Shown here: positions 1-64,000 of the stretch, piece after piece
Layout of the letters: each line of letters opens with the position of its first letter
Position numbering within the stretch: position 1 is the stretch's first letter
DNA from: Micromonospora inositola
Lineage (GTDB): Bacteria > Actinomycetota > Actinomycetes > Mycobacteriales > Micromonosporaceae
DNA length: 64,000 bases
Reading direction: 5' to 3'
Assembly (NCBI RefSeq): GCF_900090285.1
Contig: NZ_LT607754.1
Span: forward strand, 6,226,001 to 6,290,000
Notes under the pieces: generated by a model
The model's input: only the letters and a program-made list of their open reading frames with translations
What the model was told of the DNA's origin: nothing
Database searches by the model: none
Made by a program: the position numbers and the translations under genes

Positions 1-1889
1 GCGCCGGCAGGTCGAACTCGATGTTGTCGCCGTTGAGCGAACCGAAGATCGGCATGAACGCGTCCACCACGAGGTGGGTGTACCGGCCGACCACCCGGTG
101 CAGCTGTTCGACCTGCACGTCCAGATCGTGCAGCAGTCGCTCCGGGTCGAGGTACACGTCGGCCGGGTAGACCAGCGTCGGCGAGGTCTTCCGCATCAGG
201 ACCTCGGCCGAGACGTCCGGGTTGTCGCGGCAGATGGCCTGGGCGAAGGCGGCCGCCTGTCCGGCGTAGTTGGCTGGACCGAGGCCGAGCCGCACCCGCG
301 TCACGTCCAGCTTCCGCCACGTGGGCAGGGCGGTCGGCGGAGCCGAGGTGTCGACGGTCGCCGCCGCGGTGACCGGTCGCTCGTCCACCGCCCACGACAC
401 GTCGGCACGCCCCTCGGCCGGCGGCGCGACCGGGGAGATCTTCCGGTAGAGCTCCACCAGCCCGGCGGACTGCTCTTCCCACGAAAGGTCGTGCAGGATC
501 GGCTCGGTGATGTTGCCAACCAGCTCGGAGCGGTGCGCGAAAGCGTGCCTGACTGCGGCGGCGAAGCTCACCGGGTCGTCGGCGGTGAACACCGCGCCGA
601 CCTTGTGCTCGTTGACGTACGCGCCGAGCGTCTTGACGTTGCTGGCGACCACCGGCATACCGGCGTGCAGGTACTCGGCCAGCTTGGTGGGCAGGGAGAT
701 CTCGTAGTTGATGGTCCGCTGCGAGCAGATCAGCCCCAGGTCCGCAGTGGACAGGTAGTCCGGGACCGCGTGCTGCGGCACGTAGGGCACCACGTGGATC
801 CGGTCCCGCACACCAAGTGCCTGCGCCCGTTCCAGCAGCAGCTCCCGCTCGGGGCTGTTACGCCCGGAGACGATGGCCAGGTGGAACTCGGGCAGCTCCG
901 GCAGGGCGGTGACCGCCGTGCCGAGCCCGCGTTCCGCAGCCAGCCACCCGGAGTAGACCAGCAACGGCACCTCGGGCGCCAGTCCGCAGGCCTGCCGCAC
1001 CGACGGCGGGTTGGGGCTGACGCCGATGGTCTCCCGGATCGGCGTGTTCCGCACGACCAGGGGGGTCTCGGGCAGGTGGAAGTCCTTGCGGAGCAGCTCG
1101 GCGATCTCCGGGGACACGGTGACCACCGCGTCGGCGAGGTTGATGAACTCCTTCTCGTACGCGATGTACGCGCTGCCCTGCAGCGGGGTGGGCCAGTCAA
1201 CGCCGCTGACGTACTCGTGCGCGTCGTAGAGCCACGCCACCTTCTCGCCCCGCGCTCGCATCCGGGCGACGCTCAGCGCTGCGGTGCCGATCATCGTGAT
1301 GTCGTTGGCGTGGATCACATCCGGCTTGAGCTCCTCGATCACCGGCCCGAAGGCGAGGTCGAGGTCAAGGAGGAAGGGGTAGTCGCGGCGCCAGTTGCCG
1401 GTCGGCGCGGGGGTGTGCCGCTGCTCCCACTGGAACGCCCGCACTCGGAACTGGTGCACCGCTCGGCTGGCCCGGACCACCGCGCCCAGCGCCCTGCTCG
1501 CCGGTTGTGCGACCGGACCGATCGCCCGGGGCCGGTGCTGTTCGTCGCGGAGCCAGCCGATCCGGGCGGTCGTCTGGCGCACCCACGCCTGGTGGGCCGC
1601 CCGTCGGCGAGCCAGGCTGCTCTTGTCGGCGATGCCGAACTGGGTGAGCTTCCGTCGGATCGGGTGGCCCTTCGCGCGCTCGCGCATATGGCTACCGACG
1701 GGCAGCCGCACGACCTCCACGGGGCCCATCATCGAGCGCTGAGGACGGACCCGTCCCCCGGCACCGATGAGAGTCACGTCCCAACCGGCACGTGCGGCGG
1801 CGAGCGCGGTCTTCTGCACGCGGGAGTCGCCGGTGATGCCGTTTCCGACGATCACCGCCAGCCGGGGCCGACGGGCGGGAGCTTCCATT
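1..1889 (-). CDS. Two-part glycosyltransferase (GT4-like N-terminal half), C terminus beyond window
   Basis: Reads in from 1889 and runs off the left edge, giving 629 codons without a stop. GGAGG lies seven bases before the chosen ATG. The first ~400 residues are a GT-B, GT4-like enzyme: an N-terminal VIVGNGITGDSRVQKTA loop, then ANDITMIGTAA, YDAHEYVSGV, a donor-side VYSGWLAAERG, and SLPTKLAEYLHAGMPVVAS near the usual GT4 acidic site. After ~450 a second module begins (LGLGPANYAGQAAAFAQAI), which may be another glycosyltransferase-like domain. It is probably cytosolic or membrane-associated and adds a sugar to a surface polymer. It lies downstream of the dehydrogenase and aminotransferase genes on the same strand. 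Acceptor and sugar cannot be read from the sequence. Confidence 0.85.
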
Positions 1890-1976
1890 CCATGTCCTCC
1901 AGAGGGTGGTGGGGCTCAGTCAGTGCGAGCCGCGCGGTGGACCGCCCTCCGGCCGTCCACCGCGCTGCCCGGATCG

Positions 1977-3005
1977 TCAGGAAGCCGCCGGTACGGCCGG
2001 GACGTCGCGCGACGACACGTCGACCGTGCTGCCGTCCGCCGCGGAGCCCAGCAGCGCCGCCGCGACCTGGACCGTCCGCAGACCCTGCCGGAGGGTCACG
2101 ATGTCGCTCTCCTTGCCATCGACCGCGTCCCGGAAGCGCTCGTGCTCCACCAGCAGCGGCTCCCGCTTCGGAATGGCGTACCGCACCATGTCGCCCTCGG
2201 CCACCCCGCGGAACGCGCGCAGCGCCTCCCACTCGGTGTCGATGGCCCCGTTGGCGTAGAAGGTCAGGTCGGCGGTCAGGGTGTCGGCGACGAAACAGCC
2301 CCGGTCACCGGTGATCACCGTCGACCGCTCCTTCAGCGGGCTCAGCCAGTTGACCAGGTGGTTCACCATCGTGCCGTCGGAGAGCTGACCCACGGCGGCG
2401 ACCATGTCCTCGTGCAGCCGGCCGCTGCGCGACACCGTCCGGGCGGACACCGACACGTACTCCTGGCCGGTGACCCAGCTCGTCAGGTCGATGTCGTGGG
2501 TGGCCAGGTCCATGACCACGCCGACGTCGGCGATGCGGTGCGGGAACGGACCCTGCCGCCGGGTGACCACCTGGAACACCTCGCCCAGCTCCCCCGCCTC
2601 CAGGCGGAGGCGCAGGTTCTGCAGGGCCGGGTTGTACCGCTCGATGTGGCCGACCCCGGCCACCAGGCCGGCGGTCTCGAACGCCTCGACGAGCCGGCTG
2701 GCCGCCTCCACCGACTGGGCCAGCGGCTTCTCGATCAGCGCGCAGACGCCGTTGCGGGCCAGCTCCAGGCCGATCTGCTCGTGCAGCGCGGTCGGGCAGG
2801 CCACCACCGCGTAGTCGATGCCCATGGCGAGCAGCTCGCCCAGGTCGGGCACCACCGGCGCGCGCAGCGTGCCGGTGACGTCACCGGCCGGGTCGACGAT
2901 GCCGACCAGCTCGACGCCGTCCAGGCCGGACAGGACCCGGGCGTGGTTGCGGCCCATGGCGCCGAGGCCGATCAGGCCGGCGCGCAGCTTGCGTCCCGCG
3001 CTCAT
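1977..3005 (-). CDS. Gfo/Idh/MocA family sugar-nucleotide dehydrogenase
   Basis: 342 residues. The N terminus has a Rossmann NAD(P)-binding loop (GLIGLGAMGRNHARVL, about residues 10-25), followed by the family's EKPLAQS segment carrying the conserved catalytic-region lysine and a GHIERYNPAL block. The reading frame stays open further upstream, but that would run through the aminotransferase gene. The ATG at 3005 overlaps that gene's TGA as ATGA, so this start is favoured and the two are probably translationally coupled. With a DegT aminotransferase directly upstream, the pair resembles WbpB/WbpE: oxidation at C3 of a UDP-sugar followed by transamination. The exact substrate is inference. Confidence 0.9.
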   Translation of the reverse strand: MSAGRKLRAGLIGLGAMGRNHARVLSGLDGVELVGIVDPAGDVTGTLRAPVVPDLGELLAMGIDYAVVACPTALHEQIGLELARNGVCALIEKPLAQSVEAASRLVEAFETAGLVAGVGHIERYNPALQNLRLRLEAGELGEVFQVVTRRQGPFPHRIADVGVVMDLATHDIDLTSWVTGQEYVSVSARTVSRSGRLHEDMVAAVGQLSDGTMVNHLVNWLSPLKERSTVITGDRGCFVADTLTADLTFYANGAIDTEWEALRAFRGVAEGDMVRYAIPKREPLLVEHERFRDAVDGKESDIVTLRQGLRTVQVAAALLGSAADGSTVDVSSRDVPAVPAAS

Positions 3006-4111
3006 CGGGCACCCCCGGCGAGGTTCGCACCCTCGGCGATCCGCTCGAGGTCGGCCGGGCTCAGCGCCGGGTGCACCGGCAGCGAGATCACCTCGGCGGC
3101 GGCCCGCTCGGTCTCCGGCAGGTCCCACGGGCCCGGCTTGCCGTCCTCGTTCAGGTACGGCTTGAGCCGGTGGATCGGGGTCGGGTAGTAGACCGCGTTG
3201 CCAATGCCCAGCTCGGTCAGCCGCTTCTGGGCGGCGTCCCGGTTGCCCTGGGTCCGGACCGTGTACTGGTGGTAAACGTGCTTCGCGTTGTCGGCCACCG
3301 GCGGGGTCACCATGCCGGTGATCTTCGAGTCGAGGAACTTGGCGTTGGCCCGGCGCTGCTCGGTCCACTCCGGCAGCTGGCGCAGCTGCACCCGACCGAT
3401 GGCCGCGGCCACGTCGGTCATCCGCATGTTGGCGCCGACGATCTCGTTGGCGTACCGCTGCTCCATGCCCTGGTTGCGCAGCAGGCGCAGGGTCCGGGCG
3501 AGTTCGGGGTCGGCGGTGGTGACCATGCCGCCCTCGAGGGAGTGCATGTTCTTGGTCGGGTAGAAGCTGAAGCAACCCGCGGTGCCGAACGAGCCCACCG
3601 GCTGGCCGTTCAGCGCGGCGCTGTGCGCCTGGGCGGCGTCCTCGACCACGGCGAGACCGTGCCGCTCGGCGATCTGCATGATCCGGTCCATCGCGGCCGG
3701 GTGGCCGTAGAGGTGCACCGGCATGATCGCCACGGTGCGCGGGGTGACCGCGGCGGCGACCGCCTCCGGGTCGACGCAGAAGCTGTCGGGCTCGATGTCG
3801 ACGAAGACTGGCTCGGCGCCCACCAGGCGGACGGCGTTCGCGCTGGCCGCGAAGGAGAACGAGGGGACGATGATCTCGTCACCGGGGCCGAAACCGAGCG
3901 CCATCAGGGTCAGCTGGAGCGCCGAGGTGCCGGAGTTCACCGCGACGCAGTGCCGGCCGGCAACGAGCTCGCCGAACTCCTCCTCGAACGCCTTGACCTC
4001 AGGCCCCTGCACCACCAGGCCGCTGCGCAGCACCCGGACAGCCGCCTCGATCTCGGCCTCACCGATTACCGGCCGGGCTGGGGGGATGAATTCTGCGTTC
4101 AGCCCAGACAT
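3002..4111 (-). CDS. DegT/DnrJ/EryC1 family PLP-dependent sugar aminotransferase
   Basis: 369 residues, the normal length for this family. It carries NSGTSALQLTL (PLP phosphate region), VVEDAAQAH with Asp158 that would pair with the pyridine nitrogen, and SFYPTKN with Lys187 as the internal aldimine lysine. Such enzymes aminate keto-sugar nucleotides for surface polysaccharides. AGGAGG precedes the ATG at good spacing, and its stop overlaps the start of the downstream dehydrogenase. A possible -10 TAGCAT at 4152-4157 lies upstream, on the minus strand. The C3-keto product of the dehydrogenase is the natural substrate guess, not shown by the sequence. Confidence 0.94.
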   Translation of the reverse strand: MSGLNAEFIPPARPVIGEAEIEAAVRVLRSGLVVQGPEVKAFEEEFGELVAGRHCVAVNSGTSALQLTLMALGFGPGDEIIVPSFSFAASANAVRLVGAEPVFVDIEPDSFCVDPEAVAAAVTPRTVAIMPVHLYGHPAAMDRIMQIAERHGLAVVEDAAQAHSAALNGQPVGSFGTAGCFSFYPTKNMHSLEGGMVTTADPELARTLRLLRNQGMEQRYANEIVGANMRMTDVAAAIGRVQLRQLPEWTEQRRANAKFLDSKITGMVTPPVADNAKHVYHQYTVRTQGNRDAAQKRLTELGIGNAVYYPTPIHRLKPYLNEDGKPGPWDLPETERAAAEVISLPVHPALSPADLERIAEGANLAGGAR

Positions 4112-4158
4112 GGGCTTCCTCCTGTCGACAGGGAGCTCGTTCGGGACGCGATGCTAGC

Positions 4159-4177
4159 CGGTCTGGTGGAGACCGGA
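4159..4177 (-). terminator. Hairpin downstream of the TetR gene
   Basis: Seven-base arms CCGGTCT/AGACCGG with a five-base loop sit just past the TetR stop codon. There is no U tract, so this is a weak GC-type terminator candidate. It is followed directly by the possible -10 of the aminotransferase promoter. Confidence 0.4.
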
Positions 4178-4196
4178 ATGGGGGGTACGGGAGCGG

Positions 4197-4871
4197 TCAT
4201 GATCCGATCGGGTCGATACTCACGGTCATGGGGGATGGGTGAACGTCCGGGTCTGTCCGGACTGCCGGTTGGCATGCTACCTCCAGTGCGGTGGCGACAA
4301 CGGTCGCCAGTCGGGGCACGTCCGCCGCGGACAGGGGCGCCCGGGAGACGGCGAGTCGCCAGTAGAGCGGGCCGACGATGAGATCGACCACCAGGTCCAG
4401 ATCGGCGTCGGGGCCGAGCTCACCACGCTTGATCGCCCGGCCGATGAGCTGGCCGCCGATGTCGCGCTGGTTGGCCCGCAGGGCCTGTTCGAGGGTCTGC
4501 GCGATGCGCGGATTGCGGGCGGCCTCGGCGAGCAGGTCGGGAATGATCTGCGCCGCCAGCGGGTGCCGCAGCGCCCGGGACATGATCAGGAACAGCATCT
4601 CCAGGTCGCCCCGGAGCTCGCCGGTGTCCGGCAAGGGCAGGCTCTGCCCCGCGGCCGCCGAGACGATCTCGAGGACGAGTTCCAGCTTCGAGCTCCAGCG
4701 CCGGTAGATGGCGGTCTTGCTCACCCCGGCCCGGCGGGCCACCGCCTCGATCGAGAGCCTTCCGTACCCGACCGCGGCGAGTTCCTGCATGACGGCGCCG
4801 CGGATGGCGGTGGTGATGTCACCACGCAGCACCGCCGCTCCCGCGGGAGCACGCCTCTTCTCGGTCGTCAC
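4197..4871 (-). CDS. TetR/AcrR family transcriptional repressor
   Basis: 224 residues from GTG at 4871. The N-terminal HTH reads LSIEAVARRAGVSKTAIYRRW, the classic TetR recognition region, and the C-terminal half is a variable ligand-binding helical domain. The upstream in-frame ATG at 4970 is rejected because a TANNNT -10 (TACATT, 4879-4884) ends seven bases before the GTG, giving a leaderless transcript. An inverted repeat GTACCG-N6-CGGTAC lies in the promoter, so autoregulation is likely. It stands between the sugar-nucleotide operon and the divergent ABC exporter genes; control of either is inferred. The ligand is unknown. Confidence 0.9.
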   Translation of the reverse strand: MTTEKRRAPAGAAVLRGDITTAIRGAVMQELAAVGYGRLSIEAVARRAGVSKTAIYRRWSSKLELVLEIVSAAAGQSLPLPDTGELRGDLEMLFLIMSRALRHPLAAQIIPDLLAEAARNPRIAQTLEQALRANQRDIGGQLIGRAIKRGELGPDADLDLVVDLIVGPLYWRLAVSRAPLSAADVPRLATVVATALEVACQPAVRTDPDVHPSPMTVSIDPIGS

Positions 4872-4878
4872 GTGGAAC

Positions 4879-4900
4879 AATGTACCGCAGCGACGGTACG
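4879..4900 (-). promoter_or_regulatory. Leaderless promoter with overlapping TetR operator
   Basis: On the minus strand TACATT (4879-4884) ends seven bases before the GTG of the TetR gene. The perfect inverted repeat GTACCG-N6-CGGTAC (4882-4899) overlaps this -10 and the spacer, the usual position for a self-repressing TetR operator. Confidence 0.6.
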
Positions 4901-5023
4901 GTTGCGTCCCGACGTGTTTTGAACTACCGTCCACGCAGCGACGGAGCGACGGCCCCCACCGCGCGGCCACGCCCTCTACCGTCGAGGATCTTTTTCCAGC
5001 CCTAGAGATCGGAGCGCCTACCC

Positions 5024-5920
5024 ATGGCCAACACGGCGGTGGCCAACGCCGACTCAGGACTCACCCGGGCGCAGCTTGCCACCCGGTACGGCCTGACCGT
5101 CGCCGGCGCGAGGCCGACCCTGGCCGCGTACGTCCGGCAGGTGTGGTTCTACCGGCACTTCATCGCGACGTACGCCAACGCCAAGGCCGTCTCCGCGTTC
5201 AGTGAGGCCCGCCTGGGCCAACTGTGGCAGGTGCTGACCCCGCTGACCAACGCGGCGGTCTACTACCTGATCTTCGGGATGATCCTGAACACGCGGTCCG
5301 GTGTGCCCAACTTCATCGCGTACCTCTGCGTGGGCGTCTTCGTCTTCAACTTCGGGCAGACCGCGGCTCTCGGCGGCACCGGGGCCATCACCGGCAACCT
5401 CGGACTGATCCGGGCGCTGCACTTCCCCCGCGCGAGCCTGCCGCTGGCGGTGACCGTCACCCAGTTCCGGAACCTGCTCTACGCGATGGGCGTCCTCGTG
5501 GTGATCGTGCTGGCCACCGGCGAGCCGATCAACCTCGAATGGCTGCTGGTGATCCCGGCGATGGCGCTCATGGCGATCTTCAACGCTGGTTTGGCGCTGG
5601 TGCTGGCCCGCCTCGGCTCCAAGCTGACCGACATGAAGCAGATCATGCCGTTCGTCATGCGTACCTGGATGTACGGCTCCGGGGTGCTCTACAGCGTGGA
5701 CAAGTTCGCCCAGAATATGCCGGCGGCGCTGGCCTCGCTGGTGCACGCCAACCCGCTGCTGATCTACATCGAACTGGTCAGGCACGCGCTGCTGGAAGAA
5801 ACGCCGCTGACCTCGCCCGCACCGGAGCTTTGGCTGATGGCGGTCGTCTGGGCGGTCGTGATGAGCGTCGGCGGATTCGTCTACTTTTGGCGCGGCGAAC
5901 AGGAGTACGGTCGTGGCTGA
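5024..5920 (+). CDS. ABC-2 type polysaccharide/teichoic acid exporter permease (TagG/Wzm-like)
   Basis: 298 residues with about six membrane segments after an N-terminal cytoplasmic arm containing the amphipathic FYRHFIATYANAKAVSAFSE region and a QLWQVLTPLTNAAVYYLIFG entry helix, as in TagG, Wzm and RfbD permeases. It would form the membrane channel that moves lipid-linked polymer to the cell surface. Its stop overlaps the GTG of the ATP-binding partner, so the two are coupled. A GGAG sequence precedes the ATG, which is 153 bases from the divergent TetR start. The polymer exported is probably the product of the downstream genes. Confidence 0.92.
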   Translation: MANTAVANADSGLTRAQLATRYGLTVAGARPTLAAYVRQVWFYRHFIATYANAKAVSAFSEARLGQLWQVLTPLTNAAVYYLIFGMILNTRSGVPNFIAYLCVGVFVFNFGQTAALGGTGAITGNLGLIRALHFPRASLPLAVTVTQFRNLLYAMGVLVVIVLATGEPINLEWLLVIPAMALMAIFNAGLALVLARLGSKLTDMKQIMPFVMRTWMYGSGVLYSVDKFAQNMPAALASLVHANPLLIYIELVRHALLEETPLTSPAPELWLMAVVWAVVMSVGGFVYFWRGEQEYGRG

Positions 5921-6728
5921 GCTGAACGTGCCGGTCAACGCCGCCACCACGGCGGGCGGCGAGCCGATCCCCACGGTGATCGTCGATGACGCACACCTCG
6001 TGTACCGGATCTACGGCGCCGGCTCGGGCGTTGCCGGCTCCCCGGCGAGCGCGCTGCGGCGGATCGTCACCCGTGAGCCCCAGAAGCCGACCCTGCGGGA
6101 GGTGCACGCCGTCAAGGGCGTCAGCTTCACGGCGTACCGGGGAGAGGCCATCGGCCTGATCGGCAGCAACGGCTCCGGCAAGTCGACCCTGCTGCGCGCC
6201 ATCGCCGGGCTGATGCCGGTCAACCGGGGCGCGATATACACCCAGGGGCAGCCCTCCCTGCTCGGCGTCAACGCCGCGCTGCTCGGTGACCTCTCCGGCG
6301 AGCGCAACGTCGTGCTCGGCTGCCTGGCCATGGGCATGAGCCGGGAGCAGGCCCGCAAGGCCACCTCCGAGATCCTCGCCTTCTCCGGCATCAACGAGCG
6401 CGACGACTTCGCCTCGCTGCCGATGCGGACGTACTCGTCCGGCATGCAGGCCCGGCTGCGCTTCTCCATCTCGGCGGCCAAGAAGCACGACGTGCTCCTC
6501 ATCGACGAGGCGCTCGCCACCGGCGACTCGCGGTTCCGGCGTCGCAGCGAGCAGCGCATCCGAGAGCTGCGCGCGGACGCGGGTACCGTGTTCCTTGTCA
6601 GCCACTCGATCAGTTCGATCCGGGACACCTGCGAGCGGTCGATCTGGCTGGAGTCGGGGGTCATCCGGGCTGACGGGCCCACCGACGAGGTGACCAAGAC
6701 GTACGAAAACTACATGGCCAGCCGGTGA
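5913..6728 (+). CDS. ABC transporter ATP-binding protein for polymer export (TagH/Wzt-like)
   Basis: 271 residues from a GTG overlapping the permease stop. Walker A is GSNGSGKST (about residues 84-92), the signature region is TYSSGMQARLRFS, Walker B is HDVLLIDEALATGD, and the H-loop is VSHSI. As in TagH/Wzt proteins, the helical subdomain is short. There is no C-terminal carbohydrate-binding extension of the Wzt O9a type, so polymer recognition by a separate tail is not expected. It powers export with the permease encoded just upstream. A strong hairpin ends the pair. Confidence 0.95.
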   Translation: MAELNVPVNAATTAGGEPIPTVIVDDAHLVYRIYGAGSGVAGSPASALRRIVTREPQKPTLREVHAVKGVSFTAYRGEAIGLIGSNGSGKSTLLRAIAGLMPVNRGAIYTQGQPSLLGVNAALLGDLSGERNVVLGCLAMGMSREQARKATSEILAFSGINERDDFASLPMRTYSSGMQARLRFSISAAKKHDVLLIDEALATGDSRFRRRSEQRIRELRADAGTVFLVSHSISSIRDTCERSIWLESGVIRADGPTDEVTKTYENYMASR

Positions 6729-6775
6729 GCCCGGCGGTCGGACCCGACGGCCGGAGTCCTCAGCGGGCCTGAGGC

Positions 6776-6802
6776 GACGCCGGCCGTCGGGCCGGCGTCT
6801 TT
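6776..6802 (+). terminator. Rho-independent terminator after the ABC exporter genes
   Basis: GACGCCGGC pairs with GCCGGCGTC across a six-base loop and is followed by TTT. It lies between the exporter stop and the cytidylyltransferase gene, so the latter probably has its own promoter or depends on readthrough. Confidence 0.65.
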
Positions 6803-6810
6803 CAGGAGCC

Positions 6811-8355
6811 ATGGCAACAGCTCGTGGATCAGTGAGGATCGCAAAGATGCAGGAGCGCGTCCCGGTGCCGGAGACCGCCGCGCAGGGCAGCGCGCCGTGG
6901 CGGCCGTCACGGACCATCGCCGTCGTGCTCGCCGGGGGTACCGGGACGCGCCTCGGGCTGGGCATCCCGAAGCAGCTGATCAAGATCGCCGGCAAGCCGA
7001 TCATCGAGCACACCCTGGCCGTCTTCGAGGCCGCGCCGGAGATCGACGAGATCATCGTGCTGATGGCCGCGGGCCACGTCGCCGACGCGCAGCGGATCGT
7101 GGCCGACGCCGGGTTCCGCAAGGTCAGCCAGGTGATCGAGGGCGGCGACACCCGAAACGCCACCACCCGGATCGCGCTGGACGCGATCGGCGAGGGCGAC
7201 GTCAACATCCTCTTCCACGACGCGGTCCGCCCACTGGTCAGCGCCCGGATCGTGCGGGAGTGCGTGAACGCGCTCTGGACCTACTCGGCGGTCGACGTGG
7301 CCATCCCGTCGGCCGACACGATCATCCAGGTCGACGAGGACGACTGCATCACCGACATCCCGGTCCGCGCCACCCTGCGGCGCGGGCAGACCCCGCAGGC
7401 CTTCCGGTCCGGCACCATCCGCGAGGCGTACCGGCGGGCCGAGGGCGACCCGGACTTCGCCGCCACCGACGACTGCGGCGTGGTGCTGCGCTACCTGCCC
7501 GGCACGCCGATCAAGGTGATCGACGGCTCGGACGAGAACATCAAGGTCACCCACCCGGTCGACGTGCACCTGGCGGACAAGCTCTTCCAGCTCGCCGCCG
7601 CGCAGGCGCCCCGGCTGACCGACCACCGCAGCTACACCGAGGAGCTGACCGGCCGGACCATCGTGGTCTTCGGTGGCAGCTACGGCATCGGCCACGACCT
7701 CGCCGAGCTGGCCCGCCGCTACGGCGCCCAGGTCTTCCCGTTCAGCCGCTCCACCACCGGCACCCACGTCGAGCGGGCCGAGGACGTGGCGGCCGCGCTG
7801 AAGACCGCCTTCGAGGCCACCGGCCGGATCGACCACGTGGTGGTCACCGCCGGCATCCTGGAAAAGGGCGCCCTGGCCGAGATGGACGAGGAGACGATGG
7901 ACCGGCTCCTGCACGTCAACTTTGTCGGCCCCGTCACGATCGCCCGGCAGTCGCTGCCGTACCTCCAGCAGACCAAGGGTCAGCTGCTGCTCTACACCTC
8001 CAGCTCGTACACCCGTGGCCGGGCCCGGTACGCGCTCTACTCGGCCACCAAGGCCGCCCTGGTCAACCTGACCCAGGCGCTCGCCGACGAGTGGGCGGAG
8101 TTCGGCGTACGGGTCAACTGCGTCAACCCGGAGCGCACCGCGACCCCGATGCGCACGAAGGCCTTCGGCGAGGAGCCGGAGCACACCCTGCTCTCCTCCG
8201 AGGCGGTCGCCCAGGCGTCGCTGGACGTGCTGATCTCCGAGCTGACCGGCCAGGTCATCGACGTCCGCCGGGCGCCCGGCGAGCAGGTCGCGGCGGTACC
8301 CGCCCAGCCGGGCGCGCACCCGTCCGAGCAGCTCCCCGCCGACGTCGACGCCTGA
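6811..8355 (+). CDS. Bifunctional ribitol-5-phosphate cytidylyltransferase / ribulose-5-phosphate reductase
   Basis: Up to 514 residues. The first ~235 are an IspD/TarI-type nucleotidyltransferase: AVVLAGGTGTRLG, then GIPKQLIKI, with FHDAVRP in the middle. After a short linker, residues ~255-490 form a short-chain dehydrogenase: VVFGGSYGIGHDLAEL for cofactor binding and YALYSATKAALV with the YxxxK catalytic pair. This order matches Bcs1 of Haemophilus influenzae, which reduces ribulose-5-phosphate and then makes CDP-ribitol; in most Gram-positives TarI and TarJ are separate. An ATG at 6847 with AGGA ten bases upstream may be the true start (502 residues). A TagF-like polymerase follows 29 bases later. 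Confidence 0.85.
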   Translation: MATARGSVRIAKMQERVPVPETAAQGSAPWRPSRTIAVVLAGGTGTRLGLGIPKQLIKIAGKPIIEHTLAVFEAAPEIDEIIVLMAAGHVADAQRIVADAGFRKVSQVIEGGDTRNATTRIALDAIGEGDVNILFHDAVRPLVSARIVRECVNALWTYSAVDVAIPSADTIIQVDEDDCITDIPVRATLRRGQTPQAFRSGTIREAYRRAEGDPDFAATDDCGVVLRYLPGTPIKVIDGSDENIKVTHPVDVHLADKLFQLAAAQAPRLTDHRSYTEELTGRTIVVFGGSYGIGHDLAELARRYGAQVFPFSRSTTGTHVERAEDVAAALKTAFEATGRIDHVVVTAGILEKGALAEMDEETMDRLLHVNFVGPVTIARQSLPYLQQTKGQLLLYTSSSYTRGRARYALYSATKAALVNLTQALADEWAEFGVRVNCVNPERTATPMRTKAFGEEPEHTLLSSEAVAQASLDVLISELTGQVIDVRRAPGEQVAAVPAQPGAHPSEQLPADVDA

Positions 8356-8384
8356 CCACCCGATCAGCGGAACGGACGACCGAC

Positions 8385-10088
8385 ATGCGTGGTGACCTGG
8401 TCCGGAAGCTGCTCGCCCGAGTGCTGACCACCGGGCTGGCGGTGCTGGCGTTCCTCGTCGTGGCGCTCACCGGGGCGACGGGGTGGGGGCTGGCGATCGC
8501 GGTGGCCGCCCTCGCGGCCGCCGCGGTGGAACGCCGGATCCGGCCGGGCGCCGACGGAGTCGCCGAGTCGGTCCTGGTCGCCGCCGGCATCCTGGTCGGG
8601 TACGCCCGCCGGCTCGACGACGGCTTCGACCCGACGCTGGCCGCCACCGCGCTGGTCCTGCTCGGCCTGGTCCTGGTGGCCGGGCCGCTGCGCGCCGCGG
8701 GCGCCCTGGAGATCCGCGCCGCCAACCTGCCGGTGCGCACCTGGACGCCGCTGGTCGCGGAACGGCTCGGCGACGCGCTGCTGGTGCTGCTCGGGCTCGT
8801 CGCGGTCGCCGCCGGTGCCGCCCTGCCCGCCTGGGTGCCGCTGGTGGCCGCCCTGCTGGTCGGGGCCGGCTGCGCGGCGGTCGGCCTGGACCTCGCCCGA
8901 CGGCGGTTCCGGCCGCCGGCCGGCGGCGGTCCGGTGGGCCGGGCGCTGCGCCGCCACCAACCCGAGTTCGTGCTCTACTTCTCCGCCCCGCCCGGGTCGG
9001 AGTACCAGGTCACCATGTGGCTGCCCTACCTGGAACGGATCGGCCGGCCGTTCCTGGTGCTGCTGCGCGAGCCGGAGTTCCTGCCGACCATCGCGGCCGC
9101 CACCAGCGCCCCGGTCGTCTTCTGCCCGACGCTCAAGGCGATGGACGAGGCGCTGGTGCCGAGCCTGCGGGCGGCGTTCTACGTCAACCACGGCGCGAAG
9201 AACAGCCACTGCATCCGGTTCTCCCAGCTCACCCACGTCCAGCTGCACCACGGCGACAGCGACAAGGCCCCCAGCGCCAACCCCGTCTCGGCGATCTTCG
9301 ACCGGATCTTCGTGGCCGGGCCGGCCGCGATCGACCGGTACGCCCGGGCCGGCGTGGAGATCCCCGCGGAGAAGTTCGTCGTGGTCGGCCGCCCTCAGGT
9401 CGAGGCGATCGAGGTGCGCCGGGAGCCGGCGCGCCACCTGACCGCCCCGACGGTGCTCTACACCCCGACCTGGACCGGGCACCACGCCGACGCCAACTAC
9501 TGCTCGCTGCCGGTGGCCGAGACGGTGATCCGCCGGCTGCTCGACCGCGGCGCCACGGTGATCCTGCGGGCCCACCCGTACACCTCGCAGAACCCGACCT
9601 CGGCCCGGCAGCTCGCCCGGCTGACGGAGCTGCTCGCCGCGGACCAGGCGAAGACCGGCCGGGCGCACCTGTGGGGCGCGGCGGCCGCCCGCGAGCTGAC
9701 CCTGACCGAGTGCGTCAACCGCTCCGACGCGCTGGTCTCGGACGTCTCCGGGGTCATCTCGGACTACCTCTACTCCGGCAAGCCGTACGCGGTCACCGAC
9801 ATGGGCGTCGACGGCGAGCACTTCGTCGAGCGGTTCCCGCTGGCCGGCTCCGGTTACGTGCTGCGCCGGGACATGTCCAACGTGGACGAGGTGTTGACCC
9901 GGCTGCTCGACACCGACCCGAAGGCGGCCGACCGTTGGGCCACCCGGAGCCGCTACCTCGGCGACTTCCCGGCTGACTCGTACGCCGAGGCGTTCCTCGA
10001 CGCCGCCCGCCGGCAGCTCGAACCGGACTGGAACCCGCCGGCGCCCCGGGCTGCCGACGCCGGTGCGCCCCTGTCCCCCAGCGCCTGA
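8385..10088 (+). CDS. Membrane-anchored CDP-polyol phosphotransferase (TagF/TarL-like)
   Basis: 567 residues. The N-terminal ~180 hold four or more hydrophobic helices (TTGLAVLAFLVVALTGATG and later ones), which is unusual because TagF enzymes are normally peripheral. From ~195 the Glyphos_transf fold begins: VLYFSAPPGSEYQVTMWL, LTHVQLHHGDSDKAPS with the catalytic-type histidine region, VLYTPTWTG, and SDALVSDVSGVISDYLYSG for polymer-phosphate binding. It should join glycerol- or ribitol-phosphate units from a CDP donor into a wall polymer at the membrane. The donor is probably CDP-ribitol from the preceding gene. The frame is open far upstream, but the ATG at 8385 is the first that fits after the fused gene ends. 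Confidence 0.85.
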   Translation: MRGDLVRKLLARVLTTGLAVLAFLVVALTGATGWGLAIAVAALAAAAVERRIRPGADGVAESVLVAAGILVGYARRLDDGFDPTLAATALVLLGLVLVAGPLRAAGALEIRAANLPVRTWTPLVAERLGDALLVLLGLVAVAAGAALPAWVPLVAALLVGAGCAAVGLDLARRRFRPPAGGGPVGRALRRHQPEFVLYFSAPPGSEYQVTMWLPYLERIGRPFLVLLREPEFLPTIAAATSAPVVFCPTLKAMDEALVPSLRAAFYVNHGAKNSHCIRFSQLTHVQLHHGDSDKAPSANPVSAIFDRIFVAGPAAIDRYARAGVEIPAEKFVVVGRPQVEAIEVRREPARHLTAPTVLYTPTWTGHHADANYCSLPVAETVIRRLLDRGATVILRAHPYTSQNPTSARQLARLTELLAADQAKTGRAHLWGAAAARELTLTECVNRSDALVSDVSGVISDYLYSGKPYAVTDMGVDGEHFVERFPLAGSGYVLRRDMSNVDEVLTRLLDTDPKAADRWATRSRYLGDFPADSYAEAFLDAARRQLEPDWNPPAPRAADAGAPLSPSA

Positions 10089-10092
10089 CCAA

Positions 10093-10106
10093 CCTCCGCC
10101 GGGAGG
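10093..10106. terminator. Small hairpin between convergent genes
   Basis: CCTCC-GCCG-GGAGG lies in the 24-base gap between the convergent polymerase and hydrolase genes. The stem is only five base pairs and has no U tract, so this is tentative. Confidence 0.3.
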
Positions 10107-10112
10107 CGGGCG

Positions 10113-10865
10113 TCAGTGGAACGGGTCGAGGAGGGCGAGGACGGTCTCCGGGTCCTCCACGTGGGCGTTGTGCCCGAGACCGGGCAGGGTGGCCACCGGG
10201 ACGCCGAACTCCTTGAGCTGGGCGTCGGTCACCATCGGATCCTGCTCCCCGCGGGCCAGCAGCACCGGCACGTCGGTCGCCGCGAGCAGGGCCGGCAGCC
10301 GCGGCTCCCCCACCCCGAACGCGGCCGGGTCCATCGCCAGCCGCCAGCGGCCGTCCTCCCGGCGCAGTCCGGCGTCGACCACCGGGTGGTCCGGCGCGAA
10401 GAGGCCGGCGAGGCCGGAGACCCGCAGGTACCGGCGGGCCGCCTCGTCCCGGCTGGCGAACCAGGTGACCGGCCGCTCGGCCAACTCCCGGGCCTTCTCC
10501 AGCTCGGCGGGAGACCAGACCGCCTTGATGCCGAGCCCGACCACCGCGTCGACGGGCAGGCCGAGGTGCCGTGCGGCCAGCGCCAGCGCCACCACCCCGC
10601 CGAGCGAGTGCCCGAGCACCACGAGCCGGTCCCGCGGCCCCAGCCGGTCGGCGACCGGCCCCAGGCCCGCCACCACCCGCCGGGCCAGTGCCGCGAAGGT
10701 GTACGCCGGCAGCGGCGGCGACCAACCGTGTCCGGCCAGGTCGGGGGCGAGCCAACGCCCCGCCCACCGGCGCTCCAGCAGCGGCGCCCAGGGCAACCAC
10801 ACCTCGCCGGTGGCGCCCAGGCCGTGCAGCAGCAACAGCTGGCGGGTACCCGTCTCGTCGGCCAT
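10113..10865 (-). CDS. Alpha/beta-hydrolase
   Basis: 250 residues. It starts with LLLLHGLGATGEVW (oxyanion-hole region) and has GHSLGG with the nucleophile serine, RGEQDPMV carrying the acid, and LPGLGHNAHVEDPE carrying the histidine, so a full triad is visible. The open frame extends to 10931, but a 17-bp-stem terminator ends at 10936, and a CACACT box lies seven bases before the ATG at 10865, so the shorter start is preferred. It has no signal peptide and is probably a cytosolic esterase or similar; the substrate is unknown. Confidence 0.85.
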   Translation of the reverse strand: MADETGTRQLLLLHGLGATGEVWLPWAPLLERRWAGRWLAPDLAGHGWSPPLPAYTFAALARRVVAGLGPVADRLGPRDRLVVLGHSLGGVVALALAARHLGLPVDAVVGLGIKAVWSPAELEKARELAERPVTWFASRDEAARRYLRVSGLAGLFAPDHPVVDAGLRREDGRWRLAMDPAAFGVGEPRLPALLAATDVPVLLARGEQDPMVTDAQLKEFGVPVATLPGLGHNAHVEDPETVLALLDPFH

Positions 10866-10935
10866 ACGGCGCAGTGTGCCACCGGTCGGACGCGACGCGC
10901 GAGAGCCAGCGGCGGGCCGTACGGTCGGCATACGA

Positions 10936-10970
10936 CGTCGGGCACCGGCTCCAGGAGCCGGTGCCCGACG
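10936..10970 (-). terminator. Strong hairpin after the C39 peptidase gene
   Basis: Arms CGTCGGGCACCGGCTCC and GGAGCCGGTGCCCGACG form a perfect 17-bp stem around a single A. It sits 17 bases beyond the peptidase stop. No U tract follows. It probably separates the peptidase transcript from the hydrolase gene. Confidence 0.65.
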
Positions 10971-10986
10971 GGTGACGCGGAGTGGA

Positions 10987-11808
10987 TCAGGCGGAGTAGC
11001 CGCGGGTGGCCATCCAGTTCGCCAGGTCGATGGTGGTGATCCAGTACTCCGGCAGCGCCGGGTTCGCCGAGTCGGCGATCCGCACGGTCCGGCCGTCGTT
11101 CTTGTAGCCGACCACCGCGATGTAGTGGCCGCCCGGGAAGGAGTGCCAGCCGCCGTCGGTGTCGGTGGCGTCGCCCGCGACGTTGGCGACGACGCCCCGC
11201 CCGTCGGTGATCGCCTTCACGACGTCGGCCTGCAGCTGGTCCATCTGTGCGGGGGTGGCCGCACCCGGGATCATATGCGTCCGGTACGGGTTGCCCTTGA
11301 CCATCTGGTTCAGCCCTCGGGTGGTGTCCTCGGCCGAGTTGGTGCCATTCTCGGTGGTGCCGAGCGGGCCGGCCATCTCGTCCTGGGTCCGCTCGATGCC
11401 GGCCGCGCTCAGCGCGTTCCGCACCGCGGCGGGGCCGCAGTTGTAGAAGTAGAGCTGCGCCTCGTAGTTGTAGTCCAGGACCTTGGTCGACGGCGGCTTC
11501 GGCGCCGCCTTCCGGGTCAGGTCGGGGTTCGGCTTCGCCGAGGTCGTCGACGCCGACGGCTTGGGGCTGGACGACGTCGACGGGGCGGCGGCGATCCGCT
11601 CCTGGCTGCGGGTGGCCACGTCGCCGAGACGCGGGGCCAGCTCAGAGACGGCGGCGGTGGTCTCCTGGCGGACGGGCGCGTCGTCGGTGTTGGCGAGCAG
11701 GGCGCCGGTGCCGGAGGCCAGCACGAGCGCGGCGGCGGAGCCGGCGACGATCTGGTACGGGCGCTCGGTCGCGAGGCGCCGCAACTGCCGCTTCAGGGTG
11801 TGCTTCAC
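10987..11808 (-). CDS. Secreted/membrane-anchored C39-type cysteine peptidase
   Basis: 273 residues from GTG at 11808, with GGAGG seven bases upstream. A cationic N terminus and a hydrophobic segment (residues ~19-38) form a signal or anchor, then comes a Ser/Pro/Lys-rich linker (~75-110), then a papain-like C39-fold domain: FYNCGPAAV with Cys124, GGHYIAVVGY with the histidine, and RIADSAN with the third residue. The domain acts outside the membrane, presumably on peptides or the wall. A ydaO-type c-di-AMP riboswitch lies in its long 5' leader (12040-12155), tying it to wall and turgor control. There is no ABC transporter alongside, so it is not a bacteriocin-processing exporter. Confidence 0.88.
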   Translation of the reverse strand: MKHTLKRQLRRLATERPYQIVAGSAAALVLASGTGALLANTDDAPVRQETTAAVSELAPRLGDVATRSQERIAAAPSTSSSPKPSASTTSAKPNPDLTRKAAPKPPSTKVLDYNYEAQLYFYNCGPAAVRNALSAAGIERTQDEMAGPLGTTENGTNSAEDTTRGLNQMVKGNPYRTHMIPGAATPAQMDQLQADVVKAITDGRGVVANVAGDATDTDGGWHSFPGGHYIAVVGYKNDGRTVRIADSANPALPEYWITTIDLANWMATRGYSA

Positions 11809-12039
11809 GTTGGTCCTCCACGGGGGGCGGGAGCGGCGCACGCCGGACCGACGCGCGGAGGAACTCACGCGCGACGAGGGATCGTGGGCGGTGCGACCGC
11901 GGGAACGGGGGCGCCCGGTCAACCGGGCGGCAGGGCGGATGCCGGAATCAGCGCGCCGGTGAGGCGGGCGACGGCACCGCGGCGCCGTGGAGGCGGGGGG
12001 ACGAACGGGGGATGGGATCTGGCTCCACGAGGATGGGAA
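11809..12039 (-). other. 5' leader between riboswitch and C39 gene (expression platform region)
   Basis: About 230 bases of untranslated leader. It contains a hairpin with arms CGCCCGG/CCGGGCG (11912-11929, four-base loop) and several other GC-rich inverted repeats that could be terminator or anti-terminator folds. I see no convincing open frame here. Confidence 0.45.
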
Positions 12040-12155
12040 CTCCTTCCGACACCGCCTACCGGGTTAGCTGACGGATTCGGGCGGGAAGATCGCCCTACCG
12101 CGGGCCGTGGCTCGCGGATTCACCCCGGACGTGCACTGGGTCCCCGGTTCGTGAC
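12040..12155 (-). ncRNA. c-di-AMP riboswitch (ydaO-yuaA class)
   Basis: Read on the minus strand the element shows, in order, the conserved blocks of the class: GAACCGGGGACCCA, GGGGTGAATCC, GTAGGGCGATCTTCCCGCCC, GAATCCGTCAGCTAACCC and GGTAGGCGGTGTCGGAAGG. These match the actinobacterial form of the ydaO motif as I know it. Binding of cyclic di-AMP normally turns expression off. In actinomycetes such elements often precede wall hydrolases, which fits the downstream secreted C39 peptidase. Ends are approximate. Confidence 0.93.
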
Positions 12156-12219
12156 ATCACGATTGAGCGGGTCGGCGCGGCGTCGCCTCTTGCGATCGGA
12201 AACCGCACCGGACGCGCTG

Positions 12220-12248
12220 ACACTACCGGCGGGTATCCGCCCTGCCAA
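12220..12248 (-). promoter_or_regulatory. Sigma-70-type promoter for the riboswitch-peptidase transcript
   Basis: Minus-strand TTGGCA and TAGTGT are separated by exactly 17 bases. The predicted start near 12213 lies about 55 bases before the first conserved riboswitch block. This is one of the best-matched -35/-10 pairs in the window. Confidence 0.65.
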
Positions 12249-12467
12249 GCGGCCCCACCTGCTTAAACCTCGGTCACCATTACTCTGACCGGAACAGCCC
12301 GTCACTGACGTCACTCAATGGGACATGCAGTTATGACGGAACCATCGGGCGAAATTCGGACATCGGGTGGCGAGTGGCCCGGAAATTGCGGGGGTCGATC
12401 GCCGGAACCGGCCCGGATGACCGTTTCCCGATTCGCGTGACGAGGCTCACCGAATTCAGGTCACAAT

Positions 12468-13256
12468 TCAGCCAACCCGCGCCGGCCGCCAGCGCGCCGG
12501 GCGGGCCGGGGCGGTGGCGACCACCACCGGGGCGAGGGTCTGGGTGACCGCCTCCGCACGGCGTACCGGGACCGGTCCGGGGCGCACCGCCGCCGCGGCG
12601 GCGTACGCCTCCACGGCCAGCGCACGGGCCGCCTCGGCGGCCAGCTCCGCGTCCCGCCAGGCCCGCTGCTCCCGCTCGGCCGCCGTGCGGTAGCCGGCCA
12701 GCCGGCCGTCGCGTACCACCCGGGCCAGGACGATCTCCTGCTCCGCCGGGTGCCGGCGCGGGTCCCACCCGTTGCGGTGCGCGAGGACGTCGGCGAGCTG
12801 CCGCGCCGACAGCTCACCCCGCCAGTGCGCCGCCATCGCGGCGTGGCGCAGCCACCGCTCCCGGGCGGCGTACTCCGCCGGGGTCCGCGGGGTACGCGGC
12901 GCGGGCAGCACGGCGGCGCCGGCGAGCCGACGGGCGACGCTCTCCGCCTCGTCGTACGCCCGCCAGGCCCGGTCGGCCTCGTCCTGGGCCCGCAGCCACT
13001 GCTCCCGCCGTCGACGCGCGGTCTGCGCCGCCCCGGCCGCGGCCACCGCCACCTCGTCGGCGTACCGGCGCAGGTCGGCGAGGCGGGCCGCCTCCTCGGC
13101 GGCCGGGTCGGGGACCGGCTCGGCGTCGGACGGGGTCTCCCGCTCGGGGCGGGCGACCAGCGCGGCGAGCAGGGCCAGGGCGAGCAGGACCAGGGCCGAC
13201 CAGATGGCGGCGGCCTGCGGGACCTCGATCAGGAACTGGTAGAGCACGGTCTGCAT
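12468..13256 (-). CDS. Ala/Arg-rich membrane-anchored protein of unknown function
   Basis: 262 residues from ATG at 13256 with GAGG nine bases upstream. One N-terminal membrane helix (AAIWSALVLLALALLAALV, residues ~16-36) is followed by a long, charged, alanine-rich helical region with many AE/AR repeats (about 60-250), likely coiled coil and cytosolic. No family is recognised. Stretches such as RYADEVAVAAAGAAQTARRRREQW resemble conserved unknown proteins of Micromonosporaceae, but that is an impression only. The open frame continues upstream to 14261, which would delete the hydrophobic start and overlap the next gene. Confidence 0.65.
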   Translation of the reverse strand: MQTVLYQFLIEVPQAAAIWSALVLLALALLAALVARPERETPSDAEPVPDPAAEEAARLADLRRYADEVAVAAAGAAQTARRRREQWLRAQDEADRAWRAYDEAESVARRLAGAAVLPAPRTPRTPAEYAARERWLRHAAMAAHWRGELSARQLADVLAHRNGWDPRRHPAEQEIVLARVVRDGRLAGYRTAAEREQRAWRDAELAAEAARALAVEAYAAAAAVRPGPVPVRRAEAVTQTLAPVVVATAPARPARWRPARVG

Positions 13257-13411
13257 GATCGGCACCTCACGGGAGCGATGTGGCGGAGGAGAGGTCCGCA
13301 CGCCCCGGCGCGGCGGGGCGCGGGGAGGAACGGGCGCCACCGGGCCGCCGTCGGGCGGGGTGCGGGGGTGAGGTTCGGTGGAGAGCGGCTGCGGGCGTGG
13401 CCCGCGGGCGG

Positions 13412-13858
13412 TCAGCGGGACGGCGGGGCCCGGGAGCCGAGGGCCGCCGGGACGCTCCCGCCCGGGACGCGGTCCCCGGAAACCGCGACGACCACGGTCC
13501 GCAGCGCTGCCGGCGGGGACTCGATGCCGACCGGCAGGGCCTGCTGGTCGGTCCCGGCCACGAGGTCGCCGCCGGCCGCGTCGACCGACGCCTTCGCGGC
13601 GCGGCCCCGGTCGGCGGTGGTCGCTCCGGGCGATACGCGGCCCGCATCGAGGAGGGCCGGCGGGGCGGTCGCCCCGGAGGATGCGGGGGCGGCGGAAATC
13701 ACCGCGGCGGCCTGGGCCGCCTGGGCGGCGGCGGCCGCGCCGACGGGCAGGGTGGCGGCGCCGAGCGAGCAGGCGACCGCGGCGGCGAGCCCGGCCAGCA
13801 TGCGGGCGGTCCAGCGCGCCACCCACCACAGAGGACAGGCGAGCGCGACCGGAAGCAC
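13412..13858 (-). CDS. Small Ala-rich exported or membrane protein, unknown
   Basis: 148 residues from GTG at 13858. A hydrophobic N-terminal half (LACPLWWVARWTARM, then LAGLAAAVACSLGAATL) suggests an anchor or signal sequence, and the rest is Ala/Ser/Pro/Gly-rich. A TAGCGT -10 (13865-13870) ends six bases before the GTG, typical of a leaderless actinomycete gene, and this is the main support for its being real. The 155 bases between it and the next gene hold nothing I recognise. Function unknown. Confidence 0.55.
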   Translation of the reverse strand: MLPVALACPLWWVARWTARMLAGLAAAVACSLGAATLPVGAAAAAQAAQAAAVISAAPASSGATAPPALLDAGRVSPGATTADRGRAAKASVDAAGGDLVAGTDQQALPVGIESPPAALRTVVVAVSGDRVPGGSVPAALGSRAPPSR

Positions 13859-13864
13859 GATCCC

Positions 13865-13870
13865 ACGCTA
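13865..13870 (-). promoter_or_regulatory. -10 element TAGCGT (leaderless start)
   Basis: TAGCGT on the minus strand, six bases before the GTG at 13858. No clear -35. Confidence 0.5.
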
Positions 13871-14035
13871 CCGCCGGCGGCGCAGCGTCGCATCGCCGCC
13901 GGGCGTGTCGCAGGAGCCGGATCGCGGTACGCCGGCACATCCCCGACGTGGCGGTCTCCGAGCCCGCCGGAACCACCACCTCGGCGACGTGGAGACGGGC
14001 ATGACCGGGACCGGCGCCCGGGCGGCGCGCTCCGC

Positions 14036-15238
14036 TCAGACCGGGTCGCGCCGCCCGGCGTACTCGATGGGTCGGGGCCGCGGGGCGACGCCGCCGGCGG
14101 ATCCGGGCGGCCGCTGCGTCGGGATCGTCGGCAGGGTCTGCGCGCGGGCCCGGCGGGGCGGTCCCAGCCGGCGCATCATCGGCGTCTCGACGTACCGGTG
14201 CAGGGCGCCGGCGAGCACCAGGTTCACCAGCAGGAAGCCGAGCACGGCGAGCGGGCCCCACCAGCCCGGCAGCCCGATCCCATAGTGGCCGGTCAGCCGG
14301 AGCACGGTGACCATCACGAAGACGTGCACCAGGTAGAAGGCGAAGGACACCTCACCGAGCCAGACCATCGGCCGGGACCGCCACGGGGTGCGCCGGCCGC
14401 GCACGTCCGCGTCCGCCGCGGCCGTGATGACCAGCAGGTACGCCACCGCCAGCAGGCCCGCCCAGAGCTCCGCCCGGATCCACTGCGCGGCCACCGCCCA
14501 GGTGGCCAGGAAGAGCAGGCTGGCGGCGGTCAGCCCCGGCCCCCGCCAGCGCCCCCGGCGCATCAGCTCGGCCGCGGCCACGCCCATCCAGAACTCCAGG
14601 GACCGCACCACCGGGAAGATCTGGGTGAACCACCACCGGCTCTCCTCGGGCACCAGGCGCTGACCCGGCCAGAGCGCAACGATCAGCAGCGGCGCGGCGA
14701 CCACCACCGCCCACAGGGCGGCGGGGCGCAGCCGGCGCAGCACCGGCAGCACGAACGGCAGGCAGAGGTAGAAGTACAGCTCGCAGGAGAGCGACCAGCT
14801 GACGGTGTTGACGCTGTAGAAGTAGCCGCGGGTGGGGTTCCACGCCTGCAGCAGGGCCAGGTTGCCGAGCGCCGCCCAGACGTTGACCGGGTCGGCGAAC
14901 CAGAGCCCGACGAGGAGCACCACCACCCACATCAGCAGATGGTTCGGGTAGATCTTGGCGAGCCGCCGGCGCAGGAAGGCCCGGCGGCGCTCGCCGTCCC
15001 GGTACGACCAGACCAGCACGAATCCACTGAGGATGAAGAAGAACTCCACGCCGGAGAGGCCGAGGGTGAACAGCCAGTCGACGACCGCCCGGTAGTCCGG
15101 CTCGGCCACGATCCGCATGGTGTCGACGTGGAATCCGAAGACCAGCAGGGCGGCGACCCAGCGCAGCCCGGTCAGGGACGGCAGCCGGCTGGCCACGGCG
15201 GGGGCCGGGGCGGCACCGGTGGTCGGGGCGGCGGTCAT
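14036..15238 (-). CDS. Acyltransferase 3 (OafA/YrhL-like) membrane O-acyltransferase
   Basis: 400 residues with about ten hydrophobic helices. The start SLTGLRWVAALLVFGFHVD carries the family's conserved early Arg and the His in FHVD. FFILSGFVLVWSYRD and SWSLSCELYFYLCLPFVLP follow, both typical landmarks. Such proteins transfer acetyl or other acyl groups across the membrane to surface sugars or peptidoglycan. It lacks a C-terminal SGNH domain and ends in a basic tail. The envelope-related genes nearby make a surface glycopolymer a plausible acceptor; this is inference. Confidence 0.92.
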   Translation of the reverse strand: MTAAPTTGAAPAPAVASRLPSLTGLRWVAALLVFGFHVDTMRIVAEPDYRAVVDWLFTLGLSGVEFFFILSGFVLVWSYRDGERRRAFLRRRLAKIYPNHLLMWVVVLLVGLWFADPVNVWAALGNLALLQAWNPTRGYFYSVNTVSWSLSCELYFYLCLPFVLPVLRRLRPAALWAVVVAAPLLIVALWPGQRLVPEESRWWFTQIFPVVRSLEFWMGVAAAELMRRGRWRGPGLTAASLLFLATWAVAAQWIRAELWAGLLAVAYLLVITAAADADVRGRRTPWRSRPMVWLGEVSFAFYLVHVFVMVTVLRLTGHYGIGLPGWWGPLAVLGFLLVNLVLAGALHRYVETPMMRRLGPPRRARAQTLPTIPTQRPPGSAGGVAPRPRPIEYAGRRDPV

Positions 15239-15453
15239 GCCGGAAACCCGACCGTCACCAGGGTCACCAGCACGCGCGTCTCCTCCTCGGCGGGGTCGGC
15301 GGCGGGCGGACCACCGGGACCACCCCCCGACGGCGCCCCAGGGTCGACGCCGCCGCCGGGCACGCTACCGGTTGGTATCCCGGACCGCCGCCGGGCCGAC
15401 GTGGCGGTCGGCAGGCGGAACGCCGGACATCGTACGCCTGTTCGAGAAGTTGG

Positions 15454-15459
15454 TAGGAT
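15454..15459 (+). promoter_or_regulatory. -10 element TAGGAT (leaderless start)
   Basis: TAGGAT ends seven bases before the GTG of the dioxygenase gene, with no Shine-Dalgarno sequence between. Confidence 0.5.
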
Positions 15460-15466
15460 CGGCGGC

Positions 15467-16102
15467 GTGTCCGACGTCGCCTACCAGCCCTCGATGCTGG
15501 ATTTCGCCGAGCAGGGCGCCAGCCTGGGCCCGCTGGCCGGCCGGCTGCGCCGGCACGAGCTGAGCCGGGGTGCCTGGGTCGACCACCTGCCCGGTTGGGT
15601 GCGGGGCTCCGACACGGTGCTCGACACCCTCCTGCACGAGGTGCCGTGGCGGGCCGAACGCCGCACCATGTACGACGCCGAGGTCGACGTCCCCCGCCTG
15701 CTCTGCTGGTACGCCGCCGGCCGGCCGCTGCCCCACGCCGTGCTGACCGAGGCCCGGGAGGCGCTGACCCGGCACTACGCACCCGAGCTGGGCGAGCCCT
15801 TCGTCACCGCCGGGCTGTGCCTCTACCGCAGCGGGCGGGACAGCGTCGCCTGGCACGGCGACACGATGGGCCGTTCCGCGCACACCGACACCATGGTCGC
15901 CATCGTCTCGTTCGGCTCGCCGCGTCCGCTGCTGCTGCGCCCGCGCGGCGGCGGGGCCAGCCTGCGCTTCCCGCTCGGCCACGGCGACCTGGTGGTGATG
16001 GGCGGCTCCTGCCAGCGCACCTGGGAGCACGCCATCCCCAAGACCACCCGCCCGGTCGGCCCCCGGGTCAGCGTCCAGTTCCGTCCCACCGGCGTCGCCT
16101 GA
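15467..16102 (+). CDS. AlkB-like 2-oxoglutarate/Fe(II)-dependent dioxygenase
   Basis: 211 residues from GTG at 15467; the frame is open far upstream but without support. The core shows WHGDTMGR with the HxD metal pair, WEHAIPKT with the distal histidine, and RVSVQFRP with the arginine that binds 2-oxoglutarate. YDAEVDVPRLLCWYAAG is the nucleotide-recognition lid region of AlkB homologues. It likely repairs alkylated nucleic acid by oxidative demethylation in the cytosol. The mRNA seems leaderless. A second, distant AlkB homologue lies at 56296. Confidence 0.9.
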   Translation: MSDVAYQPSMLDFAEQGASLGPLAGRLRRHELSRGAWVDHLPGWVRGSDTVLDTLLHEVPWRAERRTMYDAEVDVPRLLCWYAAGRPLPHAVLTEAREALTRHYAPELGEPFVTAGLCLYRSGRDSVAWHGDTMGRSAHTDTMVAIVSFGSPRPLLLRPRGGGASLRFPLGHGDLVVMGGSCQRTWEHAIPKTTRPVGPRVSVQFRPTGVA

Positions 16103-16110
16103 ACCCGAGC

Positions 16111-16135
16111 CGGCCCCGGACGCCGACCGGGGCCG
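16111..16135 (+). terminator. Hairpin after the AlkB-like gene
   Basis: CGGCCCCGG pairs with CCGGGGCCG over a seven-base loop, nine bases past the stop. It is GC-only with no U tract. Confidence 0.5.
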
Positions 16136-16197
16136 TGCTAGAAACAACTCTCAGGGTCGATCACGCCCCCGTCACCTGACGACGCGAAGGGCGCACC

Positions 16198-17541
16198 ATG
16201 ACCCAGTCCCCCACCCCGCCGCGCACCCGCCGGTCACCGTGGAGCCTGCACGGTGACGGCCGGTCCATCCGACCGGGCGACGTGGTCCACCCCGGTGAAC
16301 GGCTCTCCTGGCCGCGTACGGTCGGGGTCGGCGTGCAGCACGTGGTCGCGATGTTCGGCGCCACCTTCACCGTGCCGCTGATCACCGGCTTCCCGCCGGC
16401 CACCACGCTCTTCTTCTCCGGGCTCGGCACGCTGCTCTTCCTGCTGATCACCGGCAACCGGCTGCCGTCGTACCTGGGCTCGTCGTTCGCCTTCATCGCG
16501 CCGGTGCTGGCCGCGAAGGCCGGCGGCGACATCGGCCCGGCGCTCGGCGGCATCGTGGTGGCCGGCGCGGCGCTCGCGCTGGTCGGCGTGGTGGTGCAGC
16601 TGGCCGGGGCCCGGTGGATCGACGCGCTGATGCCGCCGGTGGTCACCGGCGCGATCGTCACGCTGATCGGGCTCAACCTCGCGCCGGTCGCCTGGGACGG
16701 CGGCGGCAGCGGCGGGGTGAAGGCGCAGCCGCTAATCGCGGTGGTCACCCTGGTCGCGATCCTGGTCGCCACGGTGGCCTTCCGGGGCTTCCTGGCCCGG
16801 CTGTCCATCCTGCTCGGCGTGGTGGTCGGTTGGGTGCTCGCCGCCGTCCTCGGCCAGTTGGACCCGAAGGCGGTGACCGGGCTGAAGGCGGCGGCCTGGG
16901 TGGGGCTGCCCCAGTTCCACGCGCCCAGCTTCAGCCTGCGGGCGGTGGTGCTGGTGATCCCGGTGATCCTGGTGCTGATCGCGGAGAACGCCGGGCACGT
17001 CAAGGCGGTGGCCGCGATGACCGGCCGCAACCTCGACAAGGACATGGGCCGGGCGTTCCTCGGCGACGGCATCGCCACCGTGCTGGCCGGCTCCGGCGGC
17101 GGCTCCGGCACCACCACGTACGCGGAGAACATCGGCGTGATGGCGGCGACCCGGGTCTACTCGACGGCGGCGTACTGGGTGGCCGGGCTGGCGGCGGTGC
17201 TGCTCGGGCTCAGCCCGAAGTTCGGCGCGCTGATCCTCACCGTGCCGGCCGGGGTGCTGGGCGGCGCCACCACCGCGCTGTACGGCCTGATCGCCATCCT
17301 CGGCGCCCGGATCTGGATCGAGAACCGGGTCGACTTCCACGACCCGGTCAACCTGATGACCGCCGCCGTAGCGGTGATCATCGGCGCCGCGAACTACACC
17401 CTGACGGCCGGCGATCTCTCGTTCAACGGCATCGCCCTCGGCACCGCCGCCGCCCTGGTGATCCACCACGGCATGCGCCTGATCGCCCGCCTCCGCGGCA
17501 CCACCGCGGAGTCCCGCCGAGGCCCCGAACCCGAACTCTGA
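16198..17541 (+). CDS. Nucleobase:cation symporter (NCS2/uracil-xanthine permease)
   Basis: 447 residues with 12-14 hydrophobic segments. Family landmarks are present: VGVGVQHVVAMFGATFTVPL, NRLPSYLGSSFAFIAP, LIAENAGHVKAV with the substrate-binding Glu, and GSGGGSGTTTYAENIGVM with the second conserved Glu, as in UraA and RutG. It imports uracil or another nucleobase by proton symport. GAAGGG precedes the ATG. No purine riboswitch is visible upstream. The transcript ends at a 13-bp hairpin shared with parC. Confidence 0.94.
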   Translation: MTQSPTPPRTRRSPWSLHGDGRSIRPGDVVHPGERLSWPRTVGVGVQHVVAMFGATFTVPLITGFPPATTLFFSGLGTLLFLLITGNRLPSYLGSSFAFIAPVLAAKAGGDIGPALGGIVVAGAALALVGVVVQLAGARWIDALMPPVVTGAIVTLIGLNLAPVAWDGGGSGGVKAQPLIAVVTLVAILVATVAFRGFLARLSILLGVVVGWVLAAVLGQLDPKAVTGLKAAAWVGLPQFHAPSFSLRAVVLVIPVILVLIAENAGHVKAVAAMTGRNLDKDMGRAFLGDGIATVLAGSGGGSGTTTYAENIGVMAATRVYSTAAYWVAGLAAVLLGLSPKFGALILTVPAGVLGGATTALYGLIAILGARIWIENRVDFHDPVNLMTAAVAVIIGAANYTLTAGDLSFNGIALGTAAALVIHHGMRLIARLRGTTAESRRGPEPEL

Positions 17542-17570
17542 CCCACGCCTCCCTCCCCGCCGCTAAGAGA

Positions 17571-17600
17571 CGCGCCCCGGACCGGCTGGTCCGGGGCGCG
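17571..17600. terminator. Bidirectional terminator between permease and parC
   Basis: CGCGCCCCGGACC and GGTCCGGGGCGCG form a perfect 13-bp stem with a GGCT loop in the gap between the two convergent genes. Confidence 0.75.
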
Positions 17601-17620
17601 GTGCGGGCAGAGACCGGAGG

Positions 17621-20110
17621 TCAGTCGCGTACGACGAGGTGGCCGACGACCGTCGGGCCGAGCATGACGGCGAAGCCGGAGCCGTCGCGGCGCGGGTCCG
17701 CCGGGGGCAGCTCGACCGGGTCGCCGGTGGCCGTCGCGCCGACCGGGCGCGAGCCGATCCAGGCCACGGCCAGGTCCAGCTCGCCCTTGAGGAGCCGCTG
17801 GGCGCGGACCCCACCGGTCGCCCGCCCCTTCGCCGGGTACGCCCGGAACGGCGTCACCTTCACCGTGGCCCCGGTCGAGGTGACCACCATCGGCTCGCCG
17901 TGCCCCGGGTCGTCGGTGCGGATCGCGCCGAAGAAGACCACCCGGGCTCCGGTCGGCAGGTTGATGCCCGCCATGCCGCCACCCTTGACGCCCTGCGGCC
18001 GGACCACGGACGCGGCGAAGCGCAGCAGCGACGCCTCGGACGAGATGAAGGCGAGGGTTTCCGCGCCGTCGGTGAGCCAGGTCGCTCCGACCACCTCGTC
18101 CCCCTCGCGCAGCGAGATCACCTCGAACTCGTCGGAGCGGACCGGCCACTCCGGCGCGCAGACCTTGACCACGCCCTGGCGGGTGCCCAGGGCCAGGCCC
18201 GGCGAGCCCTCGGCGGACGGCCCGAGCGGCGCGAGGCCGACCACCGTCTCGCCCGGCTCCAGCGGCACCAGCTCGGCCGCCGACATCCCGCCGCGCAGCG
18301 ACACCGTGCCGGACTGCTCGGGCAGCACCGGCAACGGCAGCACGTCGATCTTGAACGCCCGGCCGGCGCTGGTCACCAGGAGCACCCGGCCCCGCGCCGT
18401 GGAGTGGACCACCGCGCGTACCGCGTCGTGCTTGATCCGGCCGCTGCGCCGCCGCCCCTCGGCGGCCTCCTCCGACTCGGCCGCGGTCCGGGCGACCAGC
18501 CCGGTCGCGGAGAGGATCACCTGGCACGGGTCGTCGGCGACCTCCAGCGGGCCGGCCGGCGCGGAGGCGGCCAGCACCTCCTTGAGGTCGCCGTCGACCA
18601 GCGTGGTCCGGCGCGGGGCGTCGAACTGCTTGACCACGGCCGCCAGCTCGTCGGAGACCAGCTTCCGCAGCACCTTGGAGTCGTCGAGGATGGTGGAGAG
18701 CTCGGCGATCTCGCCGCGCAGCTTTTCCTGCTCGGCCTCCAGCTCGATCCGGTCGAACTTGGTCAGTCGACGCAGCGGAGTGTCCAGGATGTAGGTGGCC
18801 TGGATGTCGGAGAGCTTGAACTGGCGCATCAGGCCGTCCTTGGCGGCCTGCGCGTCGTCGCTGCCCCGGATCAGCTTGACCACCTTGTCGATGTCGAGCA
18901 GGGCGATCAGCAGGCCGTCGACCAGGTGCAGCCGCTCCTCGCGCTTGCGGCGGCGGTAGGAGGTGCGCCGGGTCACCACGTCGTACCGGTGGGCGAGGAA
19001 GACCTCCAGCAGCGCCTTGAGCCCCAGGGTCTGCGGCTGGCCGTCGACCAGGACCAGGTTGTTGACGCCGAAGGACTGCTCCAGCGGGGTGAGCCGGTAG
19101 AGGTCGGCCAGCAGCGCCTGCGGGTTGACGCCCACCTTGCACTCGATGACCAGGCGGGTGCCGTTCTCCCGGTCGGTGAGGTCCTTGACGTCGGCGATGC
19201 CGGTGAGTCGCTTGGTCTTGTTGACCTCGTTGGTGACGGCCGCGATGACCTTCTCCGCGCCAATGCCGTACGGCAGCTCGGTGACCGTGATGGCCTGCCG
19301 GCCGCGGCTGCCCTCGAGCGGGCCGATCTCCACCCGGCCGCGCATCCGGACCACGCCGCGCCCGGTCTCGTACGCCCGGCGCACCTCGTCCAGGCCGAGC
19401 AGCAGCCCGCCGGTGGGCAGGTCGGGTCCGGGGACGAACTCCATGAGCTTGTCCAGGTCGGCGTCCGGGTGGTTGATCAGCCACCGGGCGGCGGAGACGA
19501 CCTCGCCGAGGTTGTGCGGGATCATGTTGGTCGCCATCCCGACCGCGATCCCGGACGCGCCGTTGACCAGCAGGTTGGGGAAGGCGGCCGGCAGCACGGT
19601 GGGCTGGGTCAGCGAGCCGTCGTAGTTCGGCTCGACGTCGACCGTGTCCTCGCCCAGCTCGCCGACGAGCAGCATCGCTTCCCGGGACATCCGCGCCTCG
19701 GTGTAACGCGCCGCAGCCGGTCCATCGTCCGGACTTCCAAAGTTTCCATGCCCGTCGATGAGCGGTGCGTTGAGCGAGAAGTCCTGAGCCAGGCGGACCA
19801 TGGCGTCGTAGATCGCCGTGTCACCGTGCGGGTGATAGCGACCCATCACGTCGCCAACGACCCGGGCCGACTTCACGTGGGCCCGGTCGGGGCGGTGCCC
19901 CGCCTCGTGCATGGACCAGAGGATCCGTCGGTGCACCGGCTTGAGGCCGTCGCGGGCGTCGGGCAGGGCCCGGGAGTGGATGACCGAGAAGGCGTACTCC
20001 AGGTAGGAGTCGGAAACTTCGGTGACCAGCGGGTTGTCGAAGACCCGCGCGCCGGCCTGGTCGAAGGCGGACAGGTCCGCCTTGGTGCGGTCTTCCTTGC
20101 GGCGTGCCAT
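17621..20110 (-). CDS. parC: DNA topoisomerase IV (type IIA) subunit A
   Basis: 829 residues. The breakage-reunion domain has KPVHRRILWSMHE, HPHGDTAIYDAMVRL and AAARYTEARMS with the catalytic tyrosine. The C-terminal half carries the six-bladed beta-pinwheel repeats that wrap or contact DNA (for example SAGRAFKIDVLPLP and GTRQGVVKVC). With ParE it forms the heterotetramer that decatenates chromosomes. It lies 32 bases after parE in an evident operon. Actinomycetes with this pair also have gyrA/gyrB elsewhere, so this is called parC rather than gyrA. Confidence 0.95.
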   Translation of the reverse strand: MARRKEDRTKADLSAFDQAGARVFDNPLVTEVSDSYLEYAFSVIHSRALPDARDGLKPVHRRILWSMHEAGHRPDRAHVKSARVVGDVMGRYHPHGDTAIYDAMVRLAQDFSLNAPLIDGHGNFGSPDDGPAAARYTEARMSREAMLLVGELGEDTVDVEPNYDGSLTQPTVLPAAFPNLLVNGASGIAVGMATNMIPHNLGEVVSAARWLINHPDADLDKLMEFVPGPDLPTGGLLLGLDEVRRAYETGRGVVRMRGRVEIGPLEGSRGRQAITVTELPYGIGAEKVIAAVTNEVNKTKRLTGIADVKDLTDRENGTRLVIECKVGVNPQALLADLYRLTPLEQSFGVNNLVLVDGQPQTLGLKALLEVFLAHRYDVVTRRTSYRRRKREERLHLVDGLLIALLDIDKVVKLIRGSDDAQAAKDGLMRQFKLSDIQATYILDTPLRRLTKFDRIELEAEQEKLRGEIAELSTILDDSKVLRKLVSDELAAVVKQFDAPRRTTLVDGDLKEVLAASAPAGPLEVADDPCQVILSATGLVARTAAESEEAAEGRRRSGRIKHDAVRAVVHSTARGRVLLVTSAGRAFKIDVLPLPVLPEQSGTVSLRGGMSAAELVPLEPGETVVGLAPLGPSAEGSPGLALGTRQGVVKVCAPEWPVRSDEFEVISLREGDEVVGATWLTDGAETLAFISSEASLLRFAASVVRPQGVKGGGMAGINLPTGARVVFFGAIRTDDPGHGEPMVVTSTGATVKVTPFRAYPAKGRATGGVRAQRLLKGELDLAVAWIGSRPVGATATGDPVELPPADPRRDGSGFAVMLGPTVVGHLVVRD

Positions 20111-20142
20111 GGCTCAGCTTTCCCCTCGAACGAACCCGGTGC

Positions 20143-22200
20143 TCATGCGTCGATCGCTTCCCGATCAACCCGGTCGGCCGAGTCGATCAGCCAGTTACGG
20201 CGGGGTTCGACCTTCTCCCCCATCAGCAGTTCGAGGATCCGCTCGGCGGCCTCGACGTCGTCGAGGGTGATCCGGCGGACCGCCCGGGTGGCCGGGTTCA
20301 TCGTGGTCTCCCAGAGCTCGTCGGCGTCCATCTCGCCGAGGCCCTTGAACCGCGGGATCGGGGTGACGATCTGCTTGCCGGCCTTCTCCAGCTTGTGGAG
20401 CGTCGCCTCCATCTCCGCCTGGGTGTACGTGTAGATGGTCTGCGGGTTGCGCCCCTTCGTGGTGATCTTGTGCAGCGGCGGCATGGCGGCGAAGAGCCGG
20501 CCGGCCTCGATCAGCGGGCGCATGTACCGGGCGAAGAGGGTGATCAGCAAGGTCCGGATGTGCGCGCCGTCGACGTCCGCGTCGGCCATGATCAGCACGC
20601 GGCCGTACCGCAGCGCGGAGAGGTCGAAGGTACGCCCCGACCCGGCGCCGAGCACCTGCACGATCGCGGCACACTCGGCGTTGTCCAGCACCTGCTGCAG
20701 GTTGGCCTTCTGCACGTTGAGGATCTTGCCGCGGATAGGCAGCAGGGCCTGGTATTCGGATGATCGGGCCATTCTGCTCGTCCCGAGGGCGCTGTCGCCC
20801 TCCACGATGAACAGCTCGCTGCGGTCCACCCCGGTGGCCCGGCAGTCGACCAGTTTGGCCGGCATCGACGCGCCCTCCAGGGCGGTCTTGCGCCGGGCCG
20901 CGTCCTTCTGCTGCTTCTGGGTCAGCCGGACCCGGGCCGCGTCGACGATCTTCTGGAGCACCGTCCGCGCCTCGGCCTTGGTGCGCCGGTCCTCCAGCCA
21001 GGCCTTGAGGTGCTGCTCGACCAGGCCCTGGATCACCTTGGTGATGCCGGCGGTGGAGAGCTCGTCCTTGGTCTGCGAGGTGAACTGAGGCTCCGGGATG
21101 CGGACGTGCACCACGGCGGTCATCCCCTCGAGGACGTCGTCCAGGGTGGGCGCGTCCTCCTTGGGGCGGAGCATGCCGCGGGTGTTGCGGGCCGCCTCGG
21201 CCAGGGTGCGGACCAGGGCCCGCTCGAAGCCTTTGCGGTGGGTGCCGCCGTGCGCGTTGCGGATGGTGTTGGAGAAGCACTCCACGGTGCGCTCGTAGCC
21301 GGTGCCCCAGCGGAGCGCGACCTCGACCTCGGCGCGGCGCTGCACGTTGGACTGCATCACGCCGTTGGCGTCGGCGGCGTTCTCCCGGTACGTCCCCTCG
21401 CCGGTGATCAGCAGCGTGCCGGAGACCGGCCGGTCACCGGCCGGGGCGAGGAACTCCACCATGTCGGTGAGGCCTTTGGGGAAGTGGAAGCTCTCCCTGG
21501 TGGGCTCCTCCCCCGTCTCGTCGCGCAGCAGGTAGGCCACGCCGGGGACGAGGAAAGCGGTGTTGCGAAGCTTGAGCCGGACCGCCTCGGTGTCCAGCCG
21601 GGCGCCGGTCTCGAAGTAGCGGGTGTCGTGCCACCACCGGATCGAGGTGCCGGCGCGCTGGCCGCGCTTCATCGCGCCGACGATCTGCAGGCCGGGGCCG
21701 GGGGTGAAGGGCGCGTCCGGGCCGGGGCCGTCGAAGATCCCCGGTACGCCGTGCCGGAACGACATCGCGTGGACCTTGCCGCCGCGCCGTACGGTGACGT
21801 CGAACCGCCGGGAGAGGGCGTTCACCGCGGAGGCGCCCACGCCGTGCAGGCCGCCGGAGGTCTTGTAGCCCGAGCCGCCGAACTTGCCGCCGGCGTGCAG
21901 CCGGGTGAGCACCAGCTCGACGCCGGAGATGCCGGACTTGGCGTGCACGTCGGTGGGGATGCCCCGGCCGTCGTCGTCGACCTGCACCGAGCCGTCGGCG
22001 TGCAGGATCACCTCGACCTTGGTGGCGTGACCCGCGACACCCTCGTCGGTGGAGTTGTCGAGGATCTCGTTGACGAGGTGACCCACGCCACGGCTGTCGG
22101 TGGAGCCGATGTACATGCCGGGGCGCTTGCGGACGGCGTCCAGGCCCTCCAGGTGGGTCAGGTCGTCGGCCCCGTACAGGGTCTCAGGCTGTGCGGTCAA
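20143..22200 (-). CDS. parE: DNA topoisomerase IV (type IIA) subunit B
   Basis: 685 residues from TTG at 22200 with GGGAG nine bases upstream; the frame is open to 22725 but that part shows no homology-like sequence. The GHKL ATPase region has NEILDNSTDEG, DDGRGIPTDVH and YKTSGGLHGVGASAVNALS. The transducer domain follows, then Toprim with FIVEGDSALGTSRMARSSE and MADADVDGAHIRTLL, and near the end PRFKGLGEMDADELWETTM. GTSRMARSS instead of the GyrB-type GSAKQGRDR supports ParE. A TAGGCT -10 lies at 22289-22294. Confidence 0.95.
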   Translation of the reverse strand: MTAQPETLYGADDLTHLEGLDAVRKRPGMYIGSTDSRGVGHLVNEILDNSTDEGVAGHATKVEVILHADGSVQVDDDGRGIPTDVHAKSGISGVELVLTRLHAGGKFGGSGYKTSGGLHGVGASAVNALSRRFDVTVRRGGKVHAMSFRHGVPGIFDGPGPDAPFTPGPGLQIVGAMKRGQRAGTSIRWWHDTRYFETGARLDTEAVRLKLRNTAFLVPGVAYLLRDETGEEPTRESFHFPKGLTDMVEFLAPAGDRPVSGTLLITGEGTYRENAADANGVMQSNVQRRAEVEVALRWGTGYERTVECFSNTIRNAHGGTHRKGFERALVRTLAEAARNTRGMLRPKEDAPTLDDVLEGMTAVVHVRIPEPQFTSQTKDELSTAGITKVIQGLVEQHLKAWLEDRRTKAEARTVLQKIVDAARVRLTQKQQKDAARRKTALEGASMPAKLVDCRATGVDRSELFIVEGDSALGTSRMARSSEYQALLPIRGKILNVQKANLQQVLDNAECAAIVQVLGAGSGRTFDLSALRYGRVLIMADADVDGAHIRTLLITLFARYMRPLIEAGRLFAAMPPLHKITTKGRNPQTIYTYTQAEMEATLHKLEKAGKQIVTPIPRFKGLGEMDADELWETTMNPATRAVRRITLDDVEAAERILELLMGEKVEPRRNWLIDSADRVDREAIDA

Positions 22201-22510
22201 CTGGTCGTACTCCCAGGTCTCGGCGGTGTGGTGCCGCTCACCGTCTCGATCAGTCCCACTCGATCGCCACGCGCGGCGCGCCGGAGCGAGCCTAGCCCGG
22301 CGCTCCGACAGAGCCGTGGCACCCGGGCGGGTGAGCCGCGGGGTTGCGCTGTGGCCCGTGCCGTGCCCGCCCCCGGGCGAGGGCCCCGGGACGGCGGCCG
22401 GGCGAGGGGGCGTCAGTGGACGACAACGATCCGACCAGGCGTTTGTCTTCCCGGTCGAGCGACCCCATGGACCGGCCGCGTCTCTGCCAGTCGTCACACA
22501 ACTGCCGGCG
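22201..22510. other. Intergenic region upstream of parE
   Basis: 310 bases without a convincing gene. A minus-strand TAGGCT at 22289-22294 could be the parE -10, with a leader of about 80 bases. A 69-codon open frame here has no support. No terminator for the methyltransferase gene is obvious. Confidence 0.5.
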
Positions 22511-23143
22511 TCATGGCCGGACCGCGGCGCCGAGCACGTGCGGGGCGGCCGGGGCCGGGATCCGGCTGGGCGGGAAGCGGAACCTGTCCAGCTCGACGAC
22601 GGTGAATCCGGCCGCGCCGATCGCGGAGACCGTGTCCCGCCCGGTGTGGCAGCCGCCGCAGACCGCCGGCCAGACCGTAGCGTCGGCCCACCGCTGGGCC
22701 CGGCGCAGCTTCGGAGTCTCCGCAACCACGTGCTCGTAGAACCGCAACTGCCCGCCCGGGCGGAGCACCCGTCGGGCCTCCCGCAGCGCGACCGCCTGGT
22801 CCGGCACCGAGCAGAGCACCAGCGACATCACCACCGCGTCGACGGTGCCGTCGGCGACGGGGAGCGTCTCGGCGAGCCCGGCGGCCACGGTGACCGGCAC
22901 CGGGGCCTCCGCCGCGGCGGCCCGGGCGGCGGCCCGCAGCCGGGGCTCCGGCTCGAGGGCCAGCACCGACGCCACGGTCGACGGGTAGTGCGGGAACATC
23001 CGGCCGTTGCCGGCGCCCACCTCGACCACCCGGCCGCGCAGCCCGGCGACCAGGTGACGTCGGTGCTCGGCCGCGCCGGCGCGGTCCAGCGCCACGCTGG
23101 CCCGCGCGAAGAACCGCGCGAAGATCGGATGCGAAACGGACAT
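22511..23143 (-). CDS. Class I SAM-dependent methyltransferase
   Basis: 210 residues, with GGGAGGG directly before the ATG. Motif I is VVEVGAGNG (about residues 39-47), the acidic loop is LALEPEP, and [12 protein letters not shown] and [13 protein letters not shown] are motifs IV-V. The C-terminal [17 protein letters not shown] resembles small methyltransferases of the METTL7/UbiE-like type. The substrate is unknown. A minus-strand TAGGCT at 23177-23182 is a likely -10, giving a leader of about 26 bases. Confidence 0.9.
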
Positions 23144-23195
23144 CGGCCCTCCCCGCCCTCGGGACCAGTCCCCGGCAGCCTACCGATCGAAGTGG

Positions 23196-23633
23196 TCAGC
23201 GATGGGCGGGCGGCGCGCCGAGGGTGAGCAGGAGGGGGCCGGTGGGGCCGTCGACGAGATCGCCGAGGCGTACCCCGTCGAGCACGGCGAGGAAGGCGGC
23301 CTGCGCGCGGCGCAGCTCGCCGCGCAGCCGGCAGCCGGCGACCAGCGGGCAGGCCGGCTGCTCGCAGGCGACCACCTCGTCGTCCCCCTCGAAGGCCCGG
23401 ACCACGTGGCCGACGGTCAGCTGACCGGCCCGCTCGGCGAAGGCCACCCCGCCGGACCGACCCCGGATGGTGACCAGGACGCCGATCCGCTGGAGCCGCT
23501 GGACCACCTTCGCCACGTGGCTGCGGGGCAGCGCGAGCTGGGTGGCCAGCTCGTCCACCGTGGTACGCGCCGGGGCGGCCGCGGTGAGCATGGCGATCCG
23601 CAGGGCCATGTCGGTGGACCGGTTGAGCTTCAC
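23196..23633 (-). CDS. nsrR: Rrf2-family nitric-oxide-sensing repressor NsrR
   Basis: 145 residues. The winged helix lies at residues ~1-65 (LPRSHVAKVVQRLQRIGVL). The cluster ligands Cys90, Cys95 and Cys101 are spaced as in NsrR, and Asp8 matches the fourth ligand described for the Streptomyces coelicolor protein. It should hold a [4Fe-4S] cluster that NO destroys, releasing repression. It is divergent from the flavohaemoglobin gene, the standard NsrR target. A TAGGGT -10 ends six bases before the GTG at 23633, so its mRNA is probably leaderless. Confidence 0.92.
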   Translation of the reverse strand: MKLNRSTDMALRIAMLTAAAPARTTVDELATQLALPRSHVAKVVQRLQRIGVLVTIRGRSGGVAFAERAGQLTVGHVVRAFEGDDEVVACEQPACPLVAGCRLRGELRRAQAAFLAVLDGVRLGDLVDGPTGPLLLTLGAPPAHR

Positions 23634-23639
23634 ACCACG

Positions 23640-23645
23640 ACCCTA
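23640..23645 (-). promoter_or_regulatory. -10 element TAGGGT of nsrR (leaderless)
   Basis: Minus-strand TAGGGT six bases from the GTG. CCCGT-AAC-ACGGG at 23656-23668 overlaps the -35 area and could be a secondary regulatory repeat. Confidence 0.5.
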
Positions 23646-23716
23646 GCCAGCGCGAACGCCCCGTAACACGGGCCGATGGGCCGGTCCGCGGATGTGATCG
23701 AGGCTACTCCGGACCC

Positions 23717-23731
23717 GGGACCTTCGGCCTT
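23717..23731 (+). promoter_or_regulatory. Possible DosR/OsdR-like box upstream of hmp
   Basis: GGGACCTTCGGCCTT resembles the imperfect GGGACC-N-GGCCC boxes of dormancy/hypoxia response regulators in actinobacteria. The right half is imperfect, so this is only suggestive. Confidence 0.25.
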
Positions 23732-23732
23732 A

Positions 23733-23755
23733 AAGGGGAATCGTGGATTCCTGTT
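23733..23755 (+). promoter_or_regulatory. Candidate NsrR operator of hmp
   Basis: A 23-bp near-palindrome: AA, GGAATC, a GTG centre, GATTCC and GTT at the far end. It has the AA-N3-G-N-ATC-N3-GAT-N-CC-N-GTT layout that I recall for NsrR sites in Streptomyces. It lies about 40 bases before the hmp start and beside nsrR. Confidence 0.7.
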
Positions 23756-23793
23756 CAGTGGGGTCGACCCAACCGATCCCCGAAGGAGTAGTC

Positions 23794-25005
23794 GTGCTCT
23801 CGGAATCCTCAGCAGCAGTGGTGGCGGCGACCCTGCCCGCCGTGCAGGCCCACGGCGAAGCGATCACCGGCCGGTTCTACCAGCGGATGTTCGACGCCCA
23901 CCCGGAGCTGCTGAACATCTTCAACCGGAGCAACCAGGCCACCGGGCAGCAGAAGGCCGCGCTGGCCGCCGCCGTGGTCGCGTACGCCGAGCACCTGACC
24001 GGCGGCAGCACGGTGCCGTGGGGGCCGATCCTGGACCGGATCGCGCACAAGCACGTCTCGCTGGGGATCACCGCCACCCAGTACACGATCGTCGGCCGGC
24101 ACCTGATGGCCGCGGTCGGCGAGGTGCTCGGCGACGCCGTGACTCCCGAGGTCGCGGCGGCCTGGGACGAGGTGTACTGGCTTCTGGCCTGCGAGCTGAT
24201 CGCCCGGGAGGCGCGCCTCTATACCGAGGCCGGAGTGCCGGAGAACGGTTCGGTCTGGCGGGAGTGGCGGGTGACCGACAAGGTCCGGGAGACCGCCGAC
24301 GTGGTCTCGTTCACCCTGGTCCCCGCCGACGGCGGTCCGGTGCCGGGCTTCGCCCCCGGCCAGTACACGTCGGTGGCCGTCGACCTGGACGGCGGTCGCG
24401 GCCAGCAGATCCGGCAGTACAGCCTCTCCGACCGGCCAGGGGCCGACCACTGGCGGATCACCGTCAAGCGGGTACGCGGCACCGGCGGCGCGCCGGACGG
24501 CATGGTCTCCAGCTTCCTGCACGAGCGGGTGGCGGTCGGCGACACGCTGCGGCTCAGCCCACCCTTCGGGGAGGTCAGCGCGGTGCCCGGCGACGGCCCG
24601 CTGCTGCTGGTCAGCGCCGGCATCGGGCTCACCCCGGCGATGTCAGCGCTGGAGCACCTGGCGGTCACCGAACCCGAGCGTCCGGTGGTGCTGGTGCACG
24701 CCGACCGTGCCGGCGCCGCGCACGCGCTGCGCGACGAACTCCCCCGGCTCTGCGACCAGCTGCCCAACCTGCGGATGAGCCTCTGGTACGAGGACGCCAC
24801 CGACGCGGAGCTGGCCGGGCTCGCCGCCGAGATCGCCACCGGTCTGGTCGACCCCGAACTGATCCCGCTCTCGCCCGACGCGCACGTGCACCTCTGTGGG
24901 CCACTGCCGTTCATGAACGCGGTCCGGGGTGGGCTGCTGCGCCGGGGCGTACCGGTCGAGCGGATCGCGTACGAGGTGTTCGGCCCGGGCATGCTGCGGG
25001 GTTGA
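23794..25005 (+). CDS. hmp: Flavohaemoglobin, nitric oxide dioxygenase
   Basis: 403 residues from GTG at 23794, with GAAGGAG six bases upstream; an earlier GTG at 23743 falls inside the operator. The globin domain (1-140) has Tyr29, Gln53 and proximal His85 in RIAHKHVSLGI, matching E. coli Hmp numbering. The FAD domain has RQYSLSD and the NAD(P)H domain has VSAGIGLTPAMSALEHL. It oxidises NO to nitrate using O2 and NADPH in the cytosol. Repression by the divergent NsrR, relieved by NO, is strongly suggested. A 16-bp hairpin follows. Confidence 0.96.
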   Translation: MLSESSAAVVAATLPAVQAHGEAITGRFYQRMFDAHPELLNIFNRSNQATGQQKAALAAAVVAYAEHLTGGSTVPWGPILDRIAHKHVSLGITATQYTIVGRHLMAAVGEVLGDAVTPEVAAAWDEVYWLLACELIAREARLYTEAGVPENGSVWREWRVTDKVRETADVVSFTLVPADGGPVPGFAPGQYTSVAVDLDGGRGQQIRQYSLSDRPGADHWRITVKRVRGTGGAPDGMVSSFLHERVAVGDTLRLSPPFGEVSAVPGDGPLLLVSAGIGLTPAMSALEHLAVTEPERPVVLVHADRAGAAHALRDELPRLCDQLPNLRMSLWYEDATDAELAGLAAEIATGLVDPELIPLSPDAHVHLCGPLPFMNAVRGGLLRRGVPVERIAYEVFGPGMLRG

Positions 25006-25010
25006 TCCTT

Positions 25011-25047
25011 CCCGGTCCGGCGGCGCGACCTGCGCCGCCGGACCGGG
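25011..25047 (+). terminator. Strong hairpin after hmp
   Basis: CCCGGTCCGGCGGCGC pairs perfectly with GCGCCGCCGGACCGGG around GACCT, six bases past the stop. There is no U tract. Confidence 0.7.
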
Positions 25048-25050
25048 CCG

Positions 25051-25122
25051 TCAGGCCCAGCGCACGACCCTGGCGGCCAGCAGTCGCTCCTCGGTCAGCT
25101 CGGGAAGCGGGTATGGGGACAC
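25051..25122 (-). CDS. Possible 23-residue peptide gene
   Basis: GTG at 25122 has a perfect GGAGG seven bases upstream and opens a 23-codon frame ending at TGA next to the hmp terminator. The product ends LPELTEERLLAARVVRWA, an amphipathic helix-like sequence. No family is recognised. Because it is very short, chance is a real alternative, but start, spacing and stop all look gene-like. Upstream on the minus strand is a possible -10 TAACCT near 25209-25214. Confidence 0.3.
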   Translation of the reverse strand: MSPYPLPELTEERLLAARVVRWA

Positions 25123-25358
25123 GGGCGGACCTCCGGACGGCTCGGGTAGGGGTGGCTCCGCGCCGCCAGCCGACGACCACTTCCCGCCGAGAAGTCGACG
25201 ACCTACAGGTTAGGCGGTGGAGGCGGGGGTAGGGACTGCTCATGGGCGGCCCGCGACGCGGCGTACCGGCTGGGGGCACGGGCACGCGAGGTGACGAAGG
25301 AACGCTTCGGGCTCGACCGGCCCCCCGCTGACGGGGACCGGCTGACGGAGGAGGAAAC
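25123..25358. other. Intergenic region before the GT4 gene
   Basis: Apart from the short peptide candidate and its possible promoter, I see no gene. GAGGAGG lies just before the next start. Confidence 0.4.
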
Positions 25359-26576
25359 ATGCGCATCGCAATGATCTCGGAGCATGCCAGCCCACTCGCG
25401 GTCCTCGGGGAGGCTGGCGTCGGAGGGCAGCGCACCCACGTGGCGGAGCTCGCGTCCGCGCTGGTCGGCGAGGGGCACGACGTCCGCGTCTACACCCGCC
25501 GGGACTCCGCCCGGCTGGCCGAGTCGGTGTCCACGCCGGACGGCTACGAGGTCTGGCACGTGCCGGCCGGCCCGGCCCGCCGGGTGCCGAAGGACGAGCT
25601 GCTGCCGTACCTGGGCGAGTTCGGCGGCTGGCTCGCCGACCGGTGGCGGCACGGCGACTGGACGCCCGACGTGGCGCACGCCCATTTCTGGATGAGCGGC
25701 CTGGCGACCGTGCACGCCGGTCGGCGCGCCGGAGTGCCGACCGTGCTGACCTACCACGCCCTCGGCACGGTGAAGCGGCGGCACCAGGGCGGCCGGGACA
25801 CCAGCCCACCAGGGCGGGTCGGCTACGAGCGCGCGCTGGGCCGGGCCGCCGACCGGGTCATCGTGCAGTGCGCGGACGAGGTCGCCGAGCTGGTCCGGAT
25901 GGGCGTGCCCCGGTCCCGGATGGCGCTGGTCCCCCCCGGCGTCAACCAGGACGTGTTCCGCCCGGACGGCCCCGTCGCCCCGCGCGACCCGGCCCGGCCC
26001 CGAATCCTCACCGTCGGCCGGATGGTGGAACGCAAGGGCTTCCTGGACGTGGTCCGGGCGCTGCCGGCCGTGCCGGACGCCGAGTGCGTGGTGGTCGGCG
26101 GCCCTTCGGCCGAGCTGCTTCCCGCCGACTCCTTCGCCCGCCGGCTTTCGGCCCTCGCCGAGTCCTGCGGCGTGGCCGACCGCGTCAAGCTGGTCGGCGG
26201 GGTGCCCCGGGAAGAACTGGCCTCCTGGTACCGCTCCGCCGATGTCCTGGCCGCCGCTCCCTGGTACGAGCCATTCGGGCTCATCCCGCTGGAGAGCATG
26301 GCCTGCGGCGTGCCGGTGATCGGCACGAACGTGGGCGGCATCGCCGACACCGTCGTCGACGGGCTCACCGGTGACCTGGTCCCGCCGCGCGACCCGCGTG
26401 CCCTCGGCACCGCGATCCGCCGGCTGCTCACCGACAAGGTCCGTCGTTTCGCGTACGGCACGGCAGCGCTGGACCGGATCCGCAGCCGGTACTCGTGGAA
26501 GCGCTGCGCCGAGCAGCTCGGCGCGGTGTACGCCACGGTGGCCACGGTCGCCCGTCCGGCACCGGCGCTGGCCTGA
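25359..26576 (+). CDS. GT4 family glycosyltransferase (MshA-like architecture)
   Basis: 405 residues, with GAGGAGG upstream of the ATG. The GT-B fold starts MISEHASPLAVLGEAGVGGQ and has VAHAHFWMSGLATV and YHALGTVKRRH in the acceptor half, then RILTVGRMVERKGFLDVV and WYEPFGLIPLESMACGVPV with the E-x7-E signature. The layout is like MshA or sucrose-phosphate synthases. It is not called mshA because neighbouring mycothiol genes are absent and several GT4 groups share these motifs. It is probably cytosolic. Confidence 0.88.
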   Translation: MRIAMISEHASPLAVLGEAGVGGQRTHVAELASALVGEGHDVRVYTRRDSARLAESVSTPDGYEVWHVPAGPARRVPKDELLPYLGEFGGWLADRWRHGDWTPDVAHAHFWMSGLATVHAGRRAGVPTVLTYHALGTVKRRHQGGRDTSPPGRVGYERALGRAADRVIVQCADEVAELVRMGVPRSRMALVPPGVNQDVFRPDGPVAPRDPARPRILTVGRMVERKGFLDVVRALPAVPDAECVVVGGPSAELLPADSFARRLSALAESCGVADRVKLVGGVPREELASWYRSADVLAAAPWYEPFGLIPLESMACGVPVIGTNVGGIADTVVDGLTGDLVPPRDPRALGTAIRRLLTDKVRRFAYGTAALDRIRSRYSWKRCAEQLGAVYATVATVARPAPALA

Positions 26577-26666
26577 TGACGGACAGCTCGTCACCCGCCG
26601 CCGGACCGGCCATGGCACCAGACGCTCCGGGTAGGGCCGGGCCGGCCCGCCGGTAGCTTCCGGCCG

Positions 26667-26672
26667 TAGGCT
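26667..26672 (+). promoter_or_regulatory. -10 element TAGGCT (leaderless start)
   Basis: TAGGCT ends six bases before the GTG at 26679, with no Shine-Dalgarno sequence. Confidence 0.5.
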
Positions 26673-26678
26673 GGGCCG

Positions 26679-27542
26679 GTGAGCGGGGAGCCGGAGTACA
26701 GCCAGGAGTTCATCGAGGTCGACGGCGCCCGGATCGGCGTACAGACGTACCCGGATCCGGACGGCGCGCCGGACGCGCCGGTGGTGGTGATGTGGCCGGC
26801 CATGGGCGTCCGGGCCCGCTACTACCGGCCGTTCGCCGCCGCGTTGCGGGCCGCCGGCCTCGGCGTCGTGGTGGCCGACCTGCGCGGCACCGGCGAGAGC
26901 ACCCCCGTCCCCAGCCGCTCCTGCCGGTACGGCTACGCCGAGCTGGCCGGCGACGTCGGCGCCGTCCTCGCCGCGCTCAAACCCCGGCTGGACGGCCGGA
27001 CCCGGCTGCTGCTCGGACACTCGCTGGGCGGGCAAATGGCGGTGCTGCACCAGGCGCTGCACGACGCGGACGCGGTCGACGGCCTCGCCCTGGTCGCCGT
27101 CGGTATGCCGTGGTGGCGCGGCTATCCGGGCCTGCGCGGCTGGGGCGTGCTGCCGTACACCCAGGGGATCGCGGCGACCGCGCGGCTGCTCGGCGTCTGG
27201 CCGGGCTGGGGGTTCGGCGGGCGGCAGGCGCGCGGGGTGATCCGGGACTGGGCGTACACCGCGCGGACCGGCCGCTTCCCGACGCTCGACGGGGTGGACG
27301 CCGAGGCGGCCGTCCGGTCGGTGCGTACCCCGGTGCTGGCGGTCAGCGTGGACGACGACCAGTACACCCCGCACGCCACCCTCGACCACCTCTGCGCCAA
27401 GCTCAGCGCCGCGGCGGTCACCCGGCACCGGTACACCGTGGCGGAGGCGGGCGCGCCGCTGGACCACTTCACCTGGGTCCGCGCCGCGGCGCCGCTGGCC
27501 GCCCGGGTGGCCGGGTTCGCCGCCGCGCTGCCCCGCCGCTGA
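26679..27542 (+). CDS. Alpha/beta-hydrolase
   Basis: 287 residues. VVVMWPAMGVRARYY is the oxyanion region, DLRGTGES the next turn, GHSLGGQMAV the nucleophile elbow with serine, VDDDQYTP the acid region, and LDHFTWVR the histidine. It lacks a signal peptide. The substrate is unknown; related proteins are usually annotated only as hydrolases. The -10 placement at 26667 suggests a leaderless message. Confidence 0.86.
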   Translation: MSGEPEYSQEFIEVDGARIGVQTYPDPDGAPDAPVVVMWPAMGVRARYYRPFAAALRAAGLGVVVADLRGTGESTPVPSRSCRYGYAELAGDVGAVLAALKPRLDGRTRLLLGHSLGGQMAVLHQALHDADAVDGLALVAVGMPWWRGYPGLRGWGVLPYTQGIAATARLLGVWPGWGFGGRQARGVIRDWAYTARTGRFPTLDGVDAEAAVRSVRTPVLAVSVDDDQYTPHATLDHLCAKLSAAAVTRHRYTVAEAGAPLDHFTWVRAAAPLAARVAGFAAALPRR

Positions 27543-27678
27543 CCGCCTGCTCCGCCCCGGTGTCGACGCTTTCCCGTTGCGCGGACCCTAGATGCCTCGA
27601 AACCGTGCGAAGTGCGGTGCGTAGCCGCCCCGATGGTGGGTAAGCGGCACCGCCCGAACACGGCGGAGGGGGATCCAG

Positions 27679-28308
27679 ATGTCAGAACGGCACACCGCAC
27701 TACGCTCGATGCACGACCTGGGCCTGGCGGCCTGGTTCGGTGGCTCGCTGATGGGAGCGCTCGGCGTCAACGGCGCGGCGGCACAGGTCAACGATTCGAC
27801 GCAGCGGCTGCCGGTGGCCTCGGCGGGCTGGGCCCGGTGGACCCCGGTGAACGCCGCGGCGATCGGCGCCCACCTGGCCGGCGCGGTGGGTGAGCTGGTC
27901 ACCGAGAGCCCACGCATGACCGCCCAGGCGGGGGTCGCGAAGACGAGCGCGGTGAAGACGGCGCTGACGGTCGGCGCGCTCGCGGTGACCGGGTACAGCC
28001 GGTTGCTCGGCATGAGGTTGCAGAAGGCGGGCGGCCCGCCCGTCGAGGGGGCCACCGAGCCGAGCTACCAGACACCGGCGAACGTCGCCTCCAGCCAGCG
28101 CCAGCTGAAGATGCTGCAGTGGGCGATCCCGGCGCTGACCGGCGCGCTGGTGGTGGTGACGGCGTACATGGGCGAGCAGCAGAAGCCGGGGCAGGTGTTC
28201 CGGGGGATGCTCGGCCGGGCCGGCGGCCTGATGGCCGCACCGAGGGCGATGGGCAAGGTGGCCGGAATGGCCACGGCCAAACGGCAGATGGCGATGTCCG
28301 GCCGCTGA
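27679..28308 (+). CDS. Membrane protein of unknown function
   Basis: 209 residues, with GGAGGGGG upstream of the ATG. About three hydrophobic stretches are visible: LGLAAWFGGSLMGALGVNGAA, TALTVGALAVTGYSRLLG and AIPALTGALVVVTAYMG. I recall similar short membrane proteins in many actinomycetes, but no named domain is recognised. A GGGTAAG sequence near 27640 resembles a stress-sigma -10, though no matching -35 was found. A hairpin follows the gene. Confidence 0.75.
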   Translation: MSERHTALRSMHDLGLAAWFGGSLMGALGVNGAAAQVNDSTQRLPVASAGWARWTPVNAAAIGAHLAGAVGELVTESPRMTAQAGVAKTSAVKTALTVGALAVTGYSRLLGMRLQKAGGPPVEGATEPSYQTPANVASSQRQLKMLQWAIPALTGALVVVTAYMGEQQKPGQVFRGMLGRAGGLMAAPRAMGKVAGMATAKRQMAMSGR

Positions 28309-28318
28309 TCGGCCGGGT

Positions 28319-28355
28319 CGGACGGCCGGAGCCCCACCGGGATGCCGGCCGTCCG
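28319..28355 (+). terminator. Hairpin after the membrane protein gene
   Basis: CGGACGGCCGG pairs with CCGGCCGTCCG around a 15-base loop, eleven bases past the stop. Confidence 0.5.
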
Positions 28356-28397
28356 GCACTGCGCCGCCGCCGGCGATCCGCCGTCGAGGCGGGCGGC

Positions 28398-28457
28398 ATG
28401 ACCGGCGCGGTGGCGGGCAATCAACGCCGGCAGGGGCTGACCGACCAGGCGAGGTGA
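28398..28457 (+). CDS. Possible 19-residue upstream peptide
   Basis: ATG at 28398 has GAGG eight bases upstream and opens a 19-codon frame ending MTGAV...TDQAR. Its stop is two bases before the ATG of the next gene, the usual geometry for translational coupling. It could be chance. Confidence 0.25.
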   Translation: MTGAVAGNQRRQGLTDQAR

Positions 28458-28459
28458 CC

Positions 28460-28855
28460 ATGACCAGCAACGACGGACCGGGCACGGGTGGCGAGCGGCG
28501 GGGGCCGGAGTCGACCGAGCCGTGGGGCACGACCGACGGGTACGACGCCGATGCGCCGTGGGGCGCGGGCGAGGACTCGCCGATGGACGAGGGCAGCGAG
28601 GAGAGCGGGGTGCCCGAGGGGCGGCGCGGGCAACGCCGGGCCGCGGCCCCGGCCCCCGACGGGAACCCGGCCGGGCGGCACGGTTTCGGCCCGGTCGAAC
28701 CGACCCGTACGGCCGTGGCGGGGCCCGGTGCGCCGCCCGACCCCGCGCCGAGCGGGCGGACCTTCCCCGACGACCGGGCCGGCGAGGACCTGCCGGACAA
28801 CGCCCTGGAGGAGTCGACCGGCATGCACCCGGAGGGGGTCAGCCGGCGCGGCTGA
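28460..28855 (+). CDS. Small hydrophilic, low-complexity protein, unknown
   Basis: 131 residues, rich in Gly, Pro, Glu, Asp and Arg, with no hydrophobic segment, probably disordered and cytosolic. ATG at 28460 has GAGG five bases upstream; a GTG six bases earlier is less well placed. The end (EDLPDNALEESTGMHPEG) resembles short conserved tails in actinomycete unknown proteins. Its composition is like that of the small convergent gene at 28927. Function unknown. Confidence 0.55.
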   Translation: MTSNDGPGTGGERRGPESTEPWGTTDGYDADAPWGAGEDSPMDEGSEESGVPEGRRGQRRAAAPAPDGNPAGRHGFGPVEPTRTAVAGPGAPPDPAPSGRTFPDDRAGEDLPDNALEESTGMHPEGVSRRG

Positions 28856-28878
28856 GCGGCCCCGTCCGCTGACGGCAC

Positions 28879-28912
28879 GACGCCCGGGGCGGTGACCACC
28901 GCTCCGGGCGTC
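28879..28912. terminator. Hairpin between convergent small genes
   Basis: GACGCCCGGGGCGGTG and CACCGCTCCGGGCGTC form a 16-position stem with one mismatch. It sits between two convergent genes and probably serves both. Confidence 0.65.
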
Positions 28913-28926
28913 CGTCGTACCGCCGG

Positions 28927-29133
28927 TCAGGAGCCGGTTCCGTCCTCCCCCGGCGTCCCCATCGCGGACGGCTCGGGTGCGGTGTCCGGCGCGGGCGGCT
29001 CGGTCACCGGGTGACCGGTGTCGTCCACCAGGCCGGGCGCCATGCTGCCGCCGTGGGCCTCCTCGGCCTCCCGGGTCGCCCGGGGGTCCCGGTCGTCCGG
29101 CCGGCCCGTCGCCGCCTCGTCCCGCTCGCTCAC
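28927..29133 (-). CDS. Small acidic protein, unknown
   Basis: 68 residues, highly charged and Pro-rich, with no membrane segment. GGAAGGGGAG lies directly before the GTG start. The text SERDEAATGRPDDRDP and GGSMAPGLVDDTGHPVTEPP looks like an intrinsically disordered protein. No family is recognised. Confidence 0.55.
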   Translation of the reverse strand: MSERDEAATGRPDDRDPRATREAEEAHGGSMAPGLVDDTGHPVTEPPAPDTAPEPSAMGTPGEDGTGS

Positions 29134-29205
29134 GCGCTCCCCTTCCGTCGTGCCTCGGCAGCGCCGGTACCCGGCCCGAACCCGGGGAAACCTCCGGCGA
29201 CGGCG

Positions 29206-30105
29206 TCAGGGCGCGGTGGCCGGCGCCCGGGTGACGTCGACGCCGAGCAGCCCGGCGAGCCGGGCGGCGTCGCGCTGGGCCTGGCCGCCGCAGCAGTTGT
29301 TCATCAGCACGTGCAGTTCGGCGCACTGGTCCGCCAGCTCGGTCAGCAGCACCGACCAGCGGCGCAGCTCCTCCTCGCCGTAGGCGTACCGGAACCTGTC
29401 CTGCTTGTCGCCGCTCTCCCAGTCGGTGCTGTGCCCGTGGAACCGGATGACGGCGAGGTCGGCGGTGGCCACCAGGATCGGCGGCACCGAGGAGACGTGC
29501 CCCTGCGGCATGTCGACGCAGACGTAGGTCAGCCCCTGCTCGCGCAGGAAGGCCACGGTGTCCACCACGGCGTCCTCGGTGAACCAGGACGAGTGCCGCA
29601 GCTCGACGCCGACCCGCCAGGGCCGGCACCGCCGGGCCAGCTCGACGATCCGCCGTTTCGCCGCCGCGCTCCGGGACAGCCACGGCGGGAACTGCAGCAG
29701 CACCGCGCCGAGCCGGTCGGCCGCCGCGATCGGCGCCAGCGCCGCCCGGAACCGGTCCCAGAGCTTGTCGTACGTCCCGGCGGGCAGGTCGCGCCAGCGG
29801 ATCCGGCTCGGGCCGCCGGCCGGGCGCAGGTCCCGCGGCAGCGCCGCCACCGGCGTGTGGTGGCCGGTGAAGAGGCTGAACGCCTTGACGTCGAAGGTGA
29901 AGCCGGGCGGGGTGGCCGCCACCCAGCCCTCGGCGGTCTCCGGCAGCGGGATCGCGTAGTAGGAGGTGTCCACCTCCACCAGCCCGAACCGCTCCGCGTA
30001 CCAGCCGAGCCGGCCGGCCGGGGTGTTGACCGCCCGCGGGTACCAGCCCGAGCGCACCAGCTGCTGGTCGGCCCAGGACGAGGTTCCCACCTTGACTACA
30101 CCCAT
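29206..30105 (-). CDS. DUF72 (YecE-like) TIM-barrel protein
   Basis: 299 residues from ATG at 30105; the frame is open to 30156. KVGTSSWADQQLVRSGWYP opens the DUF72 fold, VEVDTSYYAIP and FTFDVKAFSLFTGH follow, LQFPPWL lies mid-protein, and VIRFHGHSTDWES plus LMNNCCGGQAQRDAARLAG close it; these are the family's conserved blocks. The biochemical role of DUF72 is not settled. It is divergent from a DinB protein with about 130 bases between them. Confidence 0.88.
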   Translation of the reverse strand: MGVVKVGTSSWADQQLVRSGWYPRAVNTPAGRLGWYAERFGLVEVDTSYYAIPLPETAEGWVAATPPGFTFDVKAFSLFTGHHTPVAALPRDLRPAGGPSRIRWRDLPAGTYDKLWDRFRAALAPIAAADRLGAVLLQFPPWLSRSAAAKRRIVELARRCRPWRVGVELRHSSWFTEDAVVDTVAFLREQGLTYVCVDMPQGHVSSVPPILVATADLAVIRFHGHSTDWESGDKQDRFRYAYGEEELRRWSVLLTELADQCAELHVLMNNCCGGQAQRDAARLAGLLGVDVTRAPATAP

Positions 30106-30238
30106 GTAGTTCAGTGCACCGCGTGCCGGGCCGATCGGCAACCGCTGGGAACACATGGGGCCGTCCGCTGCGGCGTGGGCCGAGACTGTCGGTGGCCGGT
30201 CCTACCGTGGTCGCAGTCGTCAACGAAGGGCAGGCATC

Positions 30239-30745
30239 ATGAGCGTCTCCGACCAGGTCGTGACCGGTGAGCGGGCGGATCTGCTCGCCACGCTGCGGCG
30301 GCACCGCGGCTTCCTCCGACAGACCGTCGACGGGCTGACCGACGAGCAGGCGGCGCGGCGCAGCACGGTCAGCGAGCTCTGCCTCGGCGGCCTGATCAAG
30401 CACGTGGCGACCACCGAGGAGCGCTGGATGCTCTTCGCCGTCGGCGGCACCGAGGCCATGCAGAGCGCGCCAATCGACTGGGTCGGCCAGTTCCACATGC
30501 AGGAGGGCGAGACGCTCGCCGGACTCCTCGACGAGTTCGACCGGGTGGCCCGGGTGACGGACGAACTGGTCGCCACCCTCGACCTCGACGCCGCGCATCC
30601 GCTGCCGAGCGCGCCCTGGTTCGAGCCGGGCGCGAGCTGGTCGGTGCGCCGGGTGCTGCTGCACCTGATCGCGGAGACCGCCCAGCACGCCGGGCACGCG
30701 GACATCCTCCGCGAGTCGATCGACGGGGCGAAGACCATGGGCTGA
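30239..30745 (+). CDS. DinB-family protein (DUF664 type)
   Basis: 168 residues, a four-helix bundle by pattern. Possible metal-binding histidines are in LIKHVATTEERWM and HLIAETAQHAGHADILRE, the conserved positions of DinB proteins. In actinomycetes this fold includes mycothiol-dependent transferases, so a thiol-transfer role is possible but unproven. AAGG precedes the ATG at 30239. A TACCGT box lies about 30 bases upstream. Confidence 0.85.
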   Translation: MSVSDQVVTGERADLLATLRRHRGFLRQTVDGLTDEQAARRSTVSELCLGGLIKHVATTEERWMLFAVGGTEAMQSAPIDWVGQFHMQEGETLAGLLDEFDRVARVTDELVATLDLDAAHPLPSAPWFEPGASWSVRRVLLHLIAETAQHAGHADILRESIDGAKTMG

Positions 30746-30821
30746 GCCGGGCCACCCGCCGGCTCCCCGACGCGGTGATCGAGCTCACCCGCGCGATCCC
30801 GGGCGTACGCAGGGTTCCGAT

Positions 30822-30831
30822 GTGACGTCAC
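30822..30831. promoter_or_regulatory. Palindrome GTGACGTCAC upstream of the anchored protein gene
   Basis: A perfect 10-bp palindrome about 30 bases before the start at 30860. It could be an operator half or a chance repeat. Confidence 0.25.
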
Positions 30832-30859
30832 GTCGAGCGGCGGCGCTGAGGAACACGAG

Positions 30860-31639
30860 ATGAACGCACACCGCATGGACCAGAAGACCGTCGAGCGACT
30901 GCTCGTCGGTCCCATCGCCGACCCGCCGGATGGTCCGGAGGCGCTCGTCCGACTCCTCACCGCCGTCCGGGCCGCCCCGCGCCCGCGCGAGCTGGCCGGC
31001 GAGCGGGCCGCCCTGGAGGCGTTCCGGACGGCCCGGGCCGGTTCGGTTCCGGTCCCGGCCGCCCGCCCCGAGCGGCGGATCCTCGCCGGGCTGCTCAGCG
31101 CGAAGGTCGCCCTCGCGGCCCTGTTGGCCGCCACCGGCGGCGTGGCGCTGGCCGCGGCCACCGGCACCCTGCCCGGATCCGTGGGTGGCGCCGGCGACAG
31201 CACGACGCCACCGAGCGCAAGCGCCGATGGCCGCCCCACGCCGACCGGCGGCCCCAGCGTCTCGCCCACCGCGGACGCCGGCCCGTCCGACCCGCCCACC
31301 GGCTCACCCGCCCTGGTCGGGCTCTGCACCGCCTACCGGGCGGCGGAGAACGGCAACCGCCAGCGGGAGTTGGAGAGTCCCCGCTTCGCCGAGCTGGTCT
31401 CGGCCGCCGGTGGACGGGAGCGGGTGCAGGACTGGTGCGACCGGCTGCTCGCCGGCCGGGACGGGCCGCGCGGGACGGCCACCAGCGGGACGGACCGCCC
31501 GGGCGGCGGCCCGACCGGCAGGACCACCGGCCGGCCGGACCGCGCAACGTCCACACCGGAAGGTCCCGGGAACCCGGCCGGGCGCGCCACCGGCCCCTCG
31601 GCGAAGCCACCGGCCCCGACCGGCCCGACCACACCCTGA
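30860..31639 (+). CDS. Membrane-anchored Pro/Thr/Gly-rich extracellular-type protein
   Basis: 259 residues. A ~70-residue cytosolic N-terminal part precedes one membrane helix (LAGLLSAKVALAALLAATGGVALAAA). Then comes a small domain with CTAYRAAENGNRQRELESPRFAELVSAAGG (two Cys, about 155-195) flanked by Ser/Thr/Pro/Gly-rich linkers. The layout recalls anti-sigma-like or sensor proteins of Micromonosporaceae, but no sigma gene adjoins and no zinc motif is seen. GAGGAA precedes the ATG. Function unknown. Confidence 0.7.
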   Translation: MNAHRMDQKTVERLLVGPIADPPDGPEALVRLLTAVRAAPRPRELAGERAALEAFRTARAGSVPVPAARPERRILAGLLSAKVALAALLAATGGVALAAATGTLPGSVGGAGDSTTPPSASADGRPTPTGGPSVSPTADAGPSDPPTGSPALVGLCTAYRAAENGNRQRELESPRFAELVSAAGGRERVQDWCDRLLAGRDGPRGTATSGTDRPGGGPTGRTTGRPDRATSTPEGPGNPAGRATGPSAKPPAPTGPTTP

Positions 31640-31706
31640 ACCCGGCCACCCGCGGGCCCCAGGCACCGGCCGCTGCGGCGCCGGCGATCGGGACGGGCGG
31701 AGCTGA

Positions 31707-31712
31707 TAGCTT
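31707..31712 (+). promoter_or_regulatory. -10 element TAGCTT (leaderless start)
   Basis: TAGCTT ends six bases before the ATG at 31719. Confidence 0.5.
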
Positions 31713-31718
31713 GCCCGG

Positions 31719-32462
31719 ATGAGCCTGCGGCGTCGACGGCTGGCGGTCACCTTCCGGGTGGCCATCGTAGTCAGTGTGCTGGCCGGGATCGTGCTCACCG
31801 CGCTCGGCCCGGCCACGGTGACCGGCCTGCTGCCGTACTTCACCATCCAGAGCAACCTGGCCGTCGGGCTCTTCGCCGGCTACGCCGCCTGGCGGGCCTG
31901 GCGGGACCGCCCCGAGCCGCCCTCGGCGCTCAAGGGCGCGGTCACCCTCTACATCACCATCACCGGCGTGGTCTACCACCTGGTGCTGGCGAACCCGGCC
32001 AGCCCGTTCGCGGTGGTCCAGCCGGACCGCGCGCTCGGCGAGGCGTGGGGCAACCACTTCCTGCACACCATCGTGCCGCTGCTCGCCATCGCGGACTGGG
32101 CGCTGTTCGACCGGCGCGGCCGGCTGCGCCCGCGGTACGCGGCCTGGTGGCTCGCCTTCCCGCTGGCGTACCTCGGGTTCGCCCTGGTGCGCGGGCTGAT
32201 CGTGCACCGCTACCCGTACCCGTTCATCGACGCCGGGCAGCTCGGCTACGACGGTGTCGGGGTCAGCTCGCTCTTCTTCGCGGTCGCTTTCTGGCTGCTC
32301 GGTCTGCTCTTCGTCGGCGTCGACCGAGGACTGGCGCGGCGCGGCGCGACCCGCCCGGCGACCGTCGACGAGGATCCCGCGCCGGTGGCCGCCGCACCCG
32401 GTCCGGACGCCGCGCCCGCCGCCCGGACCGAGCCGGCGGAGACGGCCGCCGGGCACCGGTGA
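31719..32462 (+). CDS. Pr6Pr-family integral membrane protein
   Basis: 247 residues with six predicted membrane helices. LLPYFTIQSNLAVGLF, then GVVYHLVLAN, then WGNHFLHTIVPLLAIADW and RYPYPFIDAGQLGY are the conserved landmarks of the Pr6Pr (FAR-17a/AIG1-like) family. The His residues in YHL and NHFLH lie in the membrane, as in hydrolases of that superfamily, so a lipid substrate is possible. The C-terminal tail is Ala/Pro-rich and cytosolic. The mRNA is probably leaderless. Confidence 0.82.
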   Translation: MSLRRRRLAVTFRVAIVVSVLAGIVLTALGPATVTGLLPYFTIQSNLAVGLFAGYAAWRAWRDRPEPPSALKGAVTLYITITGVVYHLVLANPASPFAVVQPDRALGEAWGNHFLHTIVPLLAIADWALFDRRGRLRPRYAAWWLAFPLAYLGFALVRGLIVHRYPYPFIDAGQLGYDGVGVSSLFFAVAFWLLGLLFVGVDRGLARRGATRPATVDEDPAPVAAAPGPDAAPAARTEPAETAAGHR

Positions 32463-32502
32463 CCGTCGCCCTCACCGTCGCCGTCGCGGGCTGACGGACC
32501 GC

Positions 32503-34560
32503 TCAGCGCATCCGGGGTCGGCGGCCGGGGGCCCGGTCCCGCCCGTAGGCGTCGGCACACCCCCAGCGGCCCGGCACGTCGAGCAGCTCGATCCCGCCGA
32601 ACCCCGCCGGCAAAGCCGGGTTGACCAGCAGGTTGTCCTCGCACGGGCGCAGCCCGAGGACGGTGCTGAGGAGCATCAGCAGCGCCCCGGACGACCACGA
32701 CTGCGGCCGACCGGCGGCGGGCAGCTGGACCGGGTACTTCGTGACCGGGCGCGGATAGCCGGCGATCACCTCGGGCAGCGACCCGCCGAGCGTCTCCGCC
32801 ACCGCGACGATGCCGGCCGCGATCCGGGCCGCCTCGACGTCGAACCCGTAGCGGCGCAGGCCCGTCGCGATCAGCGCGTTGTCCGCCGGCCACACCGCGC
32901 CGAGGTGCGCGCCGACCGGGTTGTACGGGCGCTGCCCGGCGGCGTACGTCCGCACGCCCCAGCCGTTGAACAGTTCCGGGCCGGACAGGTGGGCGGCCAG
33001 CGCGCCGGCGCGTTCCGGCTCCACGATCCCGCTCCAGAGCAGGTGGCCGAGGTTCGAGGTGAGCGCGTCGACCGAAGTGCCGTCCGGCTCCAGCGCCAGC
33101 GCGTAGTACTCCCGCTGGGGCAGCCAGAAGTCCCGGTTGAAGCGCTGCCGCAGCCGCGCGGCCTCGGCCTCCAGCCGGTCGGCGTACGCCGGGTCGTCCC
33201 AGAACTCCCGGGCGAGGCGGGCCCCCCGGATCTTCGCGTCGTACGCGTACCCCTGGAGTTCGCAGGTGGCGCGGGGGAAGGCGGGCTGCCGCCCGTGCCG
33301 GTCCACGATTGCCTCGGGCGAGTTCCGCCAGACCTGGTTGACCAGCCCGTTGCGGGTGTTGCGCCGCTGATAGCGCAGGTAACCGTCGCCGCACGCGTCG
33401 CCGTAGTCGTCGATCCAGTCCAGCGCCATCCGGGCCGGGTGGCGCAGCTCCCGGACCAGCGCGGCGTCCCCGCTCCAGCGCTCGTACTCGTCGAGCAGGA
33501 TGACGAAGAGCGGGGTGGTGTCCGCCGCGCCGTAGTAGAGCGCGGTCGGCTGCTCGTCGAAGGCGGCCGCCTCGCCGTACCGCAGCTCGACGAGGATCTT
33601 GCCCGGCTCCTCGTCGTGGTAGTCGTCGAGCTGGCCGCCCTGCAGCAGGGCGAGCAGCCGCAGCGTGGCGGGGCTCAGCTCCGGGGTGAACGGCAGCGTC
33701 TCCAGGCAGGTGATCATCGCGTCCCGGCCGTAGAGCGCCATCGCCCAGGGCAGGCCGCCCACCGGCACCCGCTCGGTGTACGCCAGCGGCTCGTACCGCA
33801 GCACCGCCAGGTCGGTCAGCGCGCACTCGTACGCCGACATCAGGGAGTCGCGGTCGGCGACGAGCTGCGGCGCCCGGTCGAGCCACCCCGCCAGGTCCCC
33901 ATGCGTCCCGTGCCGCATCTCGCGCCGATGCGAATCCAGGCTGGCCCGCAGGTCCCGCCCGCCCGCCCCGGCGAGCACCGTGCCGACGTGCAGGTCGGTG
34001 CTCCACTGGCCGTTGGCCTCGACCCGGATCCGGAAGGTCATCCCGCCCTGGTCGACGCTTGCGGGCGCGGTGCTGGACACGACGGTCTCCCGGGTGAACC
34101 GCTCCCGCTGGTAGCGCAGCCGCACCTCGCCGCGGGCGGAGTCGGCGGTGGTCGTGATCCGGCGGGGCGCCGGATTGCGGATCTCGGCGGTGTCGGCGAA
34201 GTCGCTGCCGATCTCCAGCCGGAGGACGAACTCGGCGGGTTCCGCCGAGTGGTTGAGCACGGTGATCCGCTCGTGGAAGCTGTCGTCGATGGACCGGTGC
34301 CGGATCACCGACACGTCGGCGTCGATGTAGTGACTGGCGGTGCCGGGCACCAGTACGAACCGGGTCTCGAAGTAGGCCAGTTCGTCCCGGGACAGGGCGT
34401 GCATCCGCTGCCCGTCGAGGGTCAGCACCCAACGGGACAGGAAACGGGTGTCGAAGGAGAAGAGCCCGATCGGGGCGTGCGGGTCCACCTCAATGTCGCC
34501 CTGCGAGTCGCTGACCGCGAAGGAGTTGCCGGCGATGACGTGCACCAGCTCCTGCTTCAT
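32503..34560 (-). CDS. Amylo-alpha-1,6-glucosidase family (glycogen debranching-like) protein
   Basis: 685 residues. The N-terminal beta domain (about 1-220) begins VIAGNSFAVSDSQGDIEVDP and continues with GLFSFDTRFLSRWVLTLDG, as in GDE_N-type proteins. An (alpha/alpha)6 barrel follows: GLPWAMALYGRDAMITC, DEEPGKILVELRYGE, LFVILLDEYERWSGD, NSPEAIVDRHGR, WPADNALIATGLRRYGFD. The class hydrolyses alpha-1,6 branches, and many members act on unknown oligosaccharides. Its ATG overlaps the SCP2 gene stop as ATGA, so they are co-translated. Confidence 0.9.
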   Translation of the reverse strand: MKQELVHVIAGNSFAVSDSQGDIEVDPHAPIGLFSFDTRFLSRWVLTLDGQRMHALSRDELAYFETRFVLVPGTASHYIDADVSVIRHRSIDDSFHERITVLNHSAEPAEFVLRLEIGSDFADTAEIRNPAPRRITTTADSARGEVRLRYQRERFTRETVVSSTAPASVDQGGMTFRIRVEANGQWSTDLHVGTVLAGAGGRDLRASLDSHRREMRHGTHGDLAGWLDRAPQLVADRDSLMSAYECALTDLAVLRYEPLAYTERVPVGGLPWAMALYGRDAMITCLETLPFTPELSPATLRLLALLQGGQLDDYHDEEPGKILVELRYGEAAAFDEQPTALYYGAADTTPLFVILLDEYERWSGDAALVRELRHPARMALDWIDDYGDACGDGYLRYQRRNTRNGLVNQVWRNSPEAIVDRHGRQPAFPRATCELQGYAYDAKIRGARLAREFWDDPAYADRLEAEAARLRQRFNRDFWLPQREYYALALEPDGTSVDALTSNLGHLLWSGIVEPERAGALAAHLSGPELFNGWGVRTYAAGQRPYNPVGAHLGAVWPADNALIATGLRRYGFDVEAARIAAGIVAVAETLGGSLPEVIAGYPRPVTKYPVQLPAAGRPQSWSSGALLMLLSTVLGLRPCEDNLLVNPALPAGFGGIELLDVPGRWGCADAYGRDRAPGRRPRMR

Positions 34561-34934
34561 GCCGCAGCACCCCGCCCGCAGGCCGCCTCGCGCGGCTGCC
34601 GGGCGCCGGGCGGCCCCGGGAAGAGCCGGCGCAGCGTCATGAACAACCGCAAGTTCCCCTGCACGGTGAGGTCGTTGCGCAGCAGCGCCGCCGCCAGGTG
34701 GAGCTGGCCGGCGACCAGCCGGTCGAAGACCCCGCGGTCGGCACGGACGATCAGCTCGGCCTCGTCGGCGGAGCGGACCACCTCGACGTTCTGGTGGTCG
34801 ATGATCACGTACCAGTGCTCGGTCTGCCCGCCGTCGTGCAGGTCGAGGCGGAGCGTGCCGGCGGTGGTCTCCGGCAGCTCGGGATGCCGGCCCGCCACCC
34901 GCCGTTCCAGGTGCTCCTCCGCCGCGGCGCCCAT
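34557..34934 (-). CDS. SCP2 sterol-carrier-like domain protein
   Basis: 125 residues; GGGAGGGGG precedes the ATG. Pattern TLRLDLHDGGQTEHWYVIIDHQNVEVV then DAELIVRADRGVFDRLVAGQLHLAAALLRNDLTVQGN matches the alpha/beta SCP2 lipid-binding fold, including the G-x-L-x-x-A-x-x-x-x-x-V-x-G-N region. It may bind a lipid or CoA-type ligand. Coupling to a glucosidase is unusual and the reason is unknown. Confidence 0.82.
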   Translation of the reverse strand: MGAAAEEHLERRVAGRHPELPETTAGTLRLDLHDGGQTEHWYVIIDHQNVEVVRSADEAELIVRADRGVFDRLVAGQLHLAAALLRNDLTVQGNLRLFMTLRRLFPGPPGARQPREAACGRGAAA

Positions 34935-35061
34935 CGGTCCCCCTCCCGTCCCCGGTCGTCCCCGCAGGATCCCCGGCGGCGGGGTGAGTTCAACTCACCC
35001 GATCCGGGTGAGTGGAGCCGCCCGGGCAGACCGCGCGGAGCTGGACCGCCCGGGCCCGCGG

Positions 35062-35571
35062 TCAACCCCGCTCGATGAGCCCGCGCACGTAGGCGGCCTG
35101 ACCGACGTGCTGGAGGTCGTCCTCCAGCAGGCTGACCAGCCGGACGCCGACAGTCACCGGCGGGTCCCAGTTCTCGTCCACCACCCGGTCCAGGTCCGCC
35201 GGACGCAGCCCACGCAGGTACGCCGCCGTCCGCTCGGCCACCGCCCGGTGGTAGTCGACCAGCGCCCGTCCGCTCTCCGGGCGAACGGCGAGGACCTGCT
35301 CCGGCGTGTACCCGAAGCCGGTGTCGTTCGGGTCGGCGGTCAACCCGCACCGGCTCGCCCAGTCCCCGGAGACCCAGACCTGTTCCTCGCCGAGCAGGTC
35401 GGCCACGCCGCTGTCCTGGACCCGGGTCAGATGCCAGACCAGCCAGCCCACCGTGCTGGCCCCCGGCGCCGGAGGCTGCCGTAGCTGTTCGGGACCGAGC
35501 CCCTCGACCGCCGAGCCGACCAGGTCGGGCAGCCGGCCGTACGCCTCGGCCAGCAGGTCGTTCACGTCCAC
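35062..35571 (-). CDS. DinB-superfamily protein (mycothiol-transferase-like)
   Basis: 169 residues from GTG at 35571 with AGGAG ten bases upstream; a GTG at 35565 is also possible. VGWLVWHLTRVQDS and LLEDDLQHVGQAAYVRGL carry the conserved His pattern, and NDTGFGYTPEQVLAVRP is typical of the actinobacterial DUF664-like group. It is likely a cytosolic metal-binding helical bundle. It is divergent from the RNA-ligase-like gene. Confidence 0.82.
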   Translation of the reverse strand: MDVNDLLAEAYGRLPDLVGSAVEGLGPEQLRQPPAPGASTVGWLVWHLTRVQDSGVADLLGEEQVWVSGDWASRCGLTADPNDTGFGYTPEQVLAVRPESGRALVDYHRAVAERTAAYLRGLRPADLDRVVDENWDPPVTVGVRLVSLLEDDLQHVGQAAYVRGLIERG

Positions 35572-35639
35572 GGTCCACTCTCCTCCACCTCGGTGCCGTC
35601 TGGGCAGTACCGCCGACGGGGGCGGACAAACCTCACCTC

Positions 35640-35645
35640 TAGGGT
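35640..35645 (+). promoter_or_regulatory. -10 element TAGGGT (leaderless start)
   Basis: TAGGGT ends seven bases before GTG 35653. An in-frame GTG at 35644 overlaps the box and is less likely to be used. Confidence 0.5.
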
Positions 35646-35652
35646 GAGCGAT

Positions 35653-36168
35653 GTGGTCGCGGCGCTGGAGCTGTATCTCGACACCGACGCCACCCGGCGG
35701 ATCCGGGTGCTGTGGGACGCGTTGGAGTCCGAGGGCGTGCAGAGCATGCGGTCGCTGCTGGAGCAGCGGCACCGCCCGCACGTCTCGCTCGCCGTCGCCG
35801 CCCGCTTCGACCCGGGCCAGGTCGCCGACGCCCTCGCCGGGATGATGGTGGCCGCGCCGCTGCGGCTGGAGTTCCAGCACGCCGGCCAGTTCGTCGGCCG
35901 GGTGCTCTGGCTCGGGCCGACGCCCACCGCCGAACTGCTCGCCCACCACGCCCAGGTGCACCACCGGCTGGCCAGCGCCGGCATCACCCTGGTCGAGCAC
36001 TACCAGCCGGGCCGCTGGGTGCCGCACTGCACGCTCTCCATGCGGGTGCCGAACGCGCTGATGGCCGCGGCGGTGCGCCGCTGCCTGGAGGTGCTGCCGC
36101 TGACCGCCACGGTGGTCGGCGCGGCGATCACCGACCACGCCCGGGGCATCTCCCACCCGCTGCCCTGA
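35653..36168 (+). CDS. 2'-5' RNA ligase-superfamily (2H phosphoesterase) protein
   Basis: 171 residues. Two H-x-T/S motifs define the 2H fold: HVSLAV (about residue 42) and HCTLSM (about residue 125). The second half has GAAITDHARG. Members act as RNA 2',3'-cyclic or 2'-5' phosphodiesterases; the substrate here is unknown. The start is chosen from promoter geometry. Confidence 0.82.
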   Translation: MVAALELYLDTDATRRIRVLWDALESEGVQSMRSLLEQRHRPHVSLAVAARFDPGQVADALAGMMVAAPLRLEFQHAGQFVGRVLWLGPTPTAELLAHHAQVHHRLASAGITLVEHYQPGRWVPHCTLSMRVPNALMAAAVRRCLEVLPLTATVVGAAITDHARGISHPLP

Positions 36169-36355
36169 GCGTCGACCGGCGCGCGGTCTTCGAGCTCCTC
36201 GCCGCCGCTTCACCCCGGTCGACGGTGGCACCCGGGTCGACCTCGTGCACGATCGGTTGGACGCGCACGGCCCCGGCTGGGAGGGGGTCCGGGACGCGGT
36301 GGCCAGCGACGGCGGCTGGCCGGCCGGTCTCCGGGAGTACGCCCGGGCGGTCTGA
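36168..36355 (+). pseudogene. Relic of an AHSA1/SRPBCC domain gene
   Basis: Directly after the RNA-ligase-like stop, one frame reads SVDRRAVFELLA, like the start of AHSA1 (Hsp90 ATPase activator homologue) proteins. From about 36206 another frame reads RFTPVDGGTRVDLVHDRL, continuing GPGWEGVRDAV to a stop at 36353, which is the normal AHSA1 C-terminal part. The middle ~80 residues are missing and the frame shifts, so this looks like an internal deletion. The C-terminal half is the stronger match. Confidence 0.6.
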
Positions 36356-36414
36356 CCTCCCGGGGCTCCGCGGCACCGTGGGACGGCACGAATGGCCGTT
36401 CCGGTGGAGCGGCA

Positions 36415-36444
36415 TAGACTGGCGCCATGAGGAACCCCGCTTGA
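36415..36444 (+). promoter_or_regulatory. -10 TAGACT and five-codon leaderless mini-ORF
   Basis: TAGACT (36415-36420) ends six bases before ATG-AGG-AAC-CCC-GCT-TGA (36427-36444). The TGA overlaps the TTG start of the MEDS-STAS gene, and GAGGAA within the mini-ORF lies six bases before that TTG. This suggests translational coupling. Confidence 0.45.
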
Positions 36445-37268
36445 CCCGCATCGCCGCGCCCCTCTCGGCGTACGGTCACATCTGCTGGGCCTACGACGAC
36501 CCGACGGTGCTCGACTCCCGCGCGATGGCCTTCCTCGCCGCCGGTCTCGCGGCCGGCGAGCGGGTCTGGCTCGCGGCGCCCAGCACGCCCGGCTCGCTGA
36601 CCCACCGCCTGGACGGCCTCCCCGGCCTCGCTGACGCGCTGGGCAGCGGGGCCGCCCGGATGGTCCCCACCGACGACGCCTACCGGTTCGACGAGGTCGT
36701 CGACCCGGAGACCCAGGTGCGGCACTATGCGGCTGCCACGGCGGACGCGCTCGCCAACGGCTATACCGGCTTCCGGGTGGTGGCCGAGGCGACCTCACTG
36801 GTCCGCACGCCCGCCCAGCGGGACGCGTTCACCCGGTACGAGCACCTGATCGACCGCTACATGCGCGCTCACCCGATGTCGGCCATCTGCGCCTACGACC
36901 GGCGGGAGCTGGGCGACCCGGCCATCGCCGAGCTGGCCTGCCTGCACCCCGAGACCAACGTCGACGTGCTGTTCCGCCTGTACGCCGCCGATCCGGACGA
37001 GGGCGCCGTCGCGCTCACCGGCGAGCTGGACCCGTCCAACCACCGGCTCTTCGCCGCCGCGCTGGACCGGGTCGACCCGCAGCCGGTCGACGGCCGGCTG
37101 GTGGTCGACGGGACCGGGCTCCGGTTCATCGACCACCGCTGCCTGATCCACCTGGGCGACCACGCCCGACGTCGCGGCGTCACCGCCGTCCTGCGCACCA
37201 CCCGGCCGGCCGCGGCCCGCCTGGTCGAGCTGCTGGAGCTTTCCCACGTGCGGGTGGAGGTCGCGTGA
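36441..37268 (+). CDS. MEDS-domain plus STAS-domain anti-sigma-antagonist-like regulator
   Basis: 275 residues from TTG at 36441. Residues ~1-160 are a MEDS sensory domain (HICWAYDDPTVLDSRAMAFLAAGL; FRVVAEATSL; FTRYEHLIDRYMRAHP). Residues ~180-275 are a STAS domain (GAVALTGELDPSNHRLF; VVDGTGLRFIDHRCL). In SpoIIAA-type proteins the sequence is FxDSSG with the phosphorylated serine; here it is FIDHRC, so the usual phosphoacceptor is missing. It overlaps the HATPase partner by TGATG. Together they may form a partner-switching module that controls a sigma factor encoded elsewhere. Confidence 0.85.
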   Translation: MTRIAAPLSAYGHICWAYDDPTVLDSRAMAFLAAGLAAGERVWLAAPSTPGSLTHRLDGLPGLADALGSGAARMVPTDDAYRFDEVVDPETQVRHYAAATADALANGYTGFRVVAEATSLVRTPAQRDAFTRYEHLIDRYMRAHPMSAICAYDRRELGDPAIAELACLHPETNVDVLFRLYAADPDEGAVALTGELDPSNHRLFAAALDRVDPQPVDGRLVVDGTGLRFIDHRCLIHLGDHARRRGVTAVLRTTRPAAARLVELLELSHVRVEVA

Positions 37269-38230
37269 TGAGGACGGGTGCCGCCGCCGGTCACGTCGGC
37301 TACTACCACGAGGCCATCCTCTTCGACTCCGACGAGCACCTGCTCGCCGTGGTGCTGCCCTTCCTGCTCGGCGGCGTCGAGGCCGGCGAGCCGGCCGTCG
37401 TCGGCTTCGGCGGGCGCAACGCCGAGCTGGTCCGGCGGGCCCTGCCCGCCGGCTCCGGCGTGACGTTCCTGCCCGGCGGCGACGTCTACGCCCGGCCGAC
37501 CGCCGCGATCCGCTCCTACCGCAAGCTGCTCACCTCGTACGTGGCCGACGGCGCCCAGCAGATCCGCATCGTCGGTGAGCTGCCCCCCGCCGCGCTCGGC
37601 TCGACGTGGGACTGGTGGGCCCGGTACGAGTCGGCCATCAACCACGCCTACGACGACTTCCCGCTCTGGAGCATGTGCGCGTACGACACCCGGGTCACCC
37701 CGGCCGGCGTGCTGGCGGACGTGGCGCGCACCCACCCCCGGGTCGCCCGGCCGGACGGCAGTCACGTCCCGACCGGCGTCTACACCGAGCCGACCAGCTA
37801 CCTGGCCGAGCCGCGGCCGCTGCTGCCCGACCCGGTGCAGCGGACGGCGCCGGTGGTCGAGCTGACCGATCCGACGCCCGCGCAGGCCCGCGCCGCCGTC
37901 TACGCCGCCGACCGGGGGCAGCTCCCCGCCGACGACGTCGAGGACCTGGTGGTGGCGGTCAGCGAGATGGTGACCAACGCCCTGCGGCACGGTCTCCCAC
38001 CGGCCCGGATACGGCTGTGGAGCGGCGCCGACCGCATCGTGGTCGCGGTGAGCGACGGCGGGGACGGGCCGAAGGACCCGTTCGCCGGCCTCCTCCCGGC
38101 GACCAACGGCTCCAGCGGCGGGCTGGGCCTGTGGATCTCCCACCAATCCTGCAACCACGTGGCGCTGCACCGCGGTCCGGACGGCTTCATGGTCCGGCTG
38201 ACGGCCGGCAATCCGCACTTCCCGGCCTGA
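37268..38230 (+). CDS. MEDS-domain plus HATPase_c anti-sigma-factor-like protein
   Basis: 321 residues. A MEDS domain (HEAILFDSDEHLLAVVLPFLLGG, about 14-36; YESAINHAYDDFPLWSMCAYD) precedes a GHKL ATPase of the RsbW/SpoIIAB type: N-box VSEMVTNALRHG, G1 VSDGGDGPKDPFAG, G2 GLGLWISHQ. No histidine-kinase H-box is present, so it is an anti-sigma-type serine kinase fold, not a sensor kinase. Its ATG overlaps the previous stop. The target sigma factor is not in the window. Confidence 0.88.
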   Translation: MRTGAAAGHVGYYHEAILFDSDEHLLAVVLPFLLGGVEAGEPAVVGFGGRNAELVRRALPAGSGVTFLPGGDVYARPTAAIRSYRKLLTSYVADGAQQIRIVGELPPAALGSTWDWWARYESAINHAYDDFPLWSMCAYDTRVTPAGVLADVARTHPRVARPDGSHVPTGVYTEPTSYLAEPRPLLPDPVQRTAPVVELTDPTPAQARAAVYAADRGQLPADDVEDLVVAVSEMVTNALRHGLPPARIRLWSGADRIVVAVSDGGDGPKDPFAGLLPATNGSSGGLGLWISHQSCNHVALHRGPDGFMVRLTAGNPHFPA

Positions 38231-38320
38231 CCCGGCGGACCCGCGGCGACCGGTCGTCCACCGCCACGCAACAACCGGTGGGCCGCGTCGACCGGTCACC
38301 CGTCGTCAGCCGGCGGCGGG

Positions 38321-38947
38321 TCAGGCGTCGGTGACGACGACGTGCAGGCGGCGGGGGCCGTGCACGCCCTCCACCCGGTTCAGTTCGATGTCGCTGGTGG
38401 CAGAGGGGCCGCTGATCCAGGTCAGTGGGCGGCCCGGGGTGAGCCGGGCGAGGGCCTCCGGCACGGTGGCCACCACCTGCTCGGGGCGGATCACGCAGAC
38501 GTGCCGGTCGGGCAGGAGGCTGATGATCCGCCGGCCCTGGTCGGCTGCGGCGTCGAGGATGATCGTGCCGGTCTCGGCGACGGCGACCGCCGCCGCGGTG
38601 ACCACGGCGTCCAGCTCGGCCAGCCGGTCGGCGGGCAGATCGTCGTCGACCACCACCTCCAACCCGCCGGGCCGCCAGCCGGCCGGCAGCCCGGGCGGCA
38701 CCACGACCGCCGTGGCGCCCTCGGCGGCGAGGATGCCGGCGACCGTGTCGGCGACGGCGGCGCCGGTGGCCCGATGGACCTCGGCCCGGTAGTCCGTCAG
38801 CCGCTCGGCGAGCAGGTCGACCAGCTCCGGGTGGCCGGGGGGCAGCTCGCCCTGCCGGCGGTGGCCCGGCCGGTGGCGTACCGGCGTGGGTGGCGCGGCG
38901 GCCAGGGCGGACCGGAGCCGGGCCAGCACGGTGTCGCGGGCGGTCAC
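38321..38947 (-). CDS. lutC: LUD-domain lactate utilisation protein C
   Basis: 208 residues; GTG overlaps the lutB stop as GTGA. The LUD domain shows VAETGTIILDAAADQGRR, LLPDRHVCVI and TWISGPSATSDIELNRVEGVHGP, all strongly conserved in LutC/YkgG. With LutA and LutB it oxidises L-lactate to pyruvate at the membrane. The order lutA-lutB-lutC with two four-base overlaps marks a tight operon. Confidence 0.94.
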   Translation of the reverse strand: MTARDTVLARLRSALAAAPPTPVRHRPGHRRQGELPPGHPELVDLLAERLTDYRAEVHRATGAAVADTVAGILAAEGATAVVVPPGLPAGWRPGGLEVVVDDDLPADRLAELDAVVTAAAVAVAETGTIILDAAADQGRRIISLLPDRHVCVIRPEQVVATVPEALARLTPGRPLTWISGPSATSDIELNRVEGVHGPRRLHVVVTDA

Positions 38948-40398
38948 GACCCGCTCCGCTGCGACCACCACTGCCGGAACGTCTGCGGCGGCGCGGCCGG
39001 AATGTCCCGGCTCGCGGTCCAGCCGTTCAGCGGCGGCGGCAGGGCCCGCCCGGCCACCCGGCCCAGCCCCGCGGCGCGCTGCGCGGCCGCGTACAGCCGG
39101 GGATGGTCCATCGTGTACGCCGCCGCGGCCATCGCGACCGCCTCGGCGCTCGGCGTCCGGTGCGCCGCACGTCGCTCGGCCACGTGCCGGGCGCGCAGGT
39201 GGACCAGGACGGACGGGATGTCGATCATCACGGGGCAGGCATCGAAGCAGGCCCCGCAGAGCGACGACGCGTACGGCAGGGAGGCGTTCTCCTCGACCCC
39301 GGTGAGCTGTGGGGAGAGCACCGCCCCGATCGGCCCCGGATAGACCGACCCGTACGCGTGCCCGCCGGTGCGCTCGTACACCGGGCAGACGTTGAGGCAG
39401 GCGGAGCAGCGGATGCAGTGCAGCGCCTGGCGACCCACCTCGTCGGCGAGCACCGCGCTGCGGCCGTTGTCCAGCAGCACCAGGTGCACCTGCTGCGGCC
39501 CGTCGCCCGGGGTGACCCCGGTCCACATCGAGGTGTACGGGTTCATCCGCTCCCCGGTCGACGCGCGGGGCAGCAGCTGCAGGAAGACCCCGAGGTCGGC
39601 CCAGGTGGGGATGACCTTCTCGATGCCCATCACGGTGATCAGGGTCTCCGGCAGGGTGAGGCACATCCGCCCGTTGCCCTCGGACTCGACCACCGCGAGG
39701 GTGCCGGTCTCGGCGACGGCGAAGTTCGCCCCGGAGACGGCCACCTTCGTGCTGAGGAAGGTCGCGCGCAGGTGCCGGCGGGCCGCGGCGGCCAGCGCAG
39801 CCGGCTCGTCGGTCAGCGCCGGGTCCACCCCGGGCATCTCGCGCAGGAAGACCTCGCGGATCTCGGCCCGGTTGCGGTGGATCGCCGGAACCAGGATGTG
39901 GCTGGGCCGGTCCCGTCCGAGCTGGACGATCAGCTCCGCCAGGTCGGTCTCGACCGGTTCGATCCCGGCGTCCTCCAGTGCCTCGTTGAGCCCGATCTCC
40001 TGGGTGGCCATCGACTTGACCTTCATCACCCGGTCGGCGCCGGTGGCCCGGACCAGGTCGGTGACGATCCGGTTCGCCTCGACCGCGTCGGTCGCCCAGT
40101 GCACGGTGCCGCCGGCCGCGGTGACCGCCGCCTCCAGCTGTTCGAGCAGCTCGGGCAGGCGGGCCATGGTGTCGCTCTTGATCGCCCGGCCGGCCGCCCG
40201 CAGCTCCGGCCAGTCGGGCACCTCGCCGATCACCGCCGCCGACTTGGCCCGGATGGTGCCGGTGGCGTGCCGCAGGTTGCGGCGGAGCTGGGCGTCGGCC
40301 AGGGCGCGGCGGGCGGCGACCGGAAACGGCTCGTCGCCACGCAGGTTGCCGACCCCCGCCGGGGCGGTCGCGGGCATGCCGAGGAACGTCTCCGTCAT
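38944..40398 (-). CDS. lutB: Lactate utilisation iron-sulfur protein B
   Basis: 484 residues. The N-terminal LUD region has VMKVKSMATQEIGLNEALE and VAVSGANFAVAETGTLAVVE. Two 4Fe-4S motifs follow: HCIRCSACLNVCPVY and LCGACFDACPV. The C-terminal DUF3390-like tail ends with FRQWWSQR. It carries electrons within the LutABC complex. The ATG overlaps the lutA stop. Confidence 0.95.
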   Translation of the reverse strand: MTETFLGMPATAPAGVGNLRGDEPFPVAARRALADAQLRRNLRHATGTIRAKSAAVIGEVPDWPELRAAGRAIKSDTMARLPELLEQLEAAVTAAGGTVHWATDAVEANRIVTDLVRATGADRVMKVKSMATQEIGLNEALEDAGIEPVETDLAELIVQLGRDRPSHILVPAIHRNRAEIREVFLREMPGVDPALTDEPAALAAAARRHLRATFLSTKVAVSGANFAVAETGTLAVVESEGNGRMCLTLPETLITVMGIEKVIPTWADLGVFLQLLPRASTGERMNPYTSMWTGVTPGDGPQQVHLVLLDNGRSAVLADEVGRQALHCIRCSACLNVCPVYERTGGHAYGSVYPGPIGAVLSPQLTGVEENASLPYASSLCGACFDACPVMIDIPSVLVHLRARHVAERRAAHRTPSAEAVAMAAAAYTMDHPRLYAAAQRAAGLGRVAGRALPPPLNGWTASRDIPAAPPQTFRQWWSQRSGS

Positions 40399-41207
40399 CG
40401 CCGTGCCCCCCTGCCTGTCGCCCGGACCGACCGGGCCACCCCCTCGGTGTTCCGGTCGGTCCGGTCGCCGTCCGGCCCCGCCTCGGTGCCGGCCAGGATC
40501 TCGGCCAGGTGCACGGTCCGTACCCCGGCGCGCAGCCGGGACAGCCCGCCGCCGATGTGCATCAGGCAGGAGGCGTCCCCGGCGGTGCAGACGTCGGCCC
40601 GGGTGGCCAGCACGTGGCGCATCTTGTCGGCCAGCATCGCCGTCGAGGTGTCCGCGTTTTTCACCGCGAAGGTGCCGCCGAAGCCGCAGCACTGCTCGGC
40701 CTCCGGCAACTCCACCAGGTCGAGGCCGCGGACCTCGCGCAGCAGCCGCAGCGGCCGGTCCCCCACCCGCAGCATCCGCAGCGAGTGGCAGGTCGGGTGA
40801 TAGGTGACCCGGTGCGGGTAGTACGCGCCCACGTCGGTCACCCCGAGCACGTCCACGAGCAGCTCCGACAGCTCGTACGTGTGCCCGGCGACCTCCTCGG
40901 CACGGCTGGCCAGCCCCTCGTCGCCGGCCCGGCGGGCCACCATCGCGTGCTGGTGCCGCACCGAGCCGACGCACGAGCCGGACGGGGCGACCACCACGTC
41001 GTACGGGGCGAAGGTCCGCACGTGCCGGCGCACCAGCCGCAGCGCGTCGTCCGGGTAGCCGGTGTTGACGTGCATCTGCCCGCAGCAGGTCTGCTCCTCC
41101 GGAAAGACCACCTGGTGACCGAGGCGTTCCAGCAGCCGTACCGTCGCCTTGGCCGCCTCGGGGAAGAGGGTGTCGGCCAGGCACGTGACGAACAGGGCGA
41201 TCCGCAT
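40395..41207 (-). CDS. lutA: Lactate utilisation protein A (CCG-domain Fe-S oxidoreductase)
   Basis: 270 residues. Two CCG domains are clear: EEQTCCGQMH with GSCVG, and TYHPTCHSLRML with EQCCGFGGTFAVKNAD. It is the first gene of the operon, with GGAAGGG before the ATG. No LutR-type regulator is adjacent. The C-terminal ~35 residues are a charged tail beyond the family core. Confidence 0.94.
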   Translation of the reverse strand: MRIALFVTCLADTLFPEAAKATVRLLERLGHQVVFPEEQTCCGQMHVNTGYPDDALRLVRRHVRTFAPYDVVVAPSGSCVGSVRHQHAMVARRAGDEGLASRAEEVAGHTYELSELLVDVLGVTDVGAYYPHRVTYHPTCHSLRMLRVGDRPLRLLREVRGLDLVELPEAEQCCGFGGTFAVKNADTSTAMLADKMRHVLATRADVCTAGDASCLMHIGGGLSRLRAGVRTVHLAEILAGTEAGPDGDRTDRNTEGVARSVRATGRGARR

Positions 41208-41316
41208 GTCCAGCCCTTCCAGTTCGCGTCCCGGCGGCCCGTCGCGCGGCGGTGCACACGATCCGTCGAGTGTCCCTCAGAGACCGGGCGGGCGCCACCG
41301 GCTGCGGCGCGGCGAT

Positions 41317-41322
41317 TAACCT
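41317..41322 (+). promoter_or_regulatory. -10 element TAACCT (leaderless start)
   Basis: TAACCT ends six bases before the second of two tandem GTG codons (41329). Confidence 0.45.
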
Positions 41323-41328
41323 CGGGTG

Positions 41329-42603
41329 GTGAGCCCGCGCCGAGGTCCCGGCCCGGCCCGGCCCTCGCTGGGGCGGGACCGCTCCTTCCTCACGTACTGG
41401 ATCTCGCAGGCGGTCTCCGCGGCCGGCGACTCCTTCGCCTACCTGGCGGTGCCGCTGCTGGTGCTGCACGCGACCGGCTCGGTGGCCCGGATGGGCCTGC
41501 TCACCGCGGTGGCCGGGGTGGCGTCGGTCGGCGCGGGCGTGTTCGGCGGGGTGCTCGTCGACCGGTTCGACCGGCGCACCCTGATGATCGTCGGCGACCT
41601 GGTCCGGCTGGTGCTCTATGGGCTGATCCCGCTCGCCTGGCTCGCCGGCCCGCAGGTGTGGCTGCTCTTCGTGGTGCTGCCGGTCTGCGAGGCGGTCGGC
41701 ATGGTCTGCCGGGTCGCCTCGGTGACCGCGGTGCGCAACCTGGTCGACCGGGAGCGCATCACGGAGGCCAACGGGCGGCTGCACGCGACGTACGCGGCGG
41801 CCGCGGTGGTCGGGCCGCTGCTCGCCGGCCTGGTGTCGGCCCGGTTCGGTCCCGCCGCCGCGATCGGCGTCAACGCGGGCAGCTTCGCGCTCTCCGCCGT
41901 CGGCCTCCGGCTGGTCCGACTCCGCCGGCCGGACCCGGACGCGGCCACCCCGCCCCGGGAGCGGCCGCTGGCCGAGTTCCTGGCCGGCGCGCGGTTCCTC
42001 TGGCGGCAGCCGGTGCTGCGGTCGCTGACCGCGCTGCTGGCGGTCTTCATCTTCCTGACGTTCGGCCTCACCGACGTGCTGATCTACCACGTCAAGCACG
42101 ACCTGGGCGGCTCGGACCGGACCGTCGGCACGGTGCTCGGCCTGGCCACCCTCGGCACGGTCGCCGGGGCGCTGCTGGTGGCCCCGCTGCGCCGCCGGCT
42201 CGGCTTCGGCGCCACCTGGATCGGCGCGGTCGGCGTCAGCGGCGTCGCCGTCGCCGGACTAGGGCTGGCCGGCACCGTCCCGATCCTCACCGTGGTGGCC
42301 GCGGTCCACCTCTGCTGCGTCAGCGTGGGTGGCATCTGCTCGATGTCGCTGCGCCAGGAGATCACCCCCGATCACCTGCTGGGCCGGGTGACCTCCGCCT
42401 TCTGGAGCACGCACTTCTCGCTCGGGCCGGCCGGCGCCGCCCTGCTGACCTGGGCGGCCGGGCGATACGGCGCCGCCTCGGTCTGCCTGGTGGCGGGGGC
42501 GGGCTGCCTGCTGGTGGCCGTCGGCGGCTGCTGCGGCCCGGTCCGCCGGGCGGGATCGGCGCCGGTGGCCGGCGAGCGGGACCTGCGGCCGGTGCCGGGC
42601 TGA
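41329..42603 (+). CDS. MFS transporter (macrolide-efflux-like)
   Basis: 424 residues, 12 membrane helices. SFLTYWISQAVSAAGDSFAYLAVPLL opens helix 1, VLVDRFDRRTLMIVGDLVRL is the loop 2-3 signature of the MFS_3 group, and VRNLVDRERITEANGRLHATYAAAAVVGPLLAGL follows. The substrate is unknown. Two GTG codons are tandem; promoter spacing favours the second. Confidence 0.88.
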   Translation: MSPRRGPGPARPSLGRDRSFLTYWISQAVSAAGDSFAYLAVPLLVLHATGSVARMGLLTAVAGVASVGAGVFGGVLVDRFDRRTLMIVGDLVRLVLYGLIPLAWLAGPQVWLLFVVLPVCEAVGMVCRVASVTAVRNLVDRERITEANGRLHATYAAAAVVGPLLAGLVSARFGPAAAIGVNAGSFALSAVGLRLVRLRRPDPDAATPPRERPLAEFLAGARFLWRQPVLRSLTALLAVFIFLTFGLTDVLIYHVKHDLGGSDRTVGTVLGLATLGTVAGALLVAPLRRRLGFGATWIGAVGVSGVAVAGLGLAGTVPILTVVAAVHLCCVSVGGICSMSLRQEITPDHLLGRVTSAFWSTHFSLGPAGAALLTWAAGRYGAASVCLVAGAGCLLVAVGGCCGPVRRAGSAPVAGERDLRPVPG

Positions 42604-42756
42604 GCGTTACCAGCCGAACGGTCACGGCATCCCACCGGGACGGTGGTGGGGCACGCCGCCGGGCCGCTCCGGGGTGGCGGTACCGTTGCGCCTCATCATG
42701 CCCTGCGGGGCGGTCATCCGCCGGCCTGGCGCTGGCGAACCGACGGAGGATGGCGC

Positions 42757-44172
42757 ATGTCCAACGGCGAGGACGCGTTCGCACCACAGGACGACGCGTC
42801 GGCCCGGCCGAGCTTCGAGCTCGCGCTGCGCGGCTACGACAAGCGGCAGGTGGACCGTTACGTCAAGCGGCTGGACGGCGAGGTGTCCACGCTGACCGCC
42901 GACCGGGACCGGGCGTACCGGCAGGTCCAGGAGCTGACCGTGCAGTTGCAGCGGGCGGAGACCGAGGCGACGGAGCTGCGGCAGCGCCCGGCGCAGGTGG
43001 ACCGGGCCTCCTTCCGCGACCTGGGCCCGATGGTCGAGCAGATCCTCGACCTGGCCGAGAAGCAGGCCGGGGTGATCAGCGAGACCGCCGCGAAGCGTGC
43101 CGCCGAGCTCCATGTCCAAGCGGAGAAGGCGCTCAACGCGGCGCGGGAGCAGGCCGCCCGGGAGCTGCGGGAGCTGGACGAGGAGTTGGACGCCCGGCGC
43201 GCCGAGCAGGAGCAGGCGCACGAGGAGCGGCGGGCAGCCGCGCAGGCCGAACTCACCGCCACCCGCGAGCTGGCGGAGAAGCTGCGGACCGAGGGTCAGG
43301 CCGCCCACGAGCGTGCCCAGCAGGAGGCGAAGCGAATCGCCGAGCAGAGCAACCAGCAGGTCGAGCAGGCCCGCTCGGCCTCGGAGGCGCTGGTGAAGGC
43401 GGCCCGGACGCAGATCCAGCAGGAGGTGCAGGCGACCCGCGGCAAGGCCCAGCAGGAGCTGGCCCAGTGGCAGGCCAACATGGCCCGCGAGCTGGAGGAG
43501 CGGCGGGCCGCGGCCGAGCAGGAGCTGGCCGACCGGGCCACCGCGGCGGAGCGGGACATCGCCGCACTCGTCGCCGAGGCCCAGCAGTACGCCACCGAGG
43601 TCCGGGAACGCGCCGACGAGCAGACGAGCGCGCACCAGGAGCAGCTCACCACCGTGCAGCAGGAGCTCCAGCAGCGGCAGGAGGCGCTGGCCCAGCTCCA
43701 GGCCGAGCTGGAGACCGCCGGCCAGCAGCTCGACCGGTCCCGGCAGGAGATCGCCGCCATCGAGCAGGAGGGCGCCCAGCTGGAGGAGCGCCTGCTGGAG
43801 GTCCGCCGCGACCTGGCCGCCGAGACGAAGCGGCTGGAGGACGCGCGCCGGGCCGCCGACCTCGCCGAGCAGCACGCCAAGGAGGTACGCGCCCGGGTGC
43901 AGCGGGAGGCGAAGCGGGTGGCCGACCTGGCCGCCGCGGCGGTGATGGCGGCCGCCGCGGGCGGCGGGGAGACCGCCGAGTACCCGCAGGTGGGCGTCCG
44001 ACCGGCCGCCGACCAGCCGCCCGCCCAGCCCGCTCCCGCCGAGCGGGTGCCCGGGCCGCGGGAGCCCTTCGACGCCTTCGCCGTGCGGACGCCCGTCGAG
44101 GAAACGACCGCCGAGCGGGCCGCCGAGGAGCCGGCCGAGCAGCCGGCCGCGGAGGTTCCGGCCACCGCCTGA
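42757..44172 (+). CDS. DivIVA-like N-terminal domain with long coiled coil (cytoskeletal/polar growth type)
   Basis: 471 residues; GGAGG lies eight bases before the ATG. Residues ~18-50 (FELALRGYDKRQVDRYVKRLDGEV) match the start of DivIVA/Wag31-like proteins. From ~50 to 400 the protein is almost continuous heptad-like coiled coil rich in Glu, Ala, Gln and Arg. The last ~80 residues are Pro/Ala/Glu-rich and disordered. Scy- and FilP-type proteins of Streptomyces are comparable and organise tip growth. A role in hyphal polarity is inference. Confidence 0.82.
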   Translation: MSNGEDAFAPQDDASARPSFELALRGYDKRQVDRYVKRLDGEVSTLTADRDRAYRQVQELTVQLQRAETEATELRQRPAQVDRASFRDLGPMVEQILDLAEKQAGVISETAAKRAAELHVQAEKALNAAREQAARELRELDEELDARRAEQEQAHEERRAAAQAELTATRELAEKLRTEGQAAHERAQQEAKRIAEQSNQQVEQARSASEALVKAARTQIQQEVQATRGKAQQELAQWQANMARELEERRAAAEQELADRATAAERDIAALVAEAQQYATEVRERADEQTSAHQEQLTTVQQELQQRQEALAQLQAELETAGQQLDRSRQEIAAIEQEGAQLEERLLEVRRDLAAETKRLEDARRAADLAEQHAKEVRARVQREAKRVADLAAAAVMAAAAGGGETAEYPQVGVRPAADQPPAQPAPAERVPGPREPFDAFAVRTPVEETTAERAAEEPAEQPAAEVPATA

Positions 44173-44214
44173 GCCCGATGGTGTGACTGCTGCCGCCCGT
44201 ACGGCTGAACCGCC

Positions 44215-44249
44215 ACCCGAGCGCCGCGACCTGCCTGCGGCGCTCGGGT
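44215..44249 (+). terminator. Terminator after the coiled-coil gene
   Basis: ACCCGAGCGCCGC and GCGGCGCTCGGGT form a perfect 13-bp stem with a nine-base loop, shortly before the convergent MFS gene ends. Confidence 0.65.
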
Positions 44250-44278
44250 GAGACCGGTTCCCGGCCCTCACCGGCCCT

Positions 44279-45607
44279 CTAGCGGGGCACCGCGCCAACG
44301 ACCGGTGCGGCCGGAACACCGGCGAGCGGCCCGGTCCGCTCGGCGAACCGCACGACCGTCGGCATGACCAGGCCCACCGCGACGAAGATGCCGCCGAGCA
44401 GCAGCCACCCGGGTACGCCCCAGGTGACGCAGAACAGGGCCAGGACCGAGGGCGCGACCACGTTCGCCAGGCCGGTGCCGAACCCGAAGAGCCCCGAGTA
44501 CTGGCCCTGGGCGTGCGCGGGGGCGAGGCTGAACCGTAGTTCCATCGAGCCGGCGGAGTGCCAGAGTTCCCCGACGGTGTGGACGCAGATGCCGAGGACG
44601 ATGACGGTGGTGGCGAGCCATCCGGGTAGCCCGGCCGCGGCGGCCATCGCCGCCATGCCGACGAGGAACGCCACGCCTGAGCGGCGCATCGCCCGGCCGG
44701 CTGAGGCGGTGTCGTCGACCCCTCGGCTCGCCCGCACCTGGAGCAGCACGACCAGCGCCGTGTTGACGAGCGCGGCCATGCCGATGAGCCAGCGGGGGGC
44801 GTCGGTGTACCCCACGATCCACAGTGGCAGGGCGAAGAGCAGCACCTGGTGGTGGACCGACATGACCCCGTCGAGCGCGGTCACCGCGACGTATCCGCGG
44901 TCCTTCAGCGCCGCCCACCGGCTGCCTTCGGCCGGCGCCGGCACCGGTGGCAGCGCCGGCAGCGCGGCGACGATCGCGGCGCAGGCCACGAAGCTGACCG
45001 CGTTGCCCAGCACCAGGGCCAGGTACGCCGACCGGGTGTCCAGCTGGAGGGCGAGACCGGCCACGACCGCGGCGCCGCTGCCGGCGAGGTTGGCCACCGA
45101 GCGGAGGTACGCCCGGTAGCGGGTGAGCTGCCGACCGCCGACGGCGCGTACCAGCGGCCCACGCGCCGCCGCGCCGGCCGCGCGGGCGAGTTCGCCGACG
45201 CAGAGCACGGCCACCAGGGGCCAGAACGAGTGCACGAACACCAGCGCCGCCATGGCTGTGCCCTGGACGCCGAGCATCAGCAGGTAGACCTCGCGTGGTC
45301 CACGCCGGTCGGCGACATGCCCGACCGGCACCCCGGCGAAGAGACCGGTCACGGCGGCTATGCCCATGCCCAGTCCGACCTGCGCCACGGACAGCCCGAC
45401 CGAATGGGTGAAGAACAGCGCGGCGCTCACCATGAACACGCCGCTGCCGACCATGTTGACGAAGGTGGCCAGCGCGAGAACGCGCTGCGGTCGCGATTCG
45501 GGGATCAGCCCCCTGGAGACCAGCCAGGATCCCGTGTGCCTCGGCGCTTCGGCCGTGTCGTTCTCCGCGTTCCGCTCGTTCGTTTCCCTCTGCGCGGTCT
45601 CTGACAA
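44279..45607 (-). CDS. MFS transporter
   Basis: 442 residues from TTG at 45607, with GGAAGGAA upstream; an ATG at 45670 would add 21 unconserved residues. Helix 1 is LALATFVNMVGSGVFMVSAALFF and the loop 2-3 motif is GHVADRRGPREVYLLML. Twelve helices are expected. Its substrate is unknown. AT-rich DNA upstream holds a possible -10 TAGCAT (45705-45710, minus strand). Confidence 0.87.
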   Translation of the reverse strand: MSETAQRETNERNAENDTAEAPRHTGSWLVSRGLIPESRPQRVLALATFVNMVGSGVFMVSAALFFTHSVGLSVAQVGLGMGIAAVTGLFAGVPVGHVADRRGPREVYLLMLGVQGTAMAALVFVHSFWPLVAVLCVGELARAAGAAARGPLVRAVGGRQLTRYRAYLRSVANLAGSGAAVVAGLALQLDTRSAYLALVLGNAVSFVACAAIVAALPALPPVPAPAEGSRWAALKDRGYVAVTALDGVMSVHHQVLLFALPLWIVGYTDAPRWLIGMAALVNTALVVLLQVRASRGVDDTASAGRAMRRSGVAFLVGMAAMAAAAGLPGWLATTVIVLGICVHTVGELWHSAGSMELRFSLAPAHAQGQYSGLFGFGTGLANVVAPSVLALFCVTWGVPGWLLLGGIFVAVGLVMPTVVRFAERTGPLAGVPAAPVVGAVPR

Positions 45608-45741
45608 GCCCTGTTCCTTCCCCGTCGGCAACGATCGCCGATACTGCCAACCGGGGTGGGTCCGGCGCATCGGTCCGACGGTGGATACCGGCGCGAAACC
45701 GACAATGCTAAAATTTCTTCAGCGATGAGCCGGGATGCGGA

Positions 45742-48700
45742 TCAACGATTCCCCCGCACGCGAAATCCCCGCATCTTCCGCTGATGGGCCGCGGCTGCGT
45801 CGTGACGGCCCAGCGCCGCGGCCAGCTCACCGAGATACCCGGCCACCGGCCCGAGACTGAGCACGCCACTTCCCGCCCCGGCCAACTCGTCGGCGGCGGG
45901 CAGCAGTTCGGCGTACAGGTGCTCGATCGTGGCGCGGTCGTCGAGGGCGAGCGCCACGCGGGCGGCCAGACAGAGTCGCGCCTCGCGCAGCAGGTCGTGC
46001 GGCGGGTCGGGCTGCTCCCGTAGCGCGGTGGCGGCCGCGGCGCGGTGACCGGCGGCGAGCAGGATCAGCGGGCGCACCCACGGCTCGTACGGGCCCCAGT
46101 CCGCGCCCGCGTCGAGCGCCGGCCGCTCGTCGTCGCCGAGGGACAGCCGGAGGCCGAGCAGGGCGAGGGGCGGCAGCCCCCGGGCCATGCCCGGCATCCC
46201 GCTGCCGCCGAGCGTGGCGGCGGCGGCCCGATACGCGACCTCCGCCGCCGCGCGGTCCCCCTCGACGGCCGGGCGCAGGGCGGCGTACCACCGGGTGAAG
46301 ACGCCGACGAGCGGCAGGTCGTACCGCTCGGCCAGCCGGTCGGCGGCGCGGGCGTGGCCGTCGGCGGCGGCCAGGTCGCCGAGCCCGCACCGCGCCTGCA
46401 GGCCGATGAGGTGCCCGAGCACCTCGAAGGTGACCAGCTGGTGCCGGGCGGCCAGGTCGACCAGCTCCGCGCCGAGGCGGGCGCGTTCGGGGGCGAGGCC
46501 GGTCCGCCGGAAGGTGTGCATGAAGCGGGCGTTGAGGGCGAAGGCCAGCAGCGCCGGGTCGTCGAGTCGCCGGGCGATCGCCTCCGCCTCGGCGGCAGCC
46601 CGGCGGCCACGGTCGGTGGTGGTGCCGCGCAGCTCCAGGGCCAGGGTGCTCAACAGCCGGCTGCGCTGGTCCGCCTGATCGGCGGGGAGCACCGCCAGGG
46701 TGCGTTCGGCGGCCTCGACGACCCGGCGGGAGAGGTCCTCGTCGTCGTTGCGGGTCCAGACTGCCGGCACGTCGAAAGCCGCCAGCACGGTCCCGGTCAG
46801 CACCGGATCGTCGATCCGCTCGACGGTGGCGACCGCCTCGGCCCGGAGCCGGCGGGTCTGCGCCAGGTGTCCGGTCACGGCCAGCGACCGGCCCAGCCCC
46901 ATCACCGCGGCCAGCCGCCCGCGTACGTCCTGCCCGCCCGCCCGGTCGTGGGCGGCGACCGCCTGCTGCCAGAGGCGGGCCGCCTCGTGCGGGTTGTGGC
47001 GCCGTTCGGCCCGTTCGGCGGCGGCCGCGGCGTAGCGGGCGGCGCGCGGGGCGGTGGCGCGGCCGCCGGCCTGGGCGAAGTGGTGCGCCAGCGCGGCGAC
47101 GTCGTCCGGGCGCAGCACTTCGATCGCCTCCCCGACCTCGGTGTGCCAGCGGGCCCGGCGCGGCGCGGACAGGTCCCCGTAGAGGGTGTCGCGGACCAGG
47201 ATGTGGGTGAAGCGGGTGCCCGGCCCGGTCAGGAAGCCGGCCGGCACGGCCCGGTCGAGCGCGTCGAGCATGGCGTCCTCACCGGCGACGGCGGCGAGCA
47301 CCTCCGGGTCGACGTCCCGGCCGATCACCGCGGCCTGCCGCAGCACGTTCCGGGTGGCCTCCGGCAGCTGTCCCAGGCGGTGCCGGATGACGTCCCGCAC
47401 GCCGGCCGGGATCGCCGCCAGGGCCGCGTCGCCCTCGGCCGCGAGCAGCCTCGCCAGCTCCCGGACGAAGAACGGGTTGCCGCCGCTGCGCCGGTGGAGC
47501 AGCCGCACGGTCGGCGGGTCCAGCTCCCGCCCGGCGACGGCGCTCGCGACCTCCCCGGTCGCCGCCTCGGGCAGACCGCCGAGATAGACCCGGACGGGTT
47601 CGGTCCGGGCGAGCCGGGCCAGGGTCGCGGTGAGCTCCGGGGAGATCTCGGTGGCGCGGAACGTGCCGACGACGAACACCGGCCCGGTGACCGGCTCCGG
47701 GCCGCCCAGCAGGGCGGTCAGCAGGTCGAGGGTGTCCGCGTCGGCCCGGTGCAGGTCGTCGAGGATCACGAGCACCGGCCGCCGGCCGGCCGCCGCCGCA
47801 AGTCGGGCCGCGGCGGCCCGGTACAGCCGGAACCGGGCCACGGCGGGGTCCGCCGCCCCTGCGGCGTCCCCGGCAGAGGACGGTCCACCGGTCGCGCCTG
47901 TCGGCGCGTCCGGGCCGGATCCGGCGTCCGCTCCGGTTGCCGGCGAACCGGGATCGCGCGGCGACGAGCCGGCGGTCAGCGCGGCGGTGACCTGCCCCCA
48001 CGCCCAGGCGACCGGCGCACCGTCGTACTCGGGGCTGCGGCCCCAGGCCGTGCTCCAGCCGGCGGCGGCCAACCGCTCGGTGAGCGCCTCGGCGAGCGCG
48101 GTCTTCCCGCCGCCCGCCTCCGCGGAGACCAGGGCGAGGCCCGGCCCGCCGCGCCGGGCCACCTCGTCGGCCGCTCGTACCAGGCCGGCCAGCTCCGCAC
48201 CGCGCCCGACGAACGGGCGCCGCTCACCGGACACCGGCACCGGCGCCTCGCCGCCGGCAGGCGTCGGCACCGCAGCGCCGGCGGCCGGCCGCGCAGCCCA
48301 GGCGGGCGCCGACACCGCGGCGGCGGCAGGCGCGAGCGTCGGCGGCTCGCCTGGCGCGGGCGCGGTGACCGGCGTCGGGCGCAGGTGCGGCGCCTGGGCG
48401 AGGATGTCGGCCTCGAGCTGTCGCAGCCGCGGGCCCGGGTCCAACCCCAGCTCCCCCACCAGCGTCTCCCGGGCCCGGCGCAGCGCGGCCAGCGCGTCGC
48501 CCTGCCGGCCGGCACGGTAGAGGGCGACGGCCAGCAGGTGCCAGGCGTCCTCCCGCAGCGGCTGGGCGGTCGTGTGGGCGCGCAGGTCGGAGGCGGCCTC
48601 GGCGGCCCGGCCCAGCGCCAGCAGCGCCTCGGCCCGCCGCTCCACGGCCAGCATCCGCAGGTCGTCGAGCCGGTTGATCTCTCCCCGGGCCCAACCCTGG

Positions 48701-49155
48701 TCGGCGAACTCCGCGTACGCCGGCCCTCGCCACAGGGCGAGTGCCGCGTCCAGGCCGGCGAGGGCCGGTCCGGGGCGTCCCGCCGCCAGCAGCGCGCCCG
48801 CGTCGGCGACCGCCGTCTCGAACCGCCAGGCGTCGACGGCGTCGGGCGCGGCGGCCAGCGCGTACCCCGGCGGGGTGGTGACCAGCAGCCGGGCCGGCTG
48901 CCGCGGCGGCCGGTCGGGCTCCAGGGCGCGGCGCAGGTCGGCGACGAAGGTGCGGATGGCGGCCACCGCCCCCTCCGGCGGCTCGGCCCACAGGTCGCCG
49001 ACGAGCCGATCGACCGGCACCACCCGTCCCCGGGCGACGAGCAGCCGGGCCAGCACGGCGCGCTGCCGGGTCCCCTTCAGCGGTACGGGGCCGCGCTCGC
49101 CGACCGCCTCCACCGGCCCCAGCACGCCGAACCGCACCGAGGTCTGGCTGGTCAT
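45742..49155 (-). CDS. Large AfsR/SARP-type transcriptional regulator (BTAD + AAA ATPase + TPR-like)
   Basis: 1137 residues from ATG at 49155. Residues 1-95 are an OmpR-like winged helix (GTRQRAVLARLLVARGRVVPVDRLVGDLW). A bacterial transcriptional activation domain (~100-245, LALWRGPAYAEFADQGWARGE) follows, then a Pro/Ala linker, then an AAA/ATPase part with Walker A SAEAGGGKTALAEAL and Walker B VLVILDDLHRADADTLDLL interrupted by a Gly/Ser/Pro-rich insert. The C-terminal ~500 residues are helical repeats. Such regulators bind direct repeats and often control secondary metabolism. Its own targets are unknown; the divergent hydrolase is the nearest. Confidence 0.92.
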   Translation of the reverse strand: MTSQTSVRFGVLGPVEAVGERGPVPLKGTRQRAVLARLLVARGRVVPVDRLVGDLWAEPPEGAVAAIRTFVADLRRALEPDRPPRQPARLLVTTPPGYALAAAPDAVDAWRFETAVADAGALLAAGRPGPALAGLDAALALWRGPAYAEFADQGWARGEINRLDDLRMLAVERRAEALLALGRAAEAASDLRAHTTAQPLREDAWHLLAVALYRAGRQGDALAALRRARETLVGELGLDPGPRLRQLEADILAQAPHLRPTPVTAPAPGEPPTLAPAAAAVSAPAWAARPAAGAAVPTPAGGEAPVPVSGERRPFVGRGAELAGLVRAADEVARRGGPGLALVSAEAGGGKTALAEALTERLAAAGWSTAWGRSPEYDGAPVAWAWGQVTAALTAGSSPRDPGSPATGADAGSGPDAPTGATGGPSSAGDAAGAADPAVARFRLYRAAAARLAAAAGRRPVLVILDDLHRADADTLDLLTALLGGPEPVTGPVFVVGTFRATEISPELTATLARLARTEPVRVYLGGLPEAATGEVASAVAGRELDPPTVRLLHRRSGGNPFFVRELARLLAAEGDAALAAIPAGVRDVIRHRLGQLPEATRNVLRQAAVIGRDVDPEVLAAVAGEDAMLDALDRAVPAGFLTGPGTRFTHILVRDTLYGDLSAPRRARWHTEVGEAIEVLRPDDVAALAHHFAQAGGRATAPRAARYAAAAAERAERRHNPHEAARLWQQAVAAHDRAGGQDVRGRLAAVMGLGRSLAVTGHLAQTRRLRAEAVATVERIDDPVLTGTVLAAFDVPAVWTRNDDEDLSRRVVEAAERTLAVLPADQADQRSRLLSTLALELRGTTTDRGRRAAAEAEAIARRLDDPALLAFALNARFMHTFRRTGLAPERARLGAELVDLAARHQLVTFEVLGHLIGLQARCGLGDLAAADGHARAADRLAERYDLPLVGVFTRWYAALRPAVEGDRAAAEVAYRAAAATLGGSGMPGMARGLPPLALLGLRLSLGDDERPALDAGADWGPYEPWVRPLILLAAGHRAAAATALREQPDPPHDLLREARLCLAARVALALDDRATIEHLYAELLPAADELAGAGSGVLSLGPVAGYLGELAAALGRHDAAAAHQRKMRGFRVRGNR

Positions 49156-49162
49156 GTCGCCC

Positions 49163-49168
49163 ACTCTA
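49163..49168 (-). promoter_or_regulatory. -10 element TAGAGT (leaderless start of SARP gene)
   Basis: Minus-strand TAGAGT ends seven bases before the ATG at 49155. Confidence 0.5.
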
Positions 49169-49288
49169 GGCACCGCAGGGGTCGCCGCACCGGTGCGCCG
49201 GCCGGGCCACTCATCGGACGCTGATCCGCCGCTGATCCGCCCCGGGCAGGCTCGGCGCGTACCGGACATCCCAACAGAGAGGCCTACC

Positions 49289-50167
49289 GTGGATCCCAGG
49301 ATCAGTGGGTTCGACTACCGACGCGTCACCGTCGCCGACGGGGTGTCCCTGAACGCCGCCGTCGGCGGCTCCGGCAGCCCGATCGTGCTGCTGCACGGCT
49401 TCCCGCAGACCCACCTCATGTGGCGGCACGTCGCCGCCGACCTCGCCGCCGACCACACCGTCATCTGCCCCGACCTGCGCGGCTACGGCGCCAGCGACAA
49501 GCCCGCGGACACCGACGGCACGGCGTACGCGAAGCGCACCATGGCCGCCGACGTCGTCGCGCTGGCCCGCGAGCTGGGGCACGACCGGTTCGCCCTCGCC
49601 GGGCACGACCGCGGCGCCCTGGTCGCGGTCCGCGCCGGCCTGGACCATCCCGGCGCGGTCACCCACCTCGCCTCACTCGACGTGCTGCCCACCCTCGACA
49701 TGTGGGACGTCATGCACGGCACCAGCGCCGCCGTCGGGTTCCACCTCTACCTGATGGCGCAGCCGCCCGGCCTGCCGGAGCGGTTGATCGGGGCCAGCCC
49801 GGACGCCTTCTTCGGCCACTTCCTGGACGTCTGGGCGGGCGATCCGGAGGCGATCCCGGCCGACGTGCGGGCCGCCTACCTGCGGGCCTCCCGGGAGGCG
49901 GTCGTCTCCATCGTCGCCGACTACCGGGCGTCGGCCGGGATCGACGTCGAGCACGACCGGGCCGACCGCGGGGCCGGTAACCGGCTCCGCATGCCGGTGA
50001 CCGTGCTCCAGCAGGACTGGGGGGCGGCGCTCGGCTTCGACGCCGCCGCCAGGTGGCGGGCGTGGGCGCCGGACCTGGTGCACCTGCCGGTCAGCTACGG
50101 CCACTTCATGGCCGAGGAGGCGCCCGCCGAGGTGGTGAAGGCGCTGCGCGCCCTGCTGGACCGGTGA
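49289..50167 (+). CDS. Alpha/beta-hydrolase of the haloacetate dehalogenase/epoxide hydrolase type
   Basis: 292 residues from GTG at 49289 with AGAGAGG upstream. PIVLLHGFPQTHLMWRHVA, CPDLRGYGASDKP and AGHDRGALVAV place Asp as the nucleophile (GHDRG rather than GHSxG), as in fluoroacetate dehalogenases and epoxide hydrolases. The histidine is in SYGHFMAEEAPAEV. It is a cytosolic enzyme of unknown natural substrate, divergent from the SARP gene, which may control it. Confidence 0.87.
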   Translation: MDPRISGFDYRRVTVADGVSLNAAVGGSGSPIVLLHGFPQTHLMWRHVAADLAADHTVICPDLRGYGASDKPADTDGTAYAKRTMAADVVALARELGHDRFALAGHDRGALVAVRAGLDHPGAVTHLASLDVLPTLDMWDVMHGTSAAVGFHLYLMAQPPGLPERLIGASPDAFFGHFLDVWAGDPEAIPADVRAAYLRASREAVVSIVADYRASAGIDVEHDRADRGAGNRLRMPVTVLQQDWGAALGFDAAARWRAWAPDLVHLPVSYGHFMAEEAPAEVVKALRALLDR

Positions 50168-50308
50168 GGAAGGTCTGCCACATCGTGGCGAGGCAGCAGG
50201 TCACCGCGATCACCAGGCCGACCACCTCCAGCAGGCTGCCGGCGAAGGTCACCCCGTGCCCCGGGTCGCCCAGTTGCGCACGGAAGTTCGGCGCCTGAAA
50301 CCCGCAGC
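50106..50308 (-). pseudogene. Possible relic of a membrane protein gene or small membrane ORF
   Basis: A minus-strand frame reads QAPNFRAQLGDPGHGVTF, then a hydrophobic helix (LLEVVGLVIAVTCCLATMW), and stops antisense to the hydrolase 3' end. It has no good start; a GTG near 50256 could start a one-helix peptide. The text looks protein-like, so it may be the tail of a lost membrane gene. Low certainty. Confidence 0.3.
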
Positions 50309-50326
50309 CCCACCGACCGTGGGGCT
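50306..50326. terminator. Hairpin at the end of the nucleotidyltransferase gene
   Basis: AGCCCCAC-CGACC-GTGGGGCT overlaps the stop codon at 50325, between convergent genes. Confidence 0.5.
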
Positions 50327-51083
50327 ACGCCACCAGCAGGCGCCGGATGGCGTCGCCGATCACCGGGTCCACCGGGAACCGCGCCGCCAGCCAGGCCAGC
50401 GTGGTCCGGGCGGCCGCCCGGTTGGCCCGGTAGCCCGGCACCATCTCAGCCAGCGGCAGCGCCTCCGGGGGGTACGCCTGCTCCACCCGCCGGGTCGGGT
50501 CGAACGGGTCGCGCCGGTGCGCGGCGCCGGGCGAGGTGAGCCGCAGCAGCGCGAGCACCCGGTCCACCGCGTACGACTGGATGAACCGCGCCGCGGTGAG
50601 CCGTTCGCCGCGCAGCTCGCGGTGCAGGCCGACGTAGAGGTTGGTCAGCGCCTCGTTCAGGTGGAACTCGACCGTGTCGTAGGGCGTCGCCGGCCGTGGC
50701 GGGGGGCCGCACTCGGCCAGCCCGGCGGGCGTGTCGGGTCGCTGCCAGACCACCCGCGCGCCGCTGACCGGCAACCCGGCCAGCTCGTCCACGGTGAAGA
50801 CCGCGTACTCGACGAAGACGCCGTCGGCGTACAGCGCCTTGCGGCCGTTGCGCTCGTTGGCGAAGCTGTACGCCACCGGGCAGGGCGCCGCCAGCCAGGC
50901 CACGGAGTCGACGTAGCGGGGCACCGCGCCGTCCGCGACGACGACGAAGAAGTCCAGGTCGGAGTGGGCGTCGAGCCGGTCGTGCTCGGCTCCGGCGGAG
51001 CCGAGGCCGAGCAGGGCGACGGCGTCCGGCCGGGTGGCGAGGTGGGCGGCGAGGTCGTCCAGACGTCGGAGCATCGGGTGCAT
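50325..51083 (-). CDS. Nucleotidyltransferase-fold protein
   Basis: 252 residues. GLGSAG...HSDLDFFVVVAD (about residues 26-48) is the GS-x(n)-DxD catalytic signature of the pol-beta-like superfamily, and VEYAVFTVDEL may give the third acid. The C-terminal part is helical, like antibiotic nucleotidyltransferases such as KNTase, but the substrate cannot be assigned. AAGGGA precedes the ATG. Confidence 0.8.
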   Translation of the reverse strand: MHPMLRRLDDLAAHLATRPDAVALLGLGSAGAEHDRLDAHSDLDFFVVVADGAVPRYVDSVAWLAAPCPVAYSFANERNGRKALYADGVFVEYAVFTVDELAGLPVSGARVVWQRPDTPAGLAECGPPPRPATPYDTVEFHLNEALTNLYVGLHRELRGERLTAARFIQSYAVDRVLALLRLTSPGAAHRRDPFDPTRRVEQAYPPEALPLAEMVPGYRANRAAARTTLAWLAARFPVDPVIGDAIRRLLVA

Positions 51084-51360
51084 GCCGTCGTCCCTTCTGG
51101 GAAGGGTCGACGTTTCAGCCCGCGCGGCCGGAGCGCCGCCGGGGTCGCGACACCGATGCCGTCATTGTGGCGGCCGCCGGGCGGGTGGGCCAGACCCACC
51201 GGTCGGCAAGCCCTACTGCTGGGCGTCGTCCGACTCCCCCGGGTGGCGCCACCGGGGTGGGAGACCGCACGGGCGCGGGCTCGTCTGCACGGAACCCACT
51301 CGACCCAGCGAAGGATCAGCCGCGGATCGCCCAGTCCGTGGGGCCGGGCGCGCACGCATT
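51084..51360. other. Intergenic region with no gene seen
   Basis: About 280 bases between the nucleotidyltransferase start and the dehydrogenase terminator. I see no conserved coding pattern on either strand. Confidence 0.5.
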
Positions 51361-51389
51361 GTCGCGCCGGGCCCGCTGCCCGGCGCGAC
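51361..51389 (-). terminator. Terminator after the alcohol dehydrogenase gene
   Basis: GTCGCGCCGGGC pairs perfectly with GCCCGGCGCGAC around CCGCT, 17 bases beyond the stop. Confidence 0.65.
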
Positions 51390-51405
51390 GGTGCGGATGG
51401 TTCCG

Positions 51406-52581
51406 CTACGGCTTGAGCACGACCTTGACGCAATCCTCCTGCTTGCTCTTGAAGATGTCGTAGCCCTGGGGCGTGTCGTCGAGCCGCATGGTGTGGGTGA
51501 TGATGAAGCTCGGGTCGATCTCGCCCTTGCGGATCCGTTCCAGCAGCGGCCGCATGTAACGCTGCACGTGGGCCTGCCCGGACCGCATGGTCAGCGACCG
51601 GTTCATGAACGAGCCCATCGGGAACTTGTCGATGAAGCCGCCGTACGCGCCGACCGCCGAGATCGTGCCGCCGTTGCGGCAGGCCAGCACCGCTTCCCGC
51701 AGCGCGTGCGGCCGGTCGGTCTCCACCTTCGCCGCCTGCTTGGCCCGGTCGTACGCGTGCAGCGCCGCGGAGGCGTGGTGCCCCTCCATGCCGACGGCGT
51801 CGATGCAGCCGTCCGGCCCGCGTCCGGCGGTCATCTCCCGCAGCGCGTCCGGGACGTCGGACTCCTCGTAGTTGATGGTCTCCGCGCCGGTGTTCTCCCG
51901 GACCATCCGCAGCCGGTACGGGTACCGGTCGATGACGATGACCCGCTCCGCGCCGAGCAGGAACGCGCTGGCGGCGGCGAGCTGCCCGACCGGCCCGGCG
52001 CCCCAGATGGCGATGATGTCGCCGCGCTTGATGTCGCACATCTCGGCGGCCATGTAGCCGGTCGGCAGCACGTCCGACAGGAACAGCACCTGCTCGTCGG
52101 GCAGATCGTCCTCGATCTTGAGAGCGCCCACGTCGGCGAAGGGGACCCGGACGTACTGCGCCTGCCCCCCGGCGTAGCCCCCGAGCAGGTGGGAGTAGCC
52201 GAAGATGCCGGCCGGCGAGTGGCCCATCGCGGCCTCCGCGATCGCCGCGTTGGGATTGGAGTTCTCGCAGATCGAGTAGAGACCGCGCTGGCAGGAGATG
52301 CAGTCACCGCAGGCGATCGGGAAGCCCACCACCACCCGGTCACCGACGCTCAGCCCGTCCCGTACGCCCTGGCCGAGCTCGACGATCTCGCCCATGAACT
52401 CGTGCCCGAGGATGTCACCCTTCCTCATCGCCGGGATGAATCCGTTCAGCAGGTGCAGGTCGGATCCGCAGATCGCCGACGAGGTGATCCGCAGGATGGC
52501 GTCCCGCGGGTTGAGGATCTGCGGGTCGGGGACGTCCTCGACGGCCAGGCTGTTCGGCGCGATCCAGCAGTTGGCTTTCAT
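51406..52581 (-). CDS. Zinc-dependent alcohol dehydrogenase (formaldehyde dehydrogenase-like)
   Basis: 391 residues from ATG at 52581; GAGG lies five bases upstream. CGSDLHLLNG holds the catalytic Cys, GHEFMGEIVE the zinc His/Glu pair, and CGDCISCQRGLYSICEN the structural-zinc cysteines. IWGAGPVGQLAAASAFLLGAERVIVID is the NAD-binding Rossmann loop. The length and insert pattern resemble glutathione-independent formaldehyde dehydrogenases. It starts seven bases after the SRPBCC gene, so they form an operon. Confidence 0.9.
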   Translation of the reverse strand: MKANCWIAPNSLAVEDVPDPQILNPRDAILRITSSAICGSDLHLLNGFIPAMRKGDILGHEFMGEIVELGQGVRDGLSVGDRVVVGFPIACGDCISCQRGLYSICENSNPNAAIAEAAMGHSPAGIFGYSHLLGGYAGGQAQYVRVPFADVGALKIEDDLPDEQVLFLSDVLPTGYMAAEMCDIKRGDIIAIWGAGPVGQLAAASAFLLGAERVIVIDRYPYRLRMVRENTGAETINYEESDVPDALREMTAGRGPDGCIDAVGMEGHHASAALHAYDRAKQAAKVETDRPHALREAVLACRNGGTISAVGAYGGFIDKFPMGSFMNRSLTMRSGQAHVQRYMRPLLERIRKGEIDPSFIITHTMRLDDTPQGYDIFKSKQEDCVKVVLKP

Positions 52582-52588
52582 CGGTTCC

Positions 52589-53572
52589 TCACCTCTCCGC
52601 CCCACGCATCGCCAGCGGTCGCGCCGGACGCTGTTTTGCCTGTTGCTGCACGCTGCTGCCGTTCGGGCTGGCGTCGGAGCGGACGATCTCGCCCGTCTCG
52701 ATCACCTGCTTGAACCGCCGCAGGTCGTCGCAGACCTGCTGCTGGGGGTCCTCGCCGAAGAGCTTGGCGACCTTCGCCCCGAGCATCCCGCCCGGCGCCC
52801 GGTAACTGATCTGGACGCGCACCTCGGTGCCCCGCCCACCGGCGGCGCGCATGAACCGGACGGTCCCGGAGTTGGGCACCCGCGCGCCCGCCACCGAGCG
52901 CCAACTGATCAGCGCGTTCGGGCGGTCGTCGACGATCTCGGCGTCCCACTCCACCCTCTTCCCGGCCGGCGCCTTCGCGATCCACCGCGACCGCCGGCCG
53001 CTCGTCATCCGCACCGACTGCAGGTGGTACATGAAGCGCGGCAGGTTCTCGAAGTCGTGCCAGAACCGGTAGACGTCCTCGATGTTCCGGTTGACCGTCA
53101 CCGCGGCGTGCACCTGGTTGCCGTCCGCGCGCCGGCGCCGCCGGGCGACCCGTACGGCGGTGTAGAGGTCGACCGCGGTGATCCCCGCGATCGCCCACGT
53201 CGTGTACGTCAGCCGCCGTCGCCGTTCCCCGCGCCGACCCTGCAGCGCCCGGCCACACGCGGCGAGGTCGATGGCATCGCCGGCGACCCGGGTCCACGCC
53301 CCCCAACCCGCCCGGCGTGGAATCAGCAGGGCCCCGGCGTGGCCCAGTTCCCGCACCCCGGCGATCCGCAGCACGGTCTGCGCCGTGCGGGAGTCGTCGA
53401 CCCCGGACAGCCGGCTGACCCGAGATCGCGCGCCGAGGGCAGCGGTGCCCAGCCCGAGGCTGAACCAGCCCAGGAACCGGGCCAGCCCCTCGGACGGGCG
53501 GTCCTGACTCGCCCGTTCGATACCCAGGGCGTCGGTCACCGACCGCACCCCCATCGTGCCCTTTCGAGCCAT
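52589..53572 (-). CDS. SRPBCC (cyclase/dehydrase-like) protein with N-terminal membrane region
   Basis: 327 residues from ATG at 53572 (GTG at 53581 also possible). Residues ~1-140 have weakly hydrophobic helices (LGWFSLGLGTAALGARS; TYTTWAIAGITAVDLYTAV). From ~150 a START-like SRPBCC domain follows: AAVTVNRNIEDVYRFWHDFENLPRFM, WDAEIVDDRPNALISWRSV, ISYRAPGGMLGAKVAKLFG. These proteins are common near stress-related dehydrogenases in actinomycetes; their ligand is unknown. Confidence 0.82.
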   Translation of the reverse strand: MARKGTMGVRSVTDALGIERASQDRPSEGLARFLGWFSLGLGTAALGARSRVSRLSGVDDSRTAQTVLRIAGVRELGHAGALLIPRRAGWGAWTRVAGDAIDLAACGRALQGRRGERRRRLTYTTWAIAGITAVDLYTAVRVARRRRRADGNQVHAAVTVNRNIEDVYRFWHDFENLPRFMYHLQSVRMTSGRRSRWIAKAPAGKRVEWDAEIVDDRPNALISWRSVAGARVPNSGTVRFMRAAGGRGTEVRVQISYRAPGGMLGAKVAKLFGEDPQQQVCDDLRRFKQVIETGEIVRSDASPNGSSVQQQAKQRPARPLAMRGAER

Positions 53573-53690
53573 CCTGCTCACTCCATTCCCCCATGGGTTG
53601 CTTCCGTCGGCCGTTGCCGAACGCCGGGCACGGCGCGCCGGACCCGCCCGCTGCAGGGGTCCGCCCGCGGCTCGTCGCGGCTGGTGGTGA

Positions 53691-53706
53691 CGGGCGATAT
53701 CGCCCG
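53691..53706. promoter_or_regulatory. Perfect 16-bp palindrome CGGGCGATATCGCCCG
   Basis: Lies in the 275-base gap upstream of the SRPBCC gene. A perfect palindrome with no loop suits a dimeric regulator. A GGGGGACTTCGCCCCC box near 53727 is also symmetric and recalls dormancy-regulator sites, without proof. Confidence 0.35.
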
Positions 53707-53847
53707 GTCGCGGCACCGGGGGACTTCGCCCCCCTCGCCATGGCCGGTCATTCCCGAAATGCACCCGATCACGCTTCCCGTTCGAGCCGCAGGGTTTGGC
53801 GGCTCGCGGTGGGACGACGGATCGGCCCGGCGAATGGCGGGGCGGGG

Positions 53848-55479
53848 TCAGGGGAGGTCACGGTTGTCCGTCATCGCGGGGCCGGCGGCGGCCGGCAGCA
53901 GGTGCCGAACCTCCGGCTCGCCCTCGGCGAGTTCCTTGGCCCGTTCCTCGGCCTCGCGGTCGACGCTCGTCAGCCGGCCCCCGTGCTGGCGCAGGTGCTC
54001 GTCCCAGGACGGCACCAGGTAGACCTCCGCGAACCGGGCCGGGCTCTCGCCCTCGCGGAACAGTCCCCACCGCATCGCCCCGGTACGCTGCCGGAACCCG
54101 CGGATGTGGTCCATCGCGTCCAGGAACGCGGCCTCCCGCCCGGGCCGGACGGTGTAGGTGACCACCACCAGCACCGGGCCCACCCGCGGATCCGGTTCGA
54201 GCGCCAGTTCCAGGGGTGGCCGGTAGGTGGTCGGGTCCTTGTTCGTCCCGCGCAGGTCGGGCAGCGGCCAGATCTGCGACGTCACCGCGCCGATCAGCAT
54301 CAGCGCGGCCGCCACGAGGAACGCGGCGACCAGCCCGGCGACGTCCGCCACCACACCCCAGGCGAACGCGCCCACGGCCTGCCCGCCGCCCTGGACGATC
54401 TGGTACACGGCCAGGCCGCGGGCGCGTACCCAGCCGGGCAGGAAGAGCTGGATCTCGGCGTTGACGTTGGCGAGGACGGTCACCCAGGCCACCCCGGCCG
54501 GCAGCAGCGCGAGCAGTACCACCGGGACGATCCGCACCGACGCCACCACGATCAGCGTCCCGCCGTAGAGCGCCCCGGCCACCAGCAGGAACTGGTTGGC
54601 CGACATCCAGGTCCGGATCCTCGGCAGCAGCAGGCCGCCGATGATGGCGCCCACCCCGAGCGCGGCCAGCAGCAGGCCGTACCCGCTGGAGTCCATGTTG
54701 AGCCGGCGGGCGGCCACCAGCGGCAGCAGCGCCCAGAGCGCGCTCGCCGGGATCACGAAGACCAGCGCGCGGCGCAGCAGCCGGCGCACGATCGGCGAGT
54801 GCCGCACGTACCGGCCGCCGGCCCGCAGTGCGGCGGTGAACCGCTCGGGCACCTCAACGGCGCGGGCGTCGCCGGGCCGCCAGCGGACCAGCGCCAGCGC
54901 GAAGACCAGGAACGCCACCGCGTTGAGGGCGAAGACCGGGGCCACCCCGGTGTGGGCGATCAGCACGCCGGCCGCGGCCGGTCCGACGGCCCGGGCCACG
55001 TTGACGCTGATCGAGCCCAGCGCCGAGGCTGCCCGCAGTTGGTCCCGTGGCACCAGCTCCGGGATCACCGCCGCCCACGCGGGCAGGGTCAGCGCCTGCC
55101 CCACGCCGAAGGCGAAGGTGAGGGTGAGCAGCAGCGCCGGTGGCATCCGGCCGGTCGCCGTGAGCAGCGTCAGCGCCGCGGCCACCACCACCAGGAACAG
55201 CTGCACCGAGATCAGCAGGTGCCGTCGGTCGAAGGTGTCCGCGAGCGCGCCCGCCGGCAGGGCCAGCAGCAGCGTCGGCAGCAGGCTGGCGGTCTGCACC
55301 AGGGCGACCAGCGTCGAGGCGTTCGACTGATGGATCAGCAGCCACTGGGCGCCGACCGTCTGCATCCAGGTGCCGATGTTCGCGGCGAGCAGGGCCAGCC
55401 ACAGGCTGCGGTAGACCGCGGTGCGCAACGGCGCCCACGCCGAGACCGTGATCTCGGCTGTGGCGCCTCCGGGCGTCAC
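53848..55479 (-). CDS. MFS exporter (MFS_3/EntS-like) with C-terminal monooxygenase-like domain
   Basis: 543 residues; GTG 55479 overlaps the SDR stop as GTGA (GTG 55482 also possible). Residues ~15-415 are 12 helices: SLWLALLAANIGTWMQTVGAQWLL, ALADTFDRRHLLISVQLFLV. After a linker, residues ~430-540 form a soluble ferredoxin-like domain (VLVVVTYTVRPGREAAFLDAM; WGLFREGESPARFAEVYLVPS) resembling antibiotic-biosynthesis monooxygenase folds. Export and a bound small-molecule role are inferred. Confidence 0.86.
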   Translation of the reverse strand: MTPGGATAEITVSAWAPLRTAVYRSLWLALLAANIGTWMQTVGAQWLLIHQSNASTLVALVQTASLLPTLLLALPAGALADTFDRRHLLISVQLFLVVVAAALTLLTATGRMPPALLLTLTFAFGVGQALTLPAWAAVIPELVPRDQLRAASALGSISVNVARAVGPAAAGVLIAHTGVAPVFALNAVAFLVFALALVRWRPGDARAVEVPERFTAALRAGGRYVRHSPIVRRLLRRALVFVIPASALWALLPLVAARRLNMDSSGYGLLLAALGVGAIIGGLLLPRIRTWMSANQFLLVAGALYGGTLIVVASVRIVPVVLLALLPAGVAWVTVLANVNAEIQLFLPGWVRARGLAVYQIVQGGGQAVGAFAWGVVADVAGLVAAFLVAAALMLIGAVTSQIWPLPDLRGTNKDPTTYRPPLELALEPDPRVGPVLVVVTYTVRPGREAAFLDAMDHIRGFRQRTGAMRWGLFREGESPARFAEVYLVPSWDEHLRQHGGRLTSVDREAEERAKELAEGEPEVRHLLPAAAGPAMTDNRDLP

Positions 55480-56171
55480 CACCGCCCGTCCGCGCGTAGC
55501 ACGCGCTCGCCGGAGACGTACAGGTCGTCGGGAGCGAGCAGCAGCAGCCGTACGACCTCCGTGGCGACCTGTTCCGGCAATGCGTAGATCTCGTCGAGGA
55601 ACTCGTCGCCGACCCGTTCCTGCAACCGGGTCGGCATCGGCCCGGGATGCAGCTGCATCACCTTGATCCGGTTGCTGTGCTGGGCCTCGGCCAGCGACTC
55701 GACCAAGCTGCTGCCGTAGCTCTTGGTGGCCCGGTAGATCGGGATGCCCGGCCGGGGCTTCGTCACGGCCATCGCCCCGACGTACACCACGTTGCCGTGG
55801 CCCTGCCCGCGCAGGTGGCGCAGCGCCTCCTTGAACACGTACGTGGTGCCGAGCGCGTTGATCTCCACGGCTCGCCGGATCCGCTCCGGGGAAAGGTCCG
55901 CCAGGTCACCGCCCGCCCACATCGAGGCGCACGCCGTCACCCCGTCGATCACGCCGTACCGGTCGACCACCTCGACGAACGCGTCCCGGACCTGGTCGTA
56001 CGAGGAGACGTCGCAGATCGACCCGGCGCAGCCCAGCTCGTCAACCACCGCGGCGACCTCGTCGGGCACATCACCGAAGACGGCGACCTGGTGTTCGTCG
56101 ACGAGCAGGCGGGCCACCGCCAGGCCGAGGCCGCTGGTGCCGCCGACCACCACGAAGGTTCTGGCGCCCAT
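55476..56171 (-). CDS. Short-chain dehydrogenase/reductase
   Basis: 231 residues from ATG at 56171 with GGGAGGG upstream. FVVVGGTSGLGLAVARLL is the NAD(P) loop and YRATKSYG the Tyr-x3-Lys catalytic pair. ACASMWAGG replaces the common NNAG. It is coupled to the downstream MFS gene, suggesting that the two act on one compound. Confidence 0.88.
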   Translation of the reverse strand: MGARTFVVVGGTSGLGLAVARLLVDEHQVAVFGDVPDEVAAVVDELGCAGSICDVSSYDQVRDAFVEVVDRYGVIDGVTACASMWAGGDLADLSPERIRRAVEINALGTTYVFKEALRHLRGQGHGNVVYVGAMAVTKPRPGIPIYRATKSYGSSLVESLAEAQHSNRIKVMQLHPGPMPTRLQERVGDEFLDEIYALPEQVATEVVRLLLLAPDDLYVSGERVLRADGRW

Positions 56172-56295
56172 GTCCCTCCCGCTGCCGACTGCGCAACGGC
56201 CCTGCCTTCCCGCTGTCGGAGCTTCCACACGTCGCGCCCCGGGTCGGCCCACCGAGGTCTCGGTTGTGCCGAGTCGGAACGCCCGACCCGGAGCG

Positions 56296-56859
56296 TCACG
56301 ATCCGCGCAGTTGTCGGAAGGTGATCGAGTGGCGCAGCTCCGGCACCGACGGGATGCTGTGCCGCCAGGCCGACCGCGCCGCCCCGGCGAGCACGTACGC
56401 CGAGCGGGGCGCCAGCTCCACCTCGTACACCCGGCGCTCGTCGGCCCGGCCGCGCTGGAAGCGCAACAGGCAGGTGGAGCCCAGGGAGAGCCCGACCACC
56501 GTCGGCCCGAACGCCGGGGCGTCGCGGTGCCAGCCGATGACCGAGCCAGGCGGATAGCGGGTGACCAGGGCCTGCGCGAGCGTGGCCGCCGGCATGCCGG
56601 CGAGCCCGGCGCACCGCTCGCGGACCTCGCGCAGCTCCACCGGCAACGCCTCCGTCTCGGTGAGCTGGAAGGAGCCGTAGTCGTAGTCGAAGCCGAAATG
56701 CCGGACCGTACGCCGGGCAATCTGCCCGTGCATCCGGACCTCATGGAAGTCGTACGCCGCCAGCGCGGTCAGCAACGACCGCTCCTCGTCGTCGCTCACC
56801 AGCTCGGGCTGGTAGGTCAGTCCCGCCGGTCGCTCGTGGGTGCCGCGCATCCGCCCCAT
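56296..56859 (-). CDS. AlkB-family 2OG-Fe(II) oxygenase
   Basis: 187 residues. GWHRDAPAFG carries the HxD, WRHSIP the distal His, and RHSITFRQL the 2-oxoglutarate Arg. Residues FDYDYGSFQLTETEALP form the recognition lid. A TACCGT -10 (56867-56872) ends seven bases before the ATG, so it is likely leaderless. This branch often acts on DNA/RNA alkyl lesions. Confidence 0.9.
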   Translation of the reverse strand: MGRMRGTHERPAGLTYQPELVSDDEERSLLTALAAYDFHEVRMHGQIARRTVRHFGFDYDYGSFQLTETEALPVELREVRERCAGLAGMPAATLAQALVTRYPPGSVIGWHRDAPAFGPTVVGLSLGSTCLLRFQRGRADERRVYEVELAPRSAYVLAGAARSAWRHSIPSVPELRHSITFRQLRGS

Positions 56860-56866
56860 CAGCCCG

Positions 56867-56872
56867 ACGGTA
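56867..56872 (-). promoter_or_regulatory. -10 element TACCGT (leaderless start)
   Basis: Minus-strand TACCGT, seven bases before ATG 56859. Confidence 0.45.
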
Positions 56873-57017
56873 GCCGTCGACGAGCCGCTGGCGTGGCGGC
56901 ATCGCCGAGCCGGCCATCCCGGTCTCGACCAGCGACCACGGGCCGTGACAGATCCGCCGGGACCAGCAAACGGTCCCGGCGGGGCGCGGCGTCAGGCAGA
57001 ATGTCGCGGTGGCGGGG

Positions 57018-57800
57018 TCACCCGACCGGCTTCCCGACGCAGTACACGTCGCCGGAGTTGGCGCGATGCGGCAGTGACAGCAGGTGGGCGATCATCCGCT
57101 CCGCGGACACCCACTCCCCGAACGCGAACGACGTGTCGTCGCCCAACGCGACGTCGAAGCCGTCGAAGCCGAGCGACGTGAGCCGGTCGACGCACCGGCG
57201 GGCGAGCGCACGCTCGATCGTGGTGAATTCGAAGGACAGCGCGGGCAGGGGGCGGTTCAGGCCGGCCAGCACGGCGTCCTCGAAGCCTTCGACGTCGATC
57301 TTCACGAAGGACGGTTTGCCGTACCGGCTCAGCAGCGAGTCGAGGGTGACGCAGGGTACGTCGATCTCGGCGTCCCAGACCTCGTGCGCCCAACCGTCCG
57401 CGCCGTTCGCCGCCTGCAGGAAGTGGGTGGAGACGGTGGAGACGGTGGGGTTGCGGGAGTTCACGTGCAGGCGGACGGTCCCGGCGGACGCACCACACGC
57501 CGCCTCCACCAGCGTGACCTCGTCGTCGCCGGCATAGATGGCACGGATGGCGCGGGTGCACAGCGGCTGGGGCTCCACGGCCACGACCCGCGCGCCGAGC
57601 CGGCGGAAGCTGCCGATCCGGTCGCCCACGTGCGACCCGATGTCGAAGACGAGGTCTCCCGCCGTGACGAACCGCGCGTACAACTCGTCCAGCGCGGCCC
57701 CGCACGCCGGATCGCCGTAGGAGAGGTCGAGCGAGCGACGGAGCGAGGACATGGCTGGCTCGGCCTTGAGTGCCTGGATTGAGCGGATATGAGCGCTCAC
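57018..57800 (-). CDS. FkbM-family SAM-dependent methyltransferase
   Basis: 260 residues from GTG at 57800 (an ATG at 57752 is also possible). LVFDIGSHVGDRIGSFRRLG is motif I, VVAVEPQPLC the acidic loop, PSFVKIDVEGFEDAVLAGL the FkbM signature, and SFEFTTIERA the end region. FkbM enzymes O-methylate sugars or natural products. GGAGGAGG lies twelve bases upstream. No biosynthetic partner is adjacent. Confidence 0.9.
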   Translation of the reverse strand: MSAHIRSIQALKAEPAMSSLRRSLDLSYGDPACGAALDELYARFVTAGDLVFDIGSHVGDRIGSFRRLGARVVAVEPQPLCTRAIRAIYAGDDEVTLVEAACGASAGTVRLHVNSRNPTVSTVSTHFLQAANGADGWAHEVWDAEIDVPCVTLDSLLSRYGKPSFVKIDVEGFEDAVLAGLNRPLPALSFEFTTIERALARRCVDRLTSLGFDGFDVALGDDTSFAFGEWVSAERMIAHLLSLPHRANSGDVYCVGKPVG

Positions 57801-57958
57801 TGGCGTTCGCCACCTCCTCCGATGCGGCCGGGACCAGGGGTGCTTACCCGCTAGTGACGCCCGCACGGGTCGGGGCTGACTTTTGTCATGTGTACCGGTG
57901 CGTCACGCATCGAGCGTCATGACCAAGCGCACTGGAGCCGGACCCGTCCCGCCGATGA

Positions 57959-58087
57959 GACTCGAATCCGTCGCCGGAAGCAGCGAAGATCCACGTGTCG
58001 GCGGGTCTGGCGAACGCCGAGCGGGTGCTGGACGCCGTCTGGTCCTACTGCGTCCCCCGTGGCCTGTCCTTCAAGTTCCAGTTCTGC
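57959..58087 (+). pseudogene. Fragment of a class III/IV lanthipeptide synthetase (LanKC/LanL-like)
   Basis: One frame, open after a TGA at 57956, reads KIHVSAGLANAERVLDAVW and continues SYCVPRGLSFKF. This is the conserved N-terminal lyase-region block of LanKC/LanL enzymes (usually GWKIHVSA...NAE.vLd...FKF). About 40 residues remain; the sequence diverges after FKFQF. No kinase or cyclase part and no precursor peptide is nearby. The frame happens to run into the capA gene. Confidence 0.6.
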
Positions 58088-58119
58088 CCAAGTAGGCCGA
58101 ACGTCAGGCGCTCCCGCCG

Positions 58120-58125
58120 TACGCT
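58120..58125 (+). promoter_or_regulatory. -10 element TACGCT (leaderless start of capA-like gene)
   Basis: TACGCT ends seven bases before GTG 58133. Confidence 0.45.
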
Positions 58126-58132
58126 GCCGCAA

Positions 58133-59206
58133 GTGAACTGGGCACGATCCCTCGTCGCGGTGGCGGCGACCCTGACCCTGACGGCGTGCGATGCCGCACC
58201 GACCCGGCCGGCCGGTGCGCCGGCCCGATCCGCCCCGGTGGCGGCATCCCCGGCGCAGGCTGGACCCGCCGAGATCACCCTGGACTTCGCGGGCGACGTG
58301 CACTTCGCCGACCGGACGGCCGGCCTGCTGGGCAACCCGGCAACCGCCTTCGGGTCGATCTCGTCCACGTTGTCCGACGCAGACCTCGCGATGGTCAACC
58401 TGGAGACCGCCGTCACCACGCGGGGCACCCCGGAGCCGAAGGAGTTCCACTTCCGGGCGCCGACGAGCGCGTACGACGCGGTGCGGGCGGCCGGAATCGA
58501 CGTCGTGTCGATCGCGAACAATCACACGCTGGACTACGGGCGGGTGGGGCTGAGCGACACGCTGGGTGCGGCCAGGGCCAGTGGGGTCCCGGCCGTCGGG
58601 GCGGGCGTCAACGCGGCGGCGGCGTACGCGCCGTGGATCACCGAGATACGCGGTACGTCACTGGCGTTCCTCGCCTTCAGCCAGGTCTCCGAGCTGTGGT
58701 CGTCGTGGAAGGCCACGGACAGCCAGGCCGGCATCGCGATGACGCGGGACCTGAGCCGCGCGGTCGCGGCGGTGCGGGCCGCCCGGCAGCAGGCCGACGT
58801 GGTCGTCGTCTACGTCCACTGGGGCGTGGAGGGCGAATCGTGCCCACCGGACGAGGCGCGTGAGTTCGCCGGCGCGATGGCCGAGGCCGGCGCCGACATC
58901 GTCGTCGGCACCCACGCCCATCTGCTGCTCGGCGACGGCTGGCTGGGTCGAACCTTCGTCCAGTACGGGCTGGGCAACTTCCTGTGGTGGCGGGACGACG
59001 CCTACAGCAACGACACGGGCGTGCTGCGGGTGACCCTGCACGGGCCGACGGTCGTGCGGACCGAGTTGGTGCCCGCGCTGATCTCTCGGCGTACCGGTCA
59101 GCCCCAGCTCGCCGATGCCGAAGACGCGGCCCGGATCTCCCACGAGTACGCGAGCCTGCGCGCCTGCACCGGACTCGCCGCGACGCCGACCGACCGGTCG
59201 CGCTAG
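58133..59206 (+). CDS. CapA-family lipoprotein (poly-gamma-glutamate capsule protein-like metallophosphoesterase fold)
   Basis: 357 residues from GTG at 58133. A signal peptide ends in LTLTAC, a lipobox. ITLDFAGDVHFADR, MVNLETAVTTRG, FHFRAPTSAYDAVRAAGID, VSIANNHTLDYG, VVYVHWGVEGE and VGTHAHLLLG are the full set of PGA_cap motifs with metal ligands. It acts outside the membrane, perhaps in capsule or wall polymer handling; no capB/capC genes are here. The frame is open upstream through the lanthipeptide relic, but promoter spacing and the lipobox fix the start. Confidence 0.88.
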   Translation: MNWARSLVAVAATLTLTACDAAPTRPAGAPARSAPVAASPAQAGPAEITLDFAGDVHFADRTAGLLGNPATAFGSISSTLSDADLAMVNLETAVTTRGTPEPKEFHFRAPTSAYDAVRAAGIDVVSIANNHTLDYGRVGLSDTLGAARASGVPAVGAGVNAAAAYAPWITEIRGTSLAFLAFSQVSELWSSWKATDSQAGIAMTRDLSRAVAAVRAARQQADVVVVYVHWGVEGESCPPDEAREFAGAMAEAGADIVVGTHAHLLLGDGWLGRTFVQYGLGNFLWWRDDAYSNDTGVLRVTLHGPTVVRTELVPALISRRTGQPQLADAEDAARISHEYASLRACTGLAATPTDRSR

Positions 59207-59233
59207 GTGTGGACCGCCTGGGTACCGATCGGG

Positions 59234-60688
59234 TCAGCGCCCCGCGGGGACGGTCACCAGCTCCCCGACCGGCTCCGTCGCGGGGGACGGACGTCGGCCG
59301 GCCGCCGCGCGCCGCGCGGACGGGACGGCCAGGGCCGCGAGCGCGGCGGCCAGGGCGAGGCCGGTGAGGACCAGAAACCCCATGGTGAAGCCGGCCTCCC
59401 GGGGCAGGCCGTTCGCCTGCGGGTGGGCGGTGATCACGCCGCTGACCACGGCGGCGCCGATCGCGCCGCCGATGGTGCGGATGTTGGCGTTCATGCCGGT
59501 GGCCACGCCCGTCTGCCAGGAAGGTACGTTCCCGACGATCAGGTTGGCCATCGACGCAAACGCCAGCCCGATGCCGAGGCCCACAAGACCACCGGCGACA
59601 CCGATCTCCCAGCGGGTGTCGTGCGCGACGGTCAGCATCGCGGTGGCGAGCACGTTGAAGGCGGCACCGGTGGCGAGCTGCGCCTTGGCGCTGAACCGCG
59701 ACGCCAGCCGGCCGGCGAGGATGCCGGCGACGAACATGGCGACCAGCATGGGCAGCATCAGCAGCCCCGCCTGGGTGATGCTGGCGCCGAAGCCGTAGCC
59801 GGCGACGGTCGGGGTCTGCACGAACTGCGGCAGGAACGCGTAGACGGAGAACATCGACGCGCCGTAGAGCAGGGCGACCAGGTTCGTCGTCCAGACCCCG
59901 GGCAGGCGCATCATCCGCATGTCGATCAGCGGGTTGGTGGAGCGGATCTCCGCCACCAACCAGCCGGCCAGCAGCACCACGGCGAGGGCCAGCAGGCCGA
60001 GCACCCGGCCCGAGGTCCAGCCCCAGGCCGACCCCTTGCTGATCGGCAGCAGCAGCGCGACCAGCCAGCCGGAGAGGAGGACGGTGGCTCGCCAGTCGAT
60101 CCGGCCGGGGGTGCGGACCGGCGACTCGGGGACGAACAGGTGCGCGGCGAGGGCGGTCAGCCCGACGACGACCATGGGGATCCAGAACAGCCACCGGTAG
60201 TCGAGGGCGGTGACGATCGGACCAGCCAGCACGACGCCCAGACCACCGCCGGCCGCGACGATCGCCGAGATGGCGGCGACGGCGGAGGTCACCCGCGCGG
60301 CGGGGAACTCATCGCGGATGATCCCGAACGAGAGCGGGAAGACCGCGCCGCCGATGCCCTGGATGACCCGGGCGACGATGAGCACGCCGATGCTCGGCGC
60401 GGCGGCGGCCAGCAGGCAGCCGAGCGCGAGCGAGGCGAGGGAGACGACCAGCATCCGCTCCTTGCCGACCATGTCGCCGACCCGGCCGAGGATCGGCGTG
60501 AAGATCGACGCGGACAGCAGGTACGCGGTCAGCACCCAGGTGACGGTGTTCTGGGAGGTGTGCAGGTCGTGCTGGATGGTCGGCAGCACCGGGGTGATCA
60601 GCGACTGGAGCATCGCGAAGAACCCGGCGCCGGCCGCCAGGACGAAGAAGGTGAGCCGGCGCGAGCCGCGCCGGACGGTCTCTGTCAC
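59234..60688 (-). CDS. DHA2-type MFS multidrug exporter (EmrB/QacA-like)
   Basis: 484 residues from GTG at 60688 with GGAG eight bases upstream. Fourteen helices are expected: FFAMLQSLITPVLPTIQHDL, TWVLTAYLLSASIFTPILGRVGD (motif C-like), GRVGDMVGKERMLVVSL (motif A). It is divergent from a TetR gene with three shared inverted repeats, so it is almost surely the repressor's target. Drug substrate unknown. Confidence 0.92.
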   Translation of the reverse strand: MTETVRRGSRRLTFFVLAAGAGFFAMLQSLITPVLPTIQHDLHTSQNTVTWVLTAYLLSASIFTPILGRVGDMVGKERMLVVSLASLALGCLLAAAAPSIGVLIVARVIQGIGGAVFPLSFGIIRDEFPAARVTSAVAAISAIVAAGGGLGVVLAGPIVTALDYRWLFWIPMVVVGLTALAAHLFVPESPVRTPGRIDWRATVLLSGWLVALLLPISKGSAWGWTSGRVLGLLALAVVLLAGWLVAEIRSTNPLIDMRMMRLPGVWTTNLVALLYGASMFSVYAFLPQFVQTPTVAGYGFGASITQAGLLMLPMLVAMFVAGILAGRLASRFSAKAQLATGAAFNVLATAMLTVAHDTRWEIGVAGGLVGLGIGLAFASMANLIVGNVPSWQTGVATGMNANIRTIGGAIGAAVVSGVITAHPQANGLPREAGFTMGFLVLTGLALAAALAALAVPSARRAAAGRRPSPATEPVGELVTVPAGR

Positions 60689-60798
60689 AGAGAAAACTCC
60701 ATCTGCGTACGGGGAAAGGAGGCTGGCCAGCTCTCGGTGGTCGTGCCGGGGCTGTTTGCCGGTCACCGCTCCGCCGGATCCGTTCGAAGGATCGGGGT

Positions 60799-60804
60799 AA
60801 GCTA
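60799..60804 (-). promoter_or_regulatory. -10 TAGCTT of the MFS gene
   Basis: Minus-strand TAGCTT is next to the first operator (60806-60823), which covers its spacer. Confidence 0.5.
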
Positions 60805-60805
60805 T

Positions 60806-60871
60806 CCGGAGGCATGGCTCCGGGCTTTCTGGAGGGGTTCCTCCGCTACACTACCGGAGGCCTTCCTCCGG
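60806..60871. promoter_or_regulatory. Three TetR-type operators between MFS and tetR
   Basis: CCGGAG-N6-CTCCGG (60806-60823), GGAGG-N4-CCTCC (60831-60844) and CCGGAGG-CCTT-CCTCCGG (60854-60871), centres about 23 and 25 bases apart. TACACT (60847-60852) between the last two is a likely tetR -10. Confidence 0.75.
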
Positions 60872-60899
60872 ATGCAACCAAAGCGAGGTGACGCACGTC

Positions 60900-61481
60900 A
60901 TGACCAGCGCGGGGCAGCTGCCCGACGTCTTCGCAGGCCGACCCAAACGGGCCGACGCCCGGCGCAACTACGAGTCGTTGATCGCGGCGGCCCGGGAGAC
61001 GTTCGCCGAGAACGGCGCGTCGGCCTCGCTGGAGGAGGTGGCCCGGCGCGCCGGCGTGGGCATCGGCACCCTCTACCGGAACTTCCCCAGCCGCCGGGAG
61101 CTGTTCGAGGCCGTCTACGTCGAGGAGGTCCGGGCGCTCAGCCAGTCCGCCGCGGAACTCGCCGACCTGCCCCCGTGGGACGCCCTCGTCGCCTGGTTGC
61201 GGCGTTTCGTCGGGTACGCCGCCACGAAGCGGGCACTGGCCGAGGAGCTGCTGCACGACTCCGAGGTCTTCCGCAGCTGCCGGACGGAGATCTACAGCGC
61301 GGGCGAGCCGATGATGCGCCGCGCCCAGGCCGCCGGGGCGGTACGCGACGACATCAGCTTCGACGACGTGGTCCGGCTGGTCAGCGGCCTCACCATGGCG
61401 CAGTTCCCGGAGCCGGACCAGCGCGACCGGGTGCTCGGCGTCGCCCTCGACGGCCTGCGCCCCCCACCGGCGCCCCGCTGA
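60900..61481 (+). CDS. TetR family repressor
   Basis: 193 residues from ATG at 60900 (a GTG at 60888 also possible). The HTH reads ASLEEVARRAGVGIGTLYRNFPSRRELFEAV. The C-terminal domain has the SBP-like TetR_C pattern (AAGAVRDDISFDDVVRLVSGL). It probably represses itself and the divergent exporter through the CCGGAGG repeats and responds to an unknown drug-like ligand. Confidence 0.92.
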   Translation: MTSAGQLPDVFAGRPKRADARRNYESLIAAARETFAENGASASLEEVARRAGVGIGTLYRNFPSRRELFEAVYVEEVRALSQSAAELADLPPWDALVAWLRRFVGYAATKRALAEELLHDSEVFRSCRTEIYSAGEPMMRRAQAAGAVRDDISFDDVVRLVSGLTMAQFPEPDQRDRVLGVALDGLRPPPAPR

Positions 61482-61503
61482 ACGCCGGCAGGGCGCGGGA
61501 CCG

Positions 61504-62685
61504 CTAATCGTCGAGCGCGGTGCGTGGGAGCATGCCCGGCGACCAGGTGAGTTGGTAGCGAGGGGCGGCGACCGCCTGAGCGAAGGTCTTTGCCACGGCC
61601 GGGGAGCTCACGATGCGCCAGTCCAGCTCCTTGTTCACCTCGAACCAGATGAGGCCGATGATGTCCTTGTGACGGGGCAGCACCCGGAAGGTCTCCCTGA
61701 TCCATTCGGCCTTGCGCCCGACGGCGTCGGAGGCACCGGTTTCGGTGATGACCAGTGGCTTGCTGGTGAAGCCGCGGATCTCTTTGATGGTGTCGTTGAA
61801 GATCTCTTCGAAGGACCGGTATTTCGTGGTGGACCCGGTGCTGTAGTAGCCGGAAAGGCCCACCCAGTCGACGTATTCGTCACCGGGGTAGAGCGGGCGG
61901 AGATTCTGGGTGGAACCGGCCCATCTGGCGTTCGGGCTCCATACCCAGGTGACGTTGGTGGCCCCGGCGGCCCGGAACAGATCATGTACGTGGCGCCAGG
62001 CCTTGACGTAGTCGCCCGGTCGGTTGCCGTTGACCATCTCGCACCACGGGTACCAGTTGCCGTTCATCTCGTGCGCGAACCGGATGGCCACCGGGTAGCC
62101 GAGTGACTTGATCCCTTCGGCCCAGGACAGCAGGTAGCTGTCGAAGTCCCCGCGCGCTATGTGCGACAACCGGTAGCTGGGTTGGTTCGACCGCATCTTG
62201 TCGATCTTGCGGGCCGCGTACCGCTTCTTGCGGGCGGCTTCGTCCAACAGGTAGTCCCATGGTTCCCAGGCCAGCATCGGCAGCATGCCGCGGCCGCTGA
62301 TCTGGTCGAAGAGCGCACGGTCGAACTTGCCGGTCGCCCATCCCGAGCTGAAGAGCATGACCTGCGGCTGACGCTTCGCGGCCGTCGTGAACTTGTTCAC
62401 CGCCGTGAAGTCGTACGGGCCTTCGAGTGTCGCCACGCCGATGAAGGTCTTCCCGCCCGGCGGGAAGAGTTCGGGAGCCGTTCGAGGCGGCGTGGCTGGT
62501 GCGGCCGTCGCCGCCGCGTGTGCTTCGACCGTCACCACCGTGCCCGGTTCGGCCTTCGCGAGCCGGTCGGACCGGACCCCGTCCCCGTCCCCGAACGTGG
62601 TGGCCGGCGCTATGGCGAAGGCGTACGTCAGCAGCAGCGCGCCGGTCAACATCATCATCACCCGCGGAACTGTCAGTCCCACCAT
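61504..62685 (-). CDS. Secreted GH26-family glycoside hydrolase (beta-mannanase-like), copy 1
   Basis: 393 residues from ATG at 62685, aligned with the start of the tandem copy; an upstream GTG at 62748 gives 414. A signal anchor (VPRVMMMLTGALLLTYAFAIAP) precedes a Thr/Ala-rich linker and the barrel. RFAHEMNGNWYPW has the acid/base Glu and VITETGASD the nucleophile Glu. WAEGIKSLGYPVAIRF and YPGDEYVDWVGLSGYY are also family blocks. It likely acts outside the cell on a beta-mannan or exopolysaccharide. No CBM is visible. Confidence 0.88.
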   Translation of the reverse strand: MVGLTVPRVMMMLTGALLLTYAFAIAPATTFGDGDGVRSDRLAKAEPGTVVTVEAHAAATAAPATPPRTAPELFPPGGKTFIGVATLEGPYDFTAVNKFTTAAKRQPQVMLFSSGWATGKFDRALFDQISGRGMLPMLAWEPWDYLLDEAARKKRYAARKIDKMRSNQPSYRLSHIARGDFDSYLLSWAEGIKSLGYPVAIRFAHEMNGNWYPWCEMVNGNRPGDYVKAWRHVHDLFRAAGATNVTWVWSPNARWAGSTQNLRPLYPGDEYVDWVGLSGYYSTGSTTKYRSFEEIFNDTIKEIRGFTSKPLVITETGASDAVGRKAEWIRETFRVLPRHKDIIGLIWFEVNKELDWRIVSSPAVAKTFAQAVAAPRYQLTWSPGMLPRTALDD

Positions 62686-62802
62686 GGGCAACCCCCTCAG
62701 CCGCCACCGTGACTTCGGCGGGTGGCGCTCCTCGTTTGACACCTTCACCCCGTTCGCCAGCTACTGCCTGGTTGCTTTATTCGTCAGCCTGATACAGCTG
62801 GC
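62686..62802 (-). promoter_or_regulatory. Leader of GH26 copy 1 with conserved hairpin element
   Basis: GCCACC pairs with GGTGGC around a loop in a ~35-base block (62702-62735) that recurs before copy 2, ending GGCTGAG and a Shine-Dalgarno-like run. It could be a shared regulatory RNA fold or simply duplicated DNA. No known riboswitch class is assigned. Confidence 0.4.
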
Positions 62803-63936
62803 CTAACGGACGAGCTGGGTACGCGGGAGCATCTCCGGCGACCAGGTGAACTGGTAGCGAGGGGCGGCGACCGCCCGGGCGAAGGTCTTTGCCACGGCCG
62901 GGGAGCTCACGATGCGCCAGTCCCGCTCCTTGTCCACCTCGAACCAGATGAGTCCGATGATGTCTTTGTTTGTGGGCAGCGACTGGAAGGTCTCCCGGAT
63001 CCATTCGGCCTTGCGCCCGTTGGCGTCGGAGGCACCGGTCTCGGTGATGACCAGCGGTTTCCTGCTGAACGTGCGGATCTCGGCAATGGTGGGGCCGAAG
63101 ATCTCATCGAAGGACCTGTAGTCCGTATAGACCCCGATGCCGTAGTAGCCCGAGAGGCCCACCCAGTCGACGTAGTCATCGCCCGGGTAGAGCCTGGAGA
63201 GTTTCGGCGTCGAGTCGTCCCATCTGGCATTCGGGCTCCACACCCAGCTCACGTTGGTGGCCCCGGCCGCCCGGAAAAGATCATGTACGTGCCGCCAGGC
63301 CCTGACGTACTCGCCCGGCCGGTTGGCGTTGCTCGCCTCGGACCACGGATACCAGTCACCGTTCATCTCGTGCGCTAACCGGATGGCCACCGGGTAGCCG
63401 AGTGACTTGATCCCTTCGGCCCAGGACCGCAGGTAGGGGTCGAAGTCCCCGCCCGTGATGCGGGACAACCGGTAGTTCGGTTGGTTGGACCTAATCTTGT
63501 CGATCTCGCGGGTGGGCAAACCCTTCTTTCGGGCCGCTTCGTCCAATTTGTTGTCCCATGGTTCCCAGGCCAGCGCCGGCAGCATGCCCCGGCCTTTGAT
63601 CCGGTCGAAGAGCGTCCGGTCGAATGTGTCGGACGCCCACCACGAACTGAAAAGCATCACCTGCGGCTGGTGTTTCGCGGCCGCCGTGAACGTGTCCAGC
63701 GCCGCGAAGTCGTGCGGGCCCTTGTCGGTCATCACACCGATGAACGCCTTGCCGGCCGGCGGGAAGAGTTCCGCAGCCGGCCGGGGCGATGCACCCGGCT
63801 CGGCCTTCGCAAGCCGGTCGGACTGGCCGTCCGCCCGGCCCCCAAACGTGGTGGTCGGTGCTATGGCGACCGCGTAGGTCAGCAGCAGCGCGCCGATCAG
63901 CACCATCAGGACCCGCGGAACGGTCAACCTCATCAT
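62803..63936 (-). CDS. Secreted GH26-family glycoside hydrolase (beta-mannanase-like), copy 2
   Basis: 377 residues. Signal anchor VPRVLMVLIGALLLTYAVAIAP, then a shorter linker than copy 1 and the same barrel: RLAHEMNGDWYPW and VITETGASDANGRKAEW with both catalytic Glu. Much of the sequence is near-identical to copy 1 (for example AWRHVHDLFRAAGATNV), showing a recent tandem duplication. Differences cluster in the linker and in the active-site-near loop (WYPWSEASNANRPGEY versus WYPWCEMVNGNRPGDY), which may change specificity. Confidence 0.88.
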   Translation of the reverse strand: MMRLTVPRVLMVLIGALLLTYAVAIAPTTTFGGRADGQSDRLAKAEPGASPRPAAELFPPAGKAFIGVMTDKGPHDFAALDTFTAAAKHQPQVMLFSSWWASDTFDRTLFDRIKGRGMLPALAWEPWDNKLDEAARKKGLPTREIDKIRSNQPNYRLSRITGGDFDPYLRSWAEGIKSLGYPVAIRLAHEMNGDWYPWSEASNANRPGEYVRAWRHVHDLFRAAGATNVSWVWSPNARWDDSTPKLSRLYPGDDYVDWVGLSGYYGIGVYTDYRSFDEIFGPTIAEIRTFSRKPLVITETGASDANGRKAEWIRETFQSLPTNKDIIGLIWFEVDKERDWRIVSSPAVAKTFARAVAAPRYQFTWSPEMLPRTQLVR

Positions 63937-64000
63937 TGCAGAACCTTCTCAGCCGCCACCCGTGACTTCGGCGGGTGGCGATCCTCGCTGTCGGCGCGAG
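63937..64000 (-). promoter_or_regulatory. Leader of GH26 copy 2 with two hairpins, cut by window edge
   Basis: CTCGC-N7-GCGAG (at the edge) and GCCACCCG-N9-CGGGTGGC (8-bp stem) lie 15-60 bases before the ATG, followed by GAGAAGG. The second matches the copy 1 leader. Upstream DNA is outside the window. Confidence 0.4.

Follow-up and report, generated by a model that had tools for sequence, protein, structure and literature searches.

A c-di-AMP riboswitch that may reach a Micromonospora C39 peptidase gene at a distance, through a short translated frame

On the minus strand of the window (the whole 64,000-nucleotide stretch of Micromonospora inositola DNA that we analyzed), a gene at 10987-11808 encodes a 273-residue C39-family cysteine peptidase that matches PF13529 (E = 1.2e-18; 68.5 bits against a cut-off of 24). 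An original prediction, made from the sequence alone, had placed here a GTG-started gene about 230 bases downstream of a riboswitch, encoding a secreted Cys124/His peptidase. We located the GTG at 11808, 230 nt past the aptamer, and found Cys124 and His228 in the product; together with Gln118 and Asp246, also of catalytic type, these residues are invariant in 27 aligned sequences. The papain-like fold and the Gln/Cys/His/Asp set are shared with Peptidase_C39_2 (PF13529) proteins. Read from its sequence, the protein carries an N-terminal hydrophobic segment followed by a Ser/Thr/Pro-rich linker, and its assignment as an exported C39-family protein is supported. Past the gene, a long perfect hairpin without a U-tract (10937-10969, minus strand) is, judging by its sequence, the probable transcript end.

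The predicted fold of the C39 protein is papain-like and lies equally near pseudomurein endoisopeptidase, phytochelatin synthase and ComA, with 15-20% identity to PeiR (8z4n, 8z4h), Alr0975 (2bu3) and the ComA peptidase domain (5xe8); a sequence search for relatives of solved structure returned none. No Pfam family other than PF13529 scored above cut-off in the 273 residues, and the protein has no ABC-transporter part. The original prediction had regarded a C39 fold outside an ABC transporter as less usual, a point that we do not retain because PF13529 covers a stand-alone protein, the genome encodes five further relatives, and the predicted fold is equally near enzymes other than ComA. None of these five relatives has an aptamer match. 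Three of them (L188, L190 and L191, at 3.36, 3.97 and 3.91 Mb) lie within mutually similar DNA, with local alignment scores of 830-993 among themselves and 27-43 against the other two, a similarity that suggests recent duplication.

The riboswitch claimed upstream of this gene was checked with the Rfam covariance model. RF00379 matches positions 12038-12179 (minus strand) over the full model (1-134) at 87 bits, against a gathering cut-off of 38 (E = 3e-20), and the NC line of the alignment flags two positions as non-standard. This is the sole above-cut-off Rfam match in the 64-kb window and one of six RF00379 matches in the 6.7-Mb genome, which also encodes a diadenylate cyclase domain (PF02457, 100.3 bits). 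By its match to the model, the element is a c-di-AMP (ydaO/yuaA) aptamer. At its 3′ edge lies a Shine-Dalgarno sequence, SD1 (GGAAGGAG, 12040-12047), that can pair with a CCTCG just before the start of a short frame described below; in the consensus structure this hairpin (columns 23-29/39-43) has 97.3% of its cells paired.

Upstream of the aptamer, the promoter-like site that had been proposed is present at 12220-12248 (minus strand), with TTGGCA at 12248-12243, a 17-nt spacer and TAGTGT at 12225-12220. An alignment of 62 upstream regions shows it conserved; a generic sigma-70 scan did not accept it. Between this site and the aptamer, positions 12173-12210 can form a hairpin with an 8-bp outer stem, within a conserved part of the upstream alignment. 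A scripted pattern found a similar fold in six of the seven leaders tried, missing it in L009. The hairpin lies mostly beyond the Rfam match and would fall near the 5′ end of the transcript. Upstream of the promoter, at about 12260-12330 (minus strand), the alignment of 62 regions shows two more conserved blocks, one CCCATTGAGT-like and one GTTTACGCAGGTG-like, that are possible regulator sites.

The association of aptamer and gene is conserved among relatives. Within the genus we found an ortholog in 36 of 37 genomes searched (the remaining genome, G009, holds only a 51% relative), and the aptamer mark lies upstream of the C39 gene in all 36. It is also present at 61 of 62 named loci, a set that shares organisms with the 37 genomes; the last locus, L174, begins too near a contig end. 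For other genera of the family, 24 listed matches were fetched with upstream DNA, and RF00379 was found in 20. Of the rest, L099, like L174, has too little upstream contig, while L112, L116 and L122 gave no aptamer match; L123 is, by length and sequence, the same contig as L183. Farther out, C39 relatives were found in two of 24 genomes from other families of the order (E = 5.3e-23 and 7.9e-29) and, at E 1e-15, in two of 296 genomes of a phylum sample, both Micromonospora and one of them the window's own. The nearest named relatives by best segment are Micromonospora sicca (90%) and M. veneta (88%), and a protein search returned M. kangleipakensis at 91%.

Between the aptamer and the C39 gene lies a feature that the original prediction overlooked, a 26-codon upstream frame (uORF; 12028-11948, minus strand; VEPDPIPRSSPRLHGAAVPSPASPAR) running from GTG to TGA. 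In all 64 genus leaders, a start codon follows SD1 at a spacing of 4-11 nt. Sixty-two of these leaders could be parsed for both starts, with GTG as the uORF start in 61 and ATG in one; in the other two (L070 and L078) the parser lost the C39 start, yet the aptamer and the uORF start are present. In a control of shuffled leaders, a start codon fell 4-14 nt past the Shine-Dalgarno sequence in 855 of 3100 cases, and the 62 leaders do not count as 62 independent observations because the species are related. In the other genera, 19 of 20 aptamer-bearing C39 leaders have a uORF, starting with GTG, ATG or TTG. The exception, L106, precedes a second C39 copy that starts at the aptamer edge with no uORF, so relayed and direct layouts coexist within one protein family.

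The uORFs are 14-47 codons long, with 57 of 62 between 19 and 28. One of them (L071) contains an in-frame run of Gly-Ser codons (GSGSGSGSGS) and is extended to 34 codons. Between uORF stop and C39 gene lie 113-203 nt in 61 of the 62 and 54 nt in the exception, L076; the window's gap is about 140 nt. Reading the C39 gene as a single frame from the aptamer edge was rejected for all 62 of these leaders because a stop closes the uORF first. The window's uORF and C39 starts, separated by 220 nt, therefore occupy different frames; the frames happen to agree in 16 of the 62.

Direct starts at other aptamers provide a comparison. At all five other aptamers of the M. inositola genome, the first open reading frame of at least 120 codons opens 20-46 nt after the CAGCTAAC mark, which places it at the aptamer-edge Shine-Dalgarno sequence, and the same spacing was found at all 24 non-C39 aptamer loci of relatives among the best matches listed; at seven loci (L004, L042, L053, L054, L056, L061 and L064) this first long frame is in another frame or starts earlier than the gene. 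These control loci (L037-L065) comprise 29 fetched among the best aptamer matches listed, five of which are C39 loci, one of them (L050) with a chance frame at 18 nt. By comparison, the C39 start lies 235-325 nt downstream of the mark in the 62 leaders. The original claim that the riboswitch controls the peptidase is supported in part: the link between aptamer and gene is conserved, but the aptamer's own ribosome-binding site serves the uORF, and the peptidase is therefore probably controlled indirectly. Of the genome's five other aptamer targets, three are recognizable wall hydrolases, which makes a wall-peptide substrate for the C39 protein as likely as the surface proteolysis originally suggested. 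Within the c-di-AMP regulon, the exported C39 protein is probably a further hydrolase acting on the envelope or wall.

The uORF contains a sequence complementary to the ribosome-binding site of the C39 gene. Codons 12-15 include an anti-SD, CCTCCACGG (11993-11985, minus strand), that is the exact 9-nt complement of SD2, CCGTGGAGG (11823-11815). Allowing G-U pairs, a contiguous complement of at least 9 nt occurs in 55 of the 62 parsed leaders; such a complement is not rare by itself, as shuffled uORFs equaled its length in 502 of 3100 cases and its duplex energy in 489 of 3100. Structure gives the stronger evidence: in an RNAalifold analysis of 52 of the 62 parsed leaders (A1), the consensus placed the anti-SD/SD2 helix unprompted, with 96.6% of its cells paired. 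Over the five-helix consensus structure, 96.1% of cells are paired versus 43-54% with slid partners, a comparison in which the structure is derived from the same sequences. When full leaders were folded individually, the probability of pairing between SD2 and the uORF exceeded 0.5 in 57 of 61 genus leaders; L014, L069 and L121 fell below 0.5 and L036 had no pairing. In a shuffle control on the pairing of codons 7-17 (12 of the 62 leaders, 30 shuffles each), the native pairing was reached by none of 30 shuffles in ten leaders and by two of 30 in L007, and was absent in L036. In L027, L028 and L033, where the bases past CCTCCAC are altered, 10-11 nt pair through an extension on the other side. 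The Leu codon within the helix is CTC in 49, CTT in three and CTG in none of 52 leaders, all from related species; in the C39 genes, CTG makes up 45% of Leu codons.

Tests that depend on variation were negative for this helix. Swapping uORF and SD2 arms among species did not weaken pairing (permutation p = 0.20), a cost-free exchange because both arms are nearly invariant, and no anti-SD/SD2 pair (helix 2) has changed on both sides. Three further helices in the loop have one, two and three pairs changed on both sides. Among these are a GCCCGG hairpin between uORF and gene (11913-11928, minus strand; columns 182-187/195-200, 97.7% of cells paired), with two such pairs, and an inner helix of CGGT at 11899-11896 with GCCG at 11837-11834 (columns 265-268/344-347; positions read by hand), with three of four. 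Outside the genus, pairing of SD2 with the uORF exceeded 0.5 in only nine of 17 leaders, including L113 at a wrongly placed Shine-Dalgarno sequence, with none of three in group g32 and two of six in g54. Within the genus, the uORF codons appear able to mask the C39 start site.

Indirect evidence says that the uORF is translated: its start is kept, its GC content is periodic by codon position, and in two species its start reads in frame into the C39 gene. For the 52 uORFs with an LHG motif, GC content at the three codon positions is 0.75/0.62/0.87, compared with 0.78/0.80/0.78 past the uORF stop and 0.64/0.55/0.97 in the C39 gene. Among 44 nearest-neighbor pairs, 9 of 35 indels in the uORF have a length divisible by three, versus 18 of 171 downstream; among all pairs above 75% identity, which are not independent, the counts are 110 of 229 versus 139 of 1425. 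The aptamer-uORF-C39 layout, kept across Micromonosporaceae, has collapsed into a fused gene in M. sonchi (L161) and M. qiuiae (L168). Both have lost most of the leader between the pairing arms, and the uORF start opens a single C39 frame of 299 and 305 codons, respectively; RF00379 still matches these loci at 88 bits. The two arms in M. qiuiae now form one 8-bp anti-SD/SD hairpin (a fold equaled by 3 of 200 shuffles), and the leftover hairpin in M. sonchi is mismatched and shows no excess of folding over shuffles (39 of 200).

The peptide sequence itself is not clearly conserved. Purifying selection on the uORF peptide is not clear from differences by codon position (0.156/0.215/0.204) or from the synonymous share, which is 0.34 in the uORF frame versus 0.29 and 0.36 in the remaining two. 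Six 29-codon uORFs from other genera likewise differ equally at the three codon positions (0.48/0.47/0.51). The LHG motif is absent from 10 of the 62 uORFs, several through frameshift, and the frame-shifted uORFs persist. A peptide selected for its sequence, such as an arrest peptide, is unsupported given these flat codon-position and synonymous tests and the surviving frameshifts. Selection is thus probably for passage of the ribosome, and the peptide itself probably dispensable.

These data point to a model in which the aptamer acts on the C39 gene via translation of the uORF. At low c-di-AMP, SD1 would be open and ribosomes would traverse the uORF, keeping the anti-SD unpaired and SD2 free, so that the C39 protein would be made. 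With c-di-AMP bound, SD1 would close, the uORF would go untranslated, and the anti-SD would pair with SD2 and mask the C39 start. Control through uORF translation is probable because the aptamer-edge Shine-Dalgarno sequence serves the uORF, whose codons appear able to mask the C39 start. The direction of control is borrowed from published c-di-AMP switches, which are reported as OFF switches (PMC9960051). We give a c-di-AMP OFF switch that reaches the C39 gene by a translated relay an even chance, having slightly lowered its weight in view of the leaders outside the genus, in about half of which the helix does not hold. The full reading, in which a c-di-AMP riboswitch works at a distance, the ligand gates a short uORF whose peptide is irrelevant, and a start about 140 nt downstream is exposed as the ribosome passes, which would be the first system of its kind, falls somewhat short of even.

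The closest known system is the M. tuberculosis pe20 Mbox with rv1805A, in which SD1 at the aptamer edge, a uORF bearing an anti-SD and a second Shine-Dalgarno sequence are reported together with translational OFF control (PMC12810186). The C39 leader resembles it in its aptamer-edge SD1, followed by a suitably spaced start codon, in a uORF anti-SD complementary to the downstream SD2, and in its pyrimidine-rich leader region. The two differ in that the Mbox ligand is Mg2+ and the controlled second frame there is itself a conserved small protein (PMC12810186). Rho termination, which in the C39 leader is hinted at by a bias of C over G, has been shown experimentally in the Mbox system (PMC12810186). 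Two points there speak against the relay reading: knock-out of the uORF1 start in the pe20 Mbox raised expression about 1.3-fold, and the Mbox data are explained there by SD1/anti-SD pairing or by Rho (PMC12810186). The same scheme of riboswitch leader and uORF is reported for the B12 riboswitches of M. tuberculosis metE and ppe2, where translated uORFs alter gene expression and ppe2 requires uORF translation (PMC11260477). Their ligand is B12, and ppe2 has a tight stop/start overlap (PMC11260477), in contrast to the gap in the C39 leaders.

Among c-di-AMP switches, the C. glutamicum nlpC switch is reported as probably translational (PMC9960051), and six ydaO leaders are reported in S. lividans (PMC8079986). 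In both organisms an RF00379 aptamer precedes secreted wall hydrolases, as here, and the available text of these reports describes no uORF relay (PMC9960051, PMC8079986). The literature searched, a body that excludes the original target surveys (Nelson 2013, Block 2010), yielded no case of a uORF under a c-di-AMP riboswitch, and the one paper in it that combines c-di-AMP, riboswitch and C39 is, by its title and the start of its abstract, on another subject. Relays from riboswitch to uORF are therefore already known for Mbox and B12 elements, and c-di-AMP as the ligand is new within that literature.

A different use of the same uORF, which we consider rather unlikely, is a Rho gate: c-di-AMP would stop uORF translation, the bare C-rich leader would load Rho, transcription would end short of the C39 gene, and the anti-SD/SD2 helix would be secondary. 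The leaders are richer in C than in G (means of 0.47 and 0.30; 0.49 and 0.29 in the M. inositola leader), a bias that is milder on the coding strand of the C39 gene (0.40 versus 0.32), and the minus strand has no U-tract terminator between 10900 and 12500. Rho termination in the uORF-bearing riboswitch leaders of M. tuberculosis Mboxes (PMC12810186) is a precedent. However, a Rho gate predicts neither the conserved helix over SD2 nor the missing CTG codon. A Rho step is plausible as an addition to the masking relay, since the leader is C-rich and without a U-tract terminator; the exposed leader may additionally permit Rho termination when the uORF is untranslated.

We regard it as improbable that the uORF is a remnant or by-product, left from an aptamer that once served another gene, with the C39 gene driven unlinked from its own site. 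The unclear purifying selection on the peptide and the LHG motifs lost by frameshift fit this explanation. It is opposed by the start codon kept in 64 of 64 leaders, by the uORF in nearly all aptamer-bearing leaders of other genera, and by multiple-of-three indels, which are commoner inside the uORF than after it.

We give very little weight to a three-way switch without translation, in which the empty aptamer would let SD1 pair with the anti-SD and thereby free SD2, as in the published model for the pe20 Mbox (PMC12810186). By inspection, the GGAG of SD1 can pair with the CUCC of the anti-SD, but over about 4-5 pairs versus nine with SD2, and consensus folding favors SD2. This switch also leaves the kept start codon at SD1 unexplained. 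Finally, an intrinsic terminator of the Bacillus type, in which a ydaO switch has a terminator hairpin and U-tract between aptamer and gene, was rejected, as no such site lies on the minus strand at 10900-12500 and the GCCCGG hairpin has no U-tract.

If the relay through the uORF is real, the ligands known to gate uORFs would come to include a second messenger that reflects wall and osmotic state, and riboswitch-uORF relays would extend beyond mycobacteria. Within one genome and one aptamer class, five direct starts stand against one relayed start, a clean contrast that lets one ask whether a relay adds delay, a threshold or a dependence on translational state. The locus also carries a caution for annotation, in that pairing a riboswitch match with the nearest annotated gene can overlook a translated frame between them.
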